A stretch of 64,000 nt of DNA from a virus. Shown piece by piece: positions 1 to 64,000 of this stretch; the first letter of the stretch is position 1; each line of letters begins with the position of its first letter. The DNA lies in the IMG/VR virus record IMGVR_UViG_3300045117_000026, positions 1 through 64,000 of that record. One strand, written 5' to 3'. The translations under genes were made by a program, and so were the position numbers. A model generated the notes under the pieces. That model did not search any database. It had not been told where the DNA came from and saw only the letters and a program-made list of their open reading frames with translations.

Positions 1-1
1 T

Positions 2-283
2 ACCTCAGACTTGAAATGGAAATTTACCATACCCTCTGGTGCATCAATGACGTGGTGGTACCAATCGGTTGACGGAACACCATTGAATGGAACTGATGCC
101 ACCGGCGAATCAGTATGGCAGGGTGGTGATAGTAAATATCACGCAGTTGATATGCTTTACGTTGGTGGTACCGTTGCTGGAACGGTTCAGTTTCAGTGGG
201 CGCAGTATTCGCCTGTAGTTGTAGACGATACAATACATATTGGCTCTAACCTAATAGCACATAGGATTTCACCGGTAATGTAA
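2..283 (+). CDS. C-terminal part of a phage structural protein (5' truncated)
   Basis: The reading frame is open to the left edge of the window, so the gene starts outside it. About 94 residues are visible. They are rich in G, T, V and aromatic residues with alternating beta-strand character, as in phage surface or tail-fibre proteins; no named domain is recognised. The style resembles the structural proteins at 58.7-64 kb. The stop codon overlaps the start of the next gene (TAATG), so the two are translationally coupled. It appears to end a rightward late operon. Confidence 0.6.
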   Translation, partial: TSDLKWKFTIPSGASMTWWYQSVDGTPLNGTDATGESVWQGGDSKYHAVDMLYVGGTVAGTVQFQWAQYSPVVVDDTIHIGSNLIAHRISPVM

Positions 284-486
284 TGAGATGTCTGTATCTC
301 GTATCAGGCGCACTTACCGGGTCGCTATTGACAGTTACGACAGCGGATATAGTCTACCTGTGGTGGATAGGCAGGTGGTATGAAATCCAGCCGATACTTG
401 ACCTCGAGTTAATATCGCTGGTCCTGCTGTTCGCGTTCGGGTTGTCATTCTGTATATGGAGTCTTCGCCTGTTGAAACGCCGTTAG
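283..486 (+). CDS. Small membrane protein, two predicted TM segments
   Basis: This 67-residue protein has one hydrophobic segment near residues 5-28 and a second near 43-62, ending in a basic KRR tail. ATG overlaps the stop of the upstream structural gene. Small two-helix proteins at the end of a phage late operon are often holins or lysis accessories, but nothing in this sequence proves that. Confidence 0.65.
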   Translation: MRCLYLVSGALTGSLLTVTTADIVYLWWIGRWYEIQPILDLELISLVLLFAFGLSFCIWSLRLLKRR

Positions 487-572
487 GGTACTGTCCATTT
501 CATTCAAGAAGCCACTTTTTAGCCTGCTGGACAAGCTGGCAGTATGAAACTATAGGCTAGGCAAAATGGACG
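487..572. terminator. Structured gap between convergent genes, possible bidirectional terminator
   Basis: The gap between the + gene ending at 486 and the - gene ending at 573 holds nested inverted repeats: GTCCATTT (493-500) with AAATGGAC (564-571), and TAGCCT (520-525) with AGGCTA (554-559). A short T-run sits at 516-520. Convergent phage operons usually end in such elements; the stems are modest. Confidence 0.35.
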
Positions 573-1061
573 TTAATTCTGATGGCGTTCAAGATAGAAC
601 TGGTGCGTGGAACGGAATTCCCCGGACTCAATGGAGTCTTTAACCCGCGCCTTAAACAGGTCTGTCGCTTTCCAAAACGATAAGCCGTTCATGAGTTTCG
701 GCTCAAAAAGGCAGTTAGTATAAACCCATAATCGTGGGGCTATGTACCACGAATACTTATCAGCCTTGGCCATTTTCGAGCTTGGAAGCCGTGAATACTC
801 GCAGTGTCCGGCTGTTAACAAAAAGTATTCAAACCCGAACCACCGACCGGCAATCGTAGCACCTGTCCGCCAATGCGCCTTTTTCTGCTCGACATCATTC
901 AAGTAGTCAAGGCCCCAATGCCCTATATCGTGCAACAGGATGCAGACGGTTTCTTTGAAAGTTGGGAACTTCCCGTACAGCTTTCGCCATGATAGCCAAA
1001 CTAGAAAACAATGGACAAACGAATGGCAACCGAACAGTATAGAGATAGTGCCTTGTTTCAT
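573..1061 (-). CDS. HD-domain phosphohydrolase-like protein
   Basis: 162 residues. The arrangement fits an HD metal-dependent phosphohydrolase: His13 or His17 near the N-terminus, the HD pair at 44-45 (LLHDIGHWG), further His63 and His86, and Asp101 in a KADKYSW context. Members hydrolyse phosphomonoesters of nucleotides or cyclic nucleotides; the substrate here is unknown. It directly follows the radical-SAM gene, one base apart, so the two are probably co-transcribed. An alternative is a structural HD-like fold without activity. Confidence 0.7.
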   Translation of the reverse strand: MKQGTISILFGCHSFVHCFLVWLSWRKLYGKFPTFKETVCILLHDIGHWGLDYLNDVEQKKAHWRTGATIAGRWFGFEYFLLTAGHCEYSRLPSSKMAKADKYSWYIAPRLWVYTNCLFEPKLMNGLSFWKATDLFKARVKDSIESGEFRSTHQFYLERHQN

Positions 1062-1062
1062 T

Positions 1063-1815
1063 TTAAGCTTCTGCTTTACATTCTATTCCCTTGAGGCTTC
1101 CAAGGTGAACAGCGAGGTCCTTCTTGATGTAGTATGACTTCTTCAGTTTCCTCAGGAGCGCCACAACATCCCTAGCGAACTTTGTCCAGTTAACTTGCTC
1201 GGCAAGCGGGTGATAGTTCAACTTGCCAATTTTATAAGTGTCAACATACTTTGCTGACTTCTCGATAAGAGACAAGGTTTGCTCCGGATAAACCACGGGT
1301 TCGCAACTTACCCATGTTCTAATCTTATAGTCATGCGCCACTTCCAAGTTCTTGAGTCTGACTTCCGGCAAGGCAGCACTCGGCTCCCACAGGAGAGAGT
1401 CGCTACAGTTATTAAAAGTAAGCGTGGTGCCGAATTCATCAAAGCCCTTGTAAAGATTAAAGTCGTCACGGACGACAGCCCCAGCCTTTGTTAGTATCTT
1501 GTAGTTTATGCTGTATCTGTTAAATATACGCATAGCTAATTGGGTATCGCTCTCAACCCCAGGCATATATGGGTCGCAGGAGAACGACATCAGCACGGGG
1601 CCCCAGTTGGCATGGTCATACATGAACGCGACATCCATTTCGAGTTTCTTGAAAGCATCGGGCTTCATCTTCGGGACGCTGTACTGCTCTCGAGTAAGAT
1701 GTAATGTCTCCGGTCCGTAGCAGTAGATGCAACCGTGTGTGCATCCATCATACAGATTTAGTGCCATGTTGCAATACTCTTTGGCACGACCACTAGTGTA
1801 GTAGATAATCCTCAT
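1063..1815 (-). CDS. Radical SAM protein, SplB-like
   Basis: 250 residues. The 4Fe-4S-binding CX3CX2C motif is Cys25, Cys29, Cys32 (CTHGCIYC), so this is a radical SAM enzyme. The YCYGPE continuation and overall length resemble the SplB/'DNA repair photolyase-like' group, but spore photoproduct lyase activity cannot be inferred. ATG at 1815 is preceded by GAAAGGAG. A structured element lies just upstream in the leader (1841-2007). It is the first of two radical SAM genes in the window; the other is at 35021-36004. Confidence 0.8.
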   Translation of the reverse strand: MRIIYYTSGRAKEYCNMALNLYDGCTHGCIYCYGPETLHLTREQYSVPKMKPDAFKKLEMDVAFMYDHANWGPVLMSFSCDPYMPGVESDTQLAMRIFNRYSINYKILTKAGAVVRDDFNLYKGFDEFGTTLTFNNCSDSLLWEPSAALPEVRLKNLEVAHDYKIRTWVSCEPVVYPEQTLSLIEKSAKYVDTYKIGKLNYHPLAEQVNWTKFARDVVALLRKLKKSYYIKKDLAVHLGSLKGIECKAEA

Positions 1816-1840
1816 GTTTCTCCTTTCAAAAGTAAAAAGC

Positions 1841-2007
1841 GGTGCGGTATCCGGGAGTATAATGCGACTCTACTAAAGTGCATTAAAGCGCCTCTGGTTG
1901 CCCAGTCCCCGGCTTCACGGCGGTATTCATGGCTCCCCTTGGTGGATTTCCTTATCGGGGAGTTATAGCAACCTACGTTTTGCCACCATCCAACAGGCTA
2001 CCGCACC
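1841..2007. ncRNA. Structured RNA candidate in a gene-free gap
   Basis: No gene fits this stretch. The ends pair perfectly over 9 bp (GGTGCGGTA 1841-1849 with TACCGCACC 1999-2007). Inside are a hairpin closed by AATGC (1861-1865) and GCATT (1880-1884), a stem GGTTGC (1896-1901)/GCAACC (1968-1973), and within it a hairpin CTCCCC (1933-1938)/GGGGAG (1957-1962). That hairpin's loop contains GGTGG (1941-1945), complementary to CCACC (1983-1987), a possible pseudoknot. Read on the minus strand it is the 5' leader of the radical SAM gene. No known riboswitch or intron class matched by eye. Confidence 0.42.
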
Positions 2008-2072
2008 ATTACACAGGCGGGATAGGATATACCCATTAAACGAGTTTCCGACTCAATACCTGTATAAGCAAA

Positions 2073-2258
2073 TTATACTACAATATCCATGTCCGGATGT
2101 GCTTCCTTTTCTGCTAGTAGATTTAGCGAGATAGCTATAGTAGCCACGGCACACCTGCCGTCAACCCACCATTGACACGCTTCGCCAACGCAGTCAATCT
2201 CGTCCGGCAATACTATAGTAGGATGGATACGAAATATTGGGCAGATGCCTTTACTCAT
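2073..2258 (-). CDS. Small Cys-containing protein, unknown function
   Basis: 61 residues from the ATG at 2258; a longer frame upstream lacks a ribosome site and would overlap the next gene. It contains a Cys/Trp-rich centre (CVGEACQWWVDGRC) that could bind a metal. Family not recognised. It lies one base downstream of the neighbouring gene in the leftward operon. Confidence 0.55.
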   Translation of the reverse strand: MSKGICPIFRIHPTIVLPDEIDCVGEACQWWVDGRCAVATIAISLNLLAEKEAHPDMDIVV

Positions 2259-2259
2259 A

Positions 2260-2499
2260 TTAGTTCCTGAATATAGTTTCTGGTCTATAAGTGGTGTCGT
2301 CAGACATAAGCACAAAGTCGACCTTTTCCCATGAACTAGCCGCATTGTCCGGCATACCGAGTATACGGATCATCCTTGCTACCAAAGCATTCCACCCTTT
2401 GTTAAGCGACTGCCTTAGCGCAATCGCCCTAACAAGCACGATATACTCTTCATGGGGAATCTGGTCAAACTCCTTTTGTGTTAATAGCACTTTCTTCAT
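2260..2499 (-). CDS. Hypothetical small protein
   Basis: 79 residues. The start at 2499 is chosen because it overlaps the stop of the upstream methyltransferase gene (ATGA) and has GAGGAG upstream; a start at 2538 would overlap that gene by 43 bases. Charged N-terminus, no motif recognised. Coupling suggests coexpression with the methyltransferase. Confidence 0.55.
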   Translation of the reverse strand: MKKVLLTQKEFDQIPHEEYIVLVRAIALRQSLNKGWNALVARMIRILGMPDNAASSWEKVDFVLMSDDTTYRPETIFRN

Positions 2500-3038
2500 A
2501 GGCTCGCTCCTCGCTCTATCGGCTCGTCGCTTCGCCACACAATCCTATCCCAAGTAATTTCGGTGCTGTCGGCAAAGCCACGGCGCCATATACAATACGC
2601 ACTAATGCCATACCAATTAAAGACTTTTGTTAGAAACATGGTTGACAATCCAAACCCGCGCTGTTGACAATACTCAAGGCGTGCCGGAGTTATAGCATGC
2701 ATCAGCAGTAATAACCCAAAGCCTTTACGACATGATGCCGTTGCCGTTGATAGCGTCTTGTCAATCATTGAATACGGCGGATTTGTAACTATCCAATCAA
2801 CATTGGCGGGAAACCAAAAAGCGTCCTTGCCGTCTTCCATCTCTGCCCATCTCTTATCAACAAAGTCGGGCAGATTGTCATAGAAAGCCCCGCTTCCTCG
2901 AAACGGCTCCATCACAACATCATTCTCTATAAGCGGGGTAGAGCTAATTAGTTTTCCAGCCAAAACCCTGGGAGTATAGAACTTGTCATTCGGCTTTTCA
3001 CGGTGCTTGATTCCGTGCGACGTACTAGATAATGACAT
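2496..3038 (-). CDS. DNA adenine-methyltransferase-like protein
   Basis: 180 residues. SAM-binding motif I is seen as EPFRGSGAF (44-52) and catalytic motif IV as TNPPYS (85-90), as in N6-adenine DNA methyltransferases. It is short for the family and has no obvious target-recognition domain, so it may be a minimal enzyme or act with a partner. Its leader contains a pseudoknot candidate (3055-3096). One of several methyltransferases in this phage, consistent with protection against host restriction. Confidence 0.75.
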   Translation of the reverse strand: MSLSSTSHGIKHREKPNDKFYTPRVLAGKLISSTPLIENDVVMEPFRGSGAFYDNLPDFVDKRWAEMEDGKDAFWFPANVDWIVTNPPYSMIDKTLSTATASCRKGFGLLLLMHAITPARLEYCQQRGFGLSTMFLTKVFNWYGISAYCIWRRGFADSTEITWDRIVWRSDEPIERGASL

Positions 3039-3054
3039 AACTCTTTTCTTATTA

Positions 3055-3096
3055 GGGGCCTACACTCCGGGTCGGCCCCCAGTCTTCGGTACCCGG
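3055..3096 (-). promoter_or_regulatory. H-type pseudoknot candidate in methyltransferase leader
   Basis: Two 6-bp stems interlock: GGGGCC (3055-3060) with GGCCCC (3074-3079), and CCGGGT (3067-3072) with ACCCGG (3091-3096). The order on the minus strand is A-B-A'-B', the pattern of an H-type pseudoknot, ending about 16 bases before the methyltransferase ATG (3038). It could hide or expose the ribosome site. Pairing is exact; a regulatory role is inference. Confidence 0.4.
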
Positions 3097-3165
3097 CTAC
3101 CTCGCCACTGGTGCACGCCATAAGTAAGAGCCTAGGAATTACTCACGGTAACTGACCTGTGGCTA

Positions 3166-3207
3166 GAAAATAAAAGCCCAGTTAACTGGTGGTTGCCAGA
3201 ACTGGGC
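3166..3207 (-). terminator. Rho-independent terminator after the tRNA
   Basis: On the minus strand an 8-bp stem (3200-3207 with 3176-3183), extended by a CTGG/CCAG inner stem, is followed by a T-rich tract with two TTTT runs at 3166-3175. It lies just downstream of the tRNA-like gene and would end that transcript. Confidence 0.75.
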
Positions 3208-3208
3208 A

Positions 3209-3284
3209 TGGTAGCGGGGGACGGAGTCGAACCGCCTATTTCAACCGCATGGGGGTTGTGAGATGCCGTTTCTCCACACCCGCG
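3209..3284 (-). tRNA. tRNA-like gene, anticodon CAT (Met/Ile2), atypical
   Basis: The minus strand shows a T arm (GGCGG, loop TTCGACT, CCGTC), an anticodon stem CAACC/GGTTG with loop CCCATGC, a D arm GAGA/TCTC with GG in the loop, and an encoded CCA end. The acceptor stem begins CGCGGG, as in bacterial initiator tRNAs, including a mismatched first pair. Oddities are C instead of the near-universal U33, G37, and one extra base at the end of the acceptor stem. It may be functional but divergent, or decaying. A terminator follows. Confidence 0.6.
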
Positions 3285-3297
3285 ACGCAACATAATC

Positions 3298-3840
3298 TTA
3301 AGTTGTCTTAAGGTGAAAGTCAATATCAATGTCTCCCCTAAATCGCCACCGTTCTATGTGCTTGTCTTTGTCGGAAGTGATTAACTGTCCGCCAGCCTTA
3401 CAGATTACGTCCAGAAAGACCTCGAGTTCGCCAGGTTCACTTACATCAACATTAACCTCGGCTACATTATATACCCACCCATGAGTAACTATCCTGCCAA
3501 CAGGCAGGGCAACAATCTCGACAATGTCCAGTTCCTGCAAAATGAAAGTAATCTCCTCGAACCGAATTTCTCTACGACCAAGCCTGTCATGGATGCCAAT
3601 GCTTCCGCAAAATTGTCTATGTTCTATCACCTTGTCGGTAGGCAGAACACTAATGACAAATGACTTATTGCCGACGTGCTTATGTATGATGAGGAATATC
3701 TCATCAAAGCTGAGATAGCCAGCCGGAGTATCAACGAAGTTTTGAGTCAATGGATATTCCAGCCCGGCGCCGTTCTCGATATCGTCAAGCGTTCTTTCCT
3801 CGAACTTGCACAGGAAGTTAGTGTATTCAGTTTCGTTCAT
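3298..3840 (-). CDS. Hypothetical protein
   Basis: 180 residues, acidic, mixed alpha/beta, no Cys cluster or membrane segment, family not recognised. ATG at 3840 has a weak purine-rich site and overlaps the end of the small gene upstream. The C-terminal 60 residues look like an alpha-beta sandwich ending in two strands (RWRFRGDIDIDFHL). Confidence 0.7.
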   Translation of the reverse strand: MNETEYTNFLCKFEERTLDDIENGAGLEYPLTQNFVDTPAGYLSFDEIFLIIHKHVGNKSFVISVLPTDKVIEHRQFCGSIGIHDRLGRREIRFEEITFILQELDIVEIVALPVGRIVTHGWVYNVAEVNVDVSEPGELEVFLDVICKAGGQLITSDKDKHIERWRFRGDIDIDFHLKTT

Positions 3841-3982
3841 CTATTCTCTTCGCCTTAAATAACTTTGCGCACTTACTGCATAGCGGACCGTTGTGTTTGG
3901 ATATCTTGAGTTCTTTATCAAGCCCTAACCATTCATATGTAACAAGCTGAGTCACCCTGTGACCGCAGATGCCATATTTCAC
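3827..3982 (-). CDS. Small Cys-rich protein, GTG start
   Basis: 51 residues beginning GTG right after the stop of the phosphoesterase gene (TAAGTG), with AAAAGG upstream. It contains a CGHR motif near the start and CSKC (about residues 36-39), four possible zinc ligands. It overlaps the next gene's start by 14 bases. The tight fit between neighbours supports it. Confidence 0.5.
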   Translation of the reverse strand: MKYGICGHRVTQLVTYEWLGLDKELKISKHNGPLCSKCAKLFKAKRIDERN

Positions 3983-4897
3983 TTAGGACCTTTTCTTGCC
4001 CCAGACATTGCCCTTGGAGCAGACCTCGACATCACGGCGTCCGTGATGTAACCCATGAAGGATTATCTTTGACGTGCCAAGGTCTGTCGGTTGATGACCG
4101 CCACGCTGGGCATAACCGCCCCATTTGACCCAGGCACCGCAACCAACAAAGTTCTTGCGGTGGTTTCTAGCAAGACCGACTTTCCACGGCTTGCCATCTA
4201 CAGCGTATGTCCTGTTATCAGGTACTAGATAGTTCTGCGGGTGAGTGTGGGTTGTGTGGTCATGAGCAATCAGATAGACATCAGCATGGACGGCATCGCC
4301 GAGGTCTTCCACCTTGACTACTTTCGAGCCTATACGCCTAGCACCACCCCACCCATGAGTGCCATAGACCCAGAAAGAGTAGCCCCTATCGGGGAGAGAG
4401 TAATTGCTACTTCCAAAAGTAACCTTGAGATAGATACCATCGGGGAAATACGGCACGCCCAGTTCGGTAGCCATTTCCTCAGAGACGTCCGTGCTGGTGT
4501 TGCGGTATATGCGTGCCTCATGGTTGCCACTGGTCATTCCTAGAATCTTATGCTTGATTGGTTTCAAAATCTCGATGACCGCACGCTTCTGCTTCGATGG
4601 GGTAATAATCTGGTCCCAAGCTGACCCTTTCGAGTCAAGGAGATTTGCTTCAATGAGATCGCCAATGCAGATAGCGTAGGCGTTGGGGGTGGTGGCGATG
4701 TAGTCCCTTAACTCAAGGAAATGGGGTAGGGAACAAAAGGGGTTGCCGAGATGAAGATCGCAAATACCGAACAACTCAAGGTTTTCGAATTCCTTGCCGA
4801 GGGACCAAGCTACATACTTCAGTTCTTTAAGATCGGCTTTGAGTAGTAATGACTCCCAATCTTTTTCTTGGTTTGTTAACTTCGGTTTAGTACTAAT
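3983..4897 (-). CDS. Calcineurin-like metallophosphoesterase
   Basis: The metal-binding motifs of the family are present in order: DLHLG, GDLIE, GNHE, an HGWGG segment and AHDHT. Such enzymes are Mn/Fe-dependent phosphatases or nucleases. The first ATG/GTG/TTG-type start is a TTG at 4774, but it would begin only five residues before DLHLG and cut the first beta strand. The frame is open upstream to a stop at 4913-4915, and an ATT at 4897 sits 6 bases after AAAGAGG. I propose that rare ATT start, adding 41 residues and giving 304 in all. With it the metal motifs fall near residues 47, 79 and 124. Confidence 0.75.
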   Translation of the reverse strand: MSTKPKLTNQEKDWESLLLKADLKELKYVAWSLGKEFENLELFGICDLHLGNPFCSLPHFLELRDYIATTPNAYAICIGDLIEANLLDSKGSAWDQIITPSKQKRAVIEILKPIKHKILGMTSGNHEARIYRNTSTDVSEEMATELGVPYFPDGIYLKVTFGSSNYSLPDRGYSFWVYGTHGWGGARRIGSKVVKVEDLGDAVHADVYLIAHDHTTHTHPQNYLVPDNRTYAVDGKPWKVGLARNHRKNFVGCGAWVKWGGYAQRGGHQPTDLGTSKIILHGLHHGRRDVEVCSKGNVWGKKRS

Positions 4898-4932
4898 GTC
4901 TAACCTCTTTCCCTATATTAGCATAGTGGATT

Positions 4933-5349
4933 TTATACGTCAATTCTTACCCCTCTGGTTCGGGACCACGTTAGATGCGACCGGTGTGAACGGCTACAAC
5001 AGTATTCATTCCTGTCTATCTTGGCACGATATTTAATCTGAGACATACGGATTTGTATCGTCTTCCCGCACCATGCGCATTTGACTGCCTTGTAGTGTGA
5101 GGCAGACTGACATGCCATATTGCAGAATATCCTGTGTCCTGCTATCGGCTTACCGCAACTTGGGTTGGCGCACAGGTGCATATTCTTTGTCTTTCTTGCG
5201 CCAAGCATTGCCTTGTACATCTCGGGTGCTTTCCTAACAAAGATTTGACGGATGTTCTCGTATGAACAGTCAAACTTCTTGCTGATATGGCGAAGCGTAA
5301 CGTCCGGATGTTTCTTCTTATAATCAATTACTGCTTTATGATTAACCAC
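4933..5349 (-). CDS. HTH plus zinc-ribbon protein
   Basis: 138 residues. An N-terminal helix-turn-helix-like segment (about 15-40, ISKKFDCSYENIRQIF) is followed by Cys pairs: CANPSC, CNMAC and CAWC, then a CC. This is the layout of a DNA-binding protein with one or two zinc ribbons. The protein at 26349-26930 has the same architecture and is probably a paralogue. The start overlaps the stop of the upstream gene by 8 bases. Confidence 0.65.
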   Translation of the reverse strand: MVNHKAVIDYKKKHPDVTLRHISKKFDCSYENIRQIFVRKAPEMYKAMLGARKTKNMHLCANPSCGKPIAGHRIFCNMACQSASHYKAVKCAWCGKTIQIRMSQIKYRAKIDRNEYCCSRSHRSHLTWSRTRGVRIDV

Positions 5350-5674
5350 GATTACTCCTTGCCCATTCCATTAAGGATGTTCTGAATTTCTCTTTTGTCA
5401 TCTCCAACAGAGACGAGTTCCCGCTGTCAATTGCTCGGAAGATAATCGGCCACAGGGCCAACAGTTCCTTATGCTTCTCTTCCGCAACAGCCTTTAAGTA
5501 TGCTTTGCTACAATCCGGCAACACGATGGTTGACGGGTCTACACCATTGGCCACCTGTTCCTGAACGTAGCGCCACCAATCGTCTTGGGATACTTCGTAG
5601 ACAATCCATTCGATGCCACTACGTCCAGGAATCAGATGACCGCCGCCCGCGGTTTTGTTAAAACCTAGGTACAT
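5342..5674 (-). CDS. Hypothetical protein
   Basis: 110 residues. The N-terminal half is beta-rich and aromatic, the C-terminal half helical (AEEKHKELLALWPIIFRAI). Family not recognised. The start overlaps the stop of the upstream recombination-type gene by a single base, so it is likely part of the same operon. Confidence 0.6.
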   Translation of the reverse strand: MYLGFNKTAGGGHLIPGRSGIEWIVYEVSQDDWWRYVQEQVANGVDPSTIVLPDCSKAYLKAVAEEKHKELLALWPIIFRAIDSGNSSLLEMTKEKFRTSLMEWARSNRG

Positions 5675-6591
5675 TAGGAAGCCGCTTTAGTAGCAATCTC
5701 CTTTGCTTTATTCCAGATTTCTTCCTGAGTGACCTGTGCTGCGGTGCGGCCGCCAAGTGCTGAGAGCACCTGATTAGGAAGGAGACCAAACTGTTCTCTT
5801 ACTTTCTTGAAGCAAACAGTTTTGTCGGAGAATGGCGGTTCTGTATTCGTGGCTGTCGGGTCGACTTTAGGCTCAACCTTTTCCACGGTAATCTTCGGTG
5901 TCCTTTGCGGCATGGAGTCGGAATCCATTTCTTCCGGCATTGAGCCAAGCCCTTCACCGAGAGCCTTACGGCAGGCATCTCCGAACGCTCTTGTGCGAGC
6001 CATGTTGACTACTCGCTCGAGATTGGCTGAAGCGCCTGCTTGCATCTTGGCGCCGGACAGGGTACAGATACCGTGCCCGTCGTAGTGTTCGCCATTCCAG
6101 AATTCGATGACAACATCAATCTGCGCCCACGGGTCCTGACTTTCCTCATGAACATTAAGGTTGCGGAAAGTAATGGACTTCTTCAGCCTTGGGTCGGCAT
6201 CAAGTCGCCACTTTCTACCGTCAACACCAGCGTAGGGCCGGCCGCTGATGATAGACACGGTGTCATACGGCACATTGGCGATGTTGACGAACTGGTCAAT
6301 CATCTTGAGTGTCTTCTTGTCAATGTACGTACCCGGCTTCACCTTTAACAGCGCTGAACGTTCGTTGTCGGGCAGGCGCCGTTGCTGTTCAATACAGTTG
6401 AACAACGAAGCACGGGATTGTGCCGACATCAGGAATGCTGGTATTGCTTCCCGTGGAAAGCCAGCGACAGTCATGAGTTGCGAGAGTTCGGAAATCTGCG
6501 CCTGTTCTTTCTTTATGATTTCAGTATTTATAACTCCCTGTACTGAAGCAGGGACCAGAGCAGAGGTAGGTTCGTCTTGTTTCTTTGGCAT
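5674..6591 (-). CDS. Probable DNA recombination-associated protein
   Basis: 305 residues. A central basic helix (LERVVNMARTRAFGDACRKALGEG) resembles the conserved 'MARTRA...RALR' helix seen in phage single-strand annealing or accessory recombination proteins. A beta-rich segment precedes it and a Pro-rich linker follows. It lies upstream of RNase H and nuclease genes. The family is inferred from this helix and the context only; structure prediction would decide between RecT/Erf-like and another fold. Confidence 0.5.
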   Translation of the reverse strand: MPKKQDEPTSALVPASVQGVINTEIIKKEQAQISELSQLMTVAGFPREAIPAFLMSAQSRASLFNCIEQQRRLPDNERSALLKVKPGTYIDKKTLKMIDQFVNIANVPYDTVSIISGRPYAGVDGRKWRLDADPRLKKSITFRNLNVHEESQDPWAQIDVVIEFWNGEHYDGHGICTLSGAKMQAGASANLERVVNMARTRAFGDACRKALGEGLGSMPEEMDSDSMPQRTPKITVEKVEPKVDPTATNTEPPFSDKTVCFKKVREQFGLLPNQVLSALGGRTAAQVTQEEIWNKAKEIATKAAS

Positions 6592-6613
6592 ATAAACTCC
6601 TTTTATTTATTTA

Positions 6614-6940
6614 CTATCCGAGTACCTTGCCAGCGGGATTGCGTTCCCGTGGTGTCCACTCAAAAGTGACCTTACGGCCGTCACAAAGCTTGAAAGCTTG
6701 ATGCGCTAATGCCTGTAACCGCTTCTCTTTAATCGACCATTCGCAGCGAAGCTGATTAATTATAAGCTGACTGTCTGACACGATATTTACATCATCGGGT
6801 ATAGACTCCAGCGCCCAGATAACCGCCATATACTCAGCCTCATTGTTAGTTGCTGTTTCAATTTCCTTTATCCGAGGCGGTTCATCCTTTACCTTGTAAC
6901 AGATTTGGTGCGGGTTGGCATCTACATAGACTGTCTTCAT
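6614..6940 (-). CDS. Ribonuclease HI-like protein
   Basis: 108 residues. The RNase H acidic residues are visible: Asp7 (VYVDANP), Glu34/Glu36 (NNEAEYMAV) and Asp56 (IVSDSQLI), followed by the terminal NPAGKVL segment where RNase HI normally carries its last acidic residue. It would remove RNA from RNA-DNA hybrids during phage replication. It is shorter than cellular RNase HI. The start overlaps the stop of the upstream gene by 4 bases. Confidence 0.75.
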   Translation of the reverse strand: MKTVYVDANPHQICYKVKDEPPRIKEIETATNNEAEYMAVIWALESIPDDVNIVSDSQLIINQLRCEWSIKEKRLQALAHQAFKLCDGRKVTFEWTPRERNPAGKVLG

Positions 6941-7623
6941 AGCGGTATGAAAGTTGTCCTGCCTTTCTTGATTACTTCACCAGAAGCCTCAGGGACGTTG
7001 ATTTTAGGCTGTTTTTGAGGCTTCTCGCTTGCTCCAGTAGAATTCCTTTGCCTTGTCGGAATGGACGCTAAATCTTGCCCTTCTCGCAAGGCTTTGACGC
7101 GAGTAAAGACCCATCCACGGGATTTGCCCAGCAACTTACCCTTTTGCTCCATCGTTAATGATTCGTCCATCAATATGGACTTTACGTCAGTCGGCTGAGC
7201 TGGTGGAGCGTCAATCGGTACCGCCTCTTCCATCACCTGCACAAGTTCTATCGGCATATCAATCGGTCGCCTTACTTCGGGGATATATTGAGGCGGTGGT
7301 GCGATCTTGCCATCCTTAGTAATAAGGCAATTCACTTTAATCCATGAACTACCGCCGGCTAAACGCACCCCCATAAAGTGGTCCCCGTTCTCACGGGACA
7401 TGAACCAGAGTTCGTCCTTCTTATTGGACGTCGGGCACTTCTCCTCTCGCAACTTGATTATTGACTCAGGAGAAATCGGCTCGACGAGGGCCTTTGTGCA
7501 CCATCCGCAGAAGAACTCGCCTTTCTTTCTTACGTTCTTACCGCACGTTGGACATGTCTGCTGTTCATCCGGAGTATCCAGTATGTCGGTTTCAAGGTCC
7601 TTAAATCTTCTTATTCTGCCCAC
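6937..7623 (-). CDS. Zinc-ribbon protein with C-terminal DNA-binding-like segment
   Basis: About 228 residues from a GTG at 7623, which lies 6 bases after AAAGGAG; an ATG two codons earlier touches the ribosome site directly. CPTCGKNV and CGWC form a zinc ribbon near residues 27-46. A helix-turn-helix-like segment (MTMEQKGKLLGKSRGWVFTRV) near residue 170 is followed by a basic low-complexity tail. It overlaps the ERCC4-type nuclease gene and may act with it. Confidence 0.6.
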   Translation of the reverse strand: MGRIRRFKDLETDILDTPDEQQTCPTCGKNVRKKGEFFCGWCTKALVEPISPESIIKLREEKCPTSNKKDELWFMSRENGDHFMGVRLAGGSSWIKVNCLITKDGKIAPPPQYIPEVRRPIDMPIELVQVMEEAVPIDAPPAQPTDVKSILMDESLTMEQKGKLLGKSRGWVFTRVKALREGQDLASIPTRQRNSTGASEKPQKQPKINVPEASGEVIKKGRTTFIPL

Positions 7624-8383
7624 CTGCATCTCCTTTCGTTTTCTTTTCGGGGATATAGGCTTGAGGGGTATAAATCGTATTGTCGTTCTGAGGTCTGCCG
7701 AAGACTTCAAAGATGTCATTGATTGTCTGCGGGCCCACATCGGGCACGGCGCCTTTAAGCTTCTTGAACGGCTGGGCAAGGAAGTCTATAAACTTCGGGA
7801 ATTCTTTCTTAATCGCAGTTGCCCTTGCTAACCCAACGCCTTTTATAGACGTCAGCATTTCAATAACAGGGTCACGCACAAGCAACGGGATGGCATAATG
7901 GACCGGCGCCTTTCCGGCTACATGCTCAGGGTCGTTGTACCATGAAACGATTTTCTGCACCGCAGTATAGGCAGCCCCGGCGCCCTCAGACGGGAAGCGA
8001 TAGTGGTAAATGCCAGCGTGCCACATCTCAAGTAACCAGTTCTCAAGAAAGAACCAGTTATAGTTACGTTCACCGTATTTGGTGCGGATATTCATCCTGG
8101 GGAATGAACAACTGTAGTAACCGAGTATCATCAGTATTGGAATGTCAACTGCTTCGGCAAGGCCTCGCAGTTGTTCCTTAATCCTGTTTGTCTGCATATC
8201 GGTCAATAGCGCACCGATTGTTTTCTCTTCCATGCCGACAGTCAAGTGAGGAGGACACTCCATGATAAACCGGTAATCGCCACCTCTGTCCCCGAGGTCG
8301 CAAATCTCGACATTGTCGTTCATTAATTCCTGAAACTTCTTCTTCGTAGGATCAGGTTGTCTGTAGTCCATCCATAAGTGCAT
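7601..8383 (-). CDS. ERCC4-type (XPF/Mus81-like) nuclease with HhH motif
   Basis: 260 residues. The segment VGMEEKTIGALLTDMQTNR (49-67) corresponds to the VERK...D nuclease motif of ERCC4-domain proteins, slightly degenerate (EEK for ERK). A helix-hairpin-helix (SIKGVGLARATAI, 179-191) follows, as in XPF/Mus81. Such enzymes cut branched DNA, which fits a role in resolving replication or recombination intermediates. It lies between a zinc-ribbon gene and a RecB-like nuclease gene. Confidence 0.75.
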   Translation of the reverse strand: MHLWMDYRQPDPTKKKFQELMNDNVEICDLGDRGGDYRFIMECPPHLTVGMEEKTIGALLTDMQTNRIKEQLRGLAEAVDIPILMILGYYSCSFPRMNIRTKYGERNYNWFFLENWLLEMWHAGIYHYRFPSEGAGAAYTAVQKIVSWYNDPEHVAGKAPVHYAIPLLVRDPVIEMLTSIKGVGLARATAIKKEFPKFIDFLAQPFKKLKGAVPDVGPQTINDIFEVFGRPQNDNTIYTPQAYIPEKKTKGDAGGQNKKI

Positions 8384-8395
8384 TTCTGTATTCTC

Positions 8396-9181
8396 CTACT
8401 TCTGCATCCACGGTCGGCATAATCCAGCGAACTGACAGCCGGGGCACGTGAATATGTTCGGCCTCGGCGGAAACAGCCCTGTCTTAATCAACCCGATAAC
8501 TGGTTTCAAGACTTCGTTGATATACCAGTTAACGTGCTCAATTGTTCTAACAACTGTCATTTCTTGGACTTCCGGCGTCCGTTTCCTTACGGCGGTATGG
8601 AAACTGAACTTGACCGGCGCAGTAACCCCGGCATTAAGGAAACGGCTCATTGAATATGAGTAAGGTTGCAAGCTTGACTCGACATCGGAAACGGTCTTAC
8701 TGCGCTTTGATGTCTTGTGGTCTATGATTGCCTCATGCTCCTCACGGACATCAATCCTTCCTGTAAAGGCAACCCCTGTATCGGGAATGACAAGTTCAAA
8801 GTTCTCTTCAACGGCAATCGGCTTAATCTTTTTTGCTCTCTGGTCGTACTGGGCACGGACAAGTTGTATGCCCTCGTCCTTGATAATGCCCGGGTCCTCA
8901 TCGCCAAAGTCAATCTCCAGATGGCGCGATTCCTCGTCATCAATCTGGTCTTTCTTTTCCCATGATGTTGAGAATATATCCTCTACATCGCTGAGTGGCA
9001 ACAGTTTTGCAGTCTTCATCTTGTGAGCAAGGTTATCGCCAACTGCTTTGTGATAGGCACCACCTAGGAACAGGTTGTAACTTACCCTGCCTGGTATCTT
9101 GAGTATGTACTGGTATTCAGCCAACCGCGGGCAGTTCATGTAGGCTTGAACTAGTGAGTTACGGAAAGTCAAGGACTGCAT
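8396..9181 (-). CDS. PD-(D/E)XK nuclease, Cas4/RecB-like
   Basis: 261 residues from the ATG at 9181, which follows AGGGGG; an in-frame TTG one codon upstream is less likely. The motif GRID...IIDHKTSKR (about 142-160) and SLQPYSY give the active site. One Cys near the N-terminus (YMNCPR) and three near the end (CPGCQFAGLC) match the Fe-S cluster arrangement of Cas4/AddB-type exonucleases. It probably resects DNA ends for recombination. Confidence 0.8.
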   Translation of the reverse strand: MQSLTFRNSLVQAYMNCPRLAEYQYILKIPGRVSYNLFLGGAYHKAVGDNLAHKMKTAKLLPLSDVEDIFSTSWEKKDQIDDEESRHLEIDFGDEDPGIIKDEGIQLVRAQYDQRAKKIKPIAVEENFELVIPDTGVAFTGRIDVREEHEAIIDHKTSKRSKTVSDVESSLQPYSYSMSRFLNAGVTAPVKFSFHTAVRKRTPEVQEMTVVRTIEHVNWYINEVLKPVIGLIKTGLFPPRPNIFTCPGCQFAGLCRPWMQK

Positions 9182-9413
9182 CAATTCCCCCTAACCGGCC
9201 TTGGCATTCCTCGTGCATAAACGGCAGAATGCCTAGTACCTCGAATTCTACATCATCGTTGGGACAGAACTTCCCATGACCTTTTGGCTGTAACACCCTG
9301 TACCTTACAACCCGCTTTTTGCCACACCAACAACATTGTTCTAGGGAGATGATTTCGTCTTCTCCTGCCGGCATATCATCAGTATCCGGTGTTTGATGCC
9401 AGCAATGTTCCAT
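9159..9413 (-). CDS. Small zinc-binding protein
   Basis: 84 residues with CCWCGKKR, CPND and a HEEC, enough ligands for one or two zinc sites. Function unknown. It overlaps the nuclease gene by 23 bases in another frame, so it is probably coupled to it. Confidence 0.6.
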   Translation of the reverse strand: MEHCWHQTPDTDDMPAGEDEIISLEQCCWCGKKRVVRYRVLQPKGHGKFCPNDDVEFEVLGILPFMHEECQGRLGGIDAVLDFP

Positions 9414-9426
9414 AGTATTGCTCCTT

Positions 9427-9873
9427 CTATTTTAATCTTTGTCTTACTAATTCTGAACTTGATTGTAATTTCTCACCACCAACGTTATATCTGATCTCGA
9501 TATTAAGGTTATTACACGTTATGATTTCCTGTGGCGGGAGAGTAAATGGGCCACGGTCGCCACCCTTTGCGAATATGTTCGGGTGGTAATGACTCAGACT
9601 CTGGGCAACAGAGCCGTCATTGTCTATATTGGGGAGTACGGCGTTAACGTCCTTCATGGCAAGCAGGATTTCCGAACGTTCTTTGTAAGGCATAAAGCAG
9701 TAGCCCTTTTTGGCTACTGCCTGTTCATCCGTATTAAGTATGACCCATAAGATGTCACCGAGTTTCTTTGCGGCCTGTATGTATCTTACGTGTCCGATAT
9801 GGAGAGGGTCGAAGTAACCTGAAACCGCAACGACTGTTGTAGCACGTTTCTTTTTCTTACATAGACCGCCCAT
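9427..9873 (-). CDS. Nucleotidyltransferase, cytidylyltransferase-like
   Basis: 148 residues from the ATG at 9873, spaced from GGAAG by 6 bases. The HxGH motif of the family is clear (GYFDPLHIGHVRYIQAAK). These enzymes join a nucleotide to a sugar phosphate, glycerol phosphate or cofactor precursor, as in RfaE/TagD. The start lies inside the end of the cupin gene. Together the two suggest sugar or surface modification, but the substrate is unknown. Confidence 0.75.
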   Translation of the reverse strand: MGGLCKKKKRATTVVAVSGYFDPLHIGHVRYIQAAKKLGDILWVILNTDEQAVAKKGYCFMPYKERSEILLAMKDVNAVLPNIDNDGSVAQSLSHYHPNIFAKGGDRGPFTLPPQEIITCNNLNIEIRYNVGGEKLQSSSELVRQRLK

Positions 9874-10261
9874 AGTCATCTTCCATTCTAACGATATCCG
9901 TATCGTCATAGTCCTCTGGCCGTGGGAAGCATTCAAGCAATGACAGTGGCGTATCGGCAAGCGATGAAACGCGGTGGATAGTATTAGCTGGTATTACTAC
10001 TGAAGTACCTGTTCTGAGGTACACTCTGGCAAATTCAACGTGGTCAGGGCTATCATGCTCAGTAATCATGCACGGTACCTCTAGATAACCATCATCTAGG
10101 AATGTCATAATTTCTGAACGTTTCTTATGGTACTGGAGTGATGTCCTTGACGCCTTGATAATATGCAACGTCTTGGCTACCACTTTGCCATCCGAGTCTA
10201 CGATAAGATGCTCGTGGCCCCACGGCTTATCAACGCGCACAGGGGCAGAAATAGTTATCAT
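9857..10261 (-). CDS. Cupin, mannose-6-phosphate isomerase type II-like
   Basis: 134 residues from the ATG at 10261, which has an ideal GGAG six bases upstream. The WGHE motif, LQYHKKRSE, and IPANTIHRV followed by LLEC are typical of the cupin domain of ManC/type II phosphomannose isomerases. The pyrophosphorylase half is absent. Adjacent to a nucleotidyltransferase gene, it may contribute to making a nucleotide sugar. Confidence 0.7.
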   Translation of the reverse strand: MITISAPVRVDKPWGHEHLIVDSDGKVVAKTLHIIKASRTSLQYHKKRSEIMTFLDDGYLEVPCMITEHDSPDHVEFARVYLRTGTSVVIPANTIHRVSSLADTPLSLLECFPRPEDYDDTDIVRMEDDYGRSM

Positions 10262-10287
10262 TGGAAACTCCTTCTCGATAGTAGAAA

Positions 10288-10491
10288 CTAAAGCTGATTG
10301 TCGTTTATCATCCAAAGACCGCGACCTGTTGAAAACAATACCATCAGCAATGCCGCAATCCCCATGACAGATACAAGGATAGCTAGAATATTTCCATCCG
10401 CATTAAGTAGAATGGAAATAAAAACCGGCCACCACCCCCCGGTCATTAAGAGTAAAACGAAAACCCTGTAGGCTTTGGCTAACATTGCCAT
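10288..10491 (-). CDS. Small membrane protein
   Basis: 67 residues with two hydrophobic segments (about 9-29 and 34-53) and a short polar tail. The ribosome site is weak. Function unknown; it could affect the host envelope. Confidence 0.55.
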   Translation of the reverse strand: MAMLAKAYRVFVLLLMTGGWWPVFISILLNADGNILAILVSVMGIAALLMVLFSTGRGLWMINDNQL

Positions 10492-10545
10492 ATTCTACCA
10501 CAAACTGTGAGAGACTTTCAAGTAAGGTTTGGGTGCGCGGGAGTC

Positions 10546-10788
10546 TTAACCGCGTACCGCTCCGCTAAGGTTTTTATCTTTTATAGCTCCTGGTGTCAGA
10601 GAGTTCTCTTGAGGGCTTCGACCATCTTTATCGCCCAACACCAGCACCCATCCTTTGTCTCTCAGATATTCGTCCATGAGTTTGAGGACGCTCGAAGCAG
10701 CGAGTGTCATGAACCCCTGCTCTTTACGCATCCAATCTTTGAAGTCTTGCCACTCTATATCAGATACTTTAAGCGTCCTCGTACTCAT
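10546..10788 (-). CDS. Hypothetical protein
   Basis: 80 residues, helical, with a good AAGGAG site upstream of ATG at 10788. No recognised motif. It sits in the replication/recombination part of the leftward operon. Confidence 0.6.
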   Translation of the reverse strand: MSTRTLKVSDIEWQDFKDWMRKEQGFMTLAASSVLKLMDEYLRDKGWVLVLGDKDGRSPQENSLTPGAIKDKNLSGAVRG

Positions 10789-10798
10789 GGATAGCTCC

Positions 10799-10993
10799 TT
10801 ATGCTACTGCCGTGAACTTTCCCGGTGCGGCTTCCTTAAGCTGCAGGGATACCGTCATGTCCTTCACAAGTTGCGTGGATTTAGGAGCGAAGCTTGCGAA
10901 CTCAGGTTTGTTCTTGAGCATTGAAGCTATCTCCAGCGTTGTTTTCGATGTGCCTGTGCAGAACACGTAAACAGCATCCTTTACTGCAGACAT
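10799..10993 (-). CDS. Hypothetical protein
   Basis: 64 residues, mixed helix and strand, no motif recognised and only a weak ribosome site. Conserved packing between two well-supported genes argues that it is real. Confidence 0.5.
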   Translation of the reverse strand: MSAVKDAVYVFCTGTSKTTLEIASMLKNKPEFASFAPKSTQLVKDMTVSLQLKEAAPGKFTAVA

Positions 10994-11001
10994 TGGGTCA
11001 G

Positions 11002-11637
11002 CTACCGGGTTGGTGCTTTTGGGGTTGCCTTTACAGGGGCAGCTTTCGTAGGTGGCGAAGTAGCTACCGGGGTAGCAACCTTCTTCGCTGGCGCCGGTGC
11101 CGGGGCCGGTGCTGGCGCTGGCTCTTCGCCGAAGTAGCCGTAGAATTTCGTTGGGACCAATCTCTCAAAGGTTTTGGGTGGGGCATTGGGGTTCTTCCGG
11201 TCTTCCATTGTTTCTTCCTGCCACTTCCAATCGCACTCGAGTCCCTGGAAGCCCTTGGCGTTCTGCCATGTCTTACCTTCATCATCGGTGAGGGAGAATC
11301 TGGCGCTTTCGAAGTTGACTCCGACACTCTCGAGAGCGGCGCAGAATACGGCAAGACCGGCGAGTTCGTTCATTTGCTGGTCAGAAGCGAAGAGAGAACC
11401 ATCTTCATTGATTTCGAACTCCGAGATTGTCTTACCCATTTTGAGGGTAACGTCTTCAACACCATCAGAACCATCCGATGGGACGATGGCGATCTTGAGC
11501 GACGGGCCGTTCATGTACTTTGGGTCATTGGGTAGCCAGCCGGCTGCAGCGATGTAGCCCTTGATTCCGTCCGGGAATGTCTTGGGCTTCCCCTGCGCTG
11601 AGGGGGCAAAGGTGTTCTTTCCAAGTCCAAAAGGCAT
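11002..11637 (-). CDS. Hypothetical protein with Pro/Ala-rich tail
   Basis: 211 residues with a strong AAGGAGGAAAAC site. The first 165 residues are a compact acidic alpha/beta domain. Residues 170-211 are a Pro-Ala-Lys-Thr linker (EEPAPAPAPAP...) ending in basic residues. An OB-fold-plus-tail single-strand binding protein would fit the context, but the tail is basic rather than the acidic tip of SSB, and no OB motif is recognisable. Left as unknown. Confidence 0.65.
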   Translation of the reverse strand: MPFGLGKNTFAPSAQGKPKTFPDGIKGYIAAAGWLPNDPKYMNGPSLKIAIVPSDGSDGVEDVTLKMGKTISEFEINEDGSLFASDQQMNELAGLAVFCAALESVGVNFESARFSLTDDEGKTWQNAKGFQGLECDWKWQEETMEDRKNPNAPPKTFERLVPTKFYGYFGEEPAPAPAPAPAPAKKVATPVATSPPTKAAPVKATPKAPTR

Positions 11638-11805
11638 TTAGTTTTCCTCCTTAAAGGATGTATTTTGTTGGACTATCGCTATCATGTGCTGGGCAAGCAA
11701 CACAGTCTTAGCCGAAGATTTTGGCGAGCCAGGATTTGGCGAGCCGAAATCGAGGCGCAATTGTTTGCCATTTGCGCTTGTGGTATACCATGCTGGTTCG
11801 CCCAT
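11638..11805 (-). CDS. Small protein overlapping its neighbour
   Basis: 55 residues from ATG at 11805; a start at 11838 adds 11 residues. The sequence looks natural (GEPAWYTTSANGKQLRLDFG), more so than the overlapping other frame. It overlaps the gene at 11708-12046 by 98 bases, so one of the two ends early or a frameshift joins them. Confidence 0.45.
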   Translation of the reverse strand: MGEPAWYTTSANGKQLRLDFGSPNPGSPKSSAKTVLLAQHMIAIVQQNTSFKEEN

Positions 11806-12046
11806 GGTACACTCGCTTTGGACATCTGTGGGAGACAACTGTAATCGGGCTGTTGCCGGGGTGAGTAACCATATGGGAGACTTTCAGCGCCGTGTTACAG
11901 AAGCTGCACAGGACCTTAGGCTGTCTGATACGTGAGTTCAGCAGGTGCTTTTTATTCGGGAGACGCTTCGGCTTCAAGCTGATTGTCTCCGTTGTACCGC
12001 TCTCGTCTTGTATCAGTTCAGTCCGGTGCGTGAGTGTGGTTTCCAT
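11708..12046 (-). CDS. Possible zinc-finger protein; 3' part overlaps next gene
   Basis: 112 residues from ATG 12046, five bases after AAAGGAG. CSFC (about 46-49), HMVTH and SHRC could form a zinc finger. The last 35 residues are basic and unlike the rest, and this stretch overlaps the next gene in another frame. A single-base frameshift near 11810 would join the finger to the better-looking frame and give one longer protein; I cannot tell a sequencing error from real overlap. Confidence 0.45.
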   Translation of the reverse strand: METTLTHRTELIQDESGTTETISLKPKRLPNKKHLLNSRIRQPKVLCSFCNTALKVSHMVTHPGNSPITVVSHRCPKRVYHGRTSMVYHKRKWQTIAPRFRLAKSWLAKIFG

Positions 12047-12116
12047 CGCTTCTCCTTTCATTTAGACTTGTCCATTATCTTGCCCTAGTGAATTCCTAGG
12101 GTAGCCTGTTGGACGC

Positions 12117-13133
12117 TTAATTTGAGGCATTGGACGCTGTTTCAGAGGCGTCCCTGCTAGCGTTTACAGGCAATAAGAACCGTGGCGAAATGTTATCTGG
12201 TCGTAAAAGCGACTCATAAGCCATCTCTTCCATCGTAAGCCTAACTTTAGGCGGTGCCTGTTGCGCGACTAGGCTTATGGCATTGGCTATGCCTAGAGTT
12301 GACTTGTCGCTAGCGTATTTACCGTATTGTAACTCAAACAGCACCTTCGCTTTATACTTGCGCGCCATGTTGAGCCGTTCCACTAGAGTCTGAACGTTAG
12401 CAGGTGCAAGCGGGACCGGTTTAGCAAGTTCGCTCATTGGCTTGATAGCCGACAGAAAGCTGTGGAGTTTTGAGCGGAATAAGTCAAGGATTAACTCGGC
12501 GTTGCCCCTATGGACCTGCCGTGATAGCATAACTTCGTCCGTGCTCTTGAGGCCGTTGGAGCAGATAAGGACTTCCCAATAACCGGAGAATGATAGGCTC
12601 GCCAGCCCGCGTACAGAGTTGATAATGATAAGCCCCGTAGATATGCCGAAACTGTCGAGCTTATCCTTGAAAAGGTATTTCGTGTAAGTCTTGGAGCCAA
12701 GGTTAAGATAACCTCGCTTTGCGAAACCAACTTTGTCCTCGGTCATAACTTCCTCTGCGATGTCAATCGCGGACTTCGTCCTTATCGGAACATACTCCTC
12801 GGTAACGGCAGCGTAAATCGTGTTGTTATAAACTCGCAAGACGATCTCGTTGTTTCTGTCCTCGACGAGCGCCCTTGCGACAACAGTATCACGCTGTTGC
12901 CATTGCATCTGTTCGAGTCCCCGTATCGAAAGCCCGAGGTGGTGCATGAGTTGTGTTTCAGCACTGCCCCTGGCGTACATCGCTGTACCATCAGGGAACA
13001 AGACTTTAGTGTATTTGACTTTCTCGTGGTTGTCGTCCGTGATGCGATAGACGGACAGCCTACAATCCGGGGTCAGCTTAACGTCAACGAATTCCTCATT
13101 GGCTACGGCTTCCGGCAATTGTTGATACGACAT
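12117..13133 (-). CDS. DUF932-like phage/plasmid protein
   Basis: 338 residues from ATG 13133, which follows AAAGGAG; the frame extends 32 codons further without a ribosome site. The order of segments, a beta-rich N-terminus, YVPIRTKSAID, then IINSVRGLASLSFSGYWEVLICSNGLKS and a QVHRGN helix start, resembles the DUF932 phage/plasmid family (segment VRVVCSNTL...RHT), of unknown biochemical role but often near replication genes. It is the first gene left of the iteron region, whose repeats start 48 bases upstream. Confidence 0.6.
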   Translation of the reverse strand: MSYQQLPEAVANEEFVDVKLTPDCRLSVYRITDDNHEKVKYTKVLFPDGTAMYARGSAETQLMHHLGLSIRGLEQMQWQQRDTVVARALVEDRNNEIVLRVYNNTIYAAVTEEYVPIRTKSAIDIAEEVMTEDKVGFAKRGYLNLGSKTYTKYLFKDKLDSFGISTGLIIINSVRGLASLSFSGYWEVLICSNGLKSTDEVMLSRQVHRGNAELILDLFRSKLHSFLSAIKPMSELAKPVPLAPANVQTLVERLNMARKYKAKVLFELQYGKYASDKSTLGIANAISLVAQQAPPKVRLTMEEMAYESLLRPDNISPRFLLPVNASRDASETASNASN

Positions 13134-13180
13134 TGTTTCTACTCCTTTACTTTTTTGACCAATTGTTCTACTTTTCTCAG

Positions 13181-13483
13181 AGTTGACAGGAAATTTCCTG
13201 TTTTTGAAGCTAGAGTTGACAGTTGACACCAGTTGACGCGAATTGACAAGGGGAAAGGGGCATTGGGGATAGGGGTCGTACCCTAACCAGAAGAGAGAAT
13301 ACTAGGTTGGACAGTACCGTTAATATATATATATATATATTAATAATAATATTATAATAAGACCCCATGGTTTTATCTCCTCTCTATATATTAAGGCTCA
13401 GCTATAACAACCTGTCAACTAGCTTTAGTCTAGGCTGTCAACTGCCTGTCAACTCTGTCAACTACGATTGGAAGCCTGTCAAC
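13181..13483. repeat. Inverted arrays of AGTTGACA around an AT tract: candidate replication origin
   Basis: Left arm: GTTGAC at 13182, 13215, 13222 and 13232, plus ATTGAC at 13242. Right arm, opposite orientation: GTCAAC at 13414, 13437, 13448, 13457 and 13478, each within CTGTCAACT. The arms face each other across a 41-base tract of only A and T (13320-13360). A palindrome AGGAAATTTCCT lies at 13188-13199. The stretch 13134-13486 has no gene. Iterons flanking an AT-rich unwinding tract, next to a helicase gene, are typical of a replication origin; an operator array is the alternative. Confidence 0.65.
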
Positions 13484-13486
13484 TCC

Positions 13487-13648
13487 CTAACTTCCATCGT
13501 CGGGCGTCTTTGGAATCATCTTACGGATTGTCCTACCGCAAGAGGCACTGGTGCAGTACCCTGTAGGTATCAGGACATCATCACTGGGAATCTTGACCCT
13601 TATCTTAAAGTCGTCCTCTTTCTTTGACGGCTTGGGTCTCTTTCTCAT
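13487..13648 (-). CDS. Small basic protein with Cys pair
   Basis: 53 residues (starts MRKRPKPSKKEDD). A lysine/arginine-rich start, then CTSASC (residues 32-37), a possible half zinc site. ATG directly follows the stop of the upstream gene (TAACATG), with GGAGG inside that gene's end. It borders the candidate origin and could bind DNA or RNA. Confidence 0.5.
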   Translation of the reverse strand: MRKRPKPSKKEDDFKIRVKIPSDDVLIPTGYCTSASCGRTIRKMIPKTPDDGS

Positions 13649-13649
13649 G

Positions 13650-13874
13650 TTAGTACATTTCCTCCCAATTCTTTAACTCCTCGCTCGCTATTCGCTCGCG
13701 AGTCGTTAGCCCACTGCTCTTGCGCTGGTTTCCACAACAGAGCGGGTTGGAGCACCGCACCCTGGTCTTGCGCGCTATACCGAGGGTCCTGTCGCTGACC
13801 GATATCATGTGGATCAACCTGCAGAATTTCTTTGCCTTTTTGATGCCATCCCGGAGACGCTTTGTGTGCATCAT
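13650..13874 (-). CDS. Small basic Cys-containing protein
   Basis: 74 residues, basic, with CSNPLCCGNQRKS (41-53), a CxxxxCC pattern like a one-sided zinc ribbon; the neighbouring 53-residue protein carries a similar CxxxxC. ATG follows AGGTGAAATAAA. The end lies beside the next small gene, suggesting a pair. Function unknown. Confidence 0.55.
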   Translation of the reverse strand: MMHTKRLRDGIKKAKKFCRLIHMISVSDRTLGIARKTRVRCSNPLCCGNQRKSSGLTTRERIASEELKNWEEMY

Positions 13875-13875
13875 T

Positions 13876-15072
13876 TTATTTCACCTCTATCTCCATAGAC
13901 TGCCGGAGTTTCAAGAAAGACTTCTGCCCCGTCTTAATAAGTTCAATACGTTCAGCCTGTTGTAAGCCACCTATAATATACCAGAACTGGTCGGCACGAA
14001 CCCTGCCGGACAACTGACGGTGAATATCAGATATGGACATTATATTATTATTCTGTGACAATAACTGGAGTATCTTTGCTTCTACCTTTCCTGCAGACGA
14101 TAACGGGAAGTTGCCATACACGCATGAGGAACTCTGAATGGCATAGTTGCCCCATGCTAAAGCTGCCGACATTGATACATCGGATATCTCGACTTCCCCA
14201 TCGGTAACGGCATAGAGTAACGCCATCTTGAATATCTGCTCCGGAACACGTTCTATGATTTGCCCTAGGATGCCAGGGAACTTCTGATTGCGCCAGTCGG
14301 TGTAGAATGATTTCCACAGCCGTTTAGCATTGTCGCTCATGTAAATCATCCTGACTTCAGTATCGTGGAGCGACTTAATCATGTCGGCAAGGACCATCCA
14401 CATGTCCTGGTCCGGAGAGTCGGGGAATGGATTGGCCGGCTTTGGATAGCCTGTATAGTAAACGAAACGATTGGAAAAGCCACCCATCACCTCTTCCTCT
14501 TGTATGGAAGACTCCAGCCATTCGGGGGTAGTTGATGACAAGATTGAGATAAATGGCTTTTGAAGAGTTAATGGCGCCTTGCGGGTGGGTAAGCTTATGG
14601 CATCAGGGCTATCGTACATATGAGTTAGCATTGGTGGCAAGTTGCTCGAGAAATCCTGCCTTGCCTTACGTAGCAGGGTTGCTAGTTCATCTATATGCAG
14701 GATGTTATTCCATGAGTCCCTGGGTGGGTCCTCATCCGGATTAAACGCCCCCATATGAGATAACAAGCCCTCAGCCGTGGAAACTGAATGTATTGTATGA
14801 ACAAGAGGAATACTCATATCCTTGAGAAGCTTGAGACCCAATGAAGCTGCGGTCGACTTTCGGCTCACGCCGGTGTCGCCTACTAATACTGTGAAGAAAT
14901 TCGGGAACACGGGTCTGCCGTACCATCCACCGACACGACGCCCGATGACCGTCCCAATAACGGTAGCAAGTGTCCCAAAGTGGTATTCATCACATGCCTC
15001 AGTACAATTGCCTACAAGCTCTCGATAGGAAGAAAAGATTCCTCTCCAAACAACGTCAGGGAGAGTTGGCAT
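13876..15072 (-). CDS. P-loop ATPase/replicative helicase, DUF3987-like
   Basis: 398 residues. Walker A is VGDTGVSRKST (64-74) and Walker B is ILHIDEL (124-130). The following LSSTTPEW and GGFSNRFVYY segments match DUF3987/primase-helicase-type ATPases that act as replicative helicases in phages and plasmids. The C-terminal 80 residues look like a winged helix (ISDIHRQLSGRVRADQFWYIIGGLQ). No primase domain is fused to it. It lies next to the candidate origin, supporting a role in replication start. Confidence 0.75.
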   Translation of the reverse strand: MPTLPDVVWRGIFSSYRELVGNCTEACDEYHFGTLATVIGTVIGRRVGGWYGRPVFPNFFTVLVGDTGVSRKSTAASLGLKLLKDMSIPLVHTIHSVSTAEGLLSHMGAFNPDEDPPRDSWNNILHIDELATLLRKARQDFSSNLPPMLTHMYDSPDAISLPTRKAPLTLQKPFISILSSTTPEWLESSIQEEEVMGGFSNRFVYYTGYPKPANPFPDSPDQDMWMVLADMIKSLHDTEVRMIYMSDNAKRLWKSFYTDWRNQKFPGILGQIIERVPEQIFKMALLYAVTDGEVEISDVSMSAALAWGNYAIQSSSCVYGNFPLSSAGKVEAKILQLLSQNNNIMSISDIHRQLSGRVRADQFWYIIGGLQQAERIELIKTGQKSFLKLRQSMEIEVK

Positions 15073-15154
15073 ATGTCCCCTTTCGAGTAATGGCTAGCTG
15101 AAAATTGCCAGACTGCCATTCTAGCAAACTAGCCTATCAGAGTCAAGTGGGTTA

Positions 15155-15484
15155 TTAGCCCCTCAGGGCTACAATATTATTAGGGTCAGTAAGGTCAATA
15201 ACGAATGGTCCATTGTCGCTGTCGTCACCATCTGCTTGGTTCGCACAGATATAAAGATCGCTTTCAACCCTGTCTAGATGCTTGGTGATGTACCTGATGA
15301 AGTCGACCATGACAGTTTGTGGCTCCAGCCGGTCCAGAGGCATTACTTGTCCAGACCTCTCTTTGCTCAAGAGTTGTGCGTACTCAAGAGCTTGTAAGGC
15401 GAATGCTCTGCCTCCCCAATGGCTGAATAACTGCGGACTCCTTTCTCCTTTGTTCCTGAATGAGATACTTACCCTGTCGCCCAT
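15155..15484 (-). CDS. Conserved phage hypothetical protein
   Basis: 109 residues starting MGDRVSISFRNKG, with LFSHWGG. This start and the SHWGG motif recur in a widespread phage/plasmid family of unknown function. A small inverted repeat lies in the gap upstream (15093-15132). Confidence 0.6.
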   Translation of the reverse strand: MGDRVSISFRNKGERSPQLFSHWGGRAFALQALEYAQLLSKERSGQVMPLDRLEPQTVMVDFIRYITKHLDRVESDLYICANQADGDDSDNGPFVIDLTDPNNIVALRG

Positions 15485-15489
15485 TTCTT

Positions 15490-15675
15490 TTATCCTTTTT
15501 GCCCTCGCCGGTGACCGGCCGCAGAGCTAACATTTGGTGACTTCTCAACCATATCCCCTGTATCGCCTATGTAGATACTTGGCCCCTTTAGTTCCTTGAG
15601 TTTGTGCTCGAATGCATCTTTGTTATCCGCTATGTTGCCTATATGGGTATCCCTAAATTGAATTATCTTAGGCAC
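15490..15675 (-). CDS. Small hypothetical protein, GTG start
   Basis: 61 residues from GTG 15675 (AAAGGAG eight bases upstream); the frame runs further up but without a start site and into the neighbouring gene. Contains IYIGDTGDMV and a basic tail. Overlaps the upstream gene's end by 8 bases. Function unknown. Confidence 0.5.
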   Translation of the reverse strand: MPKIIQFRDTHIGNIADNKDAFEHKLKELKGPSIYIGDTGDMVEKSPNVSSAAGHRRGQKG

Positions 15676-16339
15676 TTTTACCACTCCTTTGGTTCTTTGT
15701 GTACCACTCAAGACTGCGTAAGGCTTTGTAGACCTCTTCGGTTTTATCCTCGGTACAGCGGACGGAGATGTCAACAAATACTTTTCCTAATACATCAAAC
15801 GCTGGGAATACTATGTTTCCGCATAGCCTTAGTTCGACTGCTTTGTCTGTGTCGGAGATAAGGTAGGCCCTGCCCTCACGATTGTATTTATCTTCATCTT
15901 TCATCCCCAACTTCGCCCTGATATGCTGGGCAAAGGCAGTCGCTTTATCATGCTCGACTTTCTCGTCCTCGATACCTTGGAGCACCCGTTTCTGTTGCTC
16001 CAGCCCTTCGGCATACTTGGCTTTGAGTTTATCGGAGTCAAGGTAGTAGGCAAATTGCTCTGCGCGTGAGACGGTTGTGGTCTTCCCCTCCTTTGGGGGA
16101 GGTATCGCCGTGGCTTTCACGCGCCTAAACCACGTTCTGTTTATTGTGAACGCCACCCCGCCGACATAGTCATTCCAGAGCGGCGGGAACGTGCCGTACT
16201 CCTTGATTCTCAGGTGGTTATAGTCGGTGTATACGAAACCTACTCCAATGATCTCCTTGACGGTCTCTGATAGGCACTTCGACCAGTTGATACTACCATC
16301 CGTGTTCTTGCTGGTTGGTTGGATTCTAACATTGCTCAT
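15668..16339 (-). CDS. Hypothetical protein with coiled-coil segment
   Basis: 223 residues with AAGGAGAG upstream. The middle (about 100-145: LKAKYAEGLEQQKRVLQGIEDEKVEHDK) is strongly helical and likely coiled coil; both flanks are alpha/beta. Family not recognised. Confidence 0.65.
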   Translation of the reverse strand: MSNVRIQPTSKNTDGSINWSKCLSETVKEIIGVGFVYTDYNHLRIKEYGTFPPLWNDYVGGVAFTINRTWFRRVKATAIPPPKEGKTTTVSRAEQFAYYLDSDKLKAKYAEGLEQQKRVLQGIEDEKVEHDKATAFAQHIRAKLGMKDEDKYNREGRAYLISDTDKAVELRLCGNIVFPAFDVLGKVFVDISVRCTEDKTEEVYKALRSLEWYTKNQRSGKSA

Positions 16340-16406
16340 CGTACTCTCCTTCTTGCCCTAGAGTGGACACTCATCAATGATTGTCAATACAAATATTTCC
16401 ATTCTG

Positions 16407-16622
16407 CTATTTCAAAACATCATAAGCACGAACGTGATACTCTGCTGGTATTATCAAACCATCTCCAGTGCCAAGCTTCTCGAGTGCTACCATATCGCCG
16501 TATTCGTTACGTTTCCACTCCAGTTCTTTTACTTCCGGAAGCTGGGCTGCTTCCTCAGTGTTATATACTCCGAGTATATCAGTAGAGCGTCCCTGTATTG
16601 CTGTCAGGATAAATACTTTCAT
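16407..16622 (-). CDS. Small hypothetical protein
   Basis: 71 residues, with AAAGGGGAAAC before the ATG. An initial beta strand (MKVFILTAI) and two short helices give an alpha/beta mini-domain seen in many phage accessory proteins. The start overlaps the stop of the next gene upstream by 4 bases. Confidence 0.6.
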   Translation of the reverse strand: MKVFILTAIQGRSTDILGVYNTEEAAQLPEVKELEWKRNEYGDMVALEKLGTGDGLIIPAEYHVRAYDVLK

Positions 16623-17056
16623 CTTGTTTCCCCTTTCTGTTGGTCTTCTTTTGTTGTTGATTGACAGCAGGTTAGCGTATCAAGCGGAATGCAATGTCGG
16701 CATCGCATCGGGAACATGGAGTACAAATCACATATTTCCTTGTCATGCATAACGGCATGTTGGCACTTCCTTTCAATGCATAAATACCGTTCTTGATTAA
16801 AACAGATGTAACTTGTGTTTATAACAGAGGGATTTGATAGTTCATAGGATTGCTCGAAAATCTCCTTGTCGCAGATGTAGAGTTCTCCCTTAACTCCCTC
16901 GATTAAGTAGTCGCCCTCTTTCCCTTGATGGTTGCCCTCGAGAGAAGCGACCCAGAATGTCTGGTCAATCTGCAATGCTCGTAATGGAATCGGCTTCTTG
17001 ACGTAGAACCTTGCGACTCCATTCATCATTTCCTTGGTAGCTTCAATACCTTTCAT
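16619..17056 (-). CDS. Phage accessory protein with Cys-rich C-terminus
   Basis: 145 residues. The segment KPIPLRALQID...KEGDYLIEG...GELYICDKEIFEQSYE resembles a common phage domain (usually 'PGDYI/W...E...Y.CDxxIFxxTY') of unknown function. Beyond it are Cys pairs (CIERKC, CRHC, CC) that could bind zinc. Confidence 0.6.
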   Translation of the reverse strand: MKGIEATKEMMNGVARFYVKKPIPLRALQIDQTFWVASLEGNHQGKEGDYLIEGVKGELYICDKEIFEQSYELSNPSVINTSYICFNQERYLCIERKCQHAVMHDKEICDLYSMFPMRCRHCIPLDTLTCCQSTTKEDQQKGETR

Positions 17057-17070
17057 TTACCTGTATCTCC

Positions 17071-17247
17071 TTACATCCTCTTGAAAAGCACAAAAGCTAT
17101 AAGCACGCCCGCCGCTGCTCCTATAAGCGGGGCAAGTATAATACCTAAGAACGTGTATTGAGGAAACGCTCGTACGAGTAAATAGGTGATTATAATCGAG
17201 ATGAAGAATATTAGCGCGACTAATATAGAGGTTATTGCTGTTTTCAT
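17071..17247 (-). CDS. Small membrane protein, two TM segments
   Basis: 58 residues from ATG 17247, which has CAGGAG upstream; the frame continues upstream into the neighbouring gene. Two hydrophobic helices (about 4-26 and 31-54) with a charged KRM end. Function unknown. Confidence 0.6.
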   Translation of the reverse strand: MKTAITSILVALIFFISIIITYLLVRAFPQYTFLGIILAPLIGAAAGVLIAFVLFKRM

Positions 17248-17251
17248 ATTA

Positions 17252-17623
17252 CTACTCCTGTTCGATTGTAAAGCTATCAAGGAACTTATCCATCTTGGAA
17301 ACTATTGCTTTGGCTTTCGCCATAGATGAAGCATAAACAATAACTATGTCATTCGACAAATTGATAGAACGTGACTCCATAACCTCTCTAGCAATATCAG
17401 CACAAGAGGCATAGTAGTTTGGATTGTAATTAAGAGGACATTTCGGGCATCTCATCTCTTGATTTGTCTCCCATGGTACTGTGCCACATATGCAATATCC
17501 TTCAATACAGTAAGCGTTACGAGACAACTCGTACAGCCTTTCAGGATTAAACCTCTTTTTGAGCCTGCTCCACTGCTTGTCAGTTAGTCTTATAGCAAAG
17601 TCATTATATTTACCTATTCTCAT
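17252..17623 (-). CDS. Cys-rich paralogous family protein, copy 1
   Basis: 123 residues. It aligns over its full length with the tandem proteins at 38237-38617 and 38618-38992: start MRIGKYN, LTDKQWSRLKKRF, CICGTV, CPKCPLNYNP, a later Cys, and IVSKMDKFLDSF. The shared CIC and CxxCPL cysteines point to a zinc-binding fold. The family is not recognised. Copies 21 kb apart suggest an old duplication. Confidence 0.65.
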   Translation of the reverse strand: MRIGKYNDFAIRLTDKQWSRLKKRFNPERLYELSRNAYCIEGYCICGTVPWETNQEMRCPKCPLNYNPNYYASCADIAREVMESRSINLSNDIVIVYASSMAKAKAIVSKMDKFLDSFTIEQE

Positions 17624-17636
17624 TTATATCCTCATT

Positions 17637-18446
17637 TTAGACTAATTCCGTTCCTGTAAGTTCAAATTGAATAGCCTGTTTATACCTGTCAACTGCTATA
17701 CGGCAATAGCGTTCCTCGATGTCAATACCGATACACTTGCGTCCTAGTTTCTTGGCAGCAACAATAGCGGTACCCGAACCGAGAAACGGGTCAAGTATCG
17801 TTTGCCCCTCTAGTGAGTATGTCTGGATAAAGTACTCGAATAGCTTTAATGGTTTTTGTGTCGGATGCAATCCTCTGTCACCCGTTGCTCGGTTGTTAAA
17901 CTCTACGACAGAAGACGGGAATCGCAAAGTGTCTGCTTTGTTATTATATTCCGCTTCTAGATTATTAAACTTACCTACGAACTCGCCACTATTCCGGCGT
18001 GTCGCATCACTGAATAGGTACTTAACACGTTCTGTACCGCTTCCTCGCCTCTCTATCTTTATAGGATAGTAGTTCACCTTTGCTTTGCCGAACACAAGCA
18101 CTTCCTCGTGCTCTTTCATCGGGGCATAGTCGGCTTGAGCAAAATTGCTCGCACACAGTTTCTTGTATATCCATTCATGCCTAAACTGCTTTGGATTACT
18201 GGAAACCAATACAGAAGTATATGGTTGGCTAGCAGTGAATATCATGGCAGAGGACGGCTTGATTAGCCGATTAAATAACGACCACATTTCGTTAGTAGGT
18301 ATAGTTGAATCCCATGAGCAAGATGTTATCCCGTAAGGCGGGTCAGTTAGTATCAAGTCTATGCTCAGTTCGGGGAGTAATGGCAACACGCTCTTGTAGT
18401 CGGCATTATAGACGCATATGTCATTGTCTTGGAAATAGGGTTTCAT
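17637..18446 (-). CDS. DNA methyltransferase, N6-adenine/N4-cytosine type
   Basis: 269 residues. Catalytic motif DPPYG (35-39) comes before the SAM motif FLGSGT (near 222), the beta-class order. HPTQKPLKLFEYFI precedes the SAM motif as expected. Full length for a stand-alone phage methyltransferase. It modifies specific DNA sites, probably to resist restriction; specificity unknown. Confidence 0.85.
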   Translation of the reverse strand: MKPYFQDNDICVYNADYKSVLPLLPELSIDLILTDPPYGITSCSWDSTIPTNEMWSLFNRLIKPSSAMIFTASQPYTSVLVSSNPKQFRHEWIYKKLCASNFAQADYAPMKEHEEVLVFGKAKVNYYPIKIERRGSGTERVKYLFSDATRRNSGEFVGKFNNLEAEYNNKADTLRFPSSVVEFNNRATGDRGLHPTQKPLKLFEYFIQTYSLEGQTILDPFLGSGTAIVAAKKLGRKCIGIDIEERYCRIAVDRYKQAIQFELTGTELV

Positions 18447-18504
18447 CTATAGCTCCATTGCCTGTTGCGCCATTCGCGCGATAATCCATTTAGCACCCCC
18501 TTGC

Positions 18505-18981
18505 TTATGGTACTATGTACATTCTTTTTGCTACTACTACTGTCGGCGAGTACCGGAAGCCAAGCCAGTTGCGGAGTATATTACTGTTCTTGCCTTTAGC
18601 GACTACCTGCTCATAGCGGACTTTGAATACTTTATACCTACAAACTATCTGTGAATGGAGTTCTTGAGAAAGAAGCCTCTTTGCGTCCCTCTTGTTTGTA
18701 TAGATATGAAAACCTGCCGGATAGCTATCATAGTCAAGACAAACAAGCACAGTAGAAGAGTCCTCCTCAGACATATGAACCGATTCGAGCAGAGCATTGT
18801 TAGCATCAGTGTACCATTTGGCTAATTGGAATGGCTCGTGCTCTGAGTCCCTGAATAGGCTGTGGAGTTTGTAATTAGCTTCTGTATCTTGCCTCTCATA
18901 GATAGCGAATACTTTATACCCAACCTTGATCTCTGTACTGGGTGTCTTGAATACCTTGAGACCTTTTGTTTGTAAGCACAT
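18505..18981 (-). CDS. Conserved phage hypothetical protein
   Basis: 158 residues. GYKVFAIYER, PAGFHIYTNKRDAKRL and VVVAKRMYIVP form a pattern I know from phage and plasmid proteins of unknown function. No catalytic residues are apparent. Confidence 0.6.
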   Translation of the reverse strand: MCLQTKGLKVFKTPSTEIKVGYKVFAIYERQDTEANYKLHSLFRDSEHEPFQLAKWYTDANNALLESVHMSEEDSSTVLVCLDYDSYPAGFHIYTNKRDAKRLLSQELHSQIVCRYKVFKVRYEQVVAKGKNSNILRNWLGFRYSPTVVVAKRMYIVP

Positions 18982-18990
18982 TTTATTCCT

Positions 18991-19308
18991 CTAGAATAAA
19001 TGGTGGTAGCAAGTTCGATAATAGGGCCAGCCGGAACTATCTTTTGGATAATAGGGGTAGAGAGGATGCCAATAAGATGGTACGCCCAGCTCGTAGTGTG
19101 ATTCCTTGTGGTTGGGGTTGTTCTTGCAGGTGCTGCACGCTATGCCCTCTTCTAGGCAGTTACCAGAGAATTGGCACCTTGTTGCTACTGTCTTTGTAAT
19201 CCTTGTAATTCCTTCCATTGGTTTCTCCTTTATTCTTGTAATTTCATCGAAGCCGGTGTTTTCAAAATGCAGAAATGTTTTAGCGAACCATTGCTCAAAT
19301 CCGTTCAT
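18991..19308 (-). CDS. Hypothetical protein with Cys cluster
   Basis: 105 residues from ATG 19308, which has GGAG upstream; an ATG at 19329 lacks one. CQFSGNC, CSTC and a YRTCYHH end give several metal ligands. The C-terminus is rich in Tyr, Pro and His. Function unknown. Confidence 0.55.
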   Translation of the reverse strand: MNGFEQWFAKTFLHFENTGFDEITRIKEKPMEGITRITKTVATRCQFSGNCLEEGIACSTCKNNPNHKESHYELGVPSYWHPLYPYYPKDSSGWPYYRTCYHHLF

Positions 19309-19356
19309 TAGCTTGCTCCATTCTCCCATCCAGCAATTCTTAATTTACCTTGCTTA

Positions 19357-20355
19357 TCATCCCAAGTCTGTAAATGCTGTAATAGATAACTGCTCGTGCT
19401 TCAGGCAACTAGGGGAAAACCATATTGTTTCACGCTTGCTGTTTTCACGCCCTTGCCCTTCGCCTTGATTTCCGTAGCCACCCCCGGACTTCCATCGGTA
19501 AACAGCCCAATCATCGGGCATGGGATGTTCTGTATCATAACCGCATAGGGCAATCCGCATTAGTGGATTTTTGCCTGCTTCGATTGCCCACGCTCTGACC
19601 TCCGCCGATACTGCATTACCGCCAGTAGTGTACATACTTTCATAGTCATCATACGGTGGGTCAAGGAATATCCCCGTTAGTCCTAGCACAAACGTAGGTG
19701 ACGGCGTTACTATACGTGACCAATCGCCACAGCATACACGCACATCCTTAAACCGTCCCGATAACCTATCAAACCACTCATATAATGGTTGAGTGGGGCG
19801 GTTGACACCTTCCCCTAGGTTTCTCAGCTGAGGTAGTTGGCGGTTGATACCCCGTGAACCACTCATGTGGGGTAACTGACGATTGACACCCTGTCCTTTA
19901 CCAGCCTTAACCATCAATCCATTCTCTGATACCCATGAGCCTTTTCCTCTACAAAAACCCCGACCTATCCAGCAGGACATACCCCATGCCCACCAGCCTG
20001 CTATCTTTGGGTCATACCAATCAGGGTTGCCCTCCAGTTTAGCAGCCAGTTCATCCTTGCGCTGTACCAGCCAATAGTGACGGGCGTGTAGGTCATTCTC
20101 AATAACAGGATAATCCGCATATTCAGCCGTCTTCTGTGGGTCATGCTTAACTGCTCGCCAAAAGTTGCTAACGTAGCCATCTTTATCATTCACCGTTTCG
20201 ATATGCCCTGTATGCCATGCCGGGCGGCGTAGCAAAACAGCACCGGAGCCAAAGAACGGCTCTACATAGTTCGGCACATCTCCGAACCTGCGCCATACCT
20301 CATCGGCTATTTTAGACTTCCCTCCGAAATAGGGGAACGGTGCTTCAAGTACCAT
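19357..20355 (-). CDS. Dam-family DNA adenine methyltransferase with internal repeats
   Basis: 332 residues. PYFGGKSKIA (8-17), EPFFGSGA (32-39) and LDPPYDD (near 233) are the alpha-class Dam motifs. Between them, about residues 155-190, a unit around G(V/I)NRQLP occurs three times. Such repeats sit where target recognition would lie. It probably methylates adenine at specific sites; specificity unknown. Confidence 0.85.
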   Translation of the reverse strand: MVLEAPFPYFGGKSKIADEVWRRFGDVPNYVEPFFGSGAVLLRRPAWHTGHIETVNDKDGYVSNFWRAVKHDPQKTAEYADYPVIENDLHARHYWLVQRKDELAAKLEGNPDWYDPKIAGWWAWGMSCWIGRGFCRGKGSWVSENGLMVKAGKGQGVNRQLPHMSGSRGINRQLPQLRNLGEGVNRPTQPLYEWFDRLSGRFKDVRVCCGDWSRIVTPSPTFVLGLTGIFLDPPYDDYESMYTTGGNAVSAEVRAWAIEAGKNPLMRIALCGYDTEHPMPDDWAVYRWKSGGGYGNQGEGQGRENSKRETIWFSPSCLKHEQLSITAFTDLG

Positions 20356-20368
20356 CGGCTACTCGCTT

Positions 20369-20593
20369 TTATAACTCTCTTTTCATAAACCGCTTGACTT
20401 TTCTGACAACTTCGGCAGACTGTTTCCTGACTGCTTCCGCAACGGATGACTCGTTATCCGAACTGTAAGGATTGGTAACAACCACCAGTATCCCGATGTT
20501 CTTGTATCGGAGACCCACCCTGTAACAGTATTCGCACCCTTCTTTGGAAATGCGGTGAGAAGCACCTAGCCTATTTACAATTATCCTATCCAT
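20369..20593 (-). CDS. Small hypothetical protein
   Basis: 74 residues with a CEYC pair (20-23) and a basic helical end (VVRKVKRFMKREL). Overlaps the next gene upstream by 8 bases. Family not recognised. Confidence 0.55.
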   Translation of the reverse strand: MDRIIVNRLGASHRISKEGCEYCYRVGLRYKNIGILVVVTNPYSSDNESSVAEAVRKQSAEVVRKVKRFMKREL

Positions 20594-20804
20594 TATCTCT
20601 CCCCATGCTTACGTCTGTCACAAGGGCTAACGACTTTGCTTTCTCAAATGCCTCTCGTAATTCATCGTAAGCCTCAACGTCATCAAGAACTCGCTCGGCG
20701 TCATTTATCGCTTGTATTAACGGCGTAACATCCACAAGTCTGTTGTCGATTCTTCCAACGGCAATCTTAGCCATTTTAATAAGTTGTTCTACTTCTTTTA
20801 GCAT
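20586..20804 (-). CDS. Small helical protein
   Basis: 72 residues from ATG 20804, preceded by GGAGAGG. Mostly acidic helix, probably a helical hairpin or coiled coil. The start overlaps the stop of the cytosine methyltransferase gene. Function unknown. Confidence 0.6.
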   Translation of the reverse strand: MLKEVEQLIKMAKIAVGRIDNRLVDVTPLIQAINDAERVLDDVEAYDELREAFEKAKSLALVTDVSMGRDNG

Positions 20805-21958
20805 CGTTGCCTCTCCACATCCGCTATCGCCTTGAGTATTGGGTAAGCCTGTGGGACGCAAATTGCATTACCTAACGCCGTGAGCCGGTTGACCCTTTCC
20901 GTTTTGTCTGTCGTGAGGGGGTGCGGCATTTCCCATTCTCCCCCTGCCCAGGTGGGGATATATCCAGCCAGCCCTTCGGAAATCCCATCATCCATGCTAC
21001 AAAGTCGGGGTTCAATGTCCCCTTGTTTTTCGGAAACTGGTTTGTCCATTCGGGCAGATTCCCGTGATAATCCTTGCTCCCCGGTTTCCTGGTGGACACG
21101 CATCCCTTGTAATCCCTTGCCGACGGAGTGGGTATCGTGACTGAACGAGTCAGTGATTGATATTGACCGCTCTCCCGTGTCGCATTGTTGGCGTCGTCCG
21201 CTGTCGGTGTAGCCAATAATCCAGACCCGGTCCCGGCGGTGGATGGCGTTGACGGCGCAAGCTGGAATAATAATCGGTTGGACTCTGTAACCGATTCGCT
21301 CCATCTCGGTTGTGATTCCGTCCAACCACGAAAACAATTCTGCTTGTGTCTGACCACCTTCTTCGTCCTCGTCACCCGCCACTTCAGATACGCTATCTGA
21401 CTTGTCCATTCCCTTGATTCCAGCAGGATTCTCAAACACGCACCAAGTGGGTCTGAGTTCTTCAAGCACGCGGATAGTTTCATCCCAGAGCCAGCGGTCA
21501 TCTGCCGTGCCTCCTCGCTTCCCGGCAACACTGACAGGCTGGCATGGAGGAGAGGCTGTAAGCAGGGTGAGGGGGATTGACCAACTCTGACTGCTATCCC
21601 CAACGGTGTTCCCCCTTGCTGATAAGGGGTTTTCCTGTCCCCCTCGCTGGCTCTCGGTGTCGGCAGTAACCCCTTTTGTGCGAATGTTTCCAGCGTCCTG
21701 TCCGATTGCCGCTTGCTGCGAGGATTGTATTCCTTGCCAGGTCCTCTCCGTCCGTCCCATGCATTTGGTGTCGGAATTAATCCGCTCATACGTAACCTCC
21801 TTGACATCTGAGATAATCGGCACACCTGGGAAATGGTGTCTGAGTATGGATTGGCAGTAGGGGTTGATTTCACATAGGGCAACCGTGCGAAACCCTGCCC
21901 ATTCAGCAGCCAAGGTAAACCCGCCAATCCCGCTATACAGGTCGATGTGCGATAACAT
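20798..21958 (-). CDS. DNA (cytosine-5)-methyltransferase
   Basis: 386 residues. Motif I DLYSGIGGF (6-14), catalytic PPCQPVS (137-143, Cys139), ENPAG (176-180), RRDRVWIIG and C-terminal LTALGNAI are all present, so the enzyme looks complete. The spacer between motifs I and IV (about 60-125) and the stretch near 260-330 are low-complexity, polar and unlike typical family members. These are the parts where a second gene is read in another frame (20872-21789). Confidence 0.9.
   Translation of the reverse strand: MLSHIDLYSGIGGFTLAAEWAGFRTVALCEINPYCQSILRHHFPGVPIISDVKEVTYERINSDTKCMGRTERTWQGIQSSQQAAIGQDAGNIRTKGVTADTESQRGGQENPLSARGNTVGDSSQSWSIPLTLLTASPPCQPVSVAGKRGGTADDRWLWDETIRVLEELRPTWCVFENPAGIKGMDKSDSVSEVAGDEDEEGGQTQAELFSWLDGITTEMERIGYRVQPIIIPACAVNAIHRRDRVWIIGYTDSGRRQQCDTGERSISITDSFSHDTHSVGKGLQGMRVHQETGEQGLSRESARMDKPVSEKQGDIEPRLCSMDDGISEGLAGYIPTWAGGEWEMPHPLTTDKTERVNRLTALGNAICVPQAYPILKAIADVERQRC
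20872..21789 (-). CDS. Gene nested inside the cytosine methyltransferase gene (LPTP/MGFP family)
   Basis: 305 residues, same strand, different frame, wholly inside 20798-21958. ATG 21789 is preceded by a perfect AAGGAGGT five bases away, which the enclosing gene does not need. The protein repeats an (L/I)(L/A)PTP motif (GLIPTPNAWDG, GLLPTPRASEG, GLLATPTADDA, IPTPSARDY), has RLLFQLAPSTPST, and ends LNPDFVAWMMGFPKGWLD. I recognise this pattern from phage proteins of unknown function often annotated beside or as part of cytosine methyltransferases. Role unknown. It would be translated from the same mRNA as the methyltransferase. Confidence 0.65.
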   Translation of the reverse strand: MSGLIPTPNAWDGRRGPGKEYNPRSKRQSDRTLETFAQKGLLPTPRASEGDRKTPYQQGGTPLGIAVRVGQSPSPCLQPLLHASLSVLPGSEEARQMTAGSGMKLSACLKNSDPLGACLRILLESREWTSQIAYLKWRVTRTKKVVRHKQNCFRGWTESQPRWSESVTESNRLLFQLAPSTPSTAGTGSGLLATPTADDANNATRESGQYQSLTRSVTIPTPSARDYKGCVSTRKPGSKDYHGNLPEWTNQFPKNKGTLNPDFVAWMMGFPKGWLDISPPGQGENGKCRTPSRQTKRKGSTGSRR

Positions 21959-21973
21959 TCCCTATTATCTTGT

Positions 21974-22561
21974 CTACTTAAGACACTCCTCTAAAACTCC
22001 TGTAAGCATCATCACCAGCACAAAGGCATGGCCCATCTTACGGTCCGGATTATTGATTACGTCTTTAAGTGTCATGCCCAATACTACATGGTCATAAGCG
22101 TCATAGTCACGCAGTATGATGTTTTGTCCCTCAGTATAGAGGGATTGTAACCGCTTGAATGCGCTGGTCTGTCCTACATACTTGGAATAAATTGGTACGT
22201 AGATAGCTTTCCTTGCTTCAACATAACTCAACCTCTCGCCGTTCCAGTATGAATACTCAGCCTTTACACCTTTGCCCATCGGATAGCGTACTGGAGTATT
22301 CAGCTTAAGCCCAGCCTCTCGCCACTTAAACCAACCGGCATTAGGGAAGCCGTTCTTATTGACGTGCTGTAAATATACTTTGCTGTACTGCCAGAGGTTC
22401 TCGAATATCACACCATGAGGATTAAACTCGACAGCAAAGGGTATGCGGAGTATGAACGGGCTTAGTTCCTTGAAAACACTATTCGATGATGATGTTGTAT
22501 CTATATCCACCACGGGCTGTGGTTCATTATGCTTGGCAAACTTAAATAAGGCTTTTATCAT
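21974..22561 (-). CDS. DUF6939-like phage protein
   Basis: 195 residues from ATG 22561, preceded by AAAGGAAC. Segments NPHGVIFENLWQYSK, YWNGERLSYVEARKAIYVPIY, RDYDAYDH and DRKMGHAFVL resemble a conserved phage family (DUF6939, from memory) of unknown function. Its ATG overlaps the stop of the small gene upstream by one base. Confidence 0.6.
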   Translation of the reverse strand: MIKALFKFAKHNEPQPVVDIDTTSSSNSVFKELSPFILRIPFAVEFNPHGVIFENLWQYSKVYLQHVNKNGFPNAGWFKWREAGLKLNTPVRYPMGKGVKAEYSYWNGERLSYVEARKAIYVPIYSKYVGQTSAFKRLQSLYTEGQNIILRDYDAYDHVVLGMTLKDVINNPDRKMGHAFVLVMMLTGVLEECLK

Positions 22562-22722
22562 TATAGTTCCTTTACTATCTTCCAATCTTTTACCAAGCCC
22601 TCTTTCTCTTCGGGCATTTCTGTTCTAAAGTTATAAAGCCACAGCACGATATCCTCTAGCTTCTCAGCAAAGTCTTTTACATTATGGTCAAGTGTTATTT
22701 CAATAAGATATTTCCTGCCCAT
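22561..22722 (-). CDS. Small acidic/basic helical protein
   Basis: 53 residues (starts MGRKYLIEITLDHN). A beta strand is followed by a long helix. GAGGAG precedes ATG 22722 and TAA overlaps the next start (TAATG read on the minus strand). A six-codon open frame with its own GGAG lies directly upstream (22725-22745) and may be a leader peptide. Function unknown. Confidence 0.55.
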   Translation of the reverse strand: MGRKYLIEITLDHNVKDFAEKLEDIVLWLYNFRTEMPEEKEGLVKDWKIVKEL

Positions 22723-22758
22723 TGTTACTCCTCTTTAGCTTTCATTATGGGTATCTCC

Positions 22759-22860
22759 TTAGAAAATATCATGAATTAACATTATGAGTCCGTAGACTGC
22801 ACCGACAAGGATTGCAATGTCTATCAAGATACCAATGGCTACTATGAACCACTTAATCAT
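22759..22860 (-). CDS. 33-residue membrane peptide
   Basis: A single hydrophobic helix (WFIVAIGILIDIAILVGAVY) fills most of the peptide. The ribosome site is weak (AAAG). It fits between two genes in the operon like the other tiny membrane peptides at 25301 and 38152. Expression is uncertain. Confidence 0.45.
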   Translation of the reverse strand: MIKWFIVAIGILIDIAILVGAVYGLIMLIHDIF

Positions 22861-22867
22861 TATATCT

Positions 22868-24088
22868 TTAATCCAAACTCAACCCAGGTGTCACCGTAAC
22901 CCTGTGTTTAATCAGTTCGCAATAGTTCTCGGATTGCTCCACCAGTATTGACCGCCTGCCTAATTGAGTCGCTACCTTTCCTGTAGTACCTGTTCCGGCG
23001 AACGGGTCAAGGACAATTTGCGGTTCAATAGGAGCATTACAATCGCACTGTGGTACCCAAGAACTTTTAGTTACCTGCGACATTCGTTCCAAAATGCGTT
23101 GCTTCAGGCGTGAGGGAGTAACGGCGCCAGTACCTTCATAATCTTTCATGTCGCTACCGAAATACTCGCCGTCACTATTACAGCCGGCTCGTTTCATTTC
23201 CTCGGTAATCTGGTGGTCAATAATAGTAATCTCACGCTGCCAAGGTTTGCCACACTTTGAGCATTGTCCTTTAGCAGATGTAGCCATTGAAATACACAGG
23301 CGAGGTATCTCTTCGGGGAAAGCAGCGAAGTGCGAAAGCCAATTATTTGTCCCACACTTCCGGCACCACCGCCCATCTTCTTTGAGAACAGTCCCCTTGG
23401 TGAATTCATCCCGCCCGTAAATCGTCTTGCACGTCAGGCACATATTGGCTGAGTAAGATACAGTCGGTATCTCCCATATTGCTCGGATGTTTCTGCCCGA
23501 GTTTGCGCACCTGTCACCAGGCTCGACTTGCCTCATGCCGTGCTCACCCTGCCCCTTAAGCTTCATGTTGCCATCGCCATATTCATTGCGCATTCTGGTT
23601 GACTCTTTATATGGGACACGGACGGCTTCCATGTCAAAGAAGTAATCTTCATTTAGCACAAACATAAGAATATGCTCGTAGTCAATCGTCGGTCTATCCG
23701 GTGCGGATGACGGCATTGAATTCGGCTTCACCCATATTATATCAGCTCGTGGTATCCAGCCCTCATCAGCTAATGCTATAGCAATGCGATGCGGGATTAA
23801 CTCGAGGTCCTTTGCTCTGGTGACGCCGAACTTATCGCCGACATTCCAGAAAACAACCCCGTCATTACGCAACACTGGTAACAGCGAGCCACAAAAGAAA
23901 TCAACTGTATGCTGTACATATTCGGCAACCGTTTTCTCTGCTCCAAACCATGCGTTACCATCATAGTCTCGCTGATTGAAATACGGTGGCGAAGTGACTA
24001 CGCATTGTACCTGGTAGGGCAGGGTGGCAAGGTCCTTGTTATCTCCATGATAGAGGGAGAGGAGAGGGGTCTGGTAAAAGACTTTCAT
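22868..24088 (-). CDS. DNA methyltransferase (SPPY type) with zinc-cluster insert
   Basis: 406 residues. Catalytic TSPPYF (32-37) and SAM motif FAGTGT (near 371) in beta-class order; SPPY suggests N4-cytosine methylation, though N6-adenine enzymes also use it. Between them are Cys pairs (CLTC, WCRKCG, CSKCGKPW, CDC) forming one or two zinc ribbons, as in several archaeal and phage methyltransferases, probably for target recognition. Confidence 0.85.
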   Translation of the reverse strand: MKVFYQTPLLSLYHGDNKDLATLPYQVQCVVTSPPYFNQRDYDGNAWFGAEKTVAEYVQHTVDFFCGSLLPVLRNDGVVFWNVGDKFGVTRAKDLELIPHRIAIALADEGWIPRADIIWVKPNSMPSSAPDRPTIDYEHILMFVLNEDYFFDMEAVRVPYKESTRMRNEYGDGNMKLKGQGEHGMRQVEPGDRCANSGRNIRAIWEIPTVSYSANMCLTCKTIYGRDEFTKGTVLKEDGRWCRKCGTNNWLSHFAAFPEEIPRLCISMATSAKGQCSKCGKPWQREITIIDHQITEEMKRAGCNSDGEYFGSDMKDYEGTGAVTPSRLKQRILERMSQVTKSSWVPQCDCNAPIEPQIVLDPFAGTGTTGKVATQLGRRSILVEQSENYCELIKHRVTVTPGLSLD

Positions 24089-24095
24089 CTTAAGT

Positions 24096-24458
24096 CTATC
24101 TCGCTAGGTTTATCTCATAGACGATCTTGTACATATCCTTTAGTTTGGCTGCGTGCTCCGGGTCTTTAAGCTGTTCTTTCCACCATTCAAGAGGATGGCT
24201 CCAATCAAACATATTGACTATTTTAGAGATTATCTCCAGCCCTTTGGTTGCTGTAGGAGTTGAGCAGACTGCGTGCCCCGTAGGGGCATGAGAGACTCTC
24301 CATTCTCTTCCATCGGCATTATAACGCGGTGGCGTAAGTTCACGGTGAACAACTAACAGCGGAGAGTCTTTTGATGCGATGGCGGAAACCGGAACGTGAC
24401 GTATCTCCCCATCGCGGTCAATGATAACTGCGTCGAAGAGTTTATGTTTATACTTCAT
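24096..24458 (-). CDS. Hypothetical protein
   Basis: 120 residues. The first half is beta-rich (FDAVIIDRDGEIRHVPVSAI), the second helical. Overlaps the next gene by 11 bases. Family not recognised. Confidence 0.55.
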   Translation of the reverse strand: MKYKHKLFDAVIIDRDGEIRHVPVSAIASKDSPLLVVHRELTPPRYNADGREWRVSHAPTGHAVCSTPTATKGLEIISKIVNMFDWSHPLEWWKEQLKDPEHAAKLKDMYKIVYEINLAR

Positions 24459-24882
24459 TTGCTACCCCCGGTTGCATGTTAACAGTTGCTTGCATCACGT
24501 TTGATATAAGGGAGATTTCGTCTCTCCTTAGTGCCGGAGAGTAGCAGGACTTAAACGCAAAGCCAACTTTCCGCAGGTGCCCGCGACCTTCCCGTAAGAG
24601 TATCGGCAAGGTAGAATTAGCCATGTATACAGCGTGCACGGCCCTGCTGAATGATTTCTTGCGCCCAAGCTTCTTACAGAACTGGTCACTGGGGGATTGG
24701 ATTGCGACGCCACGGGAGACTACTGCTACTTCCCTCTCGAGGACAAGAGGCAAGTTTTTAACAAGCAAGCAGACCGTCATCCTTGCGTTGTCGTTTAATT
24801 GCTGATTGTAGAAGATGGCGCGGTCGAGTTTCATTTCCTGTAGTTTTTTGTTGATACGTTCTTGTTGATTGTCACCTTTCAT
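24448..24882 (-). CDS. Hypothetical protein
   Basis: 144 residues, basic, helical start, AAAGGAG before ATG 24882. No motif recognised. Located between an ASCH-type gene and methyltransferase genes. Confidence 0.6.
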   Translation of the reverse strand: MKGDNQQERINKKLQEMKLDRAIFYNQQLNDNARMTVCLLVKNLPLVLEREVAVVSRGVAIQSPSDQFCKKLGRKKSFSRAVHAVYMANSTLPILLREGRGHLRKVGFAFKSCYSPALRRDEISLISNVMQATVNMQPGVANEV

Positions 24883-25272
24883 TTATTGCTCCTTTAATAT
24901 TTTAGGTCTATATAGACCAAGCCCTGCTTCGTATTCCTCTCTGTTAGAGAGTTTGAACTTGAGTATGAATACTCGCTTGTCCTCGTCCCACGAACTGGGG
25001 CCGTTAATCTCCTCCCACACTTCGATAAATCTTTGAGGTGAGTATCTACCCTCATAGTAATAATCAAAATGGTCGAAGTCCCCGAGTGCCTTTGTTTTAA
25101 CTTCCTCGATTGAGATATAAGTTTGAGTTAATACTCCGGCAGAGCGAATCCGCATGATGGCGCCGGGCTTGGTTTCAAGCCCGAGTTTAATGCGGGCAGT
25201 TTGCGTCTTGGTGCCATCAATAATCATCTGATGGTGCACAGGCGTAAAGTTAATAGTAAGGGGGGTACTCAT
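24883..25272 (-). CDS. ASCH-domain-like protein
   Basis: 129 residues. INFTPVHHQMIIDGTKTQTARIK, KPGAIMRIRSAG, VKTKALGDF and VWEEING...VFILKFKL follow the ASCH (PUA-like beta-barrel) layout. ASCH proteins bind RNA or modified nucleosides, and some are nucleoside hydrolases or ribonucleases. Which applies here cannot be told from sequence alone. Confidence 0.7.
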   Translation of the reverse strand: MSTPLTINFTPVHHQMIIDGTKTQTARIKLGLETKPGAIMRIRSAGVLTQTYISIEEVKTKALGDFDHFDYYYEGRYSPQRFIEVWEEINGPSSWDEDKRVFILKFKLSNREEYEAGLGLYRPKILKEQ

Positions 25273-25300
25273 ATTGCTCCTTTTTCCTTAATGCTTGCTG

Positions 25301-25384
25301 TTACTTGGACAGCATAATAACCAAAAGAAAGACGATTATGAAAGAACAGGTGAACCACAGAAGCGGGCTGTCTGTCGTGTACAT
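25301..25384 (-). CDS. 27-residue membrane peptide
   Basis: A short frame with one hydrophobic helix (FTCSFIIVFLLVIML). ATG overlaps the stop of the upstream gene (TAATG), which supports coupled translation; the ribosome site itself is weak. Confidence 0.4.
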   Translation of the reverse strand: MYTTDSPLLWFTCSFIIVFLLVIMLSK

Positions 25385-25977
25385 TAGACTATTGCGCCTT
25401 CGGTAGTCAGGACACCGCTTGCTACCAGCTTCAGACCTTTAGCGTATTCATAATCCCAGGGGAAGGTCGGAATATCGGTTCGGCTAAAGAAACGATAATC
25501 ATATACGAAGTCGGCTGCCTCGGAGCAAATATAGCGGGAGTCTCGAGCATAACCGAAGCCACACCACTTGCCGGATATGCGGTGCCATAATATAGAGGGG
25601 ATTGCGTACCGGAATATGCACCAGTAATCATAGACCTGGTCGCCATCAAGAACAAGGTTGTTCATCTTGATTGCGGCTTCAGTGCTGACGCTGACGGTCT
25701 TATACCTGTAGACATCAACGTGCCGTCCGGCGGATTTTAACAACTCGGTCTTACACTGGCCCCTGCCGATACTCTCACAATGGAGAGGAGAGAACTTCTT
25801 GTTCAGCGAAGTATCCCAATCTCCACAGAGTTCGTCACCACCAGGGGTCTTGAATCCCCAAAAGACAGAGACGTGCCCGCGGTCCGATTGGGTGATAAAG
25901 TGCTTTATCCTGCGGATGATGCCCTTCTCTGAACTCTCCCAAACGAGAATGTCCCCGGGTTGAAGCGTAATCTCCAT
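25384..25977 (-). CDS. Permuted papain-like amidase/peptidase (YiiX/YaeF type)
   Basis: 197 residues from ATG 25977, which has AAGGAG upstream. QPGDILVW and HVSVFWG supply the early conserved region with its His, and RYICSEAADFVYD supplies the later catalytic Cys, the order expected of circularly permuted NlpC/P60-like enzymes. They cleave amide bonds in lipids, peptides or cell wall. A role in envelope modification or in processing a conjugate is possible; neither is shown. Confidence 0.7.
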   Translation of the reverse strand: MEITLQPGDILVWESSEKGIIRRIKHFITQSDRGHVSVFWGFKTPGGDELCGDWDTSLNKKFSPLHCESIGRGQCKTELLKSAGRHVDVYRYKTVSVSTEAAIKMNNLVLDGDQVYDYWCIFRYAIPSILWHRISGKWCGFGYARDSRYICSEAADFVYDYRFFSRTDIPTFPWDYEYAKGLKLVASGVLTTEGAIV

Positions 25978-26009
25978 ATCTCTCCTTATACCAGAATCTT
26001 TAGGTCTTG

Positions 26010-26252
26010 TCAATCGAGCGTCTTGATTTTCAGGAAATTAAGGATGTCCTTGACAGCTTCCCTATTCGGAAGACCCTTAAGCTTCACACCCTCACTAACA
26101 GACATCAAATCCACACCCACAACTCTTGCAGGGGGAAGTGTATAGTCCACAAGGCGATTGTGGTCCAACGTATTTGTACAGCCTATCGGCTCTATCAACC
26201 ACTGGATATAGACTGCGTCTGCTTTATCGTCATATTCAATTCTCAACATCAT
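26010..26252 (-). CDS. DUF2283-like small protein
   Basis: 80 residues. LRIEYDDKADAVYIQW...VDYTLPPARVVGVDLMSVSEGV matches DUF2283, a small domain of unknown function widespread in bacteria. GGAG lies before two consecutive ATGs; the second (26249) has the better spacing. Confidence 0.7.
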   Translation of the reverse strand: MMLRIEYDDKADAVYIQWLIEPIGCTNTLDHNRLVDYTLPPARVVGVDLMSVSEGVKLKGLPNREAVKDILNFLKIKTLD

Positions 26253-26348
26253 TTAACTCCTATTGTTTTTGAGGCATCCATTTAACAGGCTGACTGTTTC
26301 CATAGCCCAGATAGTGGACGTGGCAAAAACAGCCTTAAATCGCTATTT

Positions 26349-26930
26349 CTAGGCTTTCTGTGCTTTAGTTAAAAGCCGTTTCTTAGCTTGGTACTTCCGG
26401 CAAGCTTTACGGGAAATCTCCCGATAGCGTTCGGGGTGTTCAACTTGCCACTGCTTTACGCACCATGCGTGCTTCGTCCTGCGGGATGTCGACCAGTTAA
26501 CATAGCGGAGCCTCTCATGCTGGCATTCAGGACGGCTACAGTATATCTGCCTGATGGAAGTTTTACGGCCCATGGGTTGATTACAGAAAGCACATGTCGA
26601 GTTGAAGATCACATCCTTTAGCAAAGGGATGGACTGAACCGGGACTAGAATATTACTGTTATTAGACCCACCGCTTTTACGTGTAGGTAGTTTAATGGAC
26701 CGACAGAACTTGCGGACCACGCTCTTAGACACGTTGAGTTGAGAGGCAACTACCGCTATCCGGAGATAACTGCAGTCCTCGTAATTGACATATATCCTAT
26801 GCCGCTTAATCAACTGCTCTATGCGTTGACGGCTGACGCCACCAAGTAACTGACCTATGCGGTCATAGGATAACCCGAGTGCGAGCGATTTCTTAATTAT
26901 TTGTATCTTGTCCGGCACGCTTAGTTTCAT
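26349..26930 (-). CDS. HTH plus zinc-ribbon protein
   Basis: 193 residues from ATG 26930 (GGAGAGAGACAG upstream). Two helix-turn-helix-like units (GQLLGGVSRQRIEQLIKRH and VASQLNVSKSVVRKFCR) are followed by CAFCNQPM and YCSRPEC zinc ligands and a basic C-terminus (KAQKA). Architecture matches the protein at 4933-5349. Probably a DNA-binding regulator or accessory replication factor. Confidence 0.65.
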   Translation of the reverse strand: MKLSVPDKIQIIKKSLALGLSYDRIGQLLGGVSRQRIEQLIKRHRIYVNYEDCSYLRIAVVASQLNVSKSVVRKFCRSIKLPTRKSGGSNNSNILVPVQSIPLLKDVIFNSTCAFCNQPMGRKTSIRQIYCSRPECQHERLRYVNWSTSRRTKHAWCVKQWQVEHPERYREISRKACRKYQAKKRLLTKAQKA

Positions 26931-27151
26931 CTGTCTCTCTCCAGTGCATTTAGCGCCAAGTGGAAACAAGTAAAACAATAGTTCTTGTAATACATCGGCA
27001 TGAAGTTATGGCATTCTGCGCACCACGCAAAGTCCATGGGCAACTTGAGTGGAATCTTGTAATCTTCCAACAGTAGCTTAAGCGCAACCTTAGGGTCTTC
27101 GTTGGGGTCCCTCAGCGTGGAATCATTGAGTATTGTCCATGCCCATATCAT
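26927..27151 (-). CDS. Small zinc-ribbon protein
   Basis: 74 residues from ATG 27151; the frame extends 49 codons further but fully overlaps the upstream gene. CAEC and CFTC form a zinc ribbon near residues 43-64. It overlaps the HTH gene's start by 4 bases. Confidence 0.5.
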   Translation of the reverse strand: MIWAWTILNDSTLRDPNEDPKVALKLLLEDYKIPLKLPMDFAWCAECHNFMPMYYKNYCFTCFHLALNALERDR

Positions 27152-27605
27152 TATTACTTGCGGTTGGTGCTCCTTGTTGAGCAGATGATACAAGCTTTTG
27201 AATAGCCTGTAGTTCTTGCCATTCCGAATCTCTGTATCCGTCACGCTCTGTCTCCTTGTTATGGGTGAACTTGAATGTCTTGACGGCGAAAGGTACATCC
27301 GGCTTTATCTTGCTTTGCAGAAACTTCAGCGCCTCATCAGCATCTTCCTGGTGCAACCTTATCCACTTCAAAAGACCAGGGCGGTCAAGCGATACAGGGA
27401 TAAGCCCATCAGACTTATCAGGAAGAAGGAACTGCTCGATGTTCCCCCATGAACCAACGAGTAGATAACCCCGCCTTATAAGTGAGGCTTCGCAATCGGA
27501 ACAGATGTTGACACCGCTTCTCTTTACAGAATACATTGCCAGGTAGCCGGGGCCGTATAATACCCCGCAGGAAAAACATTGATTGTGTCTAATTTCGTCT
27601 TCCAA
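27123..27605 (-). CDS. Hypothetical protein with N-terminal zinc ribbon
   Basis: 160 residues. CFSCG (10-14) and CSDC (36-39) make a zinc ribbon; the middle is helical and the end Gln/Asn-rich. Overlaps its neighbours by 17 and 29 bases. Confidence 0.6.
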   Translation of the reverse strand: MEDEIRHNQCFSCGVLYGPGYLAMYSVKRSGVNICSDCEASLIRRGYLLVGSWGNIEQFLLPDKSDGLIPVSLDRPGLLKWIRLHQEDADEALKFLQSKIKPDVPFAVKTFKFTHNKETERDGYRDSEWQELQAIQKLVSSAQQGAPTASNNDMGMDNTQ

Positions 27606-28116
27606 TTGGTTCTCCTGTATACAGGTCCTCTAACCAAGTTCTGGCCCGACCGATAGCAAAATTAGCAATGCTCCTTGCCTCGCTTAATAGTTCAGGCTCT
27701 TTTATATCGGAATCCCACCCGCTGACTCTTTCACTACTTATCACTACTCCATTGAGAGAGACTTTTGCGGATATGGTTAACATGCACCAGTCTATCCCGT
27801 ATTTACAAAGCCTCTTGCTGTCTGCTATGGCCCAAGAACCACGGAGATGTCCGTTATTGTGAAAGGAATAAAGATACATTATATTCTTTCGATAATGGTC
27901 GGGCGCAAAAGAGACGAACCTGCCCTTGTCGTCGCGCCATATTCCCTTATGGTCCATAACATATCTAAAGTTAAGGTATACCAGCTTCTCCTCTTTGTTC
28001 TTGGGGAGTCTCCAATCGGAGAACTCTCCAAGCCAGCTTAAGTCCGGGGATTCTGAGCAGTCTGTACCTACTACCAGCCGGATGCGACCAACAGTCTTGT
28101 CAATCAAGGTGTCCAC
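27589..28116 (-). CDS. Conserved phage hypothetical protein
   Basis: 175 residues, aromatic and Arg-rich, with GRFVSFAPDHYRKN and a helical end. No catalytic motif seen. Overlaps the downstream gene by 17 bases. Confidence 0.6.
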   Translation of the reverse strand: MDTLIDKTVGRIRLVVGTDCSESPDLSWLGEFSDWRLPKNKEEKLVYLNFRYVMDHKGIWRDDKGRFVSFAPDHYRKNIMYLYSFHNNGHLRGSWAIADSKRLCKYGIDWCMLTISAKVSLNGVVISSERVSGWDSDIKEPELLSEARSIANFAIGRARTWLEDLYTGEPIGRRN

Positions 28117-28126
28117 GACTTATCCC

Positions 28127-28498
28127 TTAGTGGGCTTGCCAGCCACGATGTACCTTCCAGCCAACGATCTGCTTGATATTCTCTTGCTCTGCTTCCTCTT
28201 TACCAGCATTATCTTTCTCTTTGAAGAACTCGAATGCGTACATGAAAGCAGCTCCTCGAAGCGCTCTAGCTTTTTCGATGAAGTCTTCCTGATCAGCAGA
28301 GGTAAATCTTTCCTGCTTGTTTAACTTCATATCCGCTAGCATAGTAGCCGAGACAACCGATGCTACATCGCACGTGGAGAGAGCAGCAAGTGTCGGCGTA
28401 GCGGCAAGCACTCTGACCTGCTGTTGCAACTCCTTATAGAATCGCTCCACCACATCTTCATCATCAATGAGAGTGAATACTAGTCCTACTGGTTTCAT
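28127..28498 (-). CDS. Hypothetical protein
   Basis: 123 residues, largely helical and acidic, no motif recognised. Good operon spacing on both sides. Function unknown. Confidence 0.6.
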   Translation of the reverse strand: MKPVGLVFTLIDDEDVVERFYKELQQQVRVLAATPTLAALSTCDVASVVSATMLADMKLNKQERFTSADQEDFIEKARALRGAAFMYAFEFFKEKDNAGKEEAEQENIKQIVGWKVHRGWQAH

Positions 28499-28503
28499 TT
28501 GGT

Positions 28504-28881
28504 TTACTCCTTCTTAATATATATTTTGAATTCATCATCGCCTGGGTAGAAGCGATACTTCTTACCATCGGCGGTCTTCCCCCCAAAGTTTAAGTCGTCA
28601 TCAATGCTGATTACTTCTACCAGAGAGGCCGGCTCAATATGTTCCCAGGGATCGTTGTACTTGATGACTTCAATTATGTCCCCGACCGCCAGCCCCCCTA
28701 GACCATCAAGTAGTAATTGCTTCTTGCGCAACCATTGCGGGTATAAGTCTTCTGGCGTTAGTTCATAAGCGGGACCGCGTCTAACGTCTGCTTCCTCTTC
28801 GGCGTTCTTGATTCGGGGTTTACGGCTTGTTGTTGCTTTGAGCTTGGTTGTGGAAGCCTTTGAGAAACCGCCGAGTTTCAT
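28504..28881 (-). CDS. Hypothetical protein with small barrel-like domain
   Basis: 125 residues. A basic N-terminus (about 1-30) is followed by a beta-rich segment (VGDIIEVIKYND...ASLVEVISIDDDL) like a KOW/SH3-type barrel. Could bind nucleic acid. Family not identified. Confidence 0.55.
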   Translation of the reverse strand: MKLGGFSKASTTKLKATTSRKPRIKNAEEEADVRRGPAYELTPEDLYPQWLRKKQLLLDGLGGLAVGDIIEVIKYNDPWEHIEPASLVEVISIDDDLNFGGKTADGKKYRFYPGDDEFKIYIKKE

Positions 28882-29112
28882 TTATGCTGTCCCTTTAAGA
28901 AAGGCTAACGCCTGTTGCTCCGATATGAATAGCAATGCTTCGCACTCGGGACAATGAAAGGTGATAGAACGTAATACGCACGGGTCAAGCTTAGTATATT
29001 GAATGGCTTTGGTTTTCTTGTTGACCATGACCTCGAATATATCTGTAACCTGAGGACCCTTGGCAAGCAGGTAAGCGATATGCTTATTACAACTATGGCA
29101 TTGTGGATACAC
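28882..29112 (-). CDS. Zinc-ribbon protein
   Basis: 76 residues. CHSC (5-8) and CPEC (54-57) form a long-spaced zinc ribbon. Adjacent to the next gene with no gap. Function unknown. Confidence 0.6.
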   Translation of the reverse strand: MYPQCHSCNKHIAYLLAKGPQVTDIFEVMVNKKTKAIQYTKLDPCVLRSITFHCPECEALLFISEQQALAFLKGTA

Positions 29113-29114
29113 GT

Positions 29115-29366
29115 CTAGACCTCTTCCTCAAAGATATTAGGCGGGTCATCCGACTCGACAATATCGAAATCATCACGGGTATAGCTGTCTTCCATATCAC
29201 CCCTCTTAACAGCTTCATCGCACTCATGGATTTCTGCTTCTATCTCCGCTTCAGCAAGCGCCCTTGTCGCAAAGCGGATAGGGACCTCTAGCTTGCCATC
29301 TTCGCTAAATGTCCAGCAGTCCACCCAACCATCAAGCAGTGTGTCGGTTAGTACTATCCAACTCAT
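29115..29366 (-). CDS. Small acidic protein
   Basis: 83 residues, very acidic (many D and E), including a helix with AEAEIEAEIHE. The charge could mimic DNA, as in anti-restriction or anti-repressor proteins, but nothing specific supports that. Confidence 0.55.
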   Translation of the reverse strand: MSWIVLTDTLLDGWVDCWTFSEDGKLEVPIRFATRALAEAEIEAEIHECDEAVKRGDMEDSYTRDDFDIVESDDPPNIFEEEV

Positions 29367-29391
29367 CTTTTGTAATCCTTTCTATTCTCCA

Positions 29392-29574
29392 CTACGGAAA
29401 TAGTACGTTACGCCATCGAGCTTCGCCGATGTACAACTCATTTGCCTCATTACCGCACAGTACACAGATATTGTGCTCAACTGACTCGCTAAGTTTTCTA
29501 CCATAGTTTTTTTCATATATTAAATCAAGCGTCTCTTTGTGCTTCTCTTCGCTCCACCATTTTTCTGTATTCAT
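29392..29574 (-). CDS. Small Cys-pair protein
   Basis: 60 residues with one CVLC pair near residue 37-40. Stop and start overlap with the neighbouring gene. Function unknown. Confidence 0.5.
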   Translation of the reverse strand: MNTEKWWSEEKHKETLDLIYEKNYGRKLSESVEHNICVLCGNEANELYIGEARWRNVLFP

Positions 29575-29846
29575 TAATGCACGCTGTTCAACATCCTGTT
29601 AATGTATTCAGCCTCACGCACCATCCCTTTGGTCAGATGGTTCATTAACTCGCTGTGTGTGAACGGTGGTGGAGTATCTCCAATAAGAGCAGGGTCAACA
29701 CTCCTGATAGCCTTACACGCTTGGCTAAATGCTTTATAATCGTGAGTCATAAGGTACTCACGACAAACCAGTGTTACTACCATCAGAGCGTCAAGCAGTT
29801 GGACCTGTCTTACTAGGAGTTCTGCTTGTATCGTTAATTCATCCAT
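29574..29846 (-). CDS. Small helical protein
   Basis: 90 residues from ATG 29846, with GGAG upstream. Almost entirely helical. Function unknown. An in-frame start at 29924 would overlap the neighbour. Confidence 0.5.
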   Translation of the reverse strand: MDELTIQAELLVRQVQLLDALMVVTLVCREYLMTHDYKAFSQACKAIRSVDPALIGDTPPPFTHSELMNHLTKGMVREAEYINRMLNSVH

Positions 29847-29874
29847 TATTCTACTTCTCCATCGCTGTTCATGT

Positions 29875-30261
29875 TTACTCGCTTGAGACTTCACCATAGA
29901 ACAAATCAACCTCGTTCTCAGCAAAGTCTACCCCGTATTGCTTACATATACGGATGAACATCAATCTCAGTTCGCGCACTGTTAGGTTGGCGCAGAGTTT
30001 GTCAAACGCTGGTATGCCCACATAATATGGTTCATAATCTCTCCAATATACCTCATCATCATCAACGCCATAGGCAAGTTCTCCGCCAATGAACACCAGC
30101 GCCTTTCCTTGGTTAGTACCACCCCATCCTTCGGTGCACTCATCCAGCTTTATGAGCTTGTGGATTTTCTCGTTGAACTTCTTGTCATCCGAATTCGCAA
30201 CACCCACGATGAGGAAGCTGGATGAACTCGAATTGGAGACAAAGCCGGTTCTGATTTTCAT
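29875..30261 (-). CDS. 'FVSNSSSSSF' family protein, copy 2
   Basis: 128 residues, start MKIRTGFVSNSSSSSFLI. This N-terminal serine block recurs in the neighbouring protein at 30280-30633 and is one I recognise from phage proteins of unknown function. After it comes an acidic alpha/beta domain rich in aromatic residues (YWRDYEPYYVG). It follows the JAMM gene and may belong to the same transcript. Confidence 0.6.
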   Translation of the reverse strand: MKIRTGFVSNSSSSSFLIVGVANSDDKKFNEKIHKLIKLDECTEGWGGTNQGKALVFIGGELAYGVDDDEVYWRDYEPYYVGIPAFDKLCANLTVRELRLMFIRICKQYGVDFAENEVDLFYGEVSSE

Positions 30262-30279
30262 TGCTTACTCCTTATTACT

Positions 30280-30633
30280 TTAATCGTGCCAAGCTTCGGA
30301 AATATCCCTGATGTCTGTATCCGAAAGGTCTTCGCCAAATGCTTCCTTGAGTGAAAGGTTCTTAGTGGCAGCAAGGGACAGCAAGGCAAGCATAATTTTA
30401 ACCTTGGTAGTATACCGGAATGAAGCCCCTGTTTCGTCATCCTTTAATGAGTCATAACTGCGACCAATGTAGAGATCGTCATAGGGTGACACCCTGACGG
30501 TGAGACCATGCTTACCACAAATGTCGCTGATTTGCAAAGCGTCAAATGCGCAATCAAGGAGATTGAGGTATACTCCGTGGATCAGGAAAGAGGTGGTACT
30601 ACTGTTGCTTACGAAGCTTGTTCTTAGTTTCAT
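30280..30633 (-). CDS. 'FVSNSSSSSF' family protein, copy 1
   Basis: 117 residues, start MKLRTSFVSNSSTTSFLI, nearly the same first 18 residues as the downstream gene; the rest differs. The conserved Ser/Thr/Asn block at the extreme N-terminus could be a targeting, modification or cleavage signal. It lies between the JAMM gene and copy 2. Confidence 0.6.
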   Translation of the reverse strand: MKLRTSFVSNSSTTSFLIHGVYLNLLDCAFDALQISDICGKHGLTVRVSPYDDLYIGRSYDSLKDDETGASFRYTTKVKIMLALLSLAATKNLSLKEAFGEDLSDTDIRDISEAWHD

Positions 30634-30645
30634 GTTTAGCCTCCT

Positions 30646-31452
30646 TTACACCTCATTAACGTAAACATAATCTACCAAGAGGTAGATAGCATCTTGTTTA
30701 TCAGAGGGGGAGAGCGGAGCATCGGTGCGCAGTAGGTTAATAAGCCTTTTAGCAATAGACTTATCAAGGGTATCTCGCAAAGAACCAGATGTTGCCGGAC
30801 CATTGTAATTGTAATGAGCCTCAAGAGGGTACTCGTCTACAAGAGGAGCTTTTGATACATTAGTCTCTGGTAGCGGGTCAGCCTTGACTGTTACAGGCGC
30901 AGTTGTGAATACTTGAGTTAGCGTGCCTTTACCTCCCCATGTATCTGCTTTATCCGGCATTGACAAGAGGAATGTTTTTGTTTCCTCTGCCCATTTGGTA
31001 TGATCGGGCCAGTCATGCACATGGACCGTAATCTCTTTCACCATGACTGCACCGCACAATGTCTTTCCTTTGACTGATGCGCTGATGGCGCCGGAGTTGG
31101 TGATTATCAAGCTGACAGGATTATTGGCGTCTACATAACTCTGATCAGCCGGCGAATGGAATGTCCCCATGTTGTGGTGCGAATGTATGACGCCGACTTT
31201 CCGCTCCGGGGAGACTTCCCCAGGTAACATCTCGCACCAGCCGGAACTGGGTTTGACCTGGCGTGGAATAACGATGTCATCGACAAGTACCAGTTCATCA
31301 GAGATCGTGCCGAGACACCATCCAATCCACTCAAGGTTGCTCATTGCATCGCATAGGGAACATGCTTTGGCAAAGGCGTCAAGGGTTATTGAAACATCTG
31401 GGAAGATACCGGGTTTTCCGCATTGGGTAATACACTCTTTAGATTGCCACAT
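30646..31452 (-). CDS. JAMM/MPN+ metalloprotease (deubiquitinase-like)
   Basis: 268 residues. The JAMM motif HxHx7Sx2D is exact: His90, His92, Ser100, Asp103 (HSHHNMGTFHSPAD), with Glu41 (LEWIGW) as the likely catalytic Glu. JAMM enzymes cleave isopeptide or peptide bonds after ubiquitin-like Gly-Gly ends. The last 90 residues form a separate helical part. The stop and start overlap with the E1 gene. The modifier ending in GGC two genes upstream is a probable substrate: removal of its last Cys would expose GG. Confidence 0.85.
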   Translation of the reverse strand: MWQSKECITQCGKPGIFPDVSITLDAFAKACSLCDAMSNLEWIGWCLGTISDELVLVDDIVIPRQVKPSSGWCEMLPGEVSPERKVGVIHSHHNMGTFHSPADQSYVDANNPVSLIITNSGAISASVKGKTLCGAVMVKEITVHVHDWPDHTKWAEETKTFLLSMPDKADTWGGKGTLTQVFTTAPVTVKADPLPETNVSKAPLVDEYPLEAHYNYNGPATSGSLRDTLDKSIAKRLINLLRTDAPLSPSDKQDAIYLLVDYVYVNEV

Positions 31453-32483
31453 TATGTCTTAATCTCCTTTCTTCCTTTTTCCAGACCTGCCATGAATGCC
31501 TCGCAATAATCGCAATTATGTTGCTTACAGTTAAGACACTTACCAGGTCCGTCAGCTAGACCCTTATTGTATGCTCTGCAGTCCTCACAATCTCTGTGTA
31601 CGCATTCATTACAATTACCAAAGTCAACTTCATCCGCGTCAACCTTACCGCAGTTCTCGCACGCATTTGCGACGGCTCTACAACCATCACACTTGTCGCA
31701 GTCATCGCAGTCCCCACGGTAGCAGTCATCGCACATTTCTCTGTGCGCCTTGCATTCGTCACGTTTACAGCGGTCACAATCATCGAAGCTGTCTTTCTTG
31801 GTACATGTCTTGCACAGTTCTGGGCTGGCAACCTCTTGAGTAACAATCCTGGGTTGTCCTACATCACCGATATCCATTGATAGTTGAAGCAATGGAAACT
31901 TCATGAGCTTGGCTACACCCATTGCGGCGGCCGCTATAGCTGGGACGACCCAGCTTGGGATAAAGTTGTAGGCCGCTATCTTACCGTTCTCGTCTACTAC
32001 GGCAGGAACTTTCTCCTGAACCCATCCGGGTAACTTGTCTGCTACCATGAAGTGAGTACCATCATACCCAAGCTTTGTGTATGTCACTCCATAGTCAACT
32101 GACCATTTGTAGTTAATCCCCTGGGAAATCAGAGTGTCGGTACAATCTATCAGATTGTCGGGTAAGACATAGTCATTGTGGAAATCCTCGAGCGGGAACT
32201 TTACGATATACGCATTACACGTAATATCCGGTCGCAGGGCTATGATAAGCTCCCTTGTCGCTTCAGCTTTATACTGGTCAAGCTGATGGATTGTGAACGG
32301 CAGTCGGTTCAGGTTAGAAGCTTCAATCCGGTCAGGGTCGTACAGTTCAATGTGCGGTACCCCTGACATCGCAAGGAGCAAAGCTACCCAAGCACCGACA
32401 CCACCGCACCCAACTACTGCCACCTTTTGTGGCATCAAGAGGTGCAACTCCTGTTGCCTGTTATAAATTATGTCGGCTTCCAT
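31452..32483 (-). CDS. ThiF/E1-like activating enzyme with 21-Cys tail
   Basis: 343 residues. GCGGVGAW (25-32), Asp49, Asp51, NLNR (57-60), Lys72 and IDCTD (112-116) are the ATP/adenylation residues of E1/ThiF/MoeB enzymes, which adenylate the C-terminal Gly of a ubiquitin-like protein. Residues 224-327 hold 21 cysteines, mostly in CxxC pairs separated by acidic residues, far beyond the two CxxC of ThiF/MoeB zinc sites. The tail could bind several zinc ions or an Fe-S cluster, or carry thioester Cys. The ORF overlaps both neighbours, indicating one operon. Confidence 0.85.
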   Translation of the reverse strand: MEADIIYNRQQELHLLMPQKVAVVGCGGVGAWVALLLAMSGVPHIELYDPDRIEASNLNRLPFTIHQLDQYKAEATRELIIALRPDITCNAYIVKFPLEDFHNDYVLPDNLIDCTDTLISQGINYKWSVDYGVTYTKLGYDGTHFMVADKLPGWVQEKVPAVVDENGKIAAYNFIPSWVVPAIAAAAMGVAKLMKFPLLQLSMDIGDVGQPRIVTQEVASPELCKTCTKKDSFDDCDRCKRDECKAHREMCDDCYRGDCDDCDKCDGCRAVANACENCGKVDADEVDFGNCNECVHRDCEDCRAYNKGLADGPGKCLNCKQHNCDYCEAFMAGLEKGRKEIKT

Positions 32484-33343
32484 AATCCTGATCCTTTCGC
32501 TTCGTCATTAAAGTCTTCCTTCAATGCATTAATCACATCATTGTACGTCGGGATATTATCCTCTGGATTTTCATGCATACCGGAAAACTCGTTAATGTAA
32601 CCCTGTTGTGCTATTGCTTGTGTTATTAGTTGTGTCGGCTCGGGGTTTAAGGGAACGTTGCGATAAGCAAGAGATCGCACACAGTTATTGTACCCGGAGC
32701 CGTAATAGTTGCGGAACGGGGCGCCGTCCTGCCGGAAGAGACCAATGTTACTGCATACAGGTGATCTGGTGCCTGTGAAACGGAGTTGCAGGAATACGTT
32801 ACGGCTTGAGGCTTCTTGTATTTCCTTTGGTATATCGTAGAACTTCCCGTGACGTTCAAGCTTTGTCGGGCACCAAGTGAACGGGACTGCATATACAAGA
32901 CAGTCTAGATGATAGAACAACCTCTTACCGCTAACGGCGTATTGTATGGTGAACCACTTTGGGAACTTGAACTCGTTTGACGTATTTACTTTTCTGAGGA
33001 ATTCGTTAATGGCAATGACAGCAACCCTTTTGTTAGAACTTGCTTGGTCTGCCATTACACCAACCAAACTCTTTATGATAGGCTCTTTGGTTTTCTTGTT
33101 GGTGACGGAAACGTCGCAGGAGCCAATGTCTGCGTCGTTTAATTTCAGGGTAATGGAGTTGTCTTCCGTCCTTAGAGCGTCAATGATCTGCTTATACTCA
33201 GGTGGCTCTTCAGGCACATGTCCGTTTGATGCCAGCCATACCGACAGCGGGCAACGTTCACTAAAAGAACAAGCGGTGTGCGGTATCAATGACTGCGGAA
33301 CACGTGCACCGTTGACAGACATTACTTCTTGATTTGTCGGCAT
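32468..33343 (-). CDS. Candidate E2-like protein of the ubiquitin-like cassette
   Basis: 291 residues, family not recognised by sequence. Its place, between modifier and E1 with 16 bases overlapping the E1 gene, is where E2 conjugating enzymes sit in bacterial Ubl-E2-E1-JAB operons. The middle is beta-rich (FTIQYAVSGKRLFYHLDCLVYAVPF), followed by PVCSNIG and NNCVRSL, either of which could hold a catalytic Cys. No HPN-type E2 signature is visible. It may instead be the conjugation target or a substrate adaptor. Confidence 0.55.
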   Translation of the reverse strand: MPTNQEVMSVNGARVPQSLIPHTACSFSERCPLSVWLASNGHVPEEPPEYKQIIDALRTEDNSITLKLNDADIGSCDVSVTNKKTKEPIIKSLVGVMADQASSNKRVAVIAINEFLRKVNTSNEFKFPKWFTIQYAVSGKRLFYHLDCLVYAVPFTWCPTKLERHGKFYDIPKEIQEASSRNVFLQLRFTGTRSPVCSNIGLFRQDGAPFRNYYGSGYNNCVRSLAYRNVPLNPEPTQLITQAIAQQGYINEFSGMHENPEDNIPTYNDVINALKEDFNDEAKGSGLWKPT

Positions 33344-33366
33344 AGTTACCCTCCTTAAGGATTATG

Positions 33367-33395
33367 AAGTCGGGGGTCATTACGACCCCCGACTT
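33367..33395 (-). other. Strong hairpin just after the ubiquitin-like gene
   Basis: AAGTCGGGGGTC (33367-33378) pairs perfectly with GACCCCCGACTT (33384-33395), loop of 5. It lies 39 bases past the stop of the modifier gene and 24 before the next start. On the minus strand no T-run follows, so it is more likely an attenuator or RNA-stabilising end that raises the modifier level over the enzymes. Confidence 0.6.
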
Positions 33396-33434
33396 GTTTG
33401 TTGTCCGGACAGTCAAACTATATAAGCTACGGGA

Positions 33435-33671
33435 TTAGCACCCGCCAGCGTTATAAGCCTCAATCCGAACGGTCATACCAACCTCGAAGGAAGCTGGTAC
33501 GTTGTTGCCGGTCTCGTCAATCTCTACATCGTTGACGTAGACGCGGGCACTGTTGATACCGTGCTTGATAAGGAGATCATTGATGCCGCTACCGAATTTG
33601 GTCCCTGCAGCGACTTCGACCGCCTTACCATCGACCGTGACACTGAGCGCCTTTGCTTTCTGTTCCCACAT
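33435..33671 (-). CDS. Ubiquitin-like (beta-grasp) modifier ending in Gly-Gly-Cys
   Basis: 78 residues. The order LSVTVDGKAVEVAAGTK - helix (INDLLIKHGI) - SARVYVNDVEID - MTVRIEAYNAGGC follows the beta-grasp fold of MoaD/ThiS/ubiquitin-like proteins. The C-terminus is GGC, so a protease must remove one residue to expose GG; the JAMM gene downstream supplies a candidate. GAAAGGAG precedes ATG 33671. It is the first gene of the cassette, followed by a hairpin, as expected for the most abundant component. Confidence 0.8.
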   Translation of the reverse strand: MWEQKAKALSVTVDGKAVEVAAGTKFGSGINDLLIKHGINSARVYVNDVEIDETGNNVPASFEVGMTVRIEAYNAGGC

Positions 33672-33728
33672 CGGAGAACTCCTTTCGTGAGCTATATATT
33701 TTGCGGTCTTTGACCGCGTAGCTCCAAA

Positions 33729-34265
33729 CTACCCGCCCCTCGGGCCGTTATAGAAATCGTTTCCATCAACCTTGACTTCTCCACCCTCTATCACAAGCGT
33801 TGCTTGGAAACCCATCCCGCCCTCGTAAGAGAGCATTTCAAATCGCAATGACGGGAATAACTCACCAGCTTTTATGATAAGCGGAGTAGGCGGGGACCAT
33901 GCGGTCTCAAAGGTATACTCCACTTTACCTTTTGGCTTGGTGGTTGACTTAGAGATCATTTTCACCTCGCAGAACCCCCACTTGGTACCCCAGTTGTCAA
34001 TACACCACTCATAGCCACCGCTGTTAAAGCCGTTCTTTGGACGGTTCTCCAACAGAGATGAGAAGTTAGGGTCCTTAGCTTTATTCTCCCGTACTTCCCT
34101 GTCCCACTTCGTGGCTTCCTCATCCAGTGTCCTGAACTCCTCTGGATAAGGGATAAGCTTGTTGGCATCCATTAAAGAGTTTTTCCCTTTAACTAACTCC
34201 ACAAACTTCTTTAACTCTCCAGAGGGCCCCGTGATTGTAAGATCGTTCTCGCACCAGTTAGGCAT
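33729..34265 (-). CDS. Api92/DUF1281-like protein (MPNWCENDL start)
   Basis: 178 residues. MPNWCENDLTITG at the start and WGTKWGFCEV further on are typical of the ferredoxin-like Api92/DUF1281 family, common in phages and plasmids. It has no known activity and is often near anti-restriction or early genes. Located immediately upstream of the modifier gene. Confidence 0.7.
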   Translation of the reverse strand: MPNWCENDLTITGPSGELKKFVELVKGKNSLMDANKLIPYPEEFRTLDEEATKWDREVRENKAKDPNFSSLLENRPKNGFNSGGYEWCIDNWGTKWGFCEVKMISKSTTKPKGKVEYTFETAWSPPTPLIIKAGELFPSLRFEMLSYEGGMGFQATLVIEGGEVKVDGNDFYNGPRGG

Positions 34266-34285
34266 TACCTTTTCTCCTTTCTGTT

Positions 34286-34960
34286 TTATTCGCGGGATAT
34301 ATCACGTAAATCCAGTTTACCCTTAAGTATCATGACACCACCGTTCTCCACGTTACGATACGTATTAAACTCCTCGAGTGCTTTGAATACAGCATCAACA
34401 TCATCCGTTGGTATAGCAATAATCTCGTTATCCGAATTCAAAGAGGTACCACGCACATATAGTGTCTTGGTCTTCTCATTAAACTGAGGATGGATTATGC
34501 TGGCTATGATTATCCCGTTTGATGCTTCGAAGGGACGGAATTCACGTGCTGTTTGCTGTTCCACTTGGTACAAGTACATCTTATCCCCATCGACATCAAA
34601 CAAGTCCATATGTATATCTGCCGGTCTTAGTTTTAATACTATATCGGTCCCTGATATACCGTTTAACTCATGGATAGCTGCTACCAGCGTATCAAGACTT
34701 ACATCGGACTTAGGAATAGTGACAACATCGTTGTCCCTATCTTTTACAGAACCTTGAACGTACAGAACCTTATGATTCCAATCAGGAAAATCTTCACTGC
34801 TGATAACAATCCCGCAACTAGTTCCATAATCCCTTGCGTGCTCAAACCCACGTTGCTCGACTACTTGGAGTAATATGACATTCCCGATGTCCTTCAGCAA
34901 TACTGATAGATAGGGTCTATCGCCAGATTCAATCGTTGATGGAGTATTAATTTTCTGCAT
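34286..34960 (-). CDS. Hypothetical protein with internal duplication
   Basis: 224 residues. A unit occurs twice: LYVQGSVKDRDNDVVTIPKSDV then a helix AAIHELN, and LYVRGTSLNSDNEIIAIPTDDV then KALEEFN. So the protein is two copies of a domain of about 100 residues. Function unknown. Confidence 0.65.
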   Translation of the reverse strand: MQKINTPSTIESGDRPYLSVLLKDIGNVILLQVVEQRGFEHARDYGTSCGIVISSEDFPDWNHKVLYVQGSVKDRDNDVVTIPKSDVSLDTLVAAIHELNGISGTDIVLKLRPADIHMDLFDVDGDKMYLYQVEQQTAREFRPFEASNGIIIASIIHPQFNEKTKTLYVRGTSLNSDNEIIAIPTDDVDAVFKALEEFNTYRNVENGGVMILKGKLDLRDISRE

Positions 34961-35020
34961 TTACCTTTTCTCCTTTCTGTTATTACTCAGCTTATTACTA
35001 CTCCTTAGCGCACTTTCATT

Positions 35021-36004
35021 TTACACCTCGTATATCGGACATCTGCGGTAATTGGTTAACAGCCTATTCCGGAAAGCAATAGTGTGTCGATTGTTCCATA
35101 CCTCGTTCATAAAGTTACCAGAATGAACAACATCCACGCCATCGCACACATTCTCGGTGAATGAGCAAGGGAAGCCAATGCCTTTAGCGTTAATGTAGTA
35201 GGAGAACAAGGTTGACTCACACGGCTCAACGCTACTAGCATCCACAGATACGCCGGAGTTGATTACGTTATGAGCACTACAGCTATCAAAGCCGACAGTT
35301 ACCTGCCTGTCCAATGATGCTTGGAGTAATCGCTGATATGACCTTGTATCCTTTACTTTACTGAACCTTGATGTCTGTCCGCGACCCTTTGGCTTAAAGG
35401 CAAGAAAGACAATAGCGTTGACCTCGAGACCCATAGCTTTAGTGTTACTCACCTCGGTAATAAGGCGAACGCAATCATCAAGTGTTTCCTCAGAGAGAAG
35501 TGCATGGATATTATTCTGCGTGATACCACGTTTCCTTAATTCATGGAGAGCGGTAAAGCATACGTCTTTGTCATAGTACGACACCGCCACCGCTCCACAC
35601 AGCTTGGAGAGAATGTCATAGTACCTCGGCGTCATACGGAAGCCGTTGATAGTAATGTTGGGTATAACGCCTTTGCTTCGAGTATACTCAAGGATGGCGG
35701 GGAGGTCGGGGTTGCCATCAATGTCTCCTATGCCGAACGCTATTTGCGTGAGGTTACTTGGAGCTTTATCAATGATACCCTTGAATGTATCAAGGCTCAT
35801 GTTGTAACCATCAGCAGTATTACCCTTATAGCAGAACCTGCATCCTTGATGACAGACGGTGCTCAGTTCAATATCAAGGAGTTCCGGACCAAGTGGCGAC
35901 ACCTGCGGGTCGTCCTGTATGGTGTTACCCCAACGCATAAAGAAGCCGTTGTTTTGATTGAATATGTAGTTGTAACCAGGGTGCTTAACTACTTTGAGCG
36001 ACAC
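35021..36004 (-). CDS. Radical SAM protein with C-terminal Cys cluster
   Basis: 327 residues. CHQGCRFCYKG (near 51-61) is the CX3CX2C 4Fe-4S motif. The C-terminal third has further Cys (SVEPCESTL, GFPCSF, RRCPIYEV) like SPASM/twitch domains that bind auxiliary clusters and modify peptides. Such proteins occur in phages but their targets are unknown. Confidence 0.8.
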   Translation of the reverse strand: MSLKVVKHPGYNYIFNQNNGFFMRWGNTIQDDPQVSPLGPELLDIELSTVCHQGCRFCYKGNTADGYNMSLDTFKGIIDKAPSNLTQIAFGIGDIDGNPDLPAILEYTRSKGVIPNITINGFRMTPRYYDILSKLCGAVAVSYYDKDVCFTALHELRKRGITQNNIHALLSEETLDDCVRLITEVSNTKAMGLEVNAIVFLAFKPKGRGQTSRFSKVKDTRSYQRLLQASLDRQVTVGFDSCSAHNVINSGVSVDASSVEPCESTLFSYYINAKGIGFPCSFTENVCDGVDVVHSGNFMNEVWNNRHTIAFRNRLLTNYRRCPIYEV

Positions 36005-36474
36005 GCTAATGACCTTTGCTGTGCTTGTTCTATCGCCTCTTTAAGGCTCCAGTGCGGGGTATACTTAAATGTCTTCTCATTGACCTTTAACTTGCTTGTC
36101 CAGTTTTCCCATTCTTCTTTGGTCACATCCTTATCAATCCATTTGACGTCATACTGGGTTAAGCGGAAAGGCTCATGAACAAGGAATGGTAAGCGGTATG
36201 TAGCCATGAAGATTGCCTGCACAAGGGTCTTGCCTGCGCCATTGTTGAACCAGAAGTTCGCTTCGAATGACCCCCATCGGATATAGTGTCCCTTGCTATC
36301 GGTACCGATGCGCCATCCGTATCCGTCAATGGTGAAATCGTAATGCTCAATACGCTTGTAAGGAAAGATTCCATTGCGCTTGTCGTCCTTTTCGACAGTT
36401 ACCGTGATGACCGGTTCTTTAACTATTATGCATTCTGTCTCTATTGTTCTCCTGTTCGTCTGTACAAAAGACAT
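35989..36474 (-). CDS. Hypothetical protein
   Basis: 161 residues from ATG 36474; an earlier start at 36507 overlaps the neighbour more deeply. Aromatic-rich, alpha/beta, with a helical end (LKEAIEQAQQ). Overlaps the radical SAM gene by 16 bases, so they are probably coexpressed. Confidence 0.6.
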   Translation of the reverse strand: MSFVQTNRRTIETECIIVKEPVITVTVEKDDKRNGIFPYKRIEHYDFTIDGYGWRIGTDSKGHYIRWGSFEANFWFNNGAGKTLVQAIFMATYRLPFLVHEPFRLTQYDVKWIDKDVTKEEWENWTSKLKVNEKTFKYTPHWSLKEAIEQAQQRSLACRSK

Positions 36475-36925
36475 TAAACTCTGTACCGCAGGATGAGCAT
36501 TTGGCACAGGTTATCCTTGCCGGTGATATGCTTACATCCGCCAAGCAATCAGGATTAGGACAAACTACCTTGTGTGGTGGTGGTACCATTCGCCTTAATT
36601 CGGCAGTATCAATGTAGCAGATATTACCGGGAGGTACAGTCTCAGTTTGGAATGCACGCTTGAAAGCTTCGATGGTAAGAACAACTATATCACCAGTTGG
36701 TCTTGCTTCAAGCTTGTTTGGACCATCAACCCCGATAAGCAGAACGCCATTGGTGAGATACTTGTCACCGCATTCCTTGCATACGTTAGGAGACCATGAC
36801 CTCATTGGTGCCTTGTCTTTACATTTGTTACCAAGCAGCATTATCTCCCCATTGTCTCTTTGGCATATGGGACAGATGCCGATGGTCGGGTTTAATCCGT
36901 ATTCTTTATGGAGATTGATGGTCAT
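36419..36925 (-). CDS. Zinc-ribbon protein
   Basis: 168 residues. CPIC, CKEC near the start and CPNPDC, CAKCSSCG near the end form two zinc ribbons around an alpha/beta centre. Overlaps the next gene by about 56 bases. Function unknown. Confidence 0.6.
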   Translation of the reverse strand: MTINLHKEYGLNPTIGICPICQRDNGEIMLLGNKCKDKAPMRSWSPNVCKECGDKYLTNGVLLIGVDGPNKLEARPTGDIVVLTIEAFKRAFQTETVPPGNICYIDTAELRRMVPPPHKVVCPNPDCLADVSISPARITCAKCSSCGTEFNVFCTDEQENNRDRMHNS

Positions 36926-37093
36926 TTACTTTACCTTCTTTGCTGTCGGCGCTTTTGCAGTCGGCTTGCTATCCACAGGCTTCAGATCGCTGACTACCTT
37001 GACGCCTTGGATGGACTGTATCCAATCCCGTAGGAAGCTGGCATTCTCTTTGCTGGATGCCTCGATGTTGACCTCAACACTGAAGATCGGCAT
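36926..37093 (-). CDS. Small protein with Lys/Ala-rich tail
   Basis: 55 residues (starts MPIFSVEVNIEASS). A beta-helix-beta start is followed by a basic KPTAKAPTAKKVK tail. AAAGGAGAC precedes ATG 37093, and TAA abuts the next start (TAAATG). Function unknown; the tail could bind nucleic acid. Confidence 0.6.
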   Translation of the reverse strand: MPIFSVEVNIEASSKENASFLRDWIQSIQGVKVVSDLKPVDSKPTAKAPTAKKVK

Positions 37094-37110
37094 GGTGTCT
37101 CCTTTCTTTC

Positions 37111-38142
37111 TTAATAGTTCATGTCTATATCAAGTTTATACTTGACCGCTGTTTTAAGCACTGAGATGTAATTCTTGAGAATACTTTGGAATCGGGTTAC
37201 TACGCCATACGTCATAAGACGCGTTGCGTTGTCCTCGAATGAGATGGAGAAGAACAACAGGTGGTCCGATGATTCCAGTATGGTCTCAAGTAACGGGATA
37301 AGAGGCTCGGCATCTTTATACCATAGGTACTTGTTGCGGTAGATAAGAGTTGACATGAAGCGATTAATAATTGGACCACCTGTATTCGGTATCCTATCAG
37401 CCTTTATAGACTCGCTTATGGAGCCTAGCGCCACAACAGCTTCGTTAAAGAACTTCTCACCGGCAAGGTTAACTTCACCATTACCCAATAACATCATTAG
37501 CTTTGGTATGACATCCTTTGGTTTCTCATTATCGGCATGGCGGAGATGTGGGAAGCTGAAGAGACCATCAGTCGCTTTCTCATTAAACTCCGAACTGAAC
37601 ATGTATGACAGGGTCAGATTAAAGCCAGCCTTGAACCCTGCTATTGACGGGTAGTTGGAAAAGCGGACATAGCAATTGCGCTCGTTCTCCATGCAGATTG
37701 GACACTTGCTACATATCTTGATGCGTTGCTCATAGGTTAGTTCACCGTACCAATAACTTTCCCTGTGGTCTTCACCAGCTTCCAATAGGGCCTTATTCAC
37801 ACGTTGTGAGGTAAGACCCTTGAATGGAATATAGGTAGTGGCTCTGTATTCGGCAACCGGTTCAAGCAACCGTCGGGTTGCGGGACTTAGTTCGTCAAAG
37901 AACATGGTATTGGTTTCAGAACGGAAAGCTTCCTTGAATAACTGATCCGCAACATCAACCGAGATTTTTTGAGCTGCCTCACGGGTAAGTATCTTGTTCT
38001 TTTTGCGGTACTTCAACCACGGGTCATTGCCGGTTTCAGGTATCTTAATATAGACCCCGACAACAGAGGTCCTATGCTTACGGCACAATGCGAACTTGGA
38101 AGCCATTAAACTCTTTTCGGTAAAACTGATATCAATACCCAT
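37111..38142 (-). CDS. Hypothetical protein with Cys pair
   Basis: 343 residues. CSKCPICMENERNC (near 142-155) resembles a zinc site; the rest is largely helical with no family recognised. It is one of the largest unassigned leftward genes. Confidence 0.65.
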   Translation of the reverse strand: MGIDISFTEKSLMASKFALCRKHRTSVVGVYIKIPETGNDPWLKYRKKNKILTREAAQKISVDVADQLFKEAFRSETNTMFFDELSPATRRLLEPVAEYRATTYIPFKGLTSQRVNKALLEAGEDHRESYWYGELTYEQRIKICSKCPICMENERNCYVRFSNYPSIAGFKAGFNLTLSYMFSSEFNEKATDGLFSFPHLRHADNEKPKDVIPKLMMLLGNGEVNLAGEKFFNEAVVALGSISESIKADRIPNTGGPIINRFMSTLIYRNKYLWYKDAEPLIPLLETILESSDHLLFFSISFEDNATRLMTYGVVTRFQSILKNYISVLKTAVKYKLDIDMNY

Positions 38143-38151
38143 TCTACTCCT

Positions 38152-38232
38152 TTAACCATTAATTAGTGTGACGGCTCTAATGATGATTGCCAACACCATG
38201 AGGGTGATTATAACGGTGGATACTTCAAGCAC
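38152..38232 (-). CDS. 26-residue membrane peptide, GTG start
   Basis: A short frame of hydrophobic residues (VIITLMVLAIIIRAV), starting GTG four bases after the stop of the upstream gene. Only context supports it. Confidence 0.35.
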   Translation of the reverse strand: MLEVSTVIITLMVLAIIIRAVTLING

Positions 38233-38236
38233 TTGA

Positions 38237-38617
38237 TTAGGCTTCTTCCACAGGTTCAAAGGTGTTGAGGAAGTTGAACATCTTGGAGACTATCATCCGC
38301 GCTCTCGACTCAGAGTCGGTAAAGACCGTGACATTAAATATACCGAGATGAACTTGGTCTGTATCCAGTATCTCATGCGCCGGATACTTGCAAGGAGTAT
38401 AAGCATCATCAGAGTTCCTATGAGGGGTGAAGCTTAACGGACATGCATCACATGGGTTTCTGCTATCTATGGTATCGCAGATGCATCTCCCCGCAATCTC
38501 GTAAGTGTTTCGCAATGAATTGTAGGAGAGAAGTGCCGGGTCAAAGCGGGTCTTAAGAGTGCTCCATTGTTGATCGGTTAATACAATCTTGATTCCATTA
38601 TAGTAACCTATTTTCAT
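38237..38617 (-). CDS. Cys-rich paralogous family protein, copy 2
   Basis: 126 residues. Shares MKIGYYNGIKI, LTDQQWSTLKTRFDP, CICDTI, CDACPLSF, a later Cys and MIVSKMFNFLNTF with the tandem gene 38618-38992 and with 17252-17623. Probably a zinc-binding protein of unknown function. Confidence 0.65.
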   Translation of the reverse strand: MKIGYYNGIKIVLTDQQWSTLKTRFDPALLSYNSLRNTYEIAGRCICDTIDSRNPCDACPLSFTPHRNSDDAYTPCKYPAHEILDTDQVHLGIFNVTVFTDSESRARMIVSKMFNFLNTFEPVEEA

Positions 38618-38992
38618 TTATCTCCTTCGCTTAAAGCTCTTCAGGAATTCGCTCATCCTTGAAACTACCTCTTTGGCTTCTTCCGTAGAGTTGGTGGAGA
38701 GAGTAAGTCGGCTATGGTAGAAACGTACAGAACTTGTCTCCATGATATCCCTTGCGACTTTAACGCAAGGAGCGTAACTCTCGGGGTCGAAGCTAAGAGG
38801 ACATTGCTTGCAATCAGGGTACTCATACAGGGGATAACGGGGTATCGTGTCGCAAATACATTTCTCCTCAACACAGTGACCCTCAATTGCTTCGTGCTTG
38901 ACGATGTTCTTTGGATCGAACCTGCGCCGGAGCCTGTTCCACTGCTCGTCAGAGAGCAGGATTTCTTTACCCTTATACGTGCCAACCCTCAT
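38618..38992 (-). CDS. Cys-rich paralogous family protein, copy 3
   Basis: 124 residues, start MRVGTYKGKEI, LSDEQWNRLRRRFDP, CICDTI, CKQCPLSFDP, ending VVSRMSEFLKSF. It directly abuts copy 2, which identifies a local tandem duplication in addition to the distant copy at 17 kb. Confidence 0.65.
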   Translation of the reverse strand: MRVGTYKGKEILLSDEQWNRLRRRFDPKNIVKHEAIEGHCVEEKCICDTIPRYPLYEYPDCKQCPLSFDPESYAPCVKVARDIMETSSVRFYHSRLTLSTNSTEEAKEVVSRMSEFLKSFKRRR

Positions 38993-38996
38993 CTTA

Positions 38997-39335
38997 TTAT
39001 CCCCCTATCTTGTAGGACATAATAAGACCGCAACGTGTGCAGATATAGGTGGCAGTGCGCAGGGTATCATTCTTCCTTCTCCCCTTTGCCCGCGCATGGC
39101 AATCCTCGCACAGCACCCATTTTGGTGCATTGAATGCCGGAGGAGTCGGCTTTATGAACTTTAACTTGGATGTTTCCTCAAGACGCTTGCGCATTGAGGA
39201 CGAGAGGTCATCCCATGGTTTCTTGAGCACCTTCTTGACCCACTGGTTAAGCGGGTGCTCGAGAATTTCCGCTGGAGTAACGAGCACCACAGGAGATTCA
39301 CCTGTACCAATAGCCTTTAATTCTTTCTCAGGCAT
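38997..39335 (-). CDS. Zinc-ribbon protein
   Basis: 112 residues. A helical first part is followed by CEDCHARAKGRR and CTRCG, a C-terminal zinc ribbon. Overlaps the next gene by 8 bases. Function unknown. Confidence 0.55.
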   Translation of the reverse strand: MPEKELKAIGTGESPVVLVTPAEILEHPLNQWVKKVLKKPWDDLSSSMRKRLEETSKLKFIKPTPPAFNAPKWVLCEDCHARAKGRRKNDTLRTATYICTRCGLIMSYKIGG

Positions 39336-39564
39336 CTAATGTACTCCTTATTACCTTACTTAATCTCTTTGCTACATTCAGGAGATTCTTCCTGAAGCAA
39401 TTGGGGTGCGCATAGTTGGTAATCTTGTTCTCAGGATAAAAGGTGTCAATCCTGCTTGCACCACGCTGTATCGGGGTGTTGCAGTACTTGCACTTTGTCC
39501 TGCCGGTAGGAGCAGTGACAAGTTTAAGGTCCAGTCCCGTGCTACTTGAGTAACCGCTTACCAT
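39328..39564 (-). CDS. PARP-type zinc-finger-like protein
   Basis: 78 residues. CKYCNTPIQRGASRI ... YAHPNCF follows the pattern of PARP-type zinc fingers, which bind DNA ends or nicks. This is a motif-level resemblance; no structure check was possible. Confidence 0.5.
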   Translation of the reverse strand: MVSGYSSSTGLDLKLVTAPTGRTKCKYCNTPIQRGASRIDTFYPENKITNYAHPNCFRKNLLNVAKRLSKVIRSTLDA

Positions 39565-39817
39565 GCTTCCCGCCTTTCCAAGTTGCTTCGTCCTGTATTA
39601 TGCTATCTTCGAGGACATCGACCTCGTCGAGCGAAACCACCGATTCGATGACAACACTCTCAACCATTCCCGGCACATCTCGGTAATATACCCGACGATA
39701 GATTGTTCCTGGGGATGGACCGGCACGAGGCGTAAACTCCTTGAACCGCATCGCTTTAAGATGTACTTCAAGGGAGTCGAGCGAATACTCCGGCTGTTTC
39801 TTTTCCGCATTATCCAT
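39542..39817 (-). CDS. Hypothetical protein
   Basis: 91 residues, alpha/beta, acidic middle and basic end (WKGGKHGKRLLK). No motif recognised. Overlaps the zinc-finger gene by 23 bases. Confidence 0.5.
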   Translation of the reverse strand: MDNAEKKQPEYSLDSLEVHLKAMRFKEFTPRAGPSPGTIYRRVYYRDVPGMVESVVIESVVSLDEVDVLEDSIIQDEATWKGGKHGKRLLK

Positions 39818-39827
39818 TTCATTTGAA

Positions 39828-40223
39828 CTATCTTACTTTTATCTCATAACTGCAATCGAGCATAATCTGTTCAATGCCATCCACGAGGTCCTTGACCCGC
39901 GATAGTCCGGGTTCTTCCTTGACCCAATGGAGACCCTTATCGCCATCCATTGCGATATCAGAAAAGCGGGTCTGAAGGTACTTGATTATTGGAATCTTGA
40001 GGAAGAAGTGAGGGGGTCTCGAAGCCAATTCATCCTTGGTTTTCGCAAGTTCTTTCCTCATGGTATAGTCTGACAAGTCCCTCTCAGCGAGAGCCTCGTT
40101 CGCTACATTGTACCTGTCAACCAGGTTCTGCAAGGAACATACGCTGCCGTCCTTGAGCTTGATCCTGATTTGATTACCATCGACCTTACTGGGTGTCATG
40201 GAGTCGGGGAATAATATCAACAT
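39828..40223 (-). CDS. Hypothetical protein
   Basis: 131 residues with a helical centre (ALAERDLSDYTMRKELAKTKDEL). Overlaps its neighbour by 7 bases. No family recognised. Confidence 0.55.
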   Translation of the reverse strand: MLILFPDSMTPSKVDGNQIRIKLKDGSVCSLQNLVDRYNVANEALAERDLSDYTMRKELAKTKDELASRPPHFFLKIPIIKYLQTRFSDIAMDGDKGLHWVKEEPGLSRVKDLVDGIEQIMLDCSYEIKVR

Positions 40224-40633
40224 TCTATTTTCCTCCTTGTTTTCCTTTCCCGCAGGACAAAATTACTGCCACGGCGCTCGACGATGTCCCCGAGGTCAAA
40301 AGCCTCTGATACCGTTTTGATGTCGTCTATGCAATCCGAGATTGTTTGAGCAGCATCATCCGGGGTCATGATACTTAACCAGCCACCAGCCTCCAAACTC
40401 TTCCTAATTATTCCCTTAAACGTGTTTACGCTCATGGGAATATTAACCACCCTCATTGTGGTTGTAGCTTTGTGGCTAGTGGCTCCTGACCATGACCGGC
40501 GACATCCGCAAAAACCATCTACCTCTTCATGGTCACAGTCAAGGTGTGGCAGGACAATCTCACCCTCGACCGCATGGCAGAAGTCATTTGTCCTCTGACC
40601 CTGTGTCTGCTTGGTTGCTACTAATAGTTTCAT
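40217..40633 (-). CDS. DUF7715-like protein
   Basis: 138 residues. LVATKQTQGQRTNDFCHAVEGE, CDHEEVDGFCGCRRSWSG and SHKATTT match a bacterial family (DUF7715, from memory) of unknown function with conserved Cys residues. It is common in actinobacteria, which is a weak hint about origin only. Confidence 0.6.
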   Translation of the reverse strand: MKLLVATKQTQGQRTNDFCHAVEGEIVLPHLDCDHEEVDGFCGCRRSWSGATSHKATTTMRVVNIPMSVNTFKGIIRKSLEAGGWLSIMTPDDAAQTISDCIDDIKTVSEAFDLGDIVERRGSNFVLRERKTRRKIEC

Positions 40634-40646
40634 CGTTCTCCTTTCC

Positions 40647-40880
40647 TTAATTCATGCACCGCTCTATGATAAGAGTGGTGGGATCAAGCTGATATATCCT
40701 TGATGTTCTAAGGATATGGATGAAAGCATTCAGCTTAGCGGTCTCGACCTCGAGAATGATAAGTTTGTTACCGCAGGCGCAATAGGCAACTTGGGTCTTC
40801 GGTTCATAGTTGCCACCAGCGGCAAGCACACCATCAATCTCATACCCGCCCATCTTGCACTTTGTACAATAGTATGTCAT
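40647..40880 (-). CDS. Small zinc-ribbon protein
   Basis: 77 residues. CTKC and CACG give a zinc ribbon in the first half; the second half is a helix plus strand. Function unknown. Confidence 0.6.
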   Translation of the reverse strand: MTYYCTKCKMGGYEIDGVLAAGGNYEPKTQVAYCACGNKLIILEVETAKLNAFIHILRTSRIYQLDPTTLIIERCMN

Positions 40881-40884
40881 CCTA

Positions 40885-41208
40885 TTACAGCTTACCCTCG
40901 TTTAACTCATCCTTGGCTATTGCATCCCACTTGTCCGGGGTATTGTTCTCCACTTCAAAAGCCTGAAGCACCTGCTCTCCATCGGAGTCGTCGTAGCAAA
41001 CCACGACCTCTAGGTAGGACCCGAAATCATGAGGGAATATTTTCGTCTTGAAATAGCAACCGACCTCCAGCGCCTTTGGGAATGTCCGCTCGAGTTGCCG
41101 TACGAATACACGGGACTCCCGCTTCGCCTCCTCCATGTAGTTGTCTGTACCGACCTGGACACAATCCTCGCTGCACGGTACAGGGCCAAGCTCCACATAC
41201 TCTATCAT
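40885..41208 (-). CDS. Conserved phage hypothetical protein
   Basis: 107 residues. YVELGPVPCSEDCVQVG and FPHDFGSYLEVVVCY are hallmarks of a phage family of unknown function. Overall alpha/beta. Confidence 0.65.
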   Translation of the reverse strand: MIEYVELGPVPCSEDCVQVGTDNYMEEAKRESRVFVRQLERTFPKALEVGCYFKTKIFPHDFGSYLEVVVCYDDSDGEQVLQAFEVENNTPDKWDAIAKDELNEGKL

Positions 41209-41238
41209 TGTTTTCTCCTTTCTTTTACTTCCTTTTAA

Positions 41239-41814
41239 TTACGGACAAGAAGCTCTTGGTGACTCGTGTACATCTTTATAAGTGTCAACATATATATCAG
41301 GTATAGTTCCTGCGATCATACCTGCCGCTACAAGAACCGGGGAGTACGACCAAGCCGGTACAAAGTATTGTGTCTCTTCTCCAGAGTTGTTAGTGATAGC
41401 GAAGTAACATCCTTTGTAACTAATCTCCGCATAATTTGCTCCTAGTCCCGAGGCCCAGTCGGAGCATGCGACCCGTTCGGAAGGACTTTTAATACCGCAC
41501 GTTACAATCCACTGTGGTTGCTCGCAAGAATAAACAGGTGCGCTTGTGGTCCTAATATTCAATTTACAATCGGGTCTAATGGACAGTATCATTCTCCTTA
41601 CTGCTTCTACCTTATAGGCGCCAACCTGATGGGGCAAAAGAGCTAACATAAGTTCCTCGTTGGTTTTGCTCTCGACCCTGGCAGGATCAATCAGCGTAAT
41701 GGTTTTGATACCAGATGTCGCCAACAACAGGGACTCCAATATACCAATGGAGCCAAGTCCGACTACAATGACATGGTCATCCAATGGATTATGCTGTTTA
41801 ATACCTTCATCCAT
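41239..41814 (-). CDS. Divergent ThiF/E1-like protein
   Basis: 191 residues. The dinucleotide fold VVGLGSIGILESLLLATSGIKTITLIDPARVESK and the Lys in GAYKVEA match the E1/ThiF family. The N-x-x-R segment of the active E1 is altered (TNEELM), and it ends soon after the SWSYSP segment, without a Cys-rich tail. It may be an inactive adenylation half, as in eukaryotic heterodimeric E1s, or a binding partner of the E1 at 31452-32483, some 9 kb downstream. The start overlaps the stop of the upstream gene. Confidence 0.7.
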   Translation of the reverse strand: MDEGIKQHNPLDDHVIVVGLGSIGILESLLLATSGIKTITLIDPARVESKTNEELMLALLPHQVGAYKVEAVRRMILSIRPDCKLNIRTTSAPVYSCEQPQWIVTCGIKSPSERVACSDWASGLGANYAEISYKGCYFAITNNSGEETQYFVPAWSYSPVLVAAGMIAGTIPDIYVDTYKDVHESPRASCP

Positions 41815-42146
41815 TAGCCTGACATCTCCTTAACATCCTTGATTGCGACCTTTATCATCCTATGCTCCTGCTCCAGCGTCTCCCTGTACTCGAAGCTCTT
41901 AAGGACAATAATCTGATAAGCCGCTTCCATCTCTACCCGTGGTGGGTTCAAGTAGGAGTACTTGGCAAGTTCCCAACATAGGTCGGTAATGTCTTCCTCG
42001 ACCCCACAGGATGCGCACTTGTAATATATAAAACCGCCGTTGAAGCGGAGCATTGGGACACCACCTTTCGGATTTGCGGTTAAAGTATCGGATTCACCAC
42101 AGACAATCGTCCCGTGTATTTGAATAGGAATACGGATAGCGCACAT
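41814..42146 (-). CDS. Hypothetical protein with Cys pair
   Basis: 110 residues. CASCG (about 44-48) plus one earlier Cys suggests a partial zinc site; the C-terminal half is helical. It overlaps the ThiF-like gene by one base and is probably functionally linked. Confidence 0.55.
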   Translation of the reverse strand: MCAIRIPIQIHGTIVCGESDTLTANPKGGVPMLRFNGGFIYYKCASCGVEEDITDLCWELAKYSYLNPPRVEMEAAYQIIVLKSFEYRETLEQEHRMIKVAIKDVKEMSG

Positions 42147-42179
42147 GTTCTATTCTTACCCCTTGGAAGTTGGAAATGT

Positions 42180-42208
42180 GGGGCCCGGGGACGGCATACC
42201 CGGGCCCC
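42180..42208. other. Strong GC hairpin between two leftward genes
   Basis: GGGGCCCGGG (42180-42189) pairs with CCCGGGCCCC (42199-42208). No T-run follows on the minus strand, so it may be an attenuator or RNA-end stabiliser rather than a classic terminator. Confidence 0.55.
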
Positions 42209-42215
42209 TATAACC

Positions 42216-43328
42216 TTAAGGAAGCCGGAGCTTGTGGCGTCGCTCCATCGTGGAAAAGGCTTCCAGGCGCTCGCGCTCGGCTATGAAGCACTCCTGCGCC
42301 CTCATCCCCTGCTCCACGGATATGCGGGTCGTGTCCCTCTCGATCTCGTCCCTATCGGGACATAGTCTTGATACCAAGTCCTCTATCTGCTGGTAGCGCT
42401 CCTGGGCTTCCCGCTTCTCTACCAACTTCAGCATGAGTGCGTGGTCACGGTACACTTCCCTCTTCGCAGCCACCACAATGGTAAGCACCATGTCAGGCGG
42501 CACCTTGTGCCACCTTGGTTTGTACCGCTTCATCGCCACCTGTAGGGTGATGGGGTCCTTGCGGTACTTCCACCAGTATTCCATTCCCCCGTAGTGATGG
42601 GGACAATCGGCGGCTTCTTTGGAATAGACGCAGTTGGTACAAGTCTGTTTAACCGCTGTACCTGGCTTCTTCGGGTTGTATACCAGAGTCCGCATTAACT
42701 GCGCCTGACGGAGCAATGACCTGTCGGGCTTGCACCGCCATAAGCCGGAATGTTGTTCGTAGGTGAAAGGTGGTCGCTCATAAGTGCCGCACCTTTCGGT
42801 AATGATGTCATTACGGATGTTGAACTTGTGGATGTAATTGGCTAGGGGATGCTCCATGCTATCCCAGTGGTCACACCCCTTGCGAGTGGTACACTGCGGG
42901 CACCGGCATCCCACAACCCGTGGGTAGCCATTCCCGTCACATAACGCTGGCACATTCAACCCTGGATAGACAACGGTGTCTTCACCAGCGGTAAAGTCCC
43001 AGCCGAATGCAGTTACCTTGCCGGTGTCATGGTCATGCGGAGGCTGCCGCTTGGGACAGACCTCAGCGGCGATGCACCTCAGATTTTCACTCGGTCGGTA
43101 ACACTTCAAATGTACTGCAGAGAGCGGCATCCATCGGGGCTTCTTCCGTTCCTCCTCTTGGAGACGGAGATATTCCTCGAACGCCGCATTCCGTTCAGCC
43201 GTCGGTAACGAGTTGATCTCCTTGAGGGTACGGCGCTTGGTAACTTGCGCCGTACCTTTCAAGGACTTCCGGCGGACAGAGGGTGCTCTCGTGATCGTAC
43301 CGTCGAGGTTAATAAGCACCCTACCCAT
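42216..43328 (-). CDS. Cys-rich early protein with LDGTIT motif
   Basis: 370 residues. The N-terminus (NLDGTITRAPS) shares an LDGTIT motif with the next gene upstream. Many Cys pairs (CPKR, CRCPQC, CTNC, CPHH) suggest several zinc sites. The C-terminal 100 residues are helical and basic. It is the second gene of the leftward transcript. Family not recognised. Confidence 0.65.
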   Translation of the reverse strand: MGRVLINLDGTITRAPSVRRKSLKGTAQVTKRRTLKEINSLPTAERNAAFEEYLRLQEEERKKPRWMPLSAVHLKCYRPSENLRCIAAEVCPKRQPPHDHDTGKVTAFGWDFTAGEDTVVYPGLNVPALCDGNGYPRVVGCRCPQCTTRKGCDHWDSMEHPLANYIHKFNIRNDIITERCGTYERPPFTYEQHSGLWRCKPDRSLLRQAQLMRTLVYNPKKPGTAVKQTCTNCVYSKEAADCPHHYGGMEYWWKYRKDPITLQVAMKRYKPRWHKVPPDMVLTIVVAAKREVYRDHALMLKLVEKREAQERYQQIEDLVSRLCPDRDEIERDTTRISVEQGMRAQECFIAERERLEAFSTMERRHKLRLP

Positions 43329-43331
43329 TGA

Positions 43332-43640
43332 CTAGTTTCCTGCCGGTGCAGTTTCGATGGTTGCCGGGACTTCGGTGACCTTGGCAGCGACCTTCTTGGG
43401 ACGGGGAGTAGCCTTCTTCCCCGGACGAGCCAGGAGATTGGAGGCGATTTTGACGCAGTAATCAAGGATGGCGGAATCGGGGGCGTTGGTGAAGCGCTTC
43501 TGGAGGCGATCCCATGCCTTGAGTCCCTCATCGGACAGGGTCGTGCTCTTGCGACCGGGGTACTTGACCTCACCGTTGCCAGAGGCGCCGCCGGTGATGG
43601 TCCCATCGAGTTTGATTTCCACCTTGGAACGAGTAGACAT
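43332..43640 (-). CDS. First leftward gene: small basic protein with LDGTIT motif
   Basis: 102 residues. IKLDGTITGGASG opens the protein, then a helical middle and a basic C-terminal tail (KKATPRPKKVAAK). It lies about 130 bases downstream of a sigma70-like promoter and has GAAAGGAG before ATG 43640. A leading gene with a basic tail might bind DNA or RNA as a regulator. Confidence 0.65.
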   Translation of the reverse strand: MSTRSKVEIKLDGTITGGASGNGEVKYPGRKSTTLSDEGLKAWDRLQKRFTNAPDSAILDYCVKIASNLLARPGKKATPRPKKVAAKVTEVPATIETAPAGN

Positions 43641-43780
43641 CTTGGGTCTCCTTTCCTATTTGGTGCCACACCCGGTAAGCGTATGCTCCTCGCTGGTGTA
43701 GTCACCTGTCAGGTGCTTGCGGAGCTTTTGGTCTATCGACCCCTCGACCCCACGCTCCGCCCTGCCTCCCTGACAGTGAT

Positions 43781-43809
43781 ATTCTAGCATAGCCAGACTA
43801 GGCAGTCAA
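43781..43809 (-). promoter_or_regulatory. sigma70-like promoter for the leftward genes
   Basis: On the minus strand TTGACT (complement 43804-43809), a 17-base spacer and TAGAAT (43781-43786) make a near-consensus promoter, about 140 bases before the first leftward start codon. The palindrome array begins about 60 bases upstream of it. Confidence 0.7.
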
Positions 43810-44343
43810 GTCGGTACTGTGGGTGAACTGGGTGCTGTGGGAGGCCAGGGTGCTGACTACCGGCTGAGTATATACCCACAGAGTATATACCCGCGTGGTA
43901 TATACCCCCCTGATAGCCCACTGACTCAGGTGGCATAGGTGGGCAGTACCCGGCCGGAGGAAGCCCCGCAAACACGCAAAATCCTTTCAGGAAGGGGCAT
44001 CCTTGGGGGTGGCAAGGGAATCAGTCACCCAGGTGGAAATGGACACCAAATAGGGGCATTGCACAACGTTTTCCTCGTGGGCGTTTAAGGGGCCGTAGGT
44101 GGACAAGGTATATACCCACGTTGGTGCTGGCACCTCGATTTGCGTTTAATAGGCCGGGTATATACCCAAACGGCACCCCCACCATCTCAGGTATATACCC
44201 GCGTTAGGTATATACCCAAACGAGTGGGCTATTAGGCTTGGTATATTCCCCTGTCTCTATCTTTGTACTGCACCTAGTACTATATCTAGTATTATATATT
44301 ATATTATATATTATATATATATATATATATTATATAGTGCACA

Positions 44344-44475
44344 GGGGGGTGGGGATGATATTGCTTATAGAGAGCAATATCATATGGGGTGGGGCTGTAG
44401 TATGCACATGTAATTAACATGCACTTAATAGACCCCACCCACTGTGCTCTTTATAAGCACAGTACCCCACCCCCC
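44344..44475 (+). ncRNA. Four-way-junction RNA candidate with complementary loops
   Basis: P1: GGGGGGTGGGG (44344-44354) pairs with CCCCACCCCCC (44465-44475). P2: ATGATATTGCT (44355-44365) with AGCAATATCAT (44373-44383), loop TATAGAG. P3: GGGTGGGG (44387-44394) with CCCCACCC (44433-44440), its own interior partly pairing. P4: ACTGTGCT (44441-44448) with AGCACAGT (44456-44463), loop CTTTATA. The P2 and P4 loops are complementary over all 7 bases with one G-U pair, and only on the + strand; the minus strand would have an A-C mismatch. An AT tract (44281-44338) lies just upstream. Confidence 0.6.
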
Positions 44476-44490
44476 ATTGTTGTGCAATAT

Positions 44491-44525
44491 GGACTAAGAC
44501 CTATATATGGACCAAGACCTATGTA
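44491..44525 (+). repeat. Tandem direct repeat GGACYAAGACCTATRTA
   Basis: Two imperfect 17-base copies (44491-44507 and 44509-44525) follow the RNA candidate. Function unknown; could be a protein-binding site. Confidence 0.55.
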
Positions 44526-44646
44526 GGTGCTGTAGGTATATACCGTCTTAATAGCCCACTGAAAATGGTAGTGGACACCAACTACACCTATATGACCATA
44601 TGCACCATGGTACGTCTGCCTGGTGTTCGGCTTGCCTCAGTAATAG

Positions 44647-44675
44647 TTGACAAGGCATAGCCGATATGATAGACT
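44647..44675 (+). promoter_or_regulatory. sigma70-like promoter for the short rightward operon
   Basis: TTGACA (44647-44652), a 17-base spacer and TAGACT (44670-44675) lie about 50 bases before ATG 44724. It faces away from the leftward promoter with the palindrome array between them. Confidence 0.65.
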
Positions 44676-44723
44676 ATTTACAGTCAGACGACAGACGTTT
44701 GACAGGAAAGGAGAAAGGGTATC

Positions 44724-44849
44724 ATGGGTGACACGGGGTGTAGGTCTTTCGGACGTCAAGTGCGACTCTCACACACCGATGGCTACACGGCTAGAGTACA
44801 ACGATGTCTCGAGGACTTACATCGCAAGGTAAGGCAAGTGAGGAGCTAG
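44724..44849 (+). CDS. Small basic protein
   Basis: 41 residues (starts MGDTGCRSFGRQVRLS). Basic, helical C-terminal half. GGAAAGGAGAAAGG precedes the ATG. First gene of the short rightward operon; its stop is one base before the next GTG start. No motif recognised. Confidence 0.55.
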   Translation: MGDTGCRSFGRQVRLSHTDGYTARVQRCLEDLHRKVRQVRS

Positions 44850-44850
44850 G

Positions 44851-45066
44851 GTGAATTACTTCGTCAACAAGAACCAAACACCTGAAGAGAGGAGAGCCAA
44901 GTATGCTCTCCTCCGCTCCCACGGATTTAGCCCCATGAGGGCAAGGAGAATGAGAGACTGCACAATGTCCACGATAAGGAGTTTCGTCAGCTCCGGGTTC
45001 ACCGATAATTGCTTCGGTAGACCCACGACACACATCTCACTCGATGGTATAGTAACGAAATATTAA
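44851..45066 (+). CDS. Small basic protein with C-terminal LDG motif, GTG start
   Basis: 71 residues. AGGAGCTAGG precedes the GTG. The Arg-rich segment (EERRAKYALLRSHGFSPMRARRMRD) looks like a DNA-binding helix pair. The C-terminus ISLDGIVTKY echoes the LDGTIT motif of the first two leftward genes. Possible regulator. Confidence 0.55.
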   Translation: MNYFVNKNQTPEERRAKYALLRSHGFSPMRARRMRDCTMSTIRSFVSSGFTDNCFGRPTTHISLDGIVTKY

Positions 45067-45076
45067 GGAGACGGCA

Positions 45077-45247
45077 GTGGACCCAATTGTACAACTAATA
45101 GAGGCTATCGCCAGGGACATCACCGTAAGGGATGAGAATGGCAACCCTACACTCGCTACTGACTCCGACAGGGAACTAGGGATTCTCGGAATACTGGCTG
45201 CTTACTCCATTGGTGAAGAGGCTGTCACCAATATCCTGGGGAAATAA
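45077..45247 (+). CDS. Small acidic protein, GTG start
   Basis: 56 residues (starts MDPIVQLIEAIARD). AAGGAGACGGCA precedes the GTG. Mostly helical and acidic. Function unknown. Third gene of the operon. Confidence 0.55.
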   Translation: MDPIVQLIEAIARDITVRDENGNPTLATDSDRELGILGILAAYSIGEEAVTNILGK

Positions 45248-45264
45248 ATATAAAGGAGAACGAA

Positions 45265-45594
45265 GTGAAAGGACTTATCAAGCACCACGAAGTCGCAGTC
45301 TCCGAACTCCCGATGTGCGACATCTGTAAGAAACAGGTAGCCGCCTACGATGCCAAGATGAAAGCGGGGCCGTGGGCCTACATGTGCGAGAGCTGCTTCG
45401 GCTCTCACGGGATCAGCACCGGGCTGGGGCTGGGACAGCGACTCATCTGGTGCGAACCAGTGAACCTGCCCGCCACCGCTCCAGTGCCCTCTGTACCACT
45501 TCACGTCGGCACCAACAAGGTGGTGCTCTTCGGCACACCGCTCAATGTGAAAGTGGGAGTCAAGGGGCAAGTCACCAAAATCCAAGTCATCTAG
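45265..45594 (+). CDS. Zinc-ribbon protein, GTG start
   Basis: 109 residues. CDICKKQ (18-24) and CESCFGS (41-47) form a zinc ribbon, followed by a Gly/Val-rich beta segment. AAAGGAGAAC precedes the GTG. A strong terminator follows 13 bases after the stop, closing this four-gene operon. Confidence 0.65.
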   Translation: MKGLIKHHEVAVSELPMCDICKKQVAAYDAKMKAGPWAYMCESCFGSHGISTGLGLGQRLIWCEPVNLPATAPVPSVPLHVGTNKVVLFGTPLNVKVGVKGQVTKIQVI

Positions 45595-45607
45595 ACCACT
45601 GACCAAA

Positions 45608-45646
45608 GGGGGCCGGGGCCTTTCTCCCCGGCCCCCTTTTCTTTTT
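45608..45646 (+). terminator. Strong rho-independent terminator
   Basis: GGGGGCCGGGG (45608-45618) pairs perfectly with CCCCGGCCCCC (45626-45636), followed by TTTTCTTTTT. It ends the short rightward operon. Confidence 0.9.
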
Positions 45647-45669
45647 GTCCGCAGTTAAATACCCGGTAT

Positions 45670-45938
45670 GTATATACCCATAGGTATACTTGGAGCAAGC
45701 TCCACTAGCCAAAGGCGATTCAAGAGGTGGTGCACATGGATAATACCCATACCGCAGGTGCTTGCCCCGTTTGCGTTTAATAGGACGGATGGTATATACC
45801 CATTGGTATACACGGAATATACCTATTGGCGTTTAAGAGGACGGTACGGATGGTATATACCCACGACGTGGGAGCGCTCAAGATTGCGTTTAAGAGGACG
45901 GTATATACCCATAGGTACGTATACGTGGGAATATACCC
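45670..45938 (+). repeat. Control-region array II of the GGTATATACC palindrome
   Basis: Exact copies at 45670, 45791, 45852 and 45900, with variants at 45683, 45805 and 45928. The composite unit GCGTTTAA(T/G)AGGACGG followed by the palindrome occurs at 45773, 45829 and 45885, always in the same orientation. No gene fits 45647-45960. Confidence 0.7.
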
Positions 45939-45960
45939 ACGACAGCCTGGAGGGGGCCAC

Positions 45961-45990
45961 AAAAAAAAGAGGCTGTCTTGCGACAGCCTC
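45961..45990 (-). terminator. Terminator for leftward genes
   Basis: GAGGCTGTC (45969-45977) pairs with GACAGCCTC (45982-45990), loop TTGC; on the minus strand eight T follow (45961-45968). It closes the small leftward set at 46.0-47.0 kb before array II. Confidence 0.85.
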
Positions 45991-46013
45991 TTTCACTGTG
46001 TTGCTACTCTGGC

Positions 46014-46295
46014 TTATGGCATCGGTAGTAAGTCTCGATCGCCTTTGCCTTCGACGATATCGTGTCTGCCTGAAGCCGTCATGTCGCCATACAGCCGACT
46101 TCGCCAAAATTGGCAGCCGGCTTTTTTATTTAGCAAGCCAAAGCTTTTCAATATCTTGGCTTGCTTCTGCCTGCCTTTTCTATCAAGACTTTTATACTTC
46201 AAGTCTTGACACGGCTTGGCAGCCGGACACACTAAACACTTGTAGTTGCCACGTGTGACTACGCCGTCGCTGATGCCTGATAAAATCTCTGCCAT
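46014..46295 (-). CDS. Small Cys-containing basic protein
   Basis: 93 residues. CLVCPAAKPC (20-29) followed by a basic helix and a later Cys suggests a zinc-bound DNA-binding protein. GAAAGAGGC precedes the ATG, with a 9-bp hairpin (46319-46345) just upstream. A GC-rich stem with T-run lies inside on the + strand (about 46095-46130), so part of the frame could serve as a + strand terminator. Confidence 0.55.
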   Translation of the reverse strand: MAEILSGISDGVVTRGNYKCLVCPAAKPCQDLKYKSLDRKGRQKQAKILKSFGLLNKKAGCQFWRSRLYGDMTASGRHDIVEGKGDRDLLPMP

Positions 46296-46318
46296 ACTTT
46301 TGCCTCTTTCGTTTCATA

Positions 46319-46345
46319 TTTGGCAGTTTATACGATACTGCCAAA
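46319..46345 (-). promoter_or_regulatory. Leader hairpin, copy 1
   Basis: TTTGGCAGT pairs with ACTGCCAAA; on the minus strand it ends 23 bases before the start at 46295. The same hairpin stands 21 bases before the start at 46452. A paired, position-conserved hairpin next to an AGAGGC ribosome site suggests shared translational control or RNA processing. Confidence 0.6.
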
Positions 46346-46353
46346 CGTCTTGA

Positions 46354-46452
46354 TTATGATAACTTTGCTTTTAACTCTGCCAATGTAGCGTTTTTTGCCT
46401 TGAGTATCTTTTTGACGTCTGCCATCTTGCCTATGATTTTGACAATCAACAT
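46354..46452 (-). CDS. Small helical basic protein
   Basis: 32 residues (starts MLIVKIIGKMADVKK), one amphipathic helix rich in Lys and Ala. AAGAGGCAGCG precedes the ATG, and leader hairpin copy 2 lies upstream. Function unknown. Confidence 0.5.
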   Translation of the reverse strand: MLIVKIIGKMADVKKILKAKNATLAELKAKLS

Positions 46453-46473
46453 CGCTGCCTCTTCTCTTATGTA

Positions 46474-46497
46474 TTGGCAGTTCTACGCTACTGCCAA
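46474..46497 (-). promoter_or_regulatory. Leader hairpin, copy 2
   Basis: TTGGCAGT (46474-46481) pairs with ACTGCCAA (46490-46497), loop of 8. Same stem as copy 1 at the same distance from the start codon. Confidence 0.6.
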
Positions 46498-46560
46498 ACG
46501 GCTGAGATGTATTTAGCAGACTATTTGCTTACTCGCCGTCTGCCATGGCGATTTTCGTCT

Positions 46561-47022
46561 CTAGACTTTCGCCTCTTCTGCTTCAGCCTTCGCCGTAGCT
46601 GTTTTCTTCGTCTCTGCCTTTGCCTTTGCCTCTGCCTTTGCCTTTGCCTTTGCTGTAGCCTTGGCAGTAGCTTCAGCCTTTGACTTGATTTCGCTTCTGA
46701 GTTCAGCAATTTCATCAGCAAACGTAGTCACTGATGCAGCCTCAAGCCTTGCTATGGCTGCTTGAATAGCTGCCTTGCGATGCGATGACGTGTTATAGCC
46801 AGACTTGACAGCAGTGTACATCACGCAATAGTTCATCACCATTGTCATTGATACCTCATCGCCTTTATTCTTCGCCTGTAGCCATAAGCGAACGAACATC
46901 AAGAATGCTAAGTAAAGTGGCTGTATGAAGTAATGAAGAGTATTTCTCTTCACTTGAACACCGCCGGCGTCTTTGCTTCTAGCGCCGCTGATTTTGCCAT
47001 CTAGAGAGATTATTGTTTTCAT
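46561..47022 (-). CDS. Protein with Ala/Lys/Glu repeat tail and LDG motif
   Basis: 153 residues. ISLDGKISGAR opens the protein, echoing the LDGTIT motif at 43.3 kb. The middle is helical; residues about 113-153 are AK/AE repeats encoded by short tandem repeats on the DNA (TTTGCC units on the + strand), so the tail length may vary by slippage. A basic/acidic coiled tail could bind nucleic acid or self-associate. Confidence 0.6.
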   Translation of the reverse strand: MKTIISLDGKISGARSKDAGGVQVKRNTLHYFIQPLYLAFLMFVRLWLQAKNKGDEVSMTMVMNYCVMYTAVKSGYNTSSHRKAAIQAAIARLEAASVTTFADEIAELRSEIKSKAEATAKATAKAKAKAEAKAKAETKKTATAKAEAEEAKV

Positions 47023-47113
47023 TTTAGTAGCCTTTTCTACTTTAACAGTTAGGCGTTTAATATTTCGTCTAACTCTATCATTCTAGGCTTCAACATCTAA
47101 GCTTTAATGATAG

Positions 47114-47212
47114 TGATTGCCTGTCTAGCTTTGAATTTGCCTGTTTATAGCCTCCTGACTATTGACGCCGGCTAATAGCCGGCTGATTAGCATAAGCTAA
47201 TCAAGGCAATCA
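47114..47212. ncRNA. Three-stem structured element
   Basis: TGATTGCC (47114-47121) pairs with GGCAATCA (47205-47212), closing two hairpins: GCCGGCT/AGCCGGC (47167-47183) and TGATTAGC/GCTAATCA (47184-47203, loop ATAA). No gene fits 47023-47505. It could be a 5' leader for the leftward genes or a terminator-like block; strand unknown. Confidence 0.4.
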
Positions 47213-47251
47213 TTGAAACTGTATTAAATTGTTAACTGTTTTCGTATCGTC

Positions 47252-47279
47252 GTGACATACGAAAGTATGTCACTATAAT
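47252..47279 (+). promoter_or_regulatory. Late promoter overlapped by a perfect hairpin
   Basis: GTGACA (47252-47257), a 16-base spacer and TATAAT (47274-47279). The -35 and spacer form GTGACATAC-GAAA-GTATGTCAC (47252-47273), a 9-bp perfect inverted repeat likely to be an operator. Confidence 0.6.
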
Positions 47280-47505
47280 ATATTTCAACATTTGATATGT
47301 TAATACGTGTAACCACTACACTTTTACGAATGAGCTTTATAGGTATCCTTACATGGTTAAAGCCAGGTGTATGGGGGATTCCCTCTCGTCCAATTTGCGT
47401 CGGGCCAGTGGAATTTGGGCAATTCTACTTATGGTGATTGAGCGAAGTGGACGGTGGCGGATGGTGGTGGGGATGATAGAGTAGCCGCATAGGAGGGCGA
47501 ATTCG

Positions 47506-47691
47506 ATGAAGAACATAACTCGGGCGAAATATATAACCAAGGTAAAATACATTGCGATTGCGTTGCTAGGGGCGATTTTGGCGCCTGTTTTGCTGTGGGT
47601 GGCACTCGGGGTCGCCTTGCATATCAGGTGCCGTAAAAACAGCCCCAGACAACGATTTAGCGAGATACTACAAAAGGTCGGCACTTGTTGA
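47506..47691 (+). CDS. Small membrane protein
   Basis: 61 residues with one long hydrophobic stretch (IAIALLGAILAPVLLWVALGVAL) between basic ends. AGGAGGG precedes the ATG. First gene of the late block. Confidence 0.55.
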   Translation: MKNITRAKYITKVKYIAIALLGAILAPVLLWVALGVALHIRCRKNSPRQRFSEILQKVGTC

Positions 47692-47716
47692 TAACTACCG
47701 ACAATTTGTATGGCCC

Positions 47717-47745
47717 TTGACACGGGGTCTTCGCTCTGTTAAAAC
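47717..47745 (+). promoter_or_regulatory. sigma70-like promoter before the terminase
   Basis: TTGACA (47717-47722), a 17-base spacer and TAAAAC (47740-47745), 25 bases before the terminase ATG. The -35 is perfect, the -10 weak. Confidence 0.5.
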
Positions 47746-47769
47746 TATATATTAGAGGACGACCCGAAT

Positions 47770-49338
47770 ATGACAAAAAATCCGACAATGTTGCCCACCC
47801 CGGAGATAGAACTCCTCAATGAGCTAGAGGGGCAACTCAACCGCCCCGAGAGCAAGGAAGCCAAGAGAGCCAAGAGCGACTTCGGGTATTTTATTTCCAA
47901 GATATTCCCCGCATGGAAACTCAAGCCCTTCCACAGGGAAGCCATCAGGTTACTGGAATCCACGAACTCCGAAGATGAGAGATTGCTGTTCCTCTGGCCC
48001 CGTGGATTCGGCAAGTCGTCACTCACCTCGGTCGCCTACCCGCTATGGAGAATCGCCAAGAACCGCGATGTCAGGGTAGTTATTGCCACCAATATCCAGA
48101 GGCTCGGTATGGAGTGGCTCCGCGAGATGGAAGACATCATGATGAAGAACTTCATCTACCGGGATTGGTTCGGCAACATGGTCCCAGAACCGCGGACGCT
48201 TACCTGGACCGATACTGAAAAGATTGTTCTAGGACGGACGCCGATGGCAACCCATACCACTTTGTATACCATCGCTGTCGGCGGGTCAGCTCTTGGCAAG
48301 CGTGCCGATGTATTGATAGTTGATGACATAATGGAGCCGGAAGAGGGTATCATGACGTCGCTGATGGCGAATAAGGTCAATGAATGGTTCTGGAAGGTCC
48401 TCTACCCCGTATGCGAACCCGGCAGCAAGAAGATAGTCATCGGGACACGGTTTGGAGACGGTGACCTTTATGGTCGCCTTGTTGACAGGCGATGGAACAC
48501 CTTCCGGATACCGGCGCTTGACGAGCATGGCGAGTCAACCTTCCCTGAAAGATTCTCCACCAAGGAACTACACTCCCGCCGAGAGGATATGGGTACCACT
48601 ATTTTCAATCTTCAATATATGAACGATATCGGTGGTCTGATAGGGAACATGCTCAAGAGCGATTGGCTCCACTATTATTTCGAGACCCCGCCGCTTAGAG
48701 AGATGACCGTTATGATGGCGGTTGACCCACAGGCGTTCGACAAAGTAAAGGTCAAAGACGGTACGGACCCGGACTATTTCATTATCATGGTTGGCGGATA
48801 CTATGCCAAGATAAGAACACTTTATCTACTTGACATGATCCGCACCAGAGCAACACCCATGCGACAACTTGAACTTATCAAGACACAACTTGATAAATGG
48901 CATCCGGCGGTGACAGGCATTGAAAGCAATGCGTCCCAGGTCTTTGTTGCCGAGATGGTACAAAAGACAACCAATCTCCCAATCAAGAAAGTGCCGTCCG
49001 TTACCAGCAAGGAACTTCGCTTCATGAGTATGTCGGCACTGTTTGAGGCCGGCCGGATATTGATTCCCGGTACCAAGGACGCCGATACCGTCATGCCAAG
49101 AGAGGAGTTCAAGGCATTCAAAGATGAGTGGGCTTTGTTCCCCAACGGGAAACATGATGACACGCTCGACGCTGCTTCCATTCTTGCCAGGATGCTGCCG
49201 AACGCTTCACCAAAAGCAGCCGTTGGCTCGCTTGATGTCAAGGACGATAAACCGCAACAGTTTATGACGAGGCCTATAGTCAAAATGTTCGACAGGACAA
49301 TTGGGCCAAATCGTGTTAATATACTTAGGAGAATGTAA
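47770..49338 (+). CDS. terL: Terminase large subunit
   Basis: 522 residues, normal for the family. Walker A WPRGFGKSS (76-84), Walker B VLIVDD (about 181-186) for the packaging ATPase; AVDPQAF, an IESNAS segment and HDDTLDA (near 463) for the RNase H-like nuclease. It cuts concatemers and drives DNA into the prohead. AGAGGA precedes the ATG; the stop overlaps the next gene. Confidence 0.95.
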   Translation: MTKNPTMLPTPEIELLNELEGQLNRPESKEAKRAKSDFGYFISKIFPAWKLKPFHREAIRLLESTNSEDERLLFLWPRGFGKSSLTSVAYPLWRIAKNRDVRVVIATNIQRLGMEWLREMEDIMMKNFIYRDWFGNMVPEPRTLTWTDTEKIVLGRTPMATHTTLYTIAVGGSALGKRADVLIVDDIMEPEEGIMTSLMANKVNEWFWKVLYPVCEPGSKKIVIGTRFGDGDLYGRLVDRRWNTFRIPALDEHGESTFPERFSTKELHSRREDMGTTIFNLQYMNDIGGLIGNMLKSDWLHYYFETPPLREMTVMMAVDPQAFDKVKVKDGTDPDYFIIMVGGYYAKIRTLYLLDMIRTRATPMRQLELIKTQLDKWHPAVTGIESNASQVFVAEMVQKTTNLPIKKVPSVTSKELRFMSMSALFEAGRILIPGTKDADTVMPREEFKAFKDEWALFPNGKHDDTLDAASILARMLPNASPKAAVGSLDVKDDKPQQFMTRPIVKMFDRTIGPNRVNILRRM

Positions 49339-50006
49339 TGAGCAACTGGGCAGGCAAAGAAAGACCTATATGTGGCGCGAAGACCCGCACCGGCGAGCCT
49401 TGTAAGAAGACAGCCGGTCAGGGCACGCCTTTCTTTGGTAAAGAAGGATATAGGTGCAGCAATCACGGGGGCCTCTCGCCAAAGGCGATGACCGCTGCCG
49501 ACGAAACAACCGCGAGAGGGCTGACATTCGATACCCTGGACCAGGCTCTGGCAAAGCGGATTGAGGACTTTGCCAACGACCCAAACATTCTTGACTTAAA
49601 AAGGGAAATAGGTCTCTGCCGAGCACAGCTTGAGAACCTTGCTACGAGTGGCGATAAGGCAATCGAAACCGCCGCCATAGTATCCAGCCTGTCCAGTACC
49701 ATCGGTAGGCTGGTGGTCCGAGTGCACAAGATGGAGATGGATAGGCAGGGGTTGGTGCAGGTTTCATTGGTGCGAATCCTTATTGACTCCTGGCGAAGAG
49801 CAATACTTGAGACGTTGCCGGATGCCGATGTCAGGAACATGCTTATCGCAAGAATGCTCGACCTTAGCAAGTCCAAAATGGCTGTAATATTAAGCGGAGA
49901 CGTAAGGAGACAAGGTGTTATCACTAAGAACTCTACTGATTCGGTGGTTGCTAAAGGACTCACAACTGGAGAAGGTAATAACTTCACGAGTCCGGACGGC
50001 AGTTAA
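49338..50006 (+). CDS. HGG-motif protein, possible small terminase-like
   Basis: 222 residues. An N-terminal zinc motif CGAKTRTGEPC ... RCSNHGG resembles phage proteins beside terminases ('HGG' family); helical remainder with coiled-coil character. It could supply DNA-binding small-terminase function, but no classic TerS helix-turn-helix is evident. The start overlaps the terL stop. Confidence 0.6.
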   Translation: MSNWAGKERPICGAKTRTGEPCKKTAGQGTPFFGKEGYRCSNHGGLSPKAMTAADETTARGLTFDTLDQALAKRIEDFANDPNILDLKREIGLCRAQLENLATSGDKAIETAAIVSSLSSTIGRLVVRVHKMEMDRQGLVQVSLVRILIDSWRRAILETLPDADVRNMLIARMLDLSKSKMAVILSGDVRRQGVITKNSTDSVVAKGLTTGEGNNFTSPDGS

Positions 50007-50358
50007 CAACAAAATTGAAAGCATCCTGGACGCCCGAGATGTCAAAGGCTCCAAGTCCAACGAACTAGTAACGGTGCCGGATGCCGAGTTTACTATCGTT
50101 GAGGTTAACGAGCCGTGTAGCATATGGGGCTTCATGGATTTATCCGGTCTTGCTAACGGGGATAAGGTAGAAGTGAGTTTGGATATGAAACTGAATACAG
50201 CTTCCGAGTTCAAACTCAACAGGGTTATCGCCTTTAGCGGGCCGATTGTAGACCCGCTTGTCAACTTCCCCGTATTCGAGACTGAGTCAGCTAGGGTCAG
50301 GATCAAGCAGGTCTCAGGGCAACAGCGCAAGATTAAGTACCACTTTAAGTGGAGGTAA
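49915..50358 (+). CDS. Hypothetical beta-rich head-module protein, GTG start
   Basis: 147 residues from GTG 49915, with AAGGAGACAA upstream; the first 30 residues overlap the end of the previous gene. The main part (about 45-147) is beta-rich (SIWGFMDLSGLANGDKVEVSLDMKL). Likely a head-assembly or decoration protein. Confidence 0.6.
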   Translation: MLSLRTLLIRWLLKDSQLEKVITSRVRTAVNNKIESILDARDVKGSKSNELVTVPDAEFTIVEVNEPCSIWGFMDLSGLANGDKVEVSLDMKLNTASEFKLNRVIAFSGPIVDPLVNFPVFETESARVRIKQVSGQQRKIKYHFKWR

Positions 50359-50360
50359 GA

Positions 50361-51668
50361 ATGGCGGAGTTTTCTAATAGACTAGTAGAGTCGTCAGGGC
50401 AATTCCCAATGCTGGTAGACGAAGAGGATGTCGGCTGGCAGCCAATCAACAGGCAGCCAACGACCAAGTTCGATCTTGCCCCTTATACTCGAGAGCGCAT
50501 GCATAATGTTGCGCAATACCTTTATGTTACGAACCCGTTTGCCCACCAGCTTGTTGAACTCTCCGTTGCCCTCACTATTGGCTCAGGACCAGAGTTTGAG
50601 TTCCGGAGCCGTGCTACTCAAGATGTCGTGACACGATTCTGGGAAGACCCGATCAACAACTGGCCGAAGAAGTTGCCGGAACGTATCCGTGAACTCTCGT
50701 TATATGGTGAGCAGTTCTACAGCACTTCTGTCAGTCAAAGCGGCAGGGTCCGTATCGGCTACATCAACCCGCTTGATGTAAGCGAGATCGTGGTTGATAA
50801 GGAGAATGTCGAGATATACAAGAAAGTTCGTGTTAAGACCGGCGTTGATGCGACAAGCTTCCAAGATATCCCCGTGATTAACATGGACGAGGACCCCGAG
50901 TCCGAGACATTCGGGTACAGGGTTGGTGAAGTATTCGTCTTTAACATCAACAAGCCGATAGACGCTACCCGTGGCAACTCCGACCTCTTGGCAATTGCTG
51001 ACGCAATCTCGATGTACGACCAGTTCATCTTTAATACTCTCGAGCGTTCACAGCATATGAACTCATGGTTGTGGGATGTCGAACTTACCGGTAAGACCGA
51101 GAGCGAGATAGTCAAGTGGCTCAAGACAATACAGGCGCGTTCGCCGAGGCCCGGTTCTATCCGTGCTCATAATGAGAATGTCAAATGGAACGCAGTCGCT
51201 CCTAACCTGCATAATGAAGACCTCGAGGACTCTGCCAAGATATTCAAGAGTTACGTCCTGGGTGGAGTAGGTTATCCGGATTACTTCTTTGGCGAAACCC
51301 AGTACGCCACCCGTGGTATCGCATCCGAAGCAAGCATGCCCGTCTTTAAGCGAATTGAGCGACGGCAGGGCATAGTCAAATCAATACTGTTCGACATGCT
51401 GAATTATGTTATTGACCAGGCCATCCTGCACAATACACTACCCAAGACAGAGAACAGGGAATTCACAATCACCCTGCCAGAACTTGCCCTCAGGGATTTA
51501 CAGAGGACAAGTGGCGCCGTTTATCGCCTGACACAGGCAATGCAACTTGCCAAGCAAGAGGGATGGTTAAAGGACATTGACTGCCGTAGAATAATCAATG
51601 AAGTCATGAGGGAACTAGGGCTTCCTGTTAACAAAATACTTGATACAAGGGAGATAAGTAATGAGTAA
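50361..51668 (+). CDS. Portal protein
   Basis: 435 residues from ATG 50361, six bases after GGAGG-like sequence; an in-frame ATG four codons upstream has no ribosome site. Position after terminase, length, and segments such as NPFAHQLVELSVALTIGSG, RIRELSLYGEQFYS, YINPLDVSEI and GYPDYFFGETQYATRGIASEAS fit HK97/SPP1-type portals, which form the dodecameric vertex and neck connection. Confidence 0.85.
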   Translation: MAEFSNRLVESSGQFPMLVDEEDVGWQPINRQPTTKFDLAPYTRERMHNVAQYLYVTNPFAHQLVELSVALTIGSGPEFEFRSRATQDVVTRFWEDPINNWPKKLPERIRELSLYGEQFYSTSVSQSGRVRIGYINPLDVSEIVVDKENVEIYKKVRVKTGVDATSFQDIPVINMDEDPESETFGYRVGEVFVFNINKPIDATRGNSDLLAIADAISMYDQFIFNTLERSQHMNSWLWDVELTGKTESEIVKWLKTIQARSPRPGSIRAHNENVKWNAVAPNLHNEDLEDSAKIFKSYVLGGVGYPDYFFGETQYATRGIASEASMPVFKRIERRQGIVKSILFDMLNYVIDQAILHNTLPKTENREFTITLPELALRDLQRTSGAVYRLTQAMQLAKQEGWLKDIDCRRIINEVMRELGLPVNKILDTREISNE

Positions 51669-52047
51669 GAAGAACTACAGACCATCGCCAAAGACCGTCA
51701 AAGAGGAAACGACTGAAGCGCCGGAGAAAAACGTACCCATAAGCACCGAAGTCGCAGAGCCAAAGATAGTTATCGAAATACATCCCAACGGAAGTAGCCC
51801 GAGCGGGGATGCTATCGAGAACCCGATAATGGAGATTCCGTCAATGGTCAGCATTGTCGACATTGTCCGGCAGTGCGCAAATGGTGTTGAACCAAACATC
51901 GAGGACGCCGATATACTTGAAGCAATGAAAGCATTTAAGATTGATGCCAAGGAAGTGCTGTGCGTCAAGCATTGGGACGTCCAGAATATCAAGATAATCA
52001 CCGTCGCCGGTAAGAAACTGATATGGCCGAAAGGTAGAAAAGCATGA
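51661..52047 (+). CDS. Hypothetical protein
   Basis: 128 residues; a disordered, charged N-terminus (about 1-55) is followed by a small alpha/beta domain (VLCVKHWDVQNIKIITVAGKKL). Overlaps the portal stop and the next start. Function unknown. Confidence 0.6.
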   Translation: MSKKNYRPSPKTVKEETTEAPEKNVPISTEVAEPKIVIEIHPNGSSPSGDAIENPIMEIPSMVSIVDIVRQCANGVEPNIEDADILEAMKAFKIDAKEVLCVKHWDVQNIKIITVAGKKLIWPKGRKA

Positions 52048-52253
52048 AACTAAAGGAAGACTTCGGGGTAACGGCATTATTCGGTTGCCTGATAATTGTC
52101 GGCGCCTTTGCTGTTATCCTTGCCGCCCTGTTAAAGGACAAGATAGAGTTCGAGTCTGTTTTTGTTGCTGTTTCATCCTGGGTAGGGTCGATAATCACAG
52201 CGTACGTACTCAAGGCTAAGACCAACGGCTTTGGGGGGAAAGAACAAAAATGA
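52044..52253 (+). CDS. Small membrane protein, two TM segments
   Basis: 69 residues, hydrophobic helices about 8-30 and 38-57, charged GGKEQK end. Overlaps both neighbours by 4 bases. Could be a holin-like or head-associated membrane protein. Confidence 0.6.
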   Translation: MKLKEDFGVTALFGCLIIVGAFAVILAALLKDKIEFESVFVAVSSWVGSIITAYVLKAKTNGFGGKEQK

Positions 52254-53923
52254 CTGAAGAAAACGGGTCCCTCGCTAGCAGACCAGATGAAGTTGTTGGA
52301 GCTGATGGCTCGTTGAATGCGGCTGGGCTTCACAAGGACGGTCGAGAGGGACCCGCCGAACTCAATGAACAGCATATCCTGACAGGAATGCCACCGATAC
52401 CGCAAATATTACAGTGCGTTGTCACCTTTCAGGCAGTTAACCTTGTCGGCTCCTCTGTATATGACGGTAGCAAACCCCACGATGCCGATGTTCTGGTTCG
52501 CTCGTCAAGCTCGCTCCCAGAACTCGAGCGTAATCTGGAAACACAACTTGGGCCAAAGGTACATTTCCTCTACGAGACTAAAGGGCCGTCTTGGGACCAC
52601 ATGCCTCTCGGCGACTTTGTTCTTTATCCGGTTAACGGCAAACCAGCTATAAGCGAAAGTTCTGCAGCAGATACGCTAGCTGGAAAGTTACGGCCAATAC
52701 TCGTCGACCCTCGGTATCTCAACCTCGTCAAATCTTCCGGAACTATCAAATTCCGAGTGAACTCCGATTCGCCTGACCCCGGTTTCTTTCTGAAGTTACA
52801 GAGGATGATGGGTGACTTGGGGCAGGATGCGGTGGGTTTCTCTCAGAAGACTGAGGTGGGGGAGGTACCGGTGGGGATGCTTTATTTTATTCCATATCCG
52901 GCCTTTCAGAAAGTCGTGGTTAACGAACCGGACTTTAAGCGATTCTATATTAAGAAAACAAATGTTGAGGAGAATGCAATGCTTGTAAAAGATTTTTTGG
53001 AGTTGATTGAGGGTGTCGGTCTAGTTGAGGGAACGCGGCCGCCGTGGGGTTCTCCAGGTGGCAAACGCTTCATGGCAAGGCGTCTTATAAAGATGTTTCC
53101 GGAAGAGTTCAAAACCTATGTCGAGCCGTTCTTTGGCGGTGGCGCCGTTTTCTATGCGATGGATAATCAAAAGCAGGGACGCAAAGAGATTATCAACGAC
53201 CTTAATAAAGACATCGTCCGTGCCGTCAAGTTTATCCAGCATATATCCGACGCACAAATTGACGCCCTGTCGAAGAAGGATTGGAAGCCGACTGCCGATC
53301 ACTATGCTTATCTTAAGAACTTGAAGCCGGTGCGGGAAGTTGATTGGATGTACCGCTTCCTCTACATGAAGCGTCATTCCTACGGTGGCAATATCGGTCA
53401 GCAAGGATTGAAACAAGCCACCCACACCCCCGCCTACTTTGAGAACCTGAAGAGGGTGAGAGAGCGTCTCAAGGGTGTCGATGTCCGTAGCGAAGACGCT
53501 GCGAAACTCATCCCCAAAGTTGACGGCAAGGACGTGTTCTTTTTCCTTGACCCGCCGTATCCTGAGAAGACAAAGAACTGGTTTAATCTCGGCTGGATAG
53601 AGATGGACGACCTCGTCAAGCTGGCAAAGGGGATGAAAGGCAAGTTCCTGATGACATTACAGGCCGGTACCAAGGTCCGGAGTGCTTTCAAAGACTTCAA
53701 CGTCAAGTCAATGAAGACATATGCCTACATTATCACCAATCGTCCAGGACAGGCCCCTGCAGTCCGCAACGAAACCATCATCACGAACTACGATAAGAAG
53801 AACGTCAAGGAAGCTTTTCCTGAGAAGTTCTTTACTATTACTGCGAGTGATGGCATTACTGTCATCGAGCAGAAACTACTGACGCCTGAAGAAATGGAAG
53901 CCCTCGAGTTTTCTGAGGATTAG
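52250..53923 (+). CDS. Fusion: nucleotidyltransferase-like domain plus Dam-type methyltransferase
   Basis: 557 residues. The N-terminal part has VNLVGSSVYDGSKPHDADVLVRS (about 63-85), matching the GS...HDxD motif of Pol-beta-like minimal nucleotidyltransferases. The C-terminal part has a PGGKRFMARRL segment, VEPFFGGGAVFY and FFLDPPYPEK, the alpha-class adenine methyltransferase motifs. Both sit between portal and capsid genes. The fusion may modify DNA during packaging; role unproven. Confidence 0.75.
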   Translation: MTEENGSLASRPDEVVGADGSLNAAGLHKDGREGPAELNEQHILTGMPPIPQILQCVVTFQAVNLVGSSVYDGSKPHDADVLVRSSSSLPELERNLETQLGPKVHFLYETKGPSWDHMPLGDFVLYPVNGKPAISESSAADTLAGKLRPILVDPRYLNLVKSSGTIKFRVNSDSPDPGFFLKLQRMMGDLGQDAVGFSQKTEVGEVPVGMLYFIPYPAFQKVVVNEPDFKRFYIKKTNVEENAMLVKDFLELIEGVGLVEGTRPPWGSPGGKRFMARRLIKMFPEEFKTYVEPFFGGGAVFYAMDNQKQGRKEIINDLNKDIVRAVKFIQHISDAQIDALSKKDWKPTADHYAYLKNLKPVREVDWMYRFLYMKRHSYGGNIGQQGLKQATHTPAYFENLKRVRERLKGVDVRSEDAAKLIPKVDGKDVFFFLDPPYPEKTKNWFNLGWIEMDDLVKLAKGMKGKFLMTLQAGTKVRSAFKDFNVKSMKTYAYIITNRPGQAPAVRNETIITNYDKKNVKEAFPEKFFTITASDGITVIEQKLLTPEEMEALEFSED

Positions 53924-53926
53924 AAG

Positions 53927-54931
53927 ATGCCGTCTAGAGAAGAGCAAAGGGAATTAGGCGAAATCGCTAAAGGCGACCTGTATATGAATAAACAGGAGAG
54001 CGATAAGCCGTCGCCTTTTGTTGTGCAGATGCACGTTCGTGGAATCTTTACCGACTCGGAGAGATTGGCATTACTCAAGAAGCCGACTGCCGAGTCTTTA
54101 CGAAAAGCCGGTTGTGAGTATCTGAACGGTAGTGTCCAGGAATTCACCAACAAGCTGGATAAGGCTGATGCTTCAGAGGATATCTCGAGCATACAGAAGC
54201 AGTTTATCGTTGACGTCCCAGACGACTTCGATATTGCGAAAGTCATCAATCGTGGTAATTCGCACCATGACTTGAGGATTCATCCTGCAGGAGAGAAGCA
54301 CCTGATTGGCTGGACGATTACGGCTCCTCGATTCGCCGTACAGTTGTTAAAGACAGGCAACATACTATTCCCCGGCAGAGACAAACTTCTTGCGAATGAG
54401 GCTGGCGACAAGATACCGTCGGTAAAGAAAGCGAAGCAACCCGTGGAATGGTTGACGCTGGTTACTAACGGCAAGAAAACATATGAAGCAGACGCAGGGG
54501 AAGTTGGTGCTACTCCTGAAACCGGTGGCAAGTTCTTCTTCAATGCTTCCGGCTCCCTGCTGTTCGGCGTACAGAAAGATGACTATCACGAACTGTTCCT
54601 GCGGTTTGATCCCCCGTATAGTAAACTCTCCGGAAGATGGGGTTTTCAAAAGATAGCTGGCAGCCCGTCATACAATAAGGTTTCTGCCCAGTGGTGGATG
54701 ATGGATAAGGTGTATGAAAACCCTGCCCCTTATATAATCCATTATTCCAGGGAAGCTAAAGAGAAGCAAGCGAAAGAAGATGGAATCAAACAGATTATAT
54801 GGAATGCCAAGACACTATCTTTACTTAAGTCTCTTGATTTCGGCAAGCAATTGCTAGAGGGTATTGACAAGGAGAAGATAGATGAAAAGATTGCCGAATA
54901 CTCCAATGGTGGTGGAGTATGGGAAGCCTAA
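53927..54931 (+). CDS. LigD 3'-phosphoesterase-like protein
   Basis: 334 residues. NSHHDLRIHPAGEKHLIGWTITAP (approximately residues 105-128) resembles the HxDLRL...LxSWAIP region of the LigD phosphoesterase domain, which trims 3' ends at DNA breaks. A later segment with FRFDPPYSKLSGRW resembles the remaining phosphoesterase strand. It lies right after the methyltransferase fusion and may repair or process packaged DNA ends. Confidence 0.6.
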   Translation: MPSREEQRELGEIAKGDLYMNKQESDKPSPFVVQMHVRGIFTDSERLALLKKPTAESLRKAGCEYLNGSVQEFTNKLDKADASEDISSIQKQFIVDVPDDFDIAKVINRGNSHHDLRIHPAGEKHLIGWTITAPRFAVQLLKTGNILFPGRDKLLANEAGDKIPSVKKAKQPVEWLTLVTNGKKTYEADAGEVGATPETGGKFFFNASGSLLFGVQKDDYHELFLRFDPPYSKLSGRWGFQKIAGSPSYNKVSAQWWMMDKVYENPAPYIIHYSREAKEKQAKEDGIKQIIWNAKTLSLLKSLDFGKQLLEGIDKEKIDEKIAEYSNGGGVWEA

Positions 54932-55026
54932 TGATTAAAAGCGCGTGGACAGCACAAGGCAACGGCTTTGCTCCTTTCCCGTTCGCCCCAAATACTCCTA
55001 TCATGGCTACCACCGGCCATCGGTAG
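54931..55026 (+). CDS. 31-residue frame inside a long inverted repeat
   Basis: A short frame (starts MIKSAWTAQGNG) whose ATG overlaps the previous stop. It lies within a 9-bp inverted repeat GGACAGCAC (54947-54955)/GTGCTGTCC (55027-55035), so it may not be a real gene. Confidence 0.35.
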   Translation: MIKSAWTAQGNGFAPFPFAPNTPIMATTGHR

Positions 55027-55047
55027 GTGCTGTCCCGTCTTTTTGTT
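54947..55047 (+). terminator. Long-loop stem followed by T-run
   Basis: GGACAGCAC (54947-54955) and GTGCTGTCC (55027-55035) pair perfectly; CGTCTTTTTGTTT follows. The 71-base loop has its own GC-rich pairing. Could be a terminator or a small structured RNA. Confidence 0.45.
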
Positions 55048-55058
55048 TGGAGAGAAAC

Positions 55059-55265
55059 TTGGCAGAGTTCGGGAGTACGTTCGACAAACCAATCAACATT
55101 ACAAGAGTGGATACTGACAGGATGCGCGAATCTGCTAGTCCTTCCGCCTTAAGGCTGTTGTGGGTTATCTCGCAGATAGGGTACGGTGAACTACGGGTAA
55201 TAGTTAAGAATGGTGAGCCGGTCAGGGTGGTAGAGGCCGTCAAGGAGATCAAACTCGATGTCTAA
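55059..55265 (+). CDS. Small hypothetical protein, TTG start
   Basis: 68 residues from TTG 55059, with GGAGAG upstream. The frame is open further upstream through the stem-loop, without a start site. Acidic N-terminal, beta-rich C-terminal half. Stop overlaps the next start. Confidence 0.55.
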   Translation: MAEFGSTFDKPINITRVDTDRMRESASPSALRLLWVISQIGYGELRVIVKNGEPVRVVEAVKEIKLDV

Positions 55266-55590
55266 TACGTCAGAACTTTCGCAGTTTTCCAAATACAACA
55301 GGTTTATTGTTAACTTCCAGATTGGCAGCAAAGGCGCTGATATTGCTGGGACCCCGTGGCACCTGAAACTTGATATGTCGTTCTTTATTGACAAGCTTGG
55401 AGATGACAAATTCCTTGCCTGGTGGAATCAGTATGCCGGATACGGAGATTGCCCGCGGTCTGCCATCAGCGATGCGATCATCCATATTGCTCATGAATAC
55501 ACAAGGCTGTTGTCTAACCTTGAGAATTTGTCCAGCGAGGAAGCCAAGAATGCCGAGATGCTAGGCTGGATATTCGAGCCACGCAAATGA
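55258..55590 (+). CDS. Hypothetical protein
   Basis: 110 residues, alpha/beta, with a helical end (SNLENLSSEEAKNAEML). Coupled to both neighbours by short overlaps. No motif recognised. Confidence 0.6.
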   Translation: MSNTSELSQFSKYNRFIVNFQIGSKGADIAGTPWHLKLDMSFFIDKLGDDKFLAWWNQYAGYGDCPRSAISDAIIHIAHEYTRLLSNLENLSSEEAKNAEMLGWIFEPRK

Positions 55591-55886
55591 TCCTAAAAGT
55601 TGTGATGGTGCACTGGAGAGATGTTTCTACCGAGGATTCTTTGGTTCCTCAGAAGGGCACTAGCCTGTTAAGCACGTGGCCCAGATGTGATGTCGGCTTC
55701 CTGTTATTCGATGGTAAAGATGAAGACGGCGTTGAGGTTGTAAGGATTTCTCCGTTCTATGCGTTCCATAATAACGAGGTCTTTTACCAGAGTATCGTAA
55801 CGTACCCGAGGGCCATCATTACTAAGTTAATGCATTTATGCGAGCTGGATGTTGGGAAAATTTCTCCAACAGCCCTTGACAAATAA
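55587..55886 (+). CDS. Hypothetical protein
   Basis: 99 residues, beta-rich (ILKVVMVHWRD ... VGFLLFDGKDEDGVEVVRISPF). Followed by a terminator before the capsid gene. No motif recognised. Confidence 0.6.
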   Translation: MILKVVMVHWRDVSTEDSLVPQKGTSLLSTWPRCDVGFLLFDGKDEDGVEVVRISPFYAFHNNEVFYQSIVTYPRAIITKLMHLCELDVGKISPTALDK

Positions 55887-55942
55887 ATATTTGTGTGCTT
55901 TACTTCCTGTCAGAACACTTGTTTTTGCCTAACAGGACAACC

Positions 55943-55972
55943 GGGGCAGTCTTACGACTGTCCCGTTTTTTT
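55943..55972 (+). terminator. Rho-independent terminator before the capsid gene
   Basis: GGGGCAGTC (55943-55951) pairs with GACTGTCCC (55956-55964, one wobble), followed by seven T. Because it lies directly before the capsid gene, a separate promoter or readthrough is needed; it may set capsid expression. Confidence 0.75.
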
Positions 55973-56013
55973 AGGTCTGAGTGGCAAAACAAAGAATGGA
56001 GGACGCAAGGTCG

Positions 56014-58698
56014 ATGTCCAAAACTTTACTAGAGGCCAAAGTGGATGCGGAGGTGTTTGGGGCTATCAAAGCCGCACTGGGGAAACTCAGTGCCGTGTCT
56101 GACAAGTTGCCCGAAAAGGCAAAGAAAGCTGTCGAGACACTAGCCTCTATCCTTGGTGGCAAAGTTGAAGCCAAGGAATCCGAAAAAGCTGAAGAGAAGG
56201 CGGATGAGGAAGAAGTGAAGTGTACCGGCAAGGAAGATTGTCCTTGTCCTGAATGCAAGAAAAAGCGCGGGGAAGAAGTAGAGGAAGCTTGCAAGGGCAA
56301 AAAGCCGGGTGAGGCTGATGAGGAATCCGGGGAATGCACTGGGGAAGAAGATTGTGAATGTCCGGAGTGCAAGAAAAACAAAGCCAAGGCTAAAGAGGCC
56401 CTGCGGCCGAGTGAAATCGTAAAATCACTCGACCTGCTTTATGAGGCCGAGAAAGAATCCGGGGACAAACTGCCCAAGGATGTCATTACCGCTATCAAGG
56501 CGCTGATGACAAAACTAGCTGATGTTCTCAAGGACCTCGGTTACTCATACAGTGATGGTGGGAGCGGTAAGGGGTTCTATCATAATGATAAGGACTCCAA
56601 GCACAAGGGTAAGAAACCGCCTGCCTACTATTACTCATCTTCCTATGGAGATGCCACTCAAACTGTGCGTGAGCCTGTACCACATGACAGGAAGCGCATC
56701 CAGGCTTCCGCCAGACTGATTGAGTCTGTTAGCGGAACAGAGGGCAAGAAGTGGCACGCCGTCCTGATTCAGTCAGGTCTATCGAAGAACCGTTTCATGT
56801 ACCGGGATGATGTACTCGAAAAGGCTACGCCTCTCTTTGAGGGGTGTAAATCCTATGTTGACCATCCGAATACAACCGACAGGAAACAGTTACCTGAGAG
56901 AAGCGTGGCTGATATTGCTGGATGGTTCGAGGGTGCTACGAAGCAACCCGATGGCATTCATGCTACGTTCCATGTAGCAGGGGGCAAGGAATGGCTCCGT
57001 GAAATGTTCATTGATGCTTACGAGCACAATAAGCCCGACCTGCTCGGTTTCTCAATCTACGCCGAGGGTAAGACCCGTGTTGACAGACAAGACGGGAAAC
57101 TAATCTGGATGGTTGAGAGTATTGACAAGGTAGATTCCGTTGACGTTGTGACTCAACCTGCAGCCGGCGGTCGAATTGCCGGACTAATTGAATCCGAAGA
57201 TGGAGAAAGAGAAATGAAAGAACTCGAAAACATGACAGTTGAAGAACTGTCGAAGATTCGTCCGGACCTGGTCGAATCTATCAAGAAAACTGCTCAGCCC
57301 CAGCCGCCACCCAAGAATGATGAGGGGGATAAGGTGATTGCGAGGATGGCTGAAGCGGAAAAGGCAATTAATGTTAAGCTTTGCGGCGTTGCCTTAAAGG
57401 AAAAGCTTGCTGGTAGTAAGCTTCCTGTCGCCTTTAAGGAAGCCATCGAGAAGGACTTCGCCGGTCGTGTTTACCCCGAAGCCGAACTTGATGCCCGAAT
57501 CACCCGCGATACCGATATCTGGGCAAAAGCTTCTCCCCCGCCCCAGCCCGTTACTTCGAGAGTACGGGAAATGCACGAGAACAAGGACAACATCAGCAAG
57601 GCTCTTGATGCCATGATACAGAACAAGACGGATGTAGATGGCGTCAAACCGTTCCGGTCTCTTACCGAGGCCTACGCAACCTTTAAGGGAGTGCCGATTG
57701 TCGATGTTAATCCCCTGAACATACTCCGTGAATCGGCTGCCGGATACGATTCTGGCGCCAGGACCCTGAGGGAATCCGTTACCACTTCCTCTTGGGGTGA
57801 AATTCTTGGCGACTCCGTTACCCGTGCCCTGCTTGCCGAATACAACATCCCCGGCCTTGATGATTGGCGCAAGGTGGTCTCCACCATTACCAGCCTCAAG
57901 GACTTCCGGACTCAGCGCCGGCAGAGACTCGGCGGATACGGCACTCTGCCGTCCGTCGGACAGGGTGCTACTTATCAGTCTCTTACCTCACCAACTGATG
58001 AGGAAGTCACCTACTCTCCGAGCAAATATGGTGGGTTGGAAGACCTGACCATAGAAACCATCGCCAATGACGACCTCGGTGCCGTTCAGTCCATTCCGAG
58101 GCGTCTCGCACGTGCCGCCAAGATTACGCTGTATCGCTTCGTGTTTGACTTCCTTGCGAACAACAGCTCCATCTATGACGCACTTGCCCTCGCCCACTCG
58201 ACCCACGGCAACATCAGCACCACCGCCCTGAGTTATGCTCAGGTAATCTCTGCCGTCCAGAAGATGCGTGACTTCACCGCCTACGGCGCGACAACCGAGT
58301 TCTTGCAGATTCGGCCCAAGTTGCTCGTAGTCCCGAATGAACTCGAAGCCACTGCGTTCTACATCAACACGATGGATACCTATCCGGATACCGTTACCCC
58401 GGCTGCCGGTGGTACCGCTGCCGTTGACCTTCGCCGCAACATGGTTAAGGGATGGTTCGAAGTTATCGTGGTTGACTACTGGACCGATGCCGATAACTGG
58501 TGGCTGGTTGCTGATCCCAAACTCGCCCCGACATTCGAACTCGGCTTCCTTAACGGGAAGCAGGAGCCTGAACTGCTCTCGCAGAACGACCCGACCCAAG
58601 GCTCACTGTTCTCTGCCGATAAGGTCTCCTACAAGATACGCCATATCTACGGCGGAGCCGTTCTTGATTGGCGGTCATACTTCGGCGGGATAGTGTAG
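56014..58698 (+). CDS. Prohead protease - major capsid protein polyprotein
   Basis: 894 residues from ATG 56014 (GGAGG and AAGG upstream); an in-frame GTG at 55981 would add 11. An acidic helical N-terminus carries two copies of CTGxEDCxCPECKK (residues 71-84 and 106-119), possible zinc knuckles. A prohead-protease domain follows: SYVDHPN (near 285, catalytic His), LLGFSIY (near 345, catalytic Ser) and SVDVVTQPAAGG. The C-terminal third (from about 600) matches major capsid proteins (LLAEYNIPGLDDWRKVV, ETIANDDLGAVQ, RRLARAAKITLYRFVFDFL). Self-cleavage would release the capsid protein. Confidence 0.85.
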   Translation: MSKTLLEAKVDAEVFGAIKAALGKLSAVSDKLPEKAKKAVETLASILGGKVEAKESEKAEEKADEEEVKCTGKEDCPCPECKKKRGEEVEEACKGKKPGEADEESGECTGEEDCECPECKKNKAKAKEALRPSEIVKSLDLLYEAEKESGDKLPKDVITAIKALMTKLADVLKDLGYSYSDGGSGKGFYHNDKDSKHKGKKPPAYYYSSSYGDATQTVREPVPHDRKRIQASARLIESVSGTEGKKWHAVLIQSGLSKNRFMYRDDVLEKATPLFEGCKSYVDHPNTTDRKQLPERSVADIAGWFEGATKQPDGIHATFHVAGGKEWLREMFIDAYEHNKPDLLGFSIYAEGKTRVDRQDGKLIWMVESIDKVDSVDVVTQPAAGGRIAGLIESEDGEREMKELENMTVEELSKIRPDLVESIKKTAQPQPPPKNDEGDKVIARMAEAEKAINVKLCGVALKEKLAGSKLPVAFKEAIEKDFAGRVYPEAELDARITRDTDIWAKASPPPQPVTSRVREMHENKDNISKALDAMIQNKTDVDGVKPFRSLTEAYATFKGVPIVDVNPLNILRESAAGYDSGARTLRESVTTSSWGEILGDSVTRALLAEYNIPGLDDWRKVVSTITSLKDFRTQRRQRLGGYGTLPSVGQGATYQSLTSPTDEEVTYSPSKYGGLEDLTIETIANDDLGAVQSIPRRLARAAKITLYRFVFDFLANNSSIYDALALAHSTHGNISTTALSYAQVISAVQKMRDFTAYGATTEFLQIRPKLLVVPNELEATAFYINTMDTYPDTVTPAAGGTAAVDLRRNMVKGWFEVIVVDYWTDADNWWLVADPKLAPTFELGFLNGKQEPELLSQNDPTQGSLFSADKVSYKIRHIYGGAVLDWRSYFGGIV

Positions 58699-58714
58699 AA
58701 GGAGGAATGATAAA

Positions 58715-59134
58715 ATGGTAATCTCTTTACATGATGTCCCCGGAACTTTCGTAAGCGATCCGATCACCATCCCGAAGCAGGCTAACGCCGAACTGGCCGA
58801 CTTCGTGGTATTCCGGGCGCCTTTTAAGTGCAAGGTAACAAAGGTTCTTGTTACTACTGGCGCCAACTGGGCTGGAGTAAACGATGCTACTAACCACAAC
58901 AGATTTGTCCTTCTTGATGTTGGTGTTGGTGGCACCGCAACCCCAAGTGGCCTTGGTACAATTTCCGGTTCTCCAACTGGAACTGTACTGACTGCCTATC
59001 AGCCGGGTACCCTCTATTCTGGTACTCTTAGCTGCGAGGCAAATCATGAACTAGTCTTCCGTGTCGGCACCGTCGGCACCGGTACTACGGCTGCACCTGC
59101 GGCCGCTTGTATTGTGGAGTTTATAGGCGCCTAG
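58715..59134 (+). CDS. Probable capsid-associated/decoration protein
   Basis: 139 residues, beta-rich, Gly/Thr-rich, with GAAGGAGG before the ATG. Directly after the capsid gene, where decoration or stabilising proteins are common. No family recognised. Confidence 0.6.
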   Translation: MVISLHDVPGTFVSDPITIPKQANAELADFVVFRAPFKCKVTKVLVTTGANWAGVNDATNHNRFVLLDVGVGGTATPSGLGTISGSPTGTVLTAYQPGTLYSGTLSCEANHELVFRVGTVGTGTTAAPAAACIVEFIGA

Positions 59135-59160
59135 ACACACTTGACCTGACCTGCTATACT
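59132..59160 (+). promoter_or_regulatory. sigma70-like promoter for downstream surface genes
   Basis: TAGACA (59132-59137), 17-base spacer, TATACT (59155-59160). A GC-rich hairpin with two wobble pairs (about 59169-59203) lies in the leader before the next gene. Confidence 0.55.
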
Positions 59161-59250
59161 AGTTGTGTGGGGGGAGTGGGAAGTTGCTAATCCGCTCTCC
59201 CCGCACGAATCACCTAGCGGTAGAGAAAAACACACTATCGGAGGAAGAGA

Positions 59251-59568
59251 ATGTGGGAAACCGTAGCTTATGGCACCGTGGCAGTTGGTACTGCCGCAGT
59301 AGGACTTAATAATACCGACGCAGGTGCGGTTCTTGCGCCTGCTAGTTCACCGCCTATTCAGGCAGCCCTCGTATACGTTGAACTCAATGCTGGAAGTGTC
59401 CGTTTCCGCGTGGACGGAGGGACCCCGGGTACAGCCTACGGCGGTGGATTCCTTGGTGCTTCAGATGACTACATCTGGATAACCGGACAAAACGACCTAA
59501 GAAACTTCAAGGCTGTTGCTGCTAACAGCACTGTAGATGGTATATTGGTAGTTGCTTTCAAGCGGTAG
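59251..59568 (+). CDS. Small structural protein
   Basis: 105 residues, Gly/Ala/Val-rich and beta-strand-like, with GGAGGAAGAG before the ATG. Likely on the virion surface; its style matches the fragments at both window edges. Confidence 0.6.
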   Translation: MWETVAYGTVAVGTAAVGLNNTDAGAVLAPASSPPIQAALVYVELNAGSVRFRVDGGTPGTAYGGGFLGASDDYIWITGQNDLRNFKAVAANSTVDGILVVAFKR

Positions 59569-59574
59569 GTAGTT

Positions 59575-60120
59575 ATGATAACTATCATCAACAGAAAGAC
59601 CGCGGTAAGCGATATTCGTGCCACCGTTAATGAAATCAAAACGGAGGCCGAGTTCACTGAGGACCACATCCATTCTAAGAACCGCGCATTAGGGAAGAAG
59701 AACCCCCAAACGGCTACTGTTTGGGCTGAACTTCAGTCCCTGAATCCGTTTGTTGTAACCTCTGGCAATAATGATTTCGGAGCAGCAGAGCAACTGATTG
59801 GCTCTGCTGATACACCGTTTATAGTTGGAGAACTATCGTTCGACTGCGGTGATATGCTTATAACAGCCACATCAGCAACAACCCCGTACATCATAAGGAC
59901 TATATTTGGGACGGTCGATGCCGCGACTGCTGAAGCTGCCGGAGATTTTTCCGAGATACAATTTATGAAAGAAAGTGCTTCGGGTAGAGCTACCATTGTA
60001 AGAATTGGTATGCCAGCGATAGTCTCCGGTACTAAGGTCTGGGCAAAAGTCAAGAATGCGAGTAACGGGGAAACCATCTCGTTCTTGCTAAATATTCACC
60101 ATTACGATATTGTGTATTAA
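59575..60120 (+). CDS. Structural protein
   Basis: 181 residues. A helical N-terminus (about 1-40) is followed by a beta-rich domain. No family recognised. In a run of late genes. Confidence 0.6.
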   Translation: MITIINRKTAVSDIRATVNEIKTEAEFTEDHIHSKNRALGKKNPQTATVWAELQSLNPFVVTSGNNDFGAAEQLIGSADTPFIVGELSFDCGDMLITATSATTPYIIRTIFGTVDAATAEAAGDFSEIQFMKESASGRATIVRIGMPAIVSGTKVWAKVKNASNGETISFLLNIHHYDIVY

Positions 60121-60121
60121 G

Positions 60122-60187
60122 ATGGCTTTTGTAATGATTCGCAAAAAGGATAAGACCAAGATGCCAGGGAAGGTGCAGAAAGTCTAA
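60122..60187 (+). CDS. 21-residue basic peptide
   Basis: A short frame (starts MAFVMIRKKDKTK) rich in Lys. The ribosome site is weak, but the stop overlaps the next gene's start (TAATG). Confidence 0.4.
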   Translation: MAFVMIRKKDKTKMPGKVQKV

Positions 60188-62307
60188 TGGGCGCAGTTAT
60201 TACTAGGGATGTCTCTCTTTCCGAGTTTACTGATAACGAGTACTGCTACTTTGGCAGTAGCAACGACGCTGCTATCTTTTATGATACCAATGACGCTAAT
60301 GCCAATCACCTGAAGATTAAGTTGCCAACAGGCGATGCAACCAATGTGCCAGTTATCTCAATCGGCATTGGCATCAATGTTGATCTCGGCTTTTTCAACG
60401 GCATAACCGAGCCACAGTTAGCAGTGCTGGACGCTGATCGTGACTCGTATATCCGGCTAGGGCATAAAGCAGACGACGAACCTACTCTATTCGGATATGC
60501 GACTGGACGGCTTCACATTCTATCTTGGGGCGAACTCGCACTTGAAGCAAACAATGATGCGACTCACTACATTCGTATTAACTCAGGTGCAGTCCCCACT
60601 ATGTATGGCACAGGCGCATATCTACGAATAGGCGACGCCGCTACCACAAGTCACGCGCTCGCCACCGAAGATGATTTAATGGTATCAGGGAAACTTGAAG
60701 CCGATGGCGCGTCATTCTTCGATGGTCTAGTCACGCTCGGTGCGGCTATGAATATGTCGGCGACTGACCTCTTCGGTGTTGAAACAATCACGCGCTCCGA
60801 CTCCTCTTTCACTTTGCGCGCGAAGTCGGGACTTAACTTCCAATCACAGAAGGCTGACGCGAGTTACCTGACTCGGCTTGCGCTATCAGGATTCGCCGAC
60901 GAAGTGATATTGACCGTCCAAAACGCGACGCGCTTTATCTTCAACTCTTCGATAGCTGGTAATTACAACGGAGCGGTAGCTTTAGCGCCTACGCTTACAG
61001 GGACGGCTGGTTCACAAGCGGCAGTCAAGATTAATCCGACATTTACGGGCGACCCAGCTGACGCTAATCCGATGTTCGCAACGGCTATTGAGCCTGTTTT
61101 CAATATCGGCGGCGGGAATACTCACGGCGATTTGCGCGCCTTGTGGATTGCCGCGCCGACTATTAGTAGCGGGACGCTGACGAATTATTACGCGCTATTC
61201 CTTGATTCAGGCGGCGCGGCAACGTCTAATTACGCGATATTTGTATCGTCGGGTAAAAGCCGACTCGCACCTGATAGCGTAGCCGTCGGATGGGGTAATT
61301 CAGACGACGCGAAATTCATGTTTGACGCCGCCGACGCGAACGCCAATTTATTCAAACTCGATTTGCCCGCGGGTAGCGCGACAAACGTGCCTGTTTTTGC
61401 CCTTGGTATAGGTATTATCAGTGTTGACCTTGGTTTCTTTAACGGTGTCACAGAACCACGCTTAGCGATTTTCGACTCTGACCGCAACTCATGGATTGGA
61501 ATTGGTGCTGTCAATTCAAGCGGGCGAGTAGGCATACTATCATCCGAATGGATTGAGATATGCCCGTCCAGTCAGACAACTTACCTTGTCAAAGTCGGCG
61601 CACCCTCAAACGTACCTACACTATTCGGTACAGGCGCATATCTCAGAGTAGGTGATGCCGGAACGACTAATCATAGCCTCGCTTCCGAAGATGACTTGAT
61701 GGTGAGCGGTATCTTCGAGGTCAAGGGCTACGCCTATTTCGATGGTAAACTCCGAATGTTGAATAATTATGATATTCAGATGAGGAATGTCGCCGGAACT
61801 GATAAAAGCGTTCTTTACGTTTCCACCAGTGACCAAGTAGTCCTCTCGGGCGATGGGCTGAATATCATAACATCTGCCCCGCAGAAACAGATGAATATCA
61901 CCAGTGCCGAAAGGGATTTTCACTGGCGGGATGTTTGGAATGTAGATGTAGTAGCATATACCACCATTTTAACTATTACCCCTAGCACTGTCAGTCAAGT
62001 ATGGACACAAGGGATTGTTAAGGCTCACATAATGGGACATACCGGGGCAGTAGGCAATGGTTGTGTCGTATCGGCTTGGCGGTTTGCGATAGCAGATAAT
62101 CCGCCTACAGTAGCAGTACTTGGAACTGATATTACAGAAGGTGGTGGCGCGCCAGCTTTTAGATTGAACATGAGTGGTAATAATATTCAAGTTCAAGTTC
62201 GGTCTAGTAATGGGTCTGCTAGTTTCACAGGGCTGGCGGCGATTGAGGTATTTGCCCCGCATGGTGCTGGCTCTAGTGGGTCAAGCATGACATATACTAT
62301 AAGTTAG
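60187..62307 (+). CDS. Large surface/fibre-like protein with an internal duplication
   Basis: 706 residues, beta-rich, no Cys-rich regions. A block of about 150 residues occurs twice: around 20-180 (SNDAAIFYDTNDANANHLKI ... DLGFFNGITEPQLAV ... GTGAYLRIGDAATTSHALATEDDLMVSG) and around 370-520 (SDDAKFMFDAADANANLFKL ... DLGFFNGVTEPRLAI ... GTGAYLRVGDAGTTNHSLASEDDLMVSG). The middle (about 60650-61390) uses GCG/ACG/CGC-type codons unlike the flanks. Likely a head or tail fibre/decoration protein that evolved by recombination. Confidence 0.7.
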   Translation: MGAVITRDVSLSEFTDNEYCYFGSSNDAAIFYDTNDANANHLKIKLPTGDATNVPVISIGIGINVDLGFFNGITEPQLAVLDADRDSYIRLGHKADDEPTLFGYATGRLHILSWGELALEANNDATHYIRINSGAVPTMYGTGAYLRIGDAATTSHALATEDDLMVSGKLEADGASFFDGLVTLGAAMNMSATDLFGVETITRSDSSFTLRAKSGLNFQSQKADASYLTRLALSGFADEVILTVQNATRFIFNSSIAGNYNGAVALAPTLTGTAGSQAAVKINPTFTGDPADANPMFATAIEPVFNIGGGNTHGDLRALWIAAPTISSGTLTNYYALFLDSGGAATSNYAIFVSSGKSRLAPDSVAVGWGNSDDAKFMFDAADANANLFKLDLPAGSATNVPVFALGIGIISVDLGFFNGVTEPRLAIFDSDRNSWIGIGAVNSSGRVGILSSEWIEICPSSQTTYLVKVGAPSNVPTLFGTGAYLRVGDAGTTNHSLASEDDLMVSGIFEVKGYAYFDGKLRMLNNYDIQMRNVAGTDKSVLYVSTSDQVVLSGDGLNIITSAPQKQMNITSAERDFHWRDVWNVDVVAYTTILTITPSTVSQVWTQGIVKAHIMGHTGAVGNGCVVSAWRFAIADNPPTVAVLGTDITEGGGAPAFRLNMSGNNIQVQVRSSNGSASFTGLAAIEVFAPHGAGSSGSSMTYTIS

Positions 62308-62319
62308 AGAGGTGACAAA

Positions 62320-62544
62320 ATGGCAACAAATGTAGAAATCAAGGCAATTGTAATCACGTTTCCGGTGGATGACAATGGAAACAAGAGTGTCGAGATCAGA
62401 ACTGATTACGAAATATCAACAGAAGTTGGTACGGACACGCTGTCTGTTATGAGAAGCAAGGACACAACGAAAGCGGATGCTACTCTTACCAAGAAGATAG
62501 AGGAGTATGTAGCCGACGTACTTGAATCCCTGCAACCGGCGTAG
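62320..62544 (+). CDS. Small structural-operon protein
   Basis: 74 residues, beta start and helical end. GAGAGGTGAC precedes the ATG. No motif recognised. Confidence 0.6.
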   Translation: MATNVEIKAIVITFPVDDNGNKSVEIRTDYEISTEVGTDTLSVMRSKDTTKADATLTKKIEEYVADVLESLQPA

Positions 62545-62608
62545 ACGACCAACTATGTGGTATAATCGCAATGGTGGTGGATAAAAGTAATTAAAGGAGA
62601 TTAATAAG

Positions 62609-62968
62609 ATGTCAAGTAGCACAGTAAAACTAAAGAACAAGAAGCTCTTTACCATTGATGACGAGCCTATGCAAACCGATGCAAAGGACGAAGGAAAGGC
62701 AGGCATGAGAGACGCCTATCTTCGGGATGCCATCAGGGTCTTGTGTAAAAGCCTGCCGGCTGGCAAGTTCACGATGGATGACAGTATCAAGGCGTATGAA
62801 ATCGTACAAGCTGTCAAACAGCAACCTGGTGAGTTCTTTGAGATAGAACAGTCTCAGCTTGATTGGCTCCGGGATATGCTAAAGGCTCATGGCTCACTCG
62901 TCTTTGGTATCAATGAATGCATGGTCAAGTTTGCTTTGAATGCCGAGGAAGCGAAGAAGAAAGAGTAG
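62609..62968 (+). CDS. Hypothetical protein
   Basis: 119 residues, helical and charged, with AAAGGAG before ATG. Possibly a tail-assembly or scaffolding helper by position; no family recognised. Confidence 0.6.
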   Translation: MSSSTVKLKNKKLFTIDDEPMQTDAKDEGKAGMRDAYLRDAIRVLCKSLPAGKFTMDDSIKAYEIVQAVKQQPGEFFEIEQSQLDWLRDMLKAHGSLVFGINECMVKFALNAEEAKKKE

Positions 62969-62972
62969 CAAT

Positions 62973-63407
62973 GTGCTGATTACGCTTGATATAGGAACAA
63001 TACTAGGTATCTTAACATTCATCGCCCTTATTGTGGAGGGCTTGATAAGACATCTAGTTATTGATGCCAAGAAAGACAAGCGTATTGCTATCCTTGAAAT
63101 GCAGATAGGCCCGTTTTGGGAAATCATCAAGAAGAACATTCCGGAATTGCTTCACTCGCCAACGCATGTAGAAAAAGATGATTTGCTCAAGAAACTAGCT
63201 ACTGGAGAAATCTCGTTACCCGATGCGATTAAACTAAAGGAAATACTGGGTGAGGAACTTGTCCAATGGAAAGAGGCAGAAAAGCTAGATAAGGTCAATG
63301 GCGGAATCTGGGTCATGATGGCTTTGAATGCCGAAATCGTAAAACTCGAAACTACAAAGAAAGAACTTGAAAGGGTAACAGGGAAACATAAATGGGGATG
63401 GAAATAG
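62973..63407 (+). CDS. Membrane-anchored helical protein, GTG start
   Basis: 144 residues from GTG 62973, with AAAGAG upstream; an in-frame ATG at 62940 lies inside the previous gene without a ribosome site. An N-terminal TM segment (GTILGILTFIALIVEGLI) is followed by long charged helices. Function unknown. Confidence 0.6.
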   Translation: MLITLDIGTILGILTFIALIVEGLIRHLVIDAKKDKRIAILEMQIGPFWEIIKKNIPELLHSPTHVEKDDLLKKLATGEISLPDAIKLKEILGEELVQWKEAEKLDKVNGGIWVMMALNAEIVKLETTKKELERVTGKHKWGWK

Positions 63408-63658
63408 GCAATATAATAACTATCACCTTTATTCTTGGGTGTCTTGGCGCAAGCATATACCTATACAAGCTTATAGACGGAAGGGCAACAAAGTTTTTCA
63501 TCTTTGCCTTTGCGTTTGGATTGGCACTGCAGTTCATGCTAATGATACCCGCTGTTTCTGATCTTGCCTTGCAATTAAGAGGCCTTTACTATGTAATGTT
63601 TTTCGCTGGAATCATGCTTATAGTCTACGATGTGAGGAAATTCTTCCGGGGAGATTAA
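63392..63658 (+). CDS. Membrane protein, three TM segments
   Basis: 88 residues, hydrophobic helices about 6-25, 33-54 and 63-82, charged end. Overlaps the previous gene by 16 bases. A lysis or envelope role is possible. Confidence 0.6.
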   Translation: MGMEIGNIITITFILGCLGASIYLYKLIDGRATKFFIFAFAFGLALQFMLMIPAVSDLALQLRGLYYVMFFAGIMLIVYDVRKFFRGD

Positions 63659-63659
63659 T

Positions 63660-64000
63660 ATGACTAAACGATATACCACCTTAAAAGAACTAGCGTCGTT
63701 GACGTTATCAGGTTCAACGAGTGGCGTTGTTGCCTGTGATGACTATGACGTTAGTGATTATGCTGAGGGACTACTCTTCCCCTATATCTCAGCCCTTACT
63801 GGCGTTGGCACAATAGTCTTTACTTACGAACTGTCCCCGGATGGTACTAACTTTGCTGCACCTGCCAGCAATACGATTGGTACTATTGCGTCGGTTTCAT
63901 ATGGTGCCCCGCTAGCAATCACCAACTTCGGGCAATACATCCGTGTAAAATATAATGCTACAGGGGCCTTTACAGCAATGACCGCAGGTGTTAAATTTAT
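63660..64000 (+). CDS. N-terminal part of a structural protein (3' truncated)
   Basis: GGGGAG precedes ATG 63660. 113 residues are visible before the window ends: beta-rich, Gly/Thr/Ser-rich (YDVSDYAEGLLFPYISALTGVGT ... FTYELSPDGTNFAAP), similar in style to the fragment at the left edge. Likely a virion surface protein. Confidence 0.6.
   Translation, partial: MTKRYTTLKELASLTLSGSTSGVVACDDYDVSDYAEGLLFPYISALTGVGTIVFTYELSPDGTNFAAPASNTIGTIASVSYGAPLAITNFGQYIRVKYNATGAFTAMTAGVKF

Follow-up and report, generated by a model that had tools for sequence, protein, structure and literature searches.

A nested +1 reading frame in a phage cytosine methyltransferase gene probably encodes the motif IX subunit of the same enzyme

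The closest known systems to the locus described here are M.EcoHK31I and, beside it, M.EaeI. The small-subunit gene of M.EcoHK31I, encoding a beta polypeptide of about 176 aa, lies inside the large-subunit gene in another frame, and Lee, Kam and Shaw are said to have described in 1995 both this nesting and a need for both polypeptides in activity. M.EcoHK31I is an experimentally known two-polypeptide cytosine-5 DNA methyltransferase (C5-MTase) whose large subunit holds motifs I-VIII and X together with the predicted TRD, with motif IX found only in the small subunit, and M.AquI is a naturally split C5-MTase with motif X in its small subunit (PMC3404938). In the Paenibacillus larvae phages Lily (gp63) and Shelly (gp56), depositors annotated a homologous gene, nested in the C5-MTase gene, as an 'internal gene' with the label 'hypothetical protein' or 'DNA cytosine methyltransferase'; these phages have a distant host and a shorter beta than the one reported below. 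The split-methyltransferase kind is already known, and it is its breadth that appears under-recognised.

We analyzed a window of 64,000 nt from a 79,568-base IMG/VR virus record, in which the gene for a 386-aa C5-MTase alpha subunit occupies 20798..21958 on the minus strand, the strand of every feature of this locus. Alpha matches PF00145 (E 2e-29) and phrog_363 (E 5e-63), and its profile alignment covers only motifs I-VIII and X, without motif IX. As the original prediction held, a 305-residue frame lies within this gene on the same strand: the beta ORF (20872..21789), in the +1 frame relative to alpha, begins with an ATG 169 nt after the alpha start and runs 305 codons to its stop without interruption. 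Its product matches phrog_1008 'DNA methyltransferase' (E 8e-30), with no match in Pfam or NCBIfam. The Shine-Dalgarno site predicted five bases before this ATG is likewise there, as AAGGAGGT at 21802..21795 within the alpha codons for K-E-V, followed by TACGT and then the ATG.

Within beta, an N-terminal extension (residues 1-82; 21544..21789) contains two extra [LI]PTP repeats and aligns with the alpha insert between motif I and motif IV. The conserved core, SLSVLPGSEEARQMT...RLLFQLAPS (residues about 83-181; 21247..21543), overlies alpha motifs IV-VIII and includes the invariant alignment columns S101, W137, and L177. On the alpha side we located motif IV, PPCQP, with the catalytic Cys (21536..21550; invariant columns P138, C139, and Q140), motif VIII, AIHRRDRVW (21221..21247; invariant columns A238, R242, and R244), and motif X, RLTALGNAICVP (20852..20887; G363, N364, and P368), which aligns to the standard motif X. 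The repeated LPTP motifs that had been claimed for beta do recur, but as [LI]xTP variants (IPTPNAWD, LPTPRASE, ATPTADD, and IPTPSARD), the literal LPTP occurring only once. The C-terminal element LNPDFVAWMMGFPKGWLD is also present, at residues 259-276 (20962..21015), where profile alignment and an in-frame counterpart in a one-chain MTase, DillTech15 gp66, support it as a motif-IX-like element; its supposed origin in 'separate phage proteins', however, did not hold, as the loci examined show either identical nesting or an in-frame segment in one-chain methyltransferases.

Profile comparison with the standard C5-MTases of the same genomes placed alpha on columns 39-209 (motifs I-VIII) and 360-389 (motif X), skipping columns 210-359. 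The single match of beta set its residues 258-274 on columns 338-354, which correspond to motif IX (for example KMTPREWARLQGFPDTY); this match is weak (Prob 0.2%, E 0.29) and sits within the column gap left by alpha. The beta sequence in question, LNPDFVAWMMGFPKGW, provides the motif IX feature of an M.EcoHK31I-type small subunit, and a pattern search of 222 relatives found motif IX in none of their alpha frames. Alpha does not score as a canonical one-chain C5-MTase, reaching 75.1 bits against TIGR00675, below the cut-off of 100.65, and the second subunit does not carry motifs IX and X together as the M.AquI type would; both are split C5-MTases, but motif X lies in the small subunit of M.AquI and in alpha at the window locus. 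With M.EcoHK31I, the locus shares the two-polypeptide plan, motif IX in the small subunit, and the nested gene. It differs in that M.EcoHK31I is known for YGGCCR and has its TRD predicted in the large subunit, whereas the window beta is 305 aa long with an N-terminal repeat extension and only putatively contains the target-recognition part. Every M.EcoHK31I-type feature that we tested was found, and the window locus may be assigned to that type by likeness of described features rather than of sequence; a plasmid search for an enterobacterial EcoHK31I-like pair found none.

Judging from the sequences, we consider it very likely that alpha and beta, the products of the overlapping genes, are the two subunits of a single heterodimeric C5 DNA methyltransferase of the M.EcoHK31I kind, with beta internally initiated. 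In such an enzyme, alpha would contribute motif X and the motifs for AdoMet binding and catalysis (I-VIII), though not IX. Beta, whose translation would begin at its own +1-frame start with the internal Shine-Dalgarno site, would supply motif IX from its C-terminus, while its core and repeat region probably hold target-recognition elements. We infer that the two subunits would assemble into an active enzyme that methylates the phage's own DNA at its target sequence, probably as protection against host restriction.

Relatives with other gene layouts bear directly on this proposal. In the mycobacteriophage DillTech15 (Cheoctovirus), gp66 carries in one frame the same motifs I-VIII, several LPTP repeats, the IX-like element, and motif X that are distributed over two frames in the window, and in Tweety gp72, also from a mycobacteriophage, the IX-like element lies in frame between motifs VIII and X; the beta profile matches both in frame (E 1e-9 for DillTech15 gp66 and E 2e-6 for Tweety gp72). 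Three further relatives (L056, L168, and L207) have an AquI-like split, with alpha ending directly after motif VIII and the beta frame running through IX into X. A PF00145 search of 15 genomes found full-domain C5-MTases without beta and alpha-type ones with it. We read the pair as one enzyme in two chains because the weak motif IX match fills the gap in alpha, and because of these one-chain, AquI-like, and full-domain observations. Several loci that regular expressions had flagged as exceptions proved otherwise on inspection: those marked as beta without motif IX (L175, L204, and L220) carry variants of the element, those marked as alpha without motif X (L175, L186, L189, L243, and L006) do carry it, and the remaining flagged loci (L214, L217, L224, L193, and L034) run off contig ends. 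The Mycobacterium phage Tweety record (L280, 1210-2427) has, besides its one-chain MTase with motif IX in frame, a shorter beta-like +1 ORF at 1670-2068, possibly an intermediate layout.

The same relatives weigh against beta being a real protein whose role is separate (in regulation or anti-restriction, for example) and which only has its DNA in common with the methyltransferase. Such a role would suit the conserved N-terminal core, which matches no known fold and has no significant PDB sequence match, but we regard it as highly improbable given that beta carries the one motif missing from alpha, was always accompanied by alpha in the loci examined, and in some relatives is fused in frame to the remainder of the enzyme. 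Beta appears to complete the same enzyme instead of being an unrelated second product. AlphaFold models of isolated beta were of low confidence (mean pLDDT 58.9 for the window protein and 63.5 for L112, a compact relative). They show two helices, a beta hairpin, predicted with confidence in L112, and a further helix at motif IX; neither model gave a good match to solved folds, and a PDB sequence search with the beta profile returned nothing significant, only esterase matches at E 0.14 or worse. Beta may require alpha to fold.

We assessed double-coding by synonymous shuffling, in which alpha codons were permuted with the alpha protein and codon usage kept. Stops in the nested frame of relatives, a check proposed with the original prediction, were absent: 0 in 49,653 codons of 222 distinct loci, which are phylogenetically non-independent and of which the first sample was found mostly via the beta frame, as against 3.85 stops per locus in shuffles, where about 3.6 of the 222 loci would be expected to be open by chance (mean chance per locus, 1.6%). 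Shuffles of the window gene had a mean of 5.2 stops over the matched overlap (297 codons), and 0/200 stayed open. Scores against the beta profile had medians of 215 bits (real genes) and 67 bits (shuffled genes), the latter being the similarity that alpha conservation alone generates.

The codon-position substitution check gave a concordant result. Over 84 non-overlapping related gene pairs, with alignments that are rough in the repeat region, alpha four-fold sites differed at 27% inside the overlap (1335/4987) versus 58% outside it (1160/1995), and the ratio of third- to first-position changes was 1.1 inside versus 2.2 outside. One close pair (L024/L115) showed 3 third-position changes in 169 overlap codons compared with 25 in 88 other codons. 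By these computations the nested ORF is double-coding and not open by chance, and the claim that one kilobase encodes two proteins is supported, at the level of sequence, by homologues, stop-free relatives, and codon-position substitutions. One could still ask whether the +1 frame owes its openness and similarity to skewed codon use and the conservation of alpha motifs, with no second protein made, since the conserved parts of beta lie partly over conserved motifs of alpha and even shuffled genes reach their median of 67 bits; the much higher real scores, the missing stops, the confinement of four-fold site conservation to the overlap, and the unambiguous coding of the repeat and IX segment in one-chain and AquI-like relatives make such a by-product exceedingly unlikely, and a chance or by-product ORF was rejected on the shuffles and pair substitution counts.

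The start of beta bears its own signature. Among relatives whose alpha has K-E within the 2-12 nt that precede the beta ATG, these residues are encoded as AAG-GAG in 21/31 cases versus 12% expected, and Shine-Dalgarno-like 5-mers precede 55/173 beta starts versus 2/173 control positions further upstream and 85/1712 other ATGs of the frame. An obvious 5-mer thus stands before the chosen ATG in only about a third of relatives, the rest having weak or other starts. On these codon and 5-mer counts, the internal ribosome site is under selection. This also bears on a route by which programmed ribosomal frameshifting after alpha motif VIII would reach the +1 frame and yield an alpha-beta fusion rather than a free subunit. 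The constant +1 relation, and the motif order I-VIII then IX that a shift would restore, are as frameshifting would have them, but beta has its own ATG and a Shine-Dalgarno site under selection, its conserved core lies upstream of any useful shift point, and the shifted product would lose the motif X that alpha keeps; we judge frameshifting very unlikely and retain internal initiation of a free beta subunit.

Searches with the inner-protein family recovered 80 viral and 80 genomic loci, 170 together with phage records, and in this sample, found mostly via the inner protein, beta lies in the +1 frame of an alpha at 170/170 loci. The nesting is fixed throughout, and the homologue search proposed originally thereby returned only nested genes, besides the in-frame segment of one-chain relatives. 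Genomic loci carry titles from Bacillota, Bacteroidota, Pseudomonadota, Acidobacteria, Omnitrophota, Planctomycetes, Dehalococcoidales, Anaerolineales, and others. When searching from alpha instead, beta in +1 and no in-frame motif IX were found in 80/80 loci, these being the best 80 of 550 by similarity to the window alpha type and sharing some contigs with the first sample. The same layout is present in Klebsiella, Xanthomonas, Mycobacterium (OwlsT2W), Microcystis, and Bacteroides phages and in E. coli prophages, and in the three E. coli records examined the RefSeq annotation has the outer gene alone. Per genome the nested family is uncommon (4/299 sampled genomes of the phylum of G001). We think it likely that a clade of phage and bacterial cytosine methyltransferases spanning many phyla obligatorily double-codes a motif-IX subunit inside the catalytic gene, that this is among the widest and longest conserved same-strand overlaps, that it switches between nested, AquI-like, and one-chain layouts, and that annotation has mostly missed it, as in E. 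coli prophages. A literature search found no report of widespread nested MTase subunits, a result of little weight as most subscription papers were outside its reach.

Same-strand overlaps of such length and depth of conservation are rare and difficult to demonstrate, and the hundreds of natural replicates here make double-coding testable. Of the phage and prophage C5-MTases that annotation gives as one gene, many probably need an unannotated subunit to be complete enzymes; cloning such enzymes by protein sequence, or codon-optimizing them, would therefore fail, because beta is lost when alpha is recoded synonymously. Together, the nested, AquI-like, and one-chain layouts form a natural series on how overlaps form and resolve.

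Individual loci showed further variation. Unannotated +1 beta ORFs lie inside RefSeq-annotated prophage cytosine methyltransferases of E. coli PT62 (L298; 3891-4811 and 6849-7601) and E. coli 2011C-4251 (L296; 918-1832), and a related outer gene is present in 57/5426 E. coli genomes. In E. coli PCP07014 (L297; 1874-2635) the outer gene is annotated as a pseudogene with an internal stop, and the beta frame persists as a 136-codon remnant with motif IX. Two tandem alpha/beta nested pairs, apparently a duplicated double-coded unit, occur in IMGVR_UViG_3300025112_000507 (L085; 132-1950). In a gut phage scaffold (L003, MT835926.1; about 994-2010), an intein-like insert apparently splits alpha at the catalytic PC|Q of motif IV, with boundaries GGFPC-FDGDTL...VVHNC-QPFSVAG.

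The phage record contains at least four further DNA methyltransferase-like genes besides the nested pair: one of D12 class (19357-20355), two of N4/N6 type (17637-18446 and 22868-24088), and one phrog_56-like (52250-53923). This set fits a phage that heavily modifies its DNA against restriction; no partner endonuclease was identified among the subset of window ORFs scanned. Elsewhere in the window, a ThiF (E1-like) gene (31452-32483, minus strand; PF00899, E 8e-24) is flanked by genes at 30646-31452 and 32468-33343, one without a PHROG match and one without a Pfam match, and the three are possibly a ubiquitin-like or nucleotide-transfer module.

Follow-up and report, generated by a model that had tools for sequence, protein, structure and literature searches.

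Ubiquitin-like operons in bacteria have so far been known mainly as anti-phage defences, among them Bil and type II CBASS. In the latter, Cap2 acts directly on the cyclase, and we know of no separate gene for a ubiquitin-like protein (Ubl). A further set comprises the class 6d operons, which we take to be the PRTRC cassettes. Class 6d operons encode an additional alpha-helical protein, and their E2 carries its histidine after the catalytic cysteine and not before it (Iyer 2006). Bil genes, lettered A to D, run Ubl-E2-DUB-E1; they encode a two-domain Ubl, an E2 with a CEHH motif, and an E1 that includes both a Cys domain and a second adenylation domain (PMC11354881). Among phages, a Ubl-like domain occurs with a JAB protease in the tail assembly proteins TAPI/TAPK of lambda (PMC1779556).

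The locus described here lies in a window of 64,000 nucleotides from an IMG/VR virus record, which encodes terminase, portal and capsid genes. We consider it probable that its four-gene cassette is the phage's own small, reversible ubiquitin-like conjugation system, serving replication; the role in replication is inferred from the genes that neighbour related cassettes, as the window itself lacks such a neighbourhood.

The cassette and its relatives

The four open reading frames were found where the original prediction had placed them, all on the minus strand, with the following features:

33435..33671, minus strand: Ubl modifier, 78 aa, a single beta-grasp domain, N-terminus MWEQ, C-terminus NAGGC
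33438..33446, minus strand: C-terminal Gly-Gly-Cys codons of Ubl; loss of Cys78 would leave glycine as the end to be activated
33367..33395, minus strand: RNA hairpin between the Ubl and E2 genes, 12 bp, perfect, 8 G-C pairs, without a U-tract on the coding strand
32468..33343, minus strand: X, a divergent E2-like (UBC-fold) protein, 291 aa, from HMM, homologue alignment and model
32681..32683, minus strand: codon of X Cys221, the predicted catalytic cysteine, conserved in 25/25
32480..32482, minus strand: codon of X Trp288, C-terminal Trp motif
31452..32483, minus strand: E1-like adenylating enzyme of the ThiF family, 343 aa, from Pfam ThiF and alignment
32394..32411, minus strand: nucleotide-binding motif GCGGVG of E1, from alignment and sequence
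31503..31814, minus strand: Cys-rich tail of E1 with 11 CxxC, not present in the E1s of aligned relatives
30646..31452, minus strand: JAMM/JAB isopeptidase, 268 aa, N-terminus MWQSK, from Pfam and alignment
31144..31185, minus strand: metal-binding motif of JAMM, H90-S-H92-x7-S100-x2-D103, from alignment and sequence

All four frames are intact, with overlapping starts. These coordinates bear out the predicted single operon of modifier, X, E1 and JAMM with X overlapping E1, the X and E1 genes sharing 16 nt and the E1 and JAMM genes 1 nt. The proteins at three of the positions also proved to be what had been anticipated, namely a 78-residue beta-grasp protein with a GGC end, on which sequence and model agree; an E1/ThiF with complete adenylation motifs and a Cys-rich tail, in keeping with its Pfam score, motifs and cysteine count; and a protease with an exact JAMM HxHx7Sx2D motif, which is invariant in the alignment.

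A search for related cassettes in other phages had been suggested as a check, and many viruses keep the four genes together. At least 25 distinct IMG/VR loci contain all four, in the order Ubl-E2-E1-JAMM and on one strand in 25/25, and a sliding-clamp gene (phrog_223) lies just upstream of the cassette in 19 of the 25. On these comparisons the four-gene association is beyond chance, since one order is kept throughout and an HMM built from independent relatives found the window Ubl at 5.6e-11. Recurrence in the same order in so many virus sequences, usually beside a clamp gene, makes the cassette look like a phage tool and not a stray host gene. In a second group, comprising crAss-like phages and others, the order is Ubl-E2-JAMM-E1 and the cassette adjoins Sak4 and helicase-primase genes, with Sak4 and DnaB/primase downstream of it in the crAss/marine group. 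Searches of the window's own record showed neither a clamp nor a Sak4 gene. Scans of IMG/VR and GTDB genomes with single proteins gave no close relatives of X, E1 or JAMM, and the matches listed from an E1-profile scan of GTDB genomes were ordinary chromosomal ThiF-like genes without a cassette. As tblastn of X, E1 and Ubl against named phages returned no matches, and the relatives' E2s were likewise absent there, this exact type of cassette is known only from IMG/VR virus contigs.

Protein X as a probable, divergent E2

An E2 is the best reading of protein X, which occupies the position of the E2 gene in a conserved cassette, has an invariant Cys221, and yields a model that aligns best with UBC/UEV domains. 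Cys221, which aligns with the cysteine invariant in all 25 homologues, sits between a strand at residues 196-203 and a helix at 236-247, that is, after the fourth strand, and N251, S254, P265 and W288 are likewise common to window X and the E2 family. X was ranked top by E2 HMMs, although as a weak match (E 0.0024 and 0.01). The AlphaFold model is mostly confident over residues 141-270 and poor over residues 1-140; its best 42 VIA-align rows are all E2 or UEV, with a modest best Z of 5.4 against UBC folds (4.2 A over 125 residues). As the model was built with E2-family homologues in its alignment, the sequence match and the model are dependent lines. On its own, Foldseek found nothing significant for X in either PDB or BFVD; searches of PDB with profiles from the E2 alignment returned only coiled-coil-like noise; the E2 family of X has no matching Pfam model; and no Bil, Cap2 or Bub E2 structures were among the structural matches listed for X. 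The assignment thus draws on synteny, on the set of homologues, and on the re-examination by the structural aligner. Structure prediction against E2 folds, proposed together with the claim that X is an E2, returned a UBC/UEV-like and not a non-E2 fold, and the claim stands as regards fold and invariant cysteine; the active-site histidine and DCWG, however, are altered.

X aligns onto the HYH..DCWG active site of the E2 family, but reads NYY..NCVR. The histidine that precedes the cysteine (HPN-like) in 23/25 family members is N212 in window X (NYY), the only member with asparagine at this site; X alone also lacks the W-G that follows the cysteine, and it is the most divergent member of the family around the active site. 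Its activity cannot be assumed given these substitutions, and, judged from its residues, window X could be inactive or altered. X has also diverged more than the window's E1 and JAMM, and BLASTP found no relative of it, which together with the changed active site would suit a working family of which this one member has lost function, the cassette decaying or persisting as a binding module only. We regard such degeneration as quite unlikely in view of the four intact frames with overlapping starts, and of the retention of C221, N251, S254 and W288 in X, of the E1 motifs, and of the JAMM motif.

Activation, removal and a proposed mechanism

Against Pfam ThiF the E1 scores 84.5 bits (cutoff 28.1). 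It retains GCGGVG, N57-x2-R60, K72 and D116, with an invariant PSWxVPA in the region after the crossover, and is a minimal enzyme of one adenylation domain without a Cys domain. It matches ThiF, UBA1, Cap2 and BubCD, the best matches being ThiF and MccB. No conserved thioester cysteine was found in the E1 alignment, in which only C26 and C114, within Rossmann motifs, are invariant; the tail of the window E1 (21 Cys and 11 CxxC in the final 143 residues of the protein) may contain a lineage-specific one. In topology the Ubl model is a beta-grasp, and ThiS and SUMO both match it (probability 0.99 each), the best Foldseek match being ThiS in a ThiS-ThiF complex. A search of the record for Prok_Ub (PF14454), run with no positive control, gave no hit. 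The modifier ends in GGC in the window, and in ..AG or ..RG in most relatives; after processing, its sequence predicts an available C-terminal glycine. The single ..AG, instead of GG, that ends most relatives' Ubl counts against conjugation.

Sulfur transfer would also be in keeping with a ThiS-like Ubl beside an E1 of ThiF type that has no thioester cysteine, and a GG-C end suits a sulfur carrier trimmed by a JAMM. The Ubl would then be of the ThiS/MoaD type, adenylated by E1 for thiocarboxylation after JAMM had trimmed its cysteine, with X a scaffold or sulfur acceptor. The UBC fold of X and a cysteine invariant across 25 diverse homologues speak against this, as does the fusion of E2 to E1 at one locus (L086), which ties these two proteins together. 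The neighbours of the related cassettes are replication genes, no rhodanese or sulfurtransferase gene having been recognised among those examined, and we consider a sulfur carrier unlikely.

In JAMM, E41 and every residue of the H90-S-H92-x7-S100-x2-D103 motif are invariant in the alignment; the window protein falls slightly below the Pfam Prok-JAB cutoff (22.3, cutoff 25), which relatives exceed (28.3 and 26.1). A tryptophan motif is common to the ends of Ubl (19/31), E2 (29/29) and JAMM (31/35), but not to E1 (3-4/35) or, by comparison, the clamp (0/19); in all 29 relatives of the E2 a tryptophan falls within the last 15 residues, and Trp288 is its counterpart in the window. The hairpin between the Ubl and E2 genes has a folding z of -3.1, and relatives also have hairpins in this gap, with a median z of -3.7 versus -1.1 in other gaps (folding z-score test, p 1.8e-4); a simple comparison of stem lengths between these and other gaps did not reach significance (Fisher p 0.15). 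Intrinsic termination on the coding strand was rejected for the window hairpin, as the U-tract is absent. Read on the plus strand, the hairpin would be terminator-like.

Under the conjugation reading that we favour, JAMM would trim Cys78 to expose the Gly-Gly of Ubl, and E1 would adenylate the C-terminal glycine. As the E1 family shows no conserved thioester cysteine, the activated Ubl would pass straight to Cys221 of E2, which would link it to an amine on the target, a bond that JAMM could reverse. The tryptophan motif may dock Ubl, E2 and JAMM on one shared partner, for which E1 is the simplest candidate, and the hairpin would permit an excess of modifier over enzymes. The least certain step is the target: phage replication or recombination proteins are a tentative choice, made because related cassettes adjoin a sliding clamp, or Sak4 and a helicase-primase. 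More doubtful still is the idea that many tailed phages possess their own SUMO- or ubiquitin-like switch for the replication machinery, which would place Ubl on the sliding clamp or proteins that work with it, and take it off again, in the manner of PCNA ubiquitination and SUMOylation. Such a switch would operate through a non-Pfam E2 family, an E1 that lacks the thioester cysteine, and docking by a common Trp motif.

The original prediction of a complete system for attachment and removal agrees with the folds, the motifs and the conservation of the set, but not with any assumption that X is active. The purposes then suggested, namely modification of virions or host proteins and counter-defence, are unsupported, the related cassettes adjoining replication and recombination genes. 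If our reading is true, phages use protein tagging in their own life cycle, as a recurrent module kept with replication genes; a new E2 family would be added, with a minimal E1 that may hand Ubl directly to it, and the cassettes would make it possible to ask, in a natural setting, whether ubiquitin-like proteins came to modify clamps outside eukaryotes.

Comparison with known systems

The window E1 resembles the E1 domains found in CBASS E1-E2 proteins and in BubCD, and phages attack ubiquitin-like host defences. The cassette might accordingly serve against CBASS Cap2/Cap3, Bil or Bub, for example with JAMM stripping host tags and Ubl and E2 as decoys. Such counter-defence is very unlikely in our view: a decoy needs less than a complete four-gene set, the relatives' cassettes lie within replication modules, and PADLOC models of Bil, Cap2 and Cap3 match none of Ubl, X and JAMM. 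With type II CBASS and Bub the window also has in common the pairing of E2 with E1 and a JAB protease, and the L086 fusion resembles Cap2; in the window, by contrast, E2 and E1 are separate genes, and only the E1 part matches.

As in BilABCD, Ubl, E2, E1 and a JAB/JAMM protease lie in one operon, and the same set would attach and remove the modifier. The window differs in its single-domain Ubl of 78 aa, its minimal E1 without a Cys domain, and its location in a phage and not a host genome. CEHH is absent, the residues at +6/+8/+13 after C221 being Y, N and P. The two gene orders, originally held to be the same, are not, Ubl-E2-E1-JAMM here contrasting with Ubl-E2-DUB-E1 in Bil (PMC11354881).

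Class 6d/PRTRC operons (Iyer 2006) also hold Ubl, JAB, E1 and E2 as separate genes, and PRTRC-like E2 proteins at two loci (L013, L052) have a similar ..CWG/..CGG site. Only the ThiF among the PRTRC models of NCBIfam matches the window, at 24.4 bits and so below the curated cutoff of 144.75 bits; none of the others matches Ubl, X or JAMM at E<=1. TAPI/TAPK of lambda lack E1 and E2 and are sited among tail genes. Searches of open-access full texts turned up no description of a phage with a complete Ubl cassette. Such genes are adjacent in crAss001, where gp79-gp78-gp77-gp76, whose annotations go no further than hypothetical, metalloprotease and ThiF, comprise Ubl-like, E2-like (HSH..CTG), JAMM and ThiF genes. 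Their order is Ubl-E2-JAMM-E1, and their E2 and Ubl are only distantly similar to those of the window; in hhalign, window-type E2s align with crAss-type or PRTRC E2s at E 0.03-0.06, which is suggestive only, whereas the E1 domain of crAss001 is clearly related to the window E1 (7e-11).

Cassette genes and their relatives

The window is taken from a 79,568-base IMG/VR virus record, in which terminase, portal and capsid/protease genes are present, and which therefore represents a tailed phage. The cassette, in order of transcription, comprises:

33435-33671, minus strand, first: ubiquitin-like modifier (Ubl), 78 aa
32468-33343, minus strand, second: X, 291 aa
31452-32483, minus strand, third: E1, 343 aa
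30646-31452, minus strand, fourth: JAMM protease, 268 aa

X and E1 overlap by 16 nt, and E1 and JAMM by 1 nt. E1 clearly belongs to the ThiF family of adenylating enzymes (Pfam 84.5 bits; cutoff 28.1) and also matches solved structures of ThiF, MccB, UBA5, UBA1, Cap2 and BubCD, and JAMM carries E41 with H90-x-H92-x7-S100-x2-D103. X had no useful-level match in Pfam, NCBIfam or PHROGs, and none of the PADLOC defence models was matched by X, Ubl or JAMM.

Single-protein scans of IMG/VR, GTDB genomes and named phages returned no close relatives, the sole hit being a weak match to the JAMM of crAss-like phages. A DNA pattern search with the JAMM motif HSH[HN]NMxxFxSxxD identified 53 virus loci, in at least 36 of which a ThiF gene directly adjoins JAMM; one of these, L009, has the gene order of the window, and an E1 profile built from both found 43 loci. 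A DNA pattern for the invariant E1-family motif Y-x3-PSW[VA]VPA-x3-AA found 29 loci, including 13 new records which were analysed. According to HMMs built for each of the four proteins, 25 distinct virus loci carry all four genes, invariably on a single strand in the order Ubl-E2-E1-JAMM, which bears out the expectation that other phages keep this cassette together. Local alignments between window proteins and those of relatives gave identities of 36-43% for E1, 29-39% for JAMM and 26-33% for Ubl. The record number of one locus with a window-type cassette, L119 (IMGVR_UViG_2597490295_000007), looks like one assigned to a single genome, not to a metagenome, and could reveal the host of the family.

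Several other features of the window deserve record. Two minus-strand genes immediately 3' of JAMM (29875-30261 and 30280-30633) have near-identical N-termini, MKIRTGFVSNSSSSSFLI and MKLRTSFVSNSSTTSFLI, and differ in the remainder; the shared portion is a recurring N-terminal tag. The strand that carries the cassette also encodes, upstream of it, a radical SAM protein (35021-36004, minus; Pfam Radical_SAM 40.9 bits) with a weak SPASM-like end. An AT-rich imperfect palindrome, TTCTTAATATATAT / ATATATATTTTGAA, occupies 28511-28530, where a small gene ends. The phage also encodes at least five DNA methyltransferases, of N6/N4, C5 and D12 types, with no obvious restriction partner noticed:

17637-18446, minus strand: DNA methyltransferase
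19357-20355, minus strand: DNA methyltransferase
20798-21958, minus strand: DNA methyltransferase
22868-24088, minus strand: DNA methyltransferase
52250-53923, plus strand: DNA methyltransferase

X as a candidate E2

The protein encoded between Ubl and E1 in the relatives carries HYHxxxxDCWGxW, then a predicted helix and INxxSxAxxxPxxLP, the pattern that would be expected of an E2 active site. With an HMM of this family, X outranked every other window ORF and every shuffled control (E 0.0024); HMMs from other member sets gave E 0.01 and 0.008, a weak match when taken alone. C221 and S254 of X are shared by every sequence of a 25-member alignment, with N251, P265, P128 and the terminal W288 also conserved; the H..C.....CP residues at its N-terminus recur in the nearest relatives (L060-L062). 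The AlphaFold model of X is good over residues 141-270 (block means of 72-96 for the most part, falling once to 57), and its topology runs from four strands to the Cys and then a helix. Foldseek alone gave no significant match to this model; in structural alignment the 42 best rows were E2 or UEV domains, above RWD-like and other domains, with a modest best Z of 5.4 (4.2 A, 125 residues), and as the AlphaFold alignment contained homologues, model and sequence match are not independent proofs. In one relative, L086, E2 and E1 form a single protein (E2 1e-11, E1 1e-35 within the same ORF). The original prediction that X is an E2 is supported by its predicted fold, the invariant C221 and its HMM rank, and fits less well at the active site, where His is replaced by Asn, uniquely among the 25 members, and the family DCWG reads NCVR. 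On balance, X is very probably an E2-like protein.

The L086 fusion (L086:5059-6843, 594 aa) has an N-terminal Cys-rich region that is RING-like or treble-clef-like. Locus L065 contains tandem E2 genes in one cassette (4234-5223 and 5230-5976; HMM 6e-106 and 6e-60), and in L060 a 73-aa, helical-looking protein starting MWGK (L060:4754-4975) immediately precedes E2, bears the cassette Trp motif described below, and could be a substrate or an additional component.

Proposed activation, docking and expression

The only invariant Cys residues across eight aligned E1s are those of GCGG and CTD in the nucleotide-binding domain, the former not being universal among members added later; in the region that follows, PSWxVPA is invariant and no Cys is conserved. 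Unless E1 uses a cryptic Cys, the Ubl adenylate would have to pass directly to the E2 Cys. The same lack of a conserved Cys beyond the nucleotide-binding motifs is the main reason that we retain a sulfur-carrier system as a rival to conjugation. Ubl ends in GGC in the window versus ..AG or ..RG in most relatives; a few relatives also have residues beyond the glycine (..AGR, ..AGA, ..PGVE, ..AGKKAGKSSS), which suggests processing by JAMM. The window E1 further has a tail of 143 residues with 21 Cys and 11 CxxC, absent from the other E1s in the eight-E1 alignment. Cys-rich segments elsewhere in the family, at the N-terminus of the L086 fusion and in JAMM extensions of L065 (a long one), L073 and L025, are probably metal-binding, and such segments could be target-binding or E3-like modules.

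Two features are new relative to the original prediction, a Trp motif and a hairpin between Ubl and E2. All 29 E2s have Trp in their last 15 residues (typically DVWxS), 19 of 31 Ubls have it in their first 20 (Phe in some others), and 31/35 JAMMs have it ahead of the catalytic core (DSWEV, DYWEN), compared with none of 19 clamps from the same loci and 3-4 of 35 E1s, counts which come from related loci and are not independent events. The window retains the motif in Ubl (MWEQ), X (GLWKPT) and JAMM (MWQSK). As E1 lacks it, E1 would be the simplest candidate for a hub on which Trp-bearing Ubl, E2 and JAMM dock. The gap between Ubl and E2 in the window forms a stable RNA hairpin with a perfect 12-bp stem, the sole perfect inverted repeat detected in the surrounding 14 kb. 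The relatives have strong hairpins of unrelated sequence in this gap (median folding z -3.7, versus -1.1 for other co-oriented gaps of the same loci; p 1.8e-4), which may allow more modifier than enzyme to be made.

Likely role and known systems

Of the 25 loci with the full cassette, 19 have a sliding-clamp gene upstream of Ubl, mostly within 210 bases; for two of the clamps there is a match to phrog_223, 'DNA polymerase processivity factor' (4.5e-7 and 5e-4). In examined loci of a second group, from crAss-like and marine phages, genes for a Sak4-like annealing protein (4e-23) and DnaB/primase come after Ubl-E2-JAMM-E1, and in crAss001 the cassette genes sit between DNA primase and uracil-DNA glycosylase. 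Such neighbours suggest that the targets are proteins of replication or recombination. Since neither a clamp of the relatives' type nor Sak4 was found in the record of the window, a replication role in this phage is extrapolated. The second group (L003, which is crAss001 gp75-gp79, and L007-L059) is widespread; 30/31 of its upstream proteins have an E2 motif like H[PS]H..C[LTFY]G, and its short Ubls end in ..SG or ..TSG, not GG.

No earlier account of a complete phage Ubl cassette turned up in searches of the open-access literature, which is not proof of priority. The closest bacterial systems are the Bil, Bub, CBASS Cap2/Cap3 and class 6d/PRTRC operons, whose defining features were absent from the window wherever tested. 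The window cassette is predicted to work in the same manner, by activation, transfer and removal; it differs in its carrier, in the order of the genes, in the family of its E2 and in how its E1 is built.
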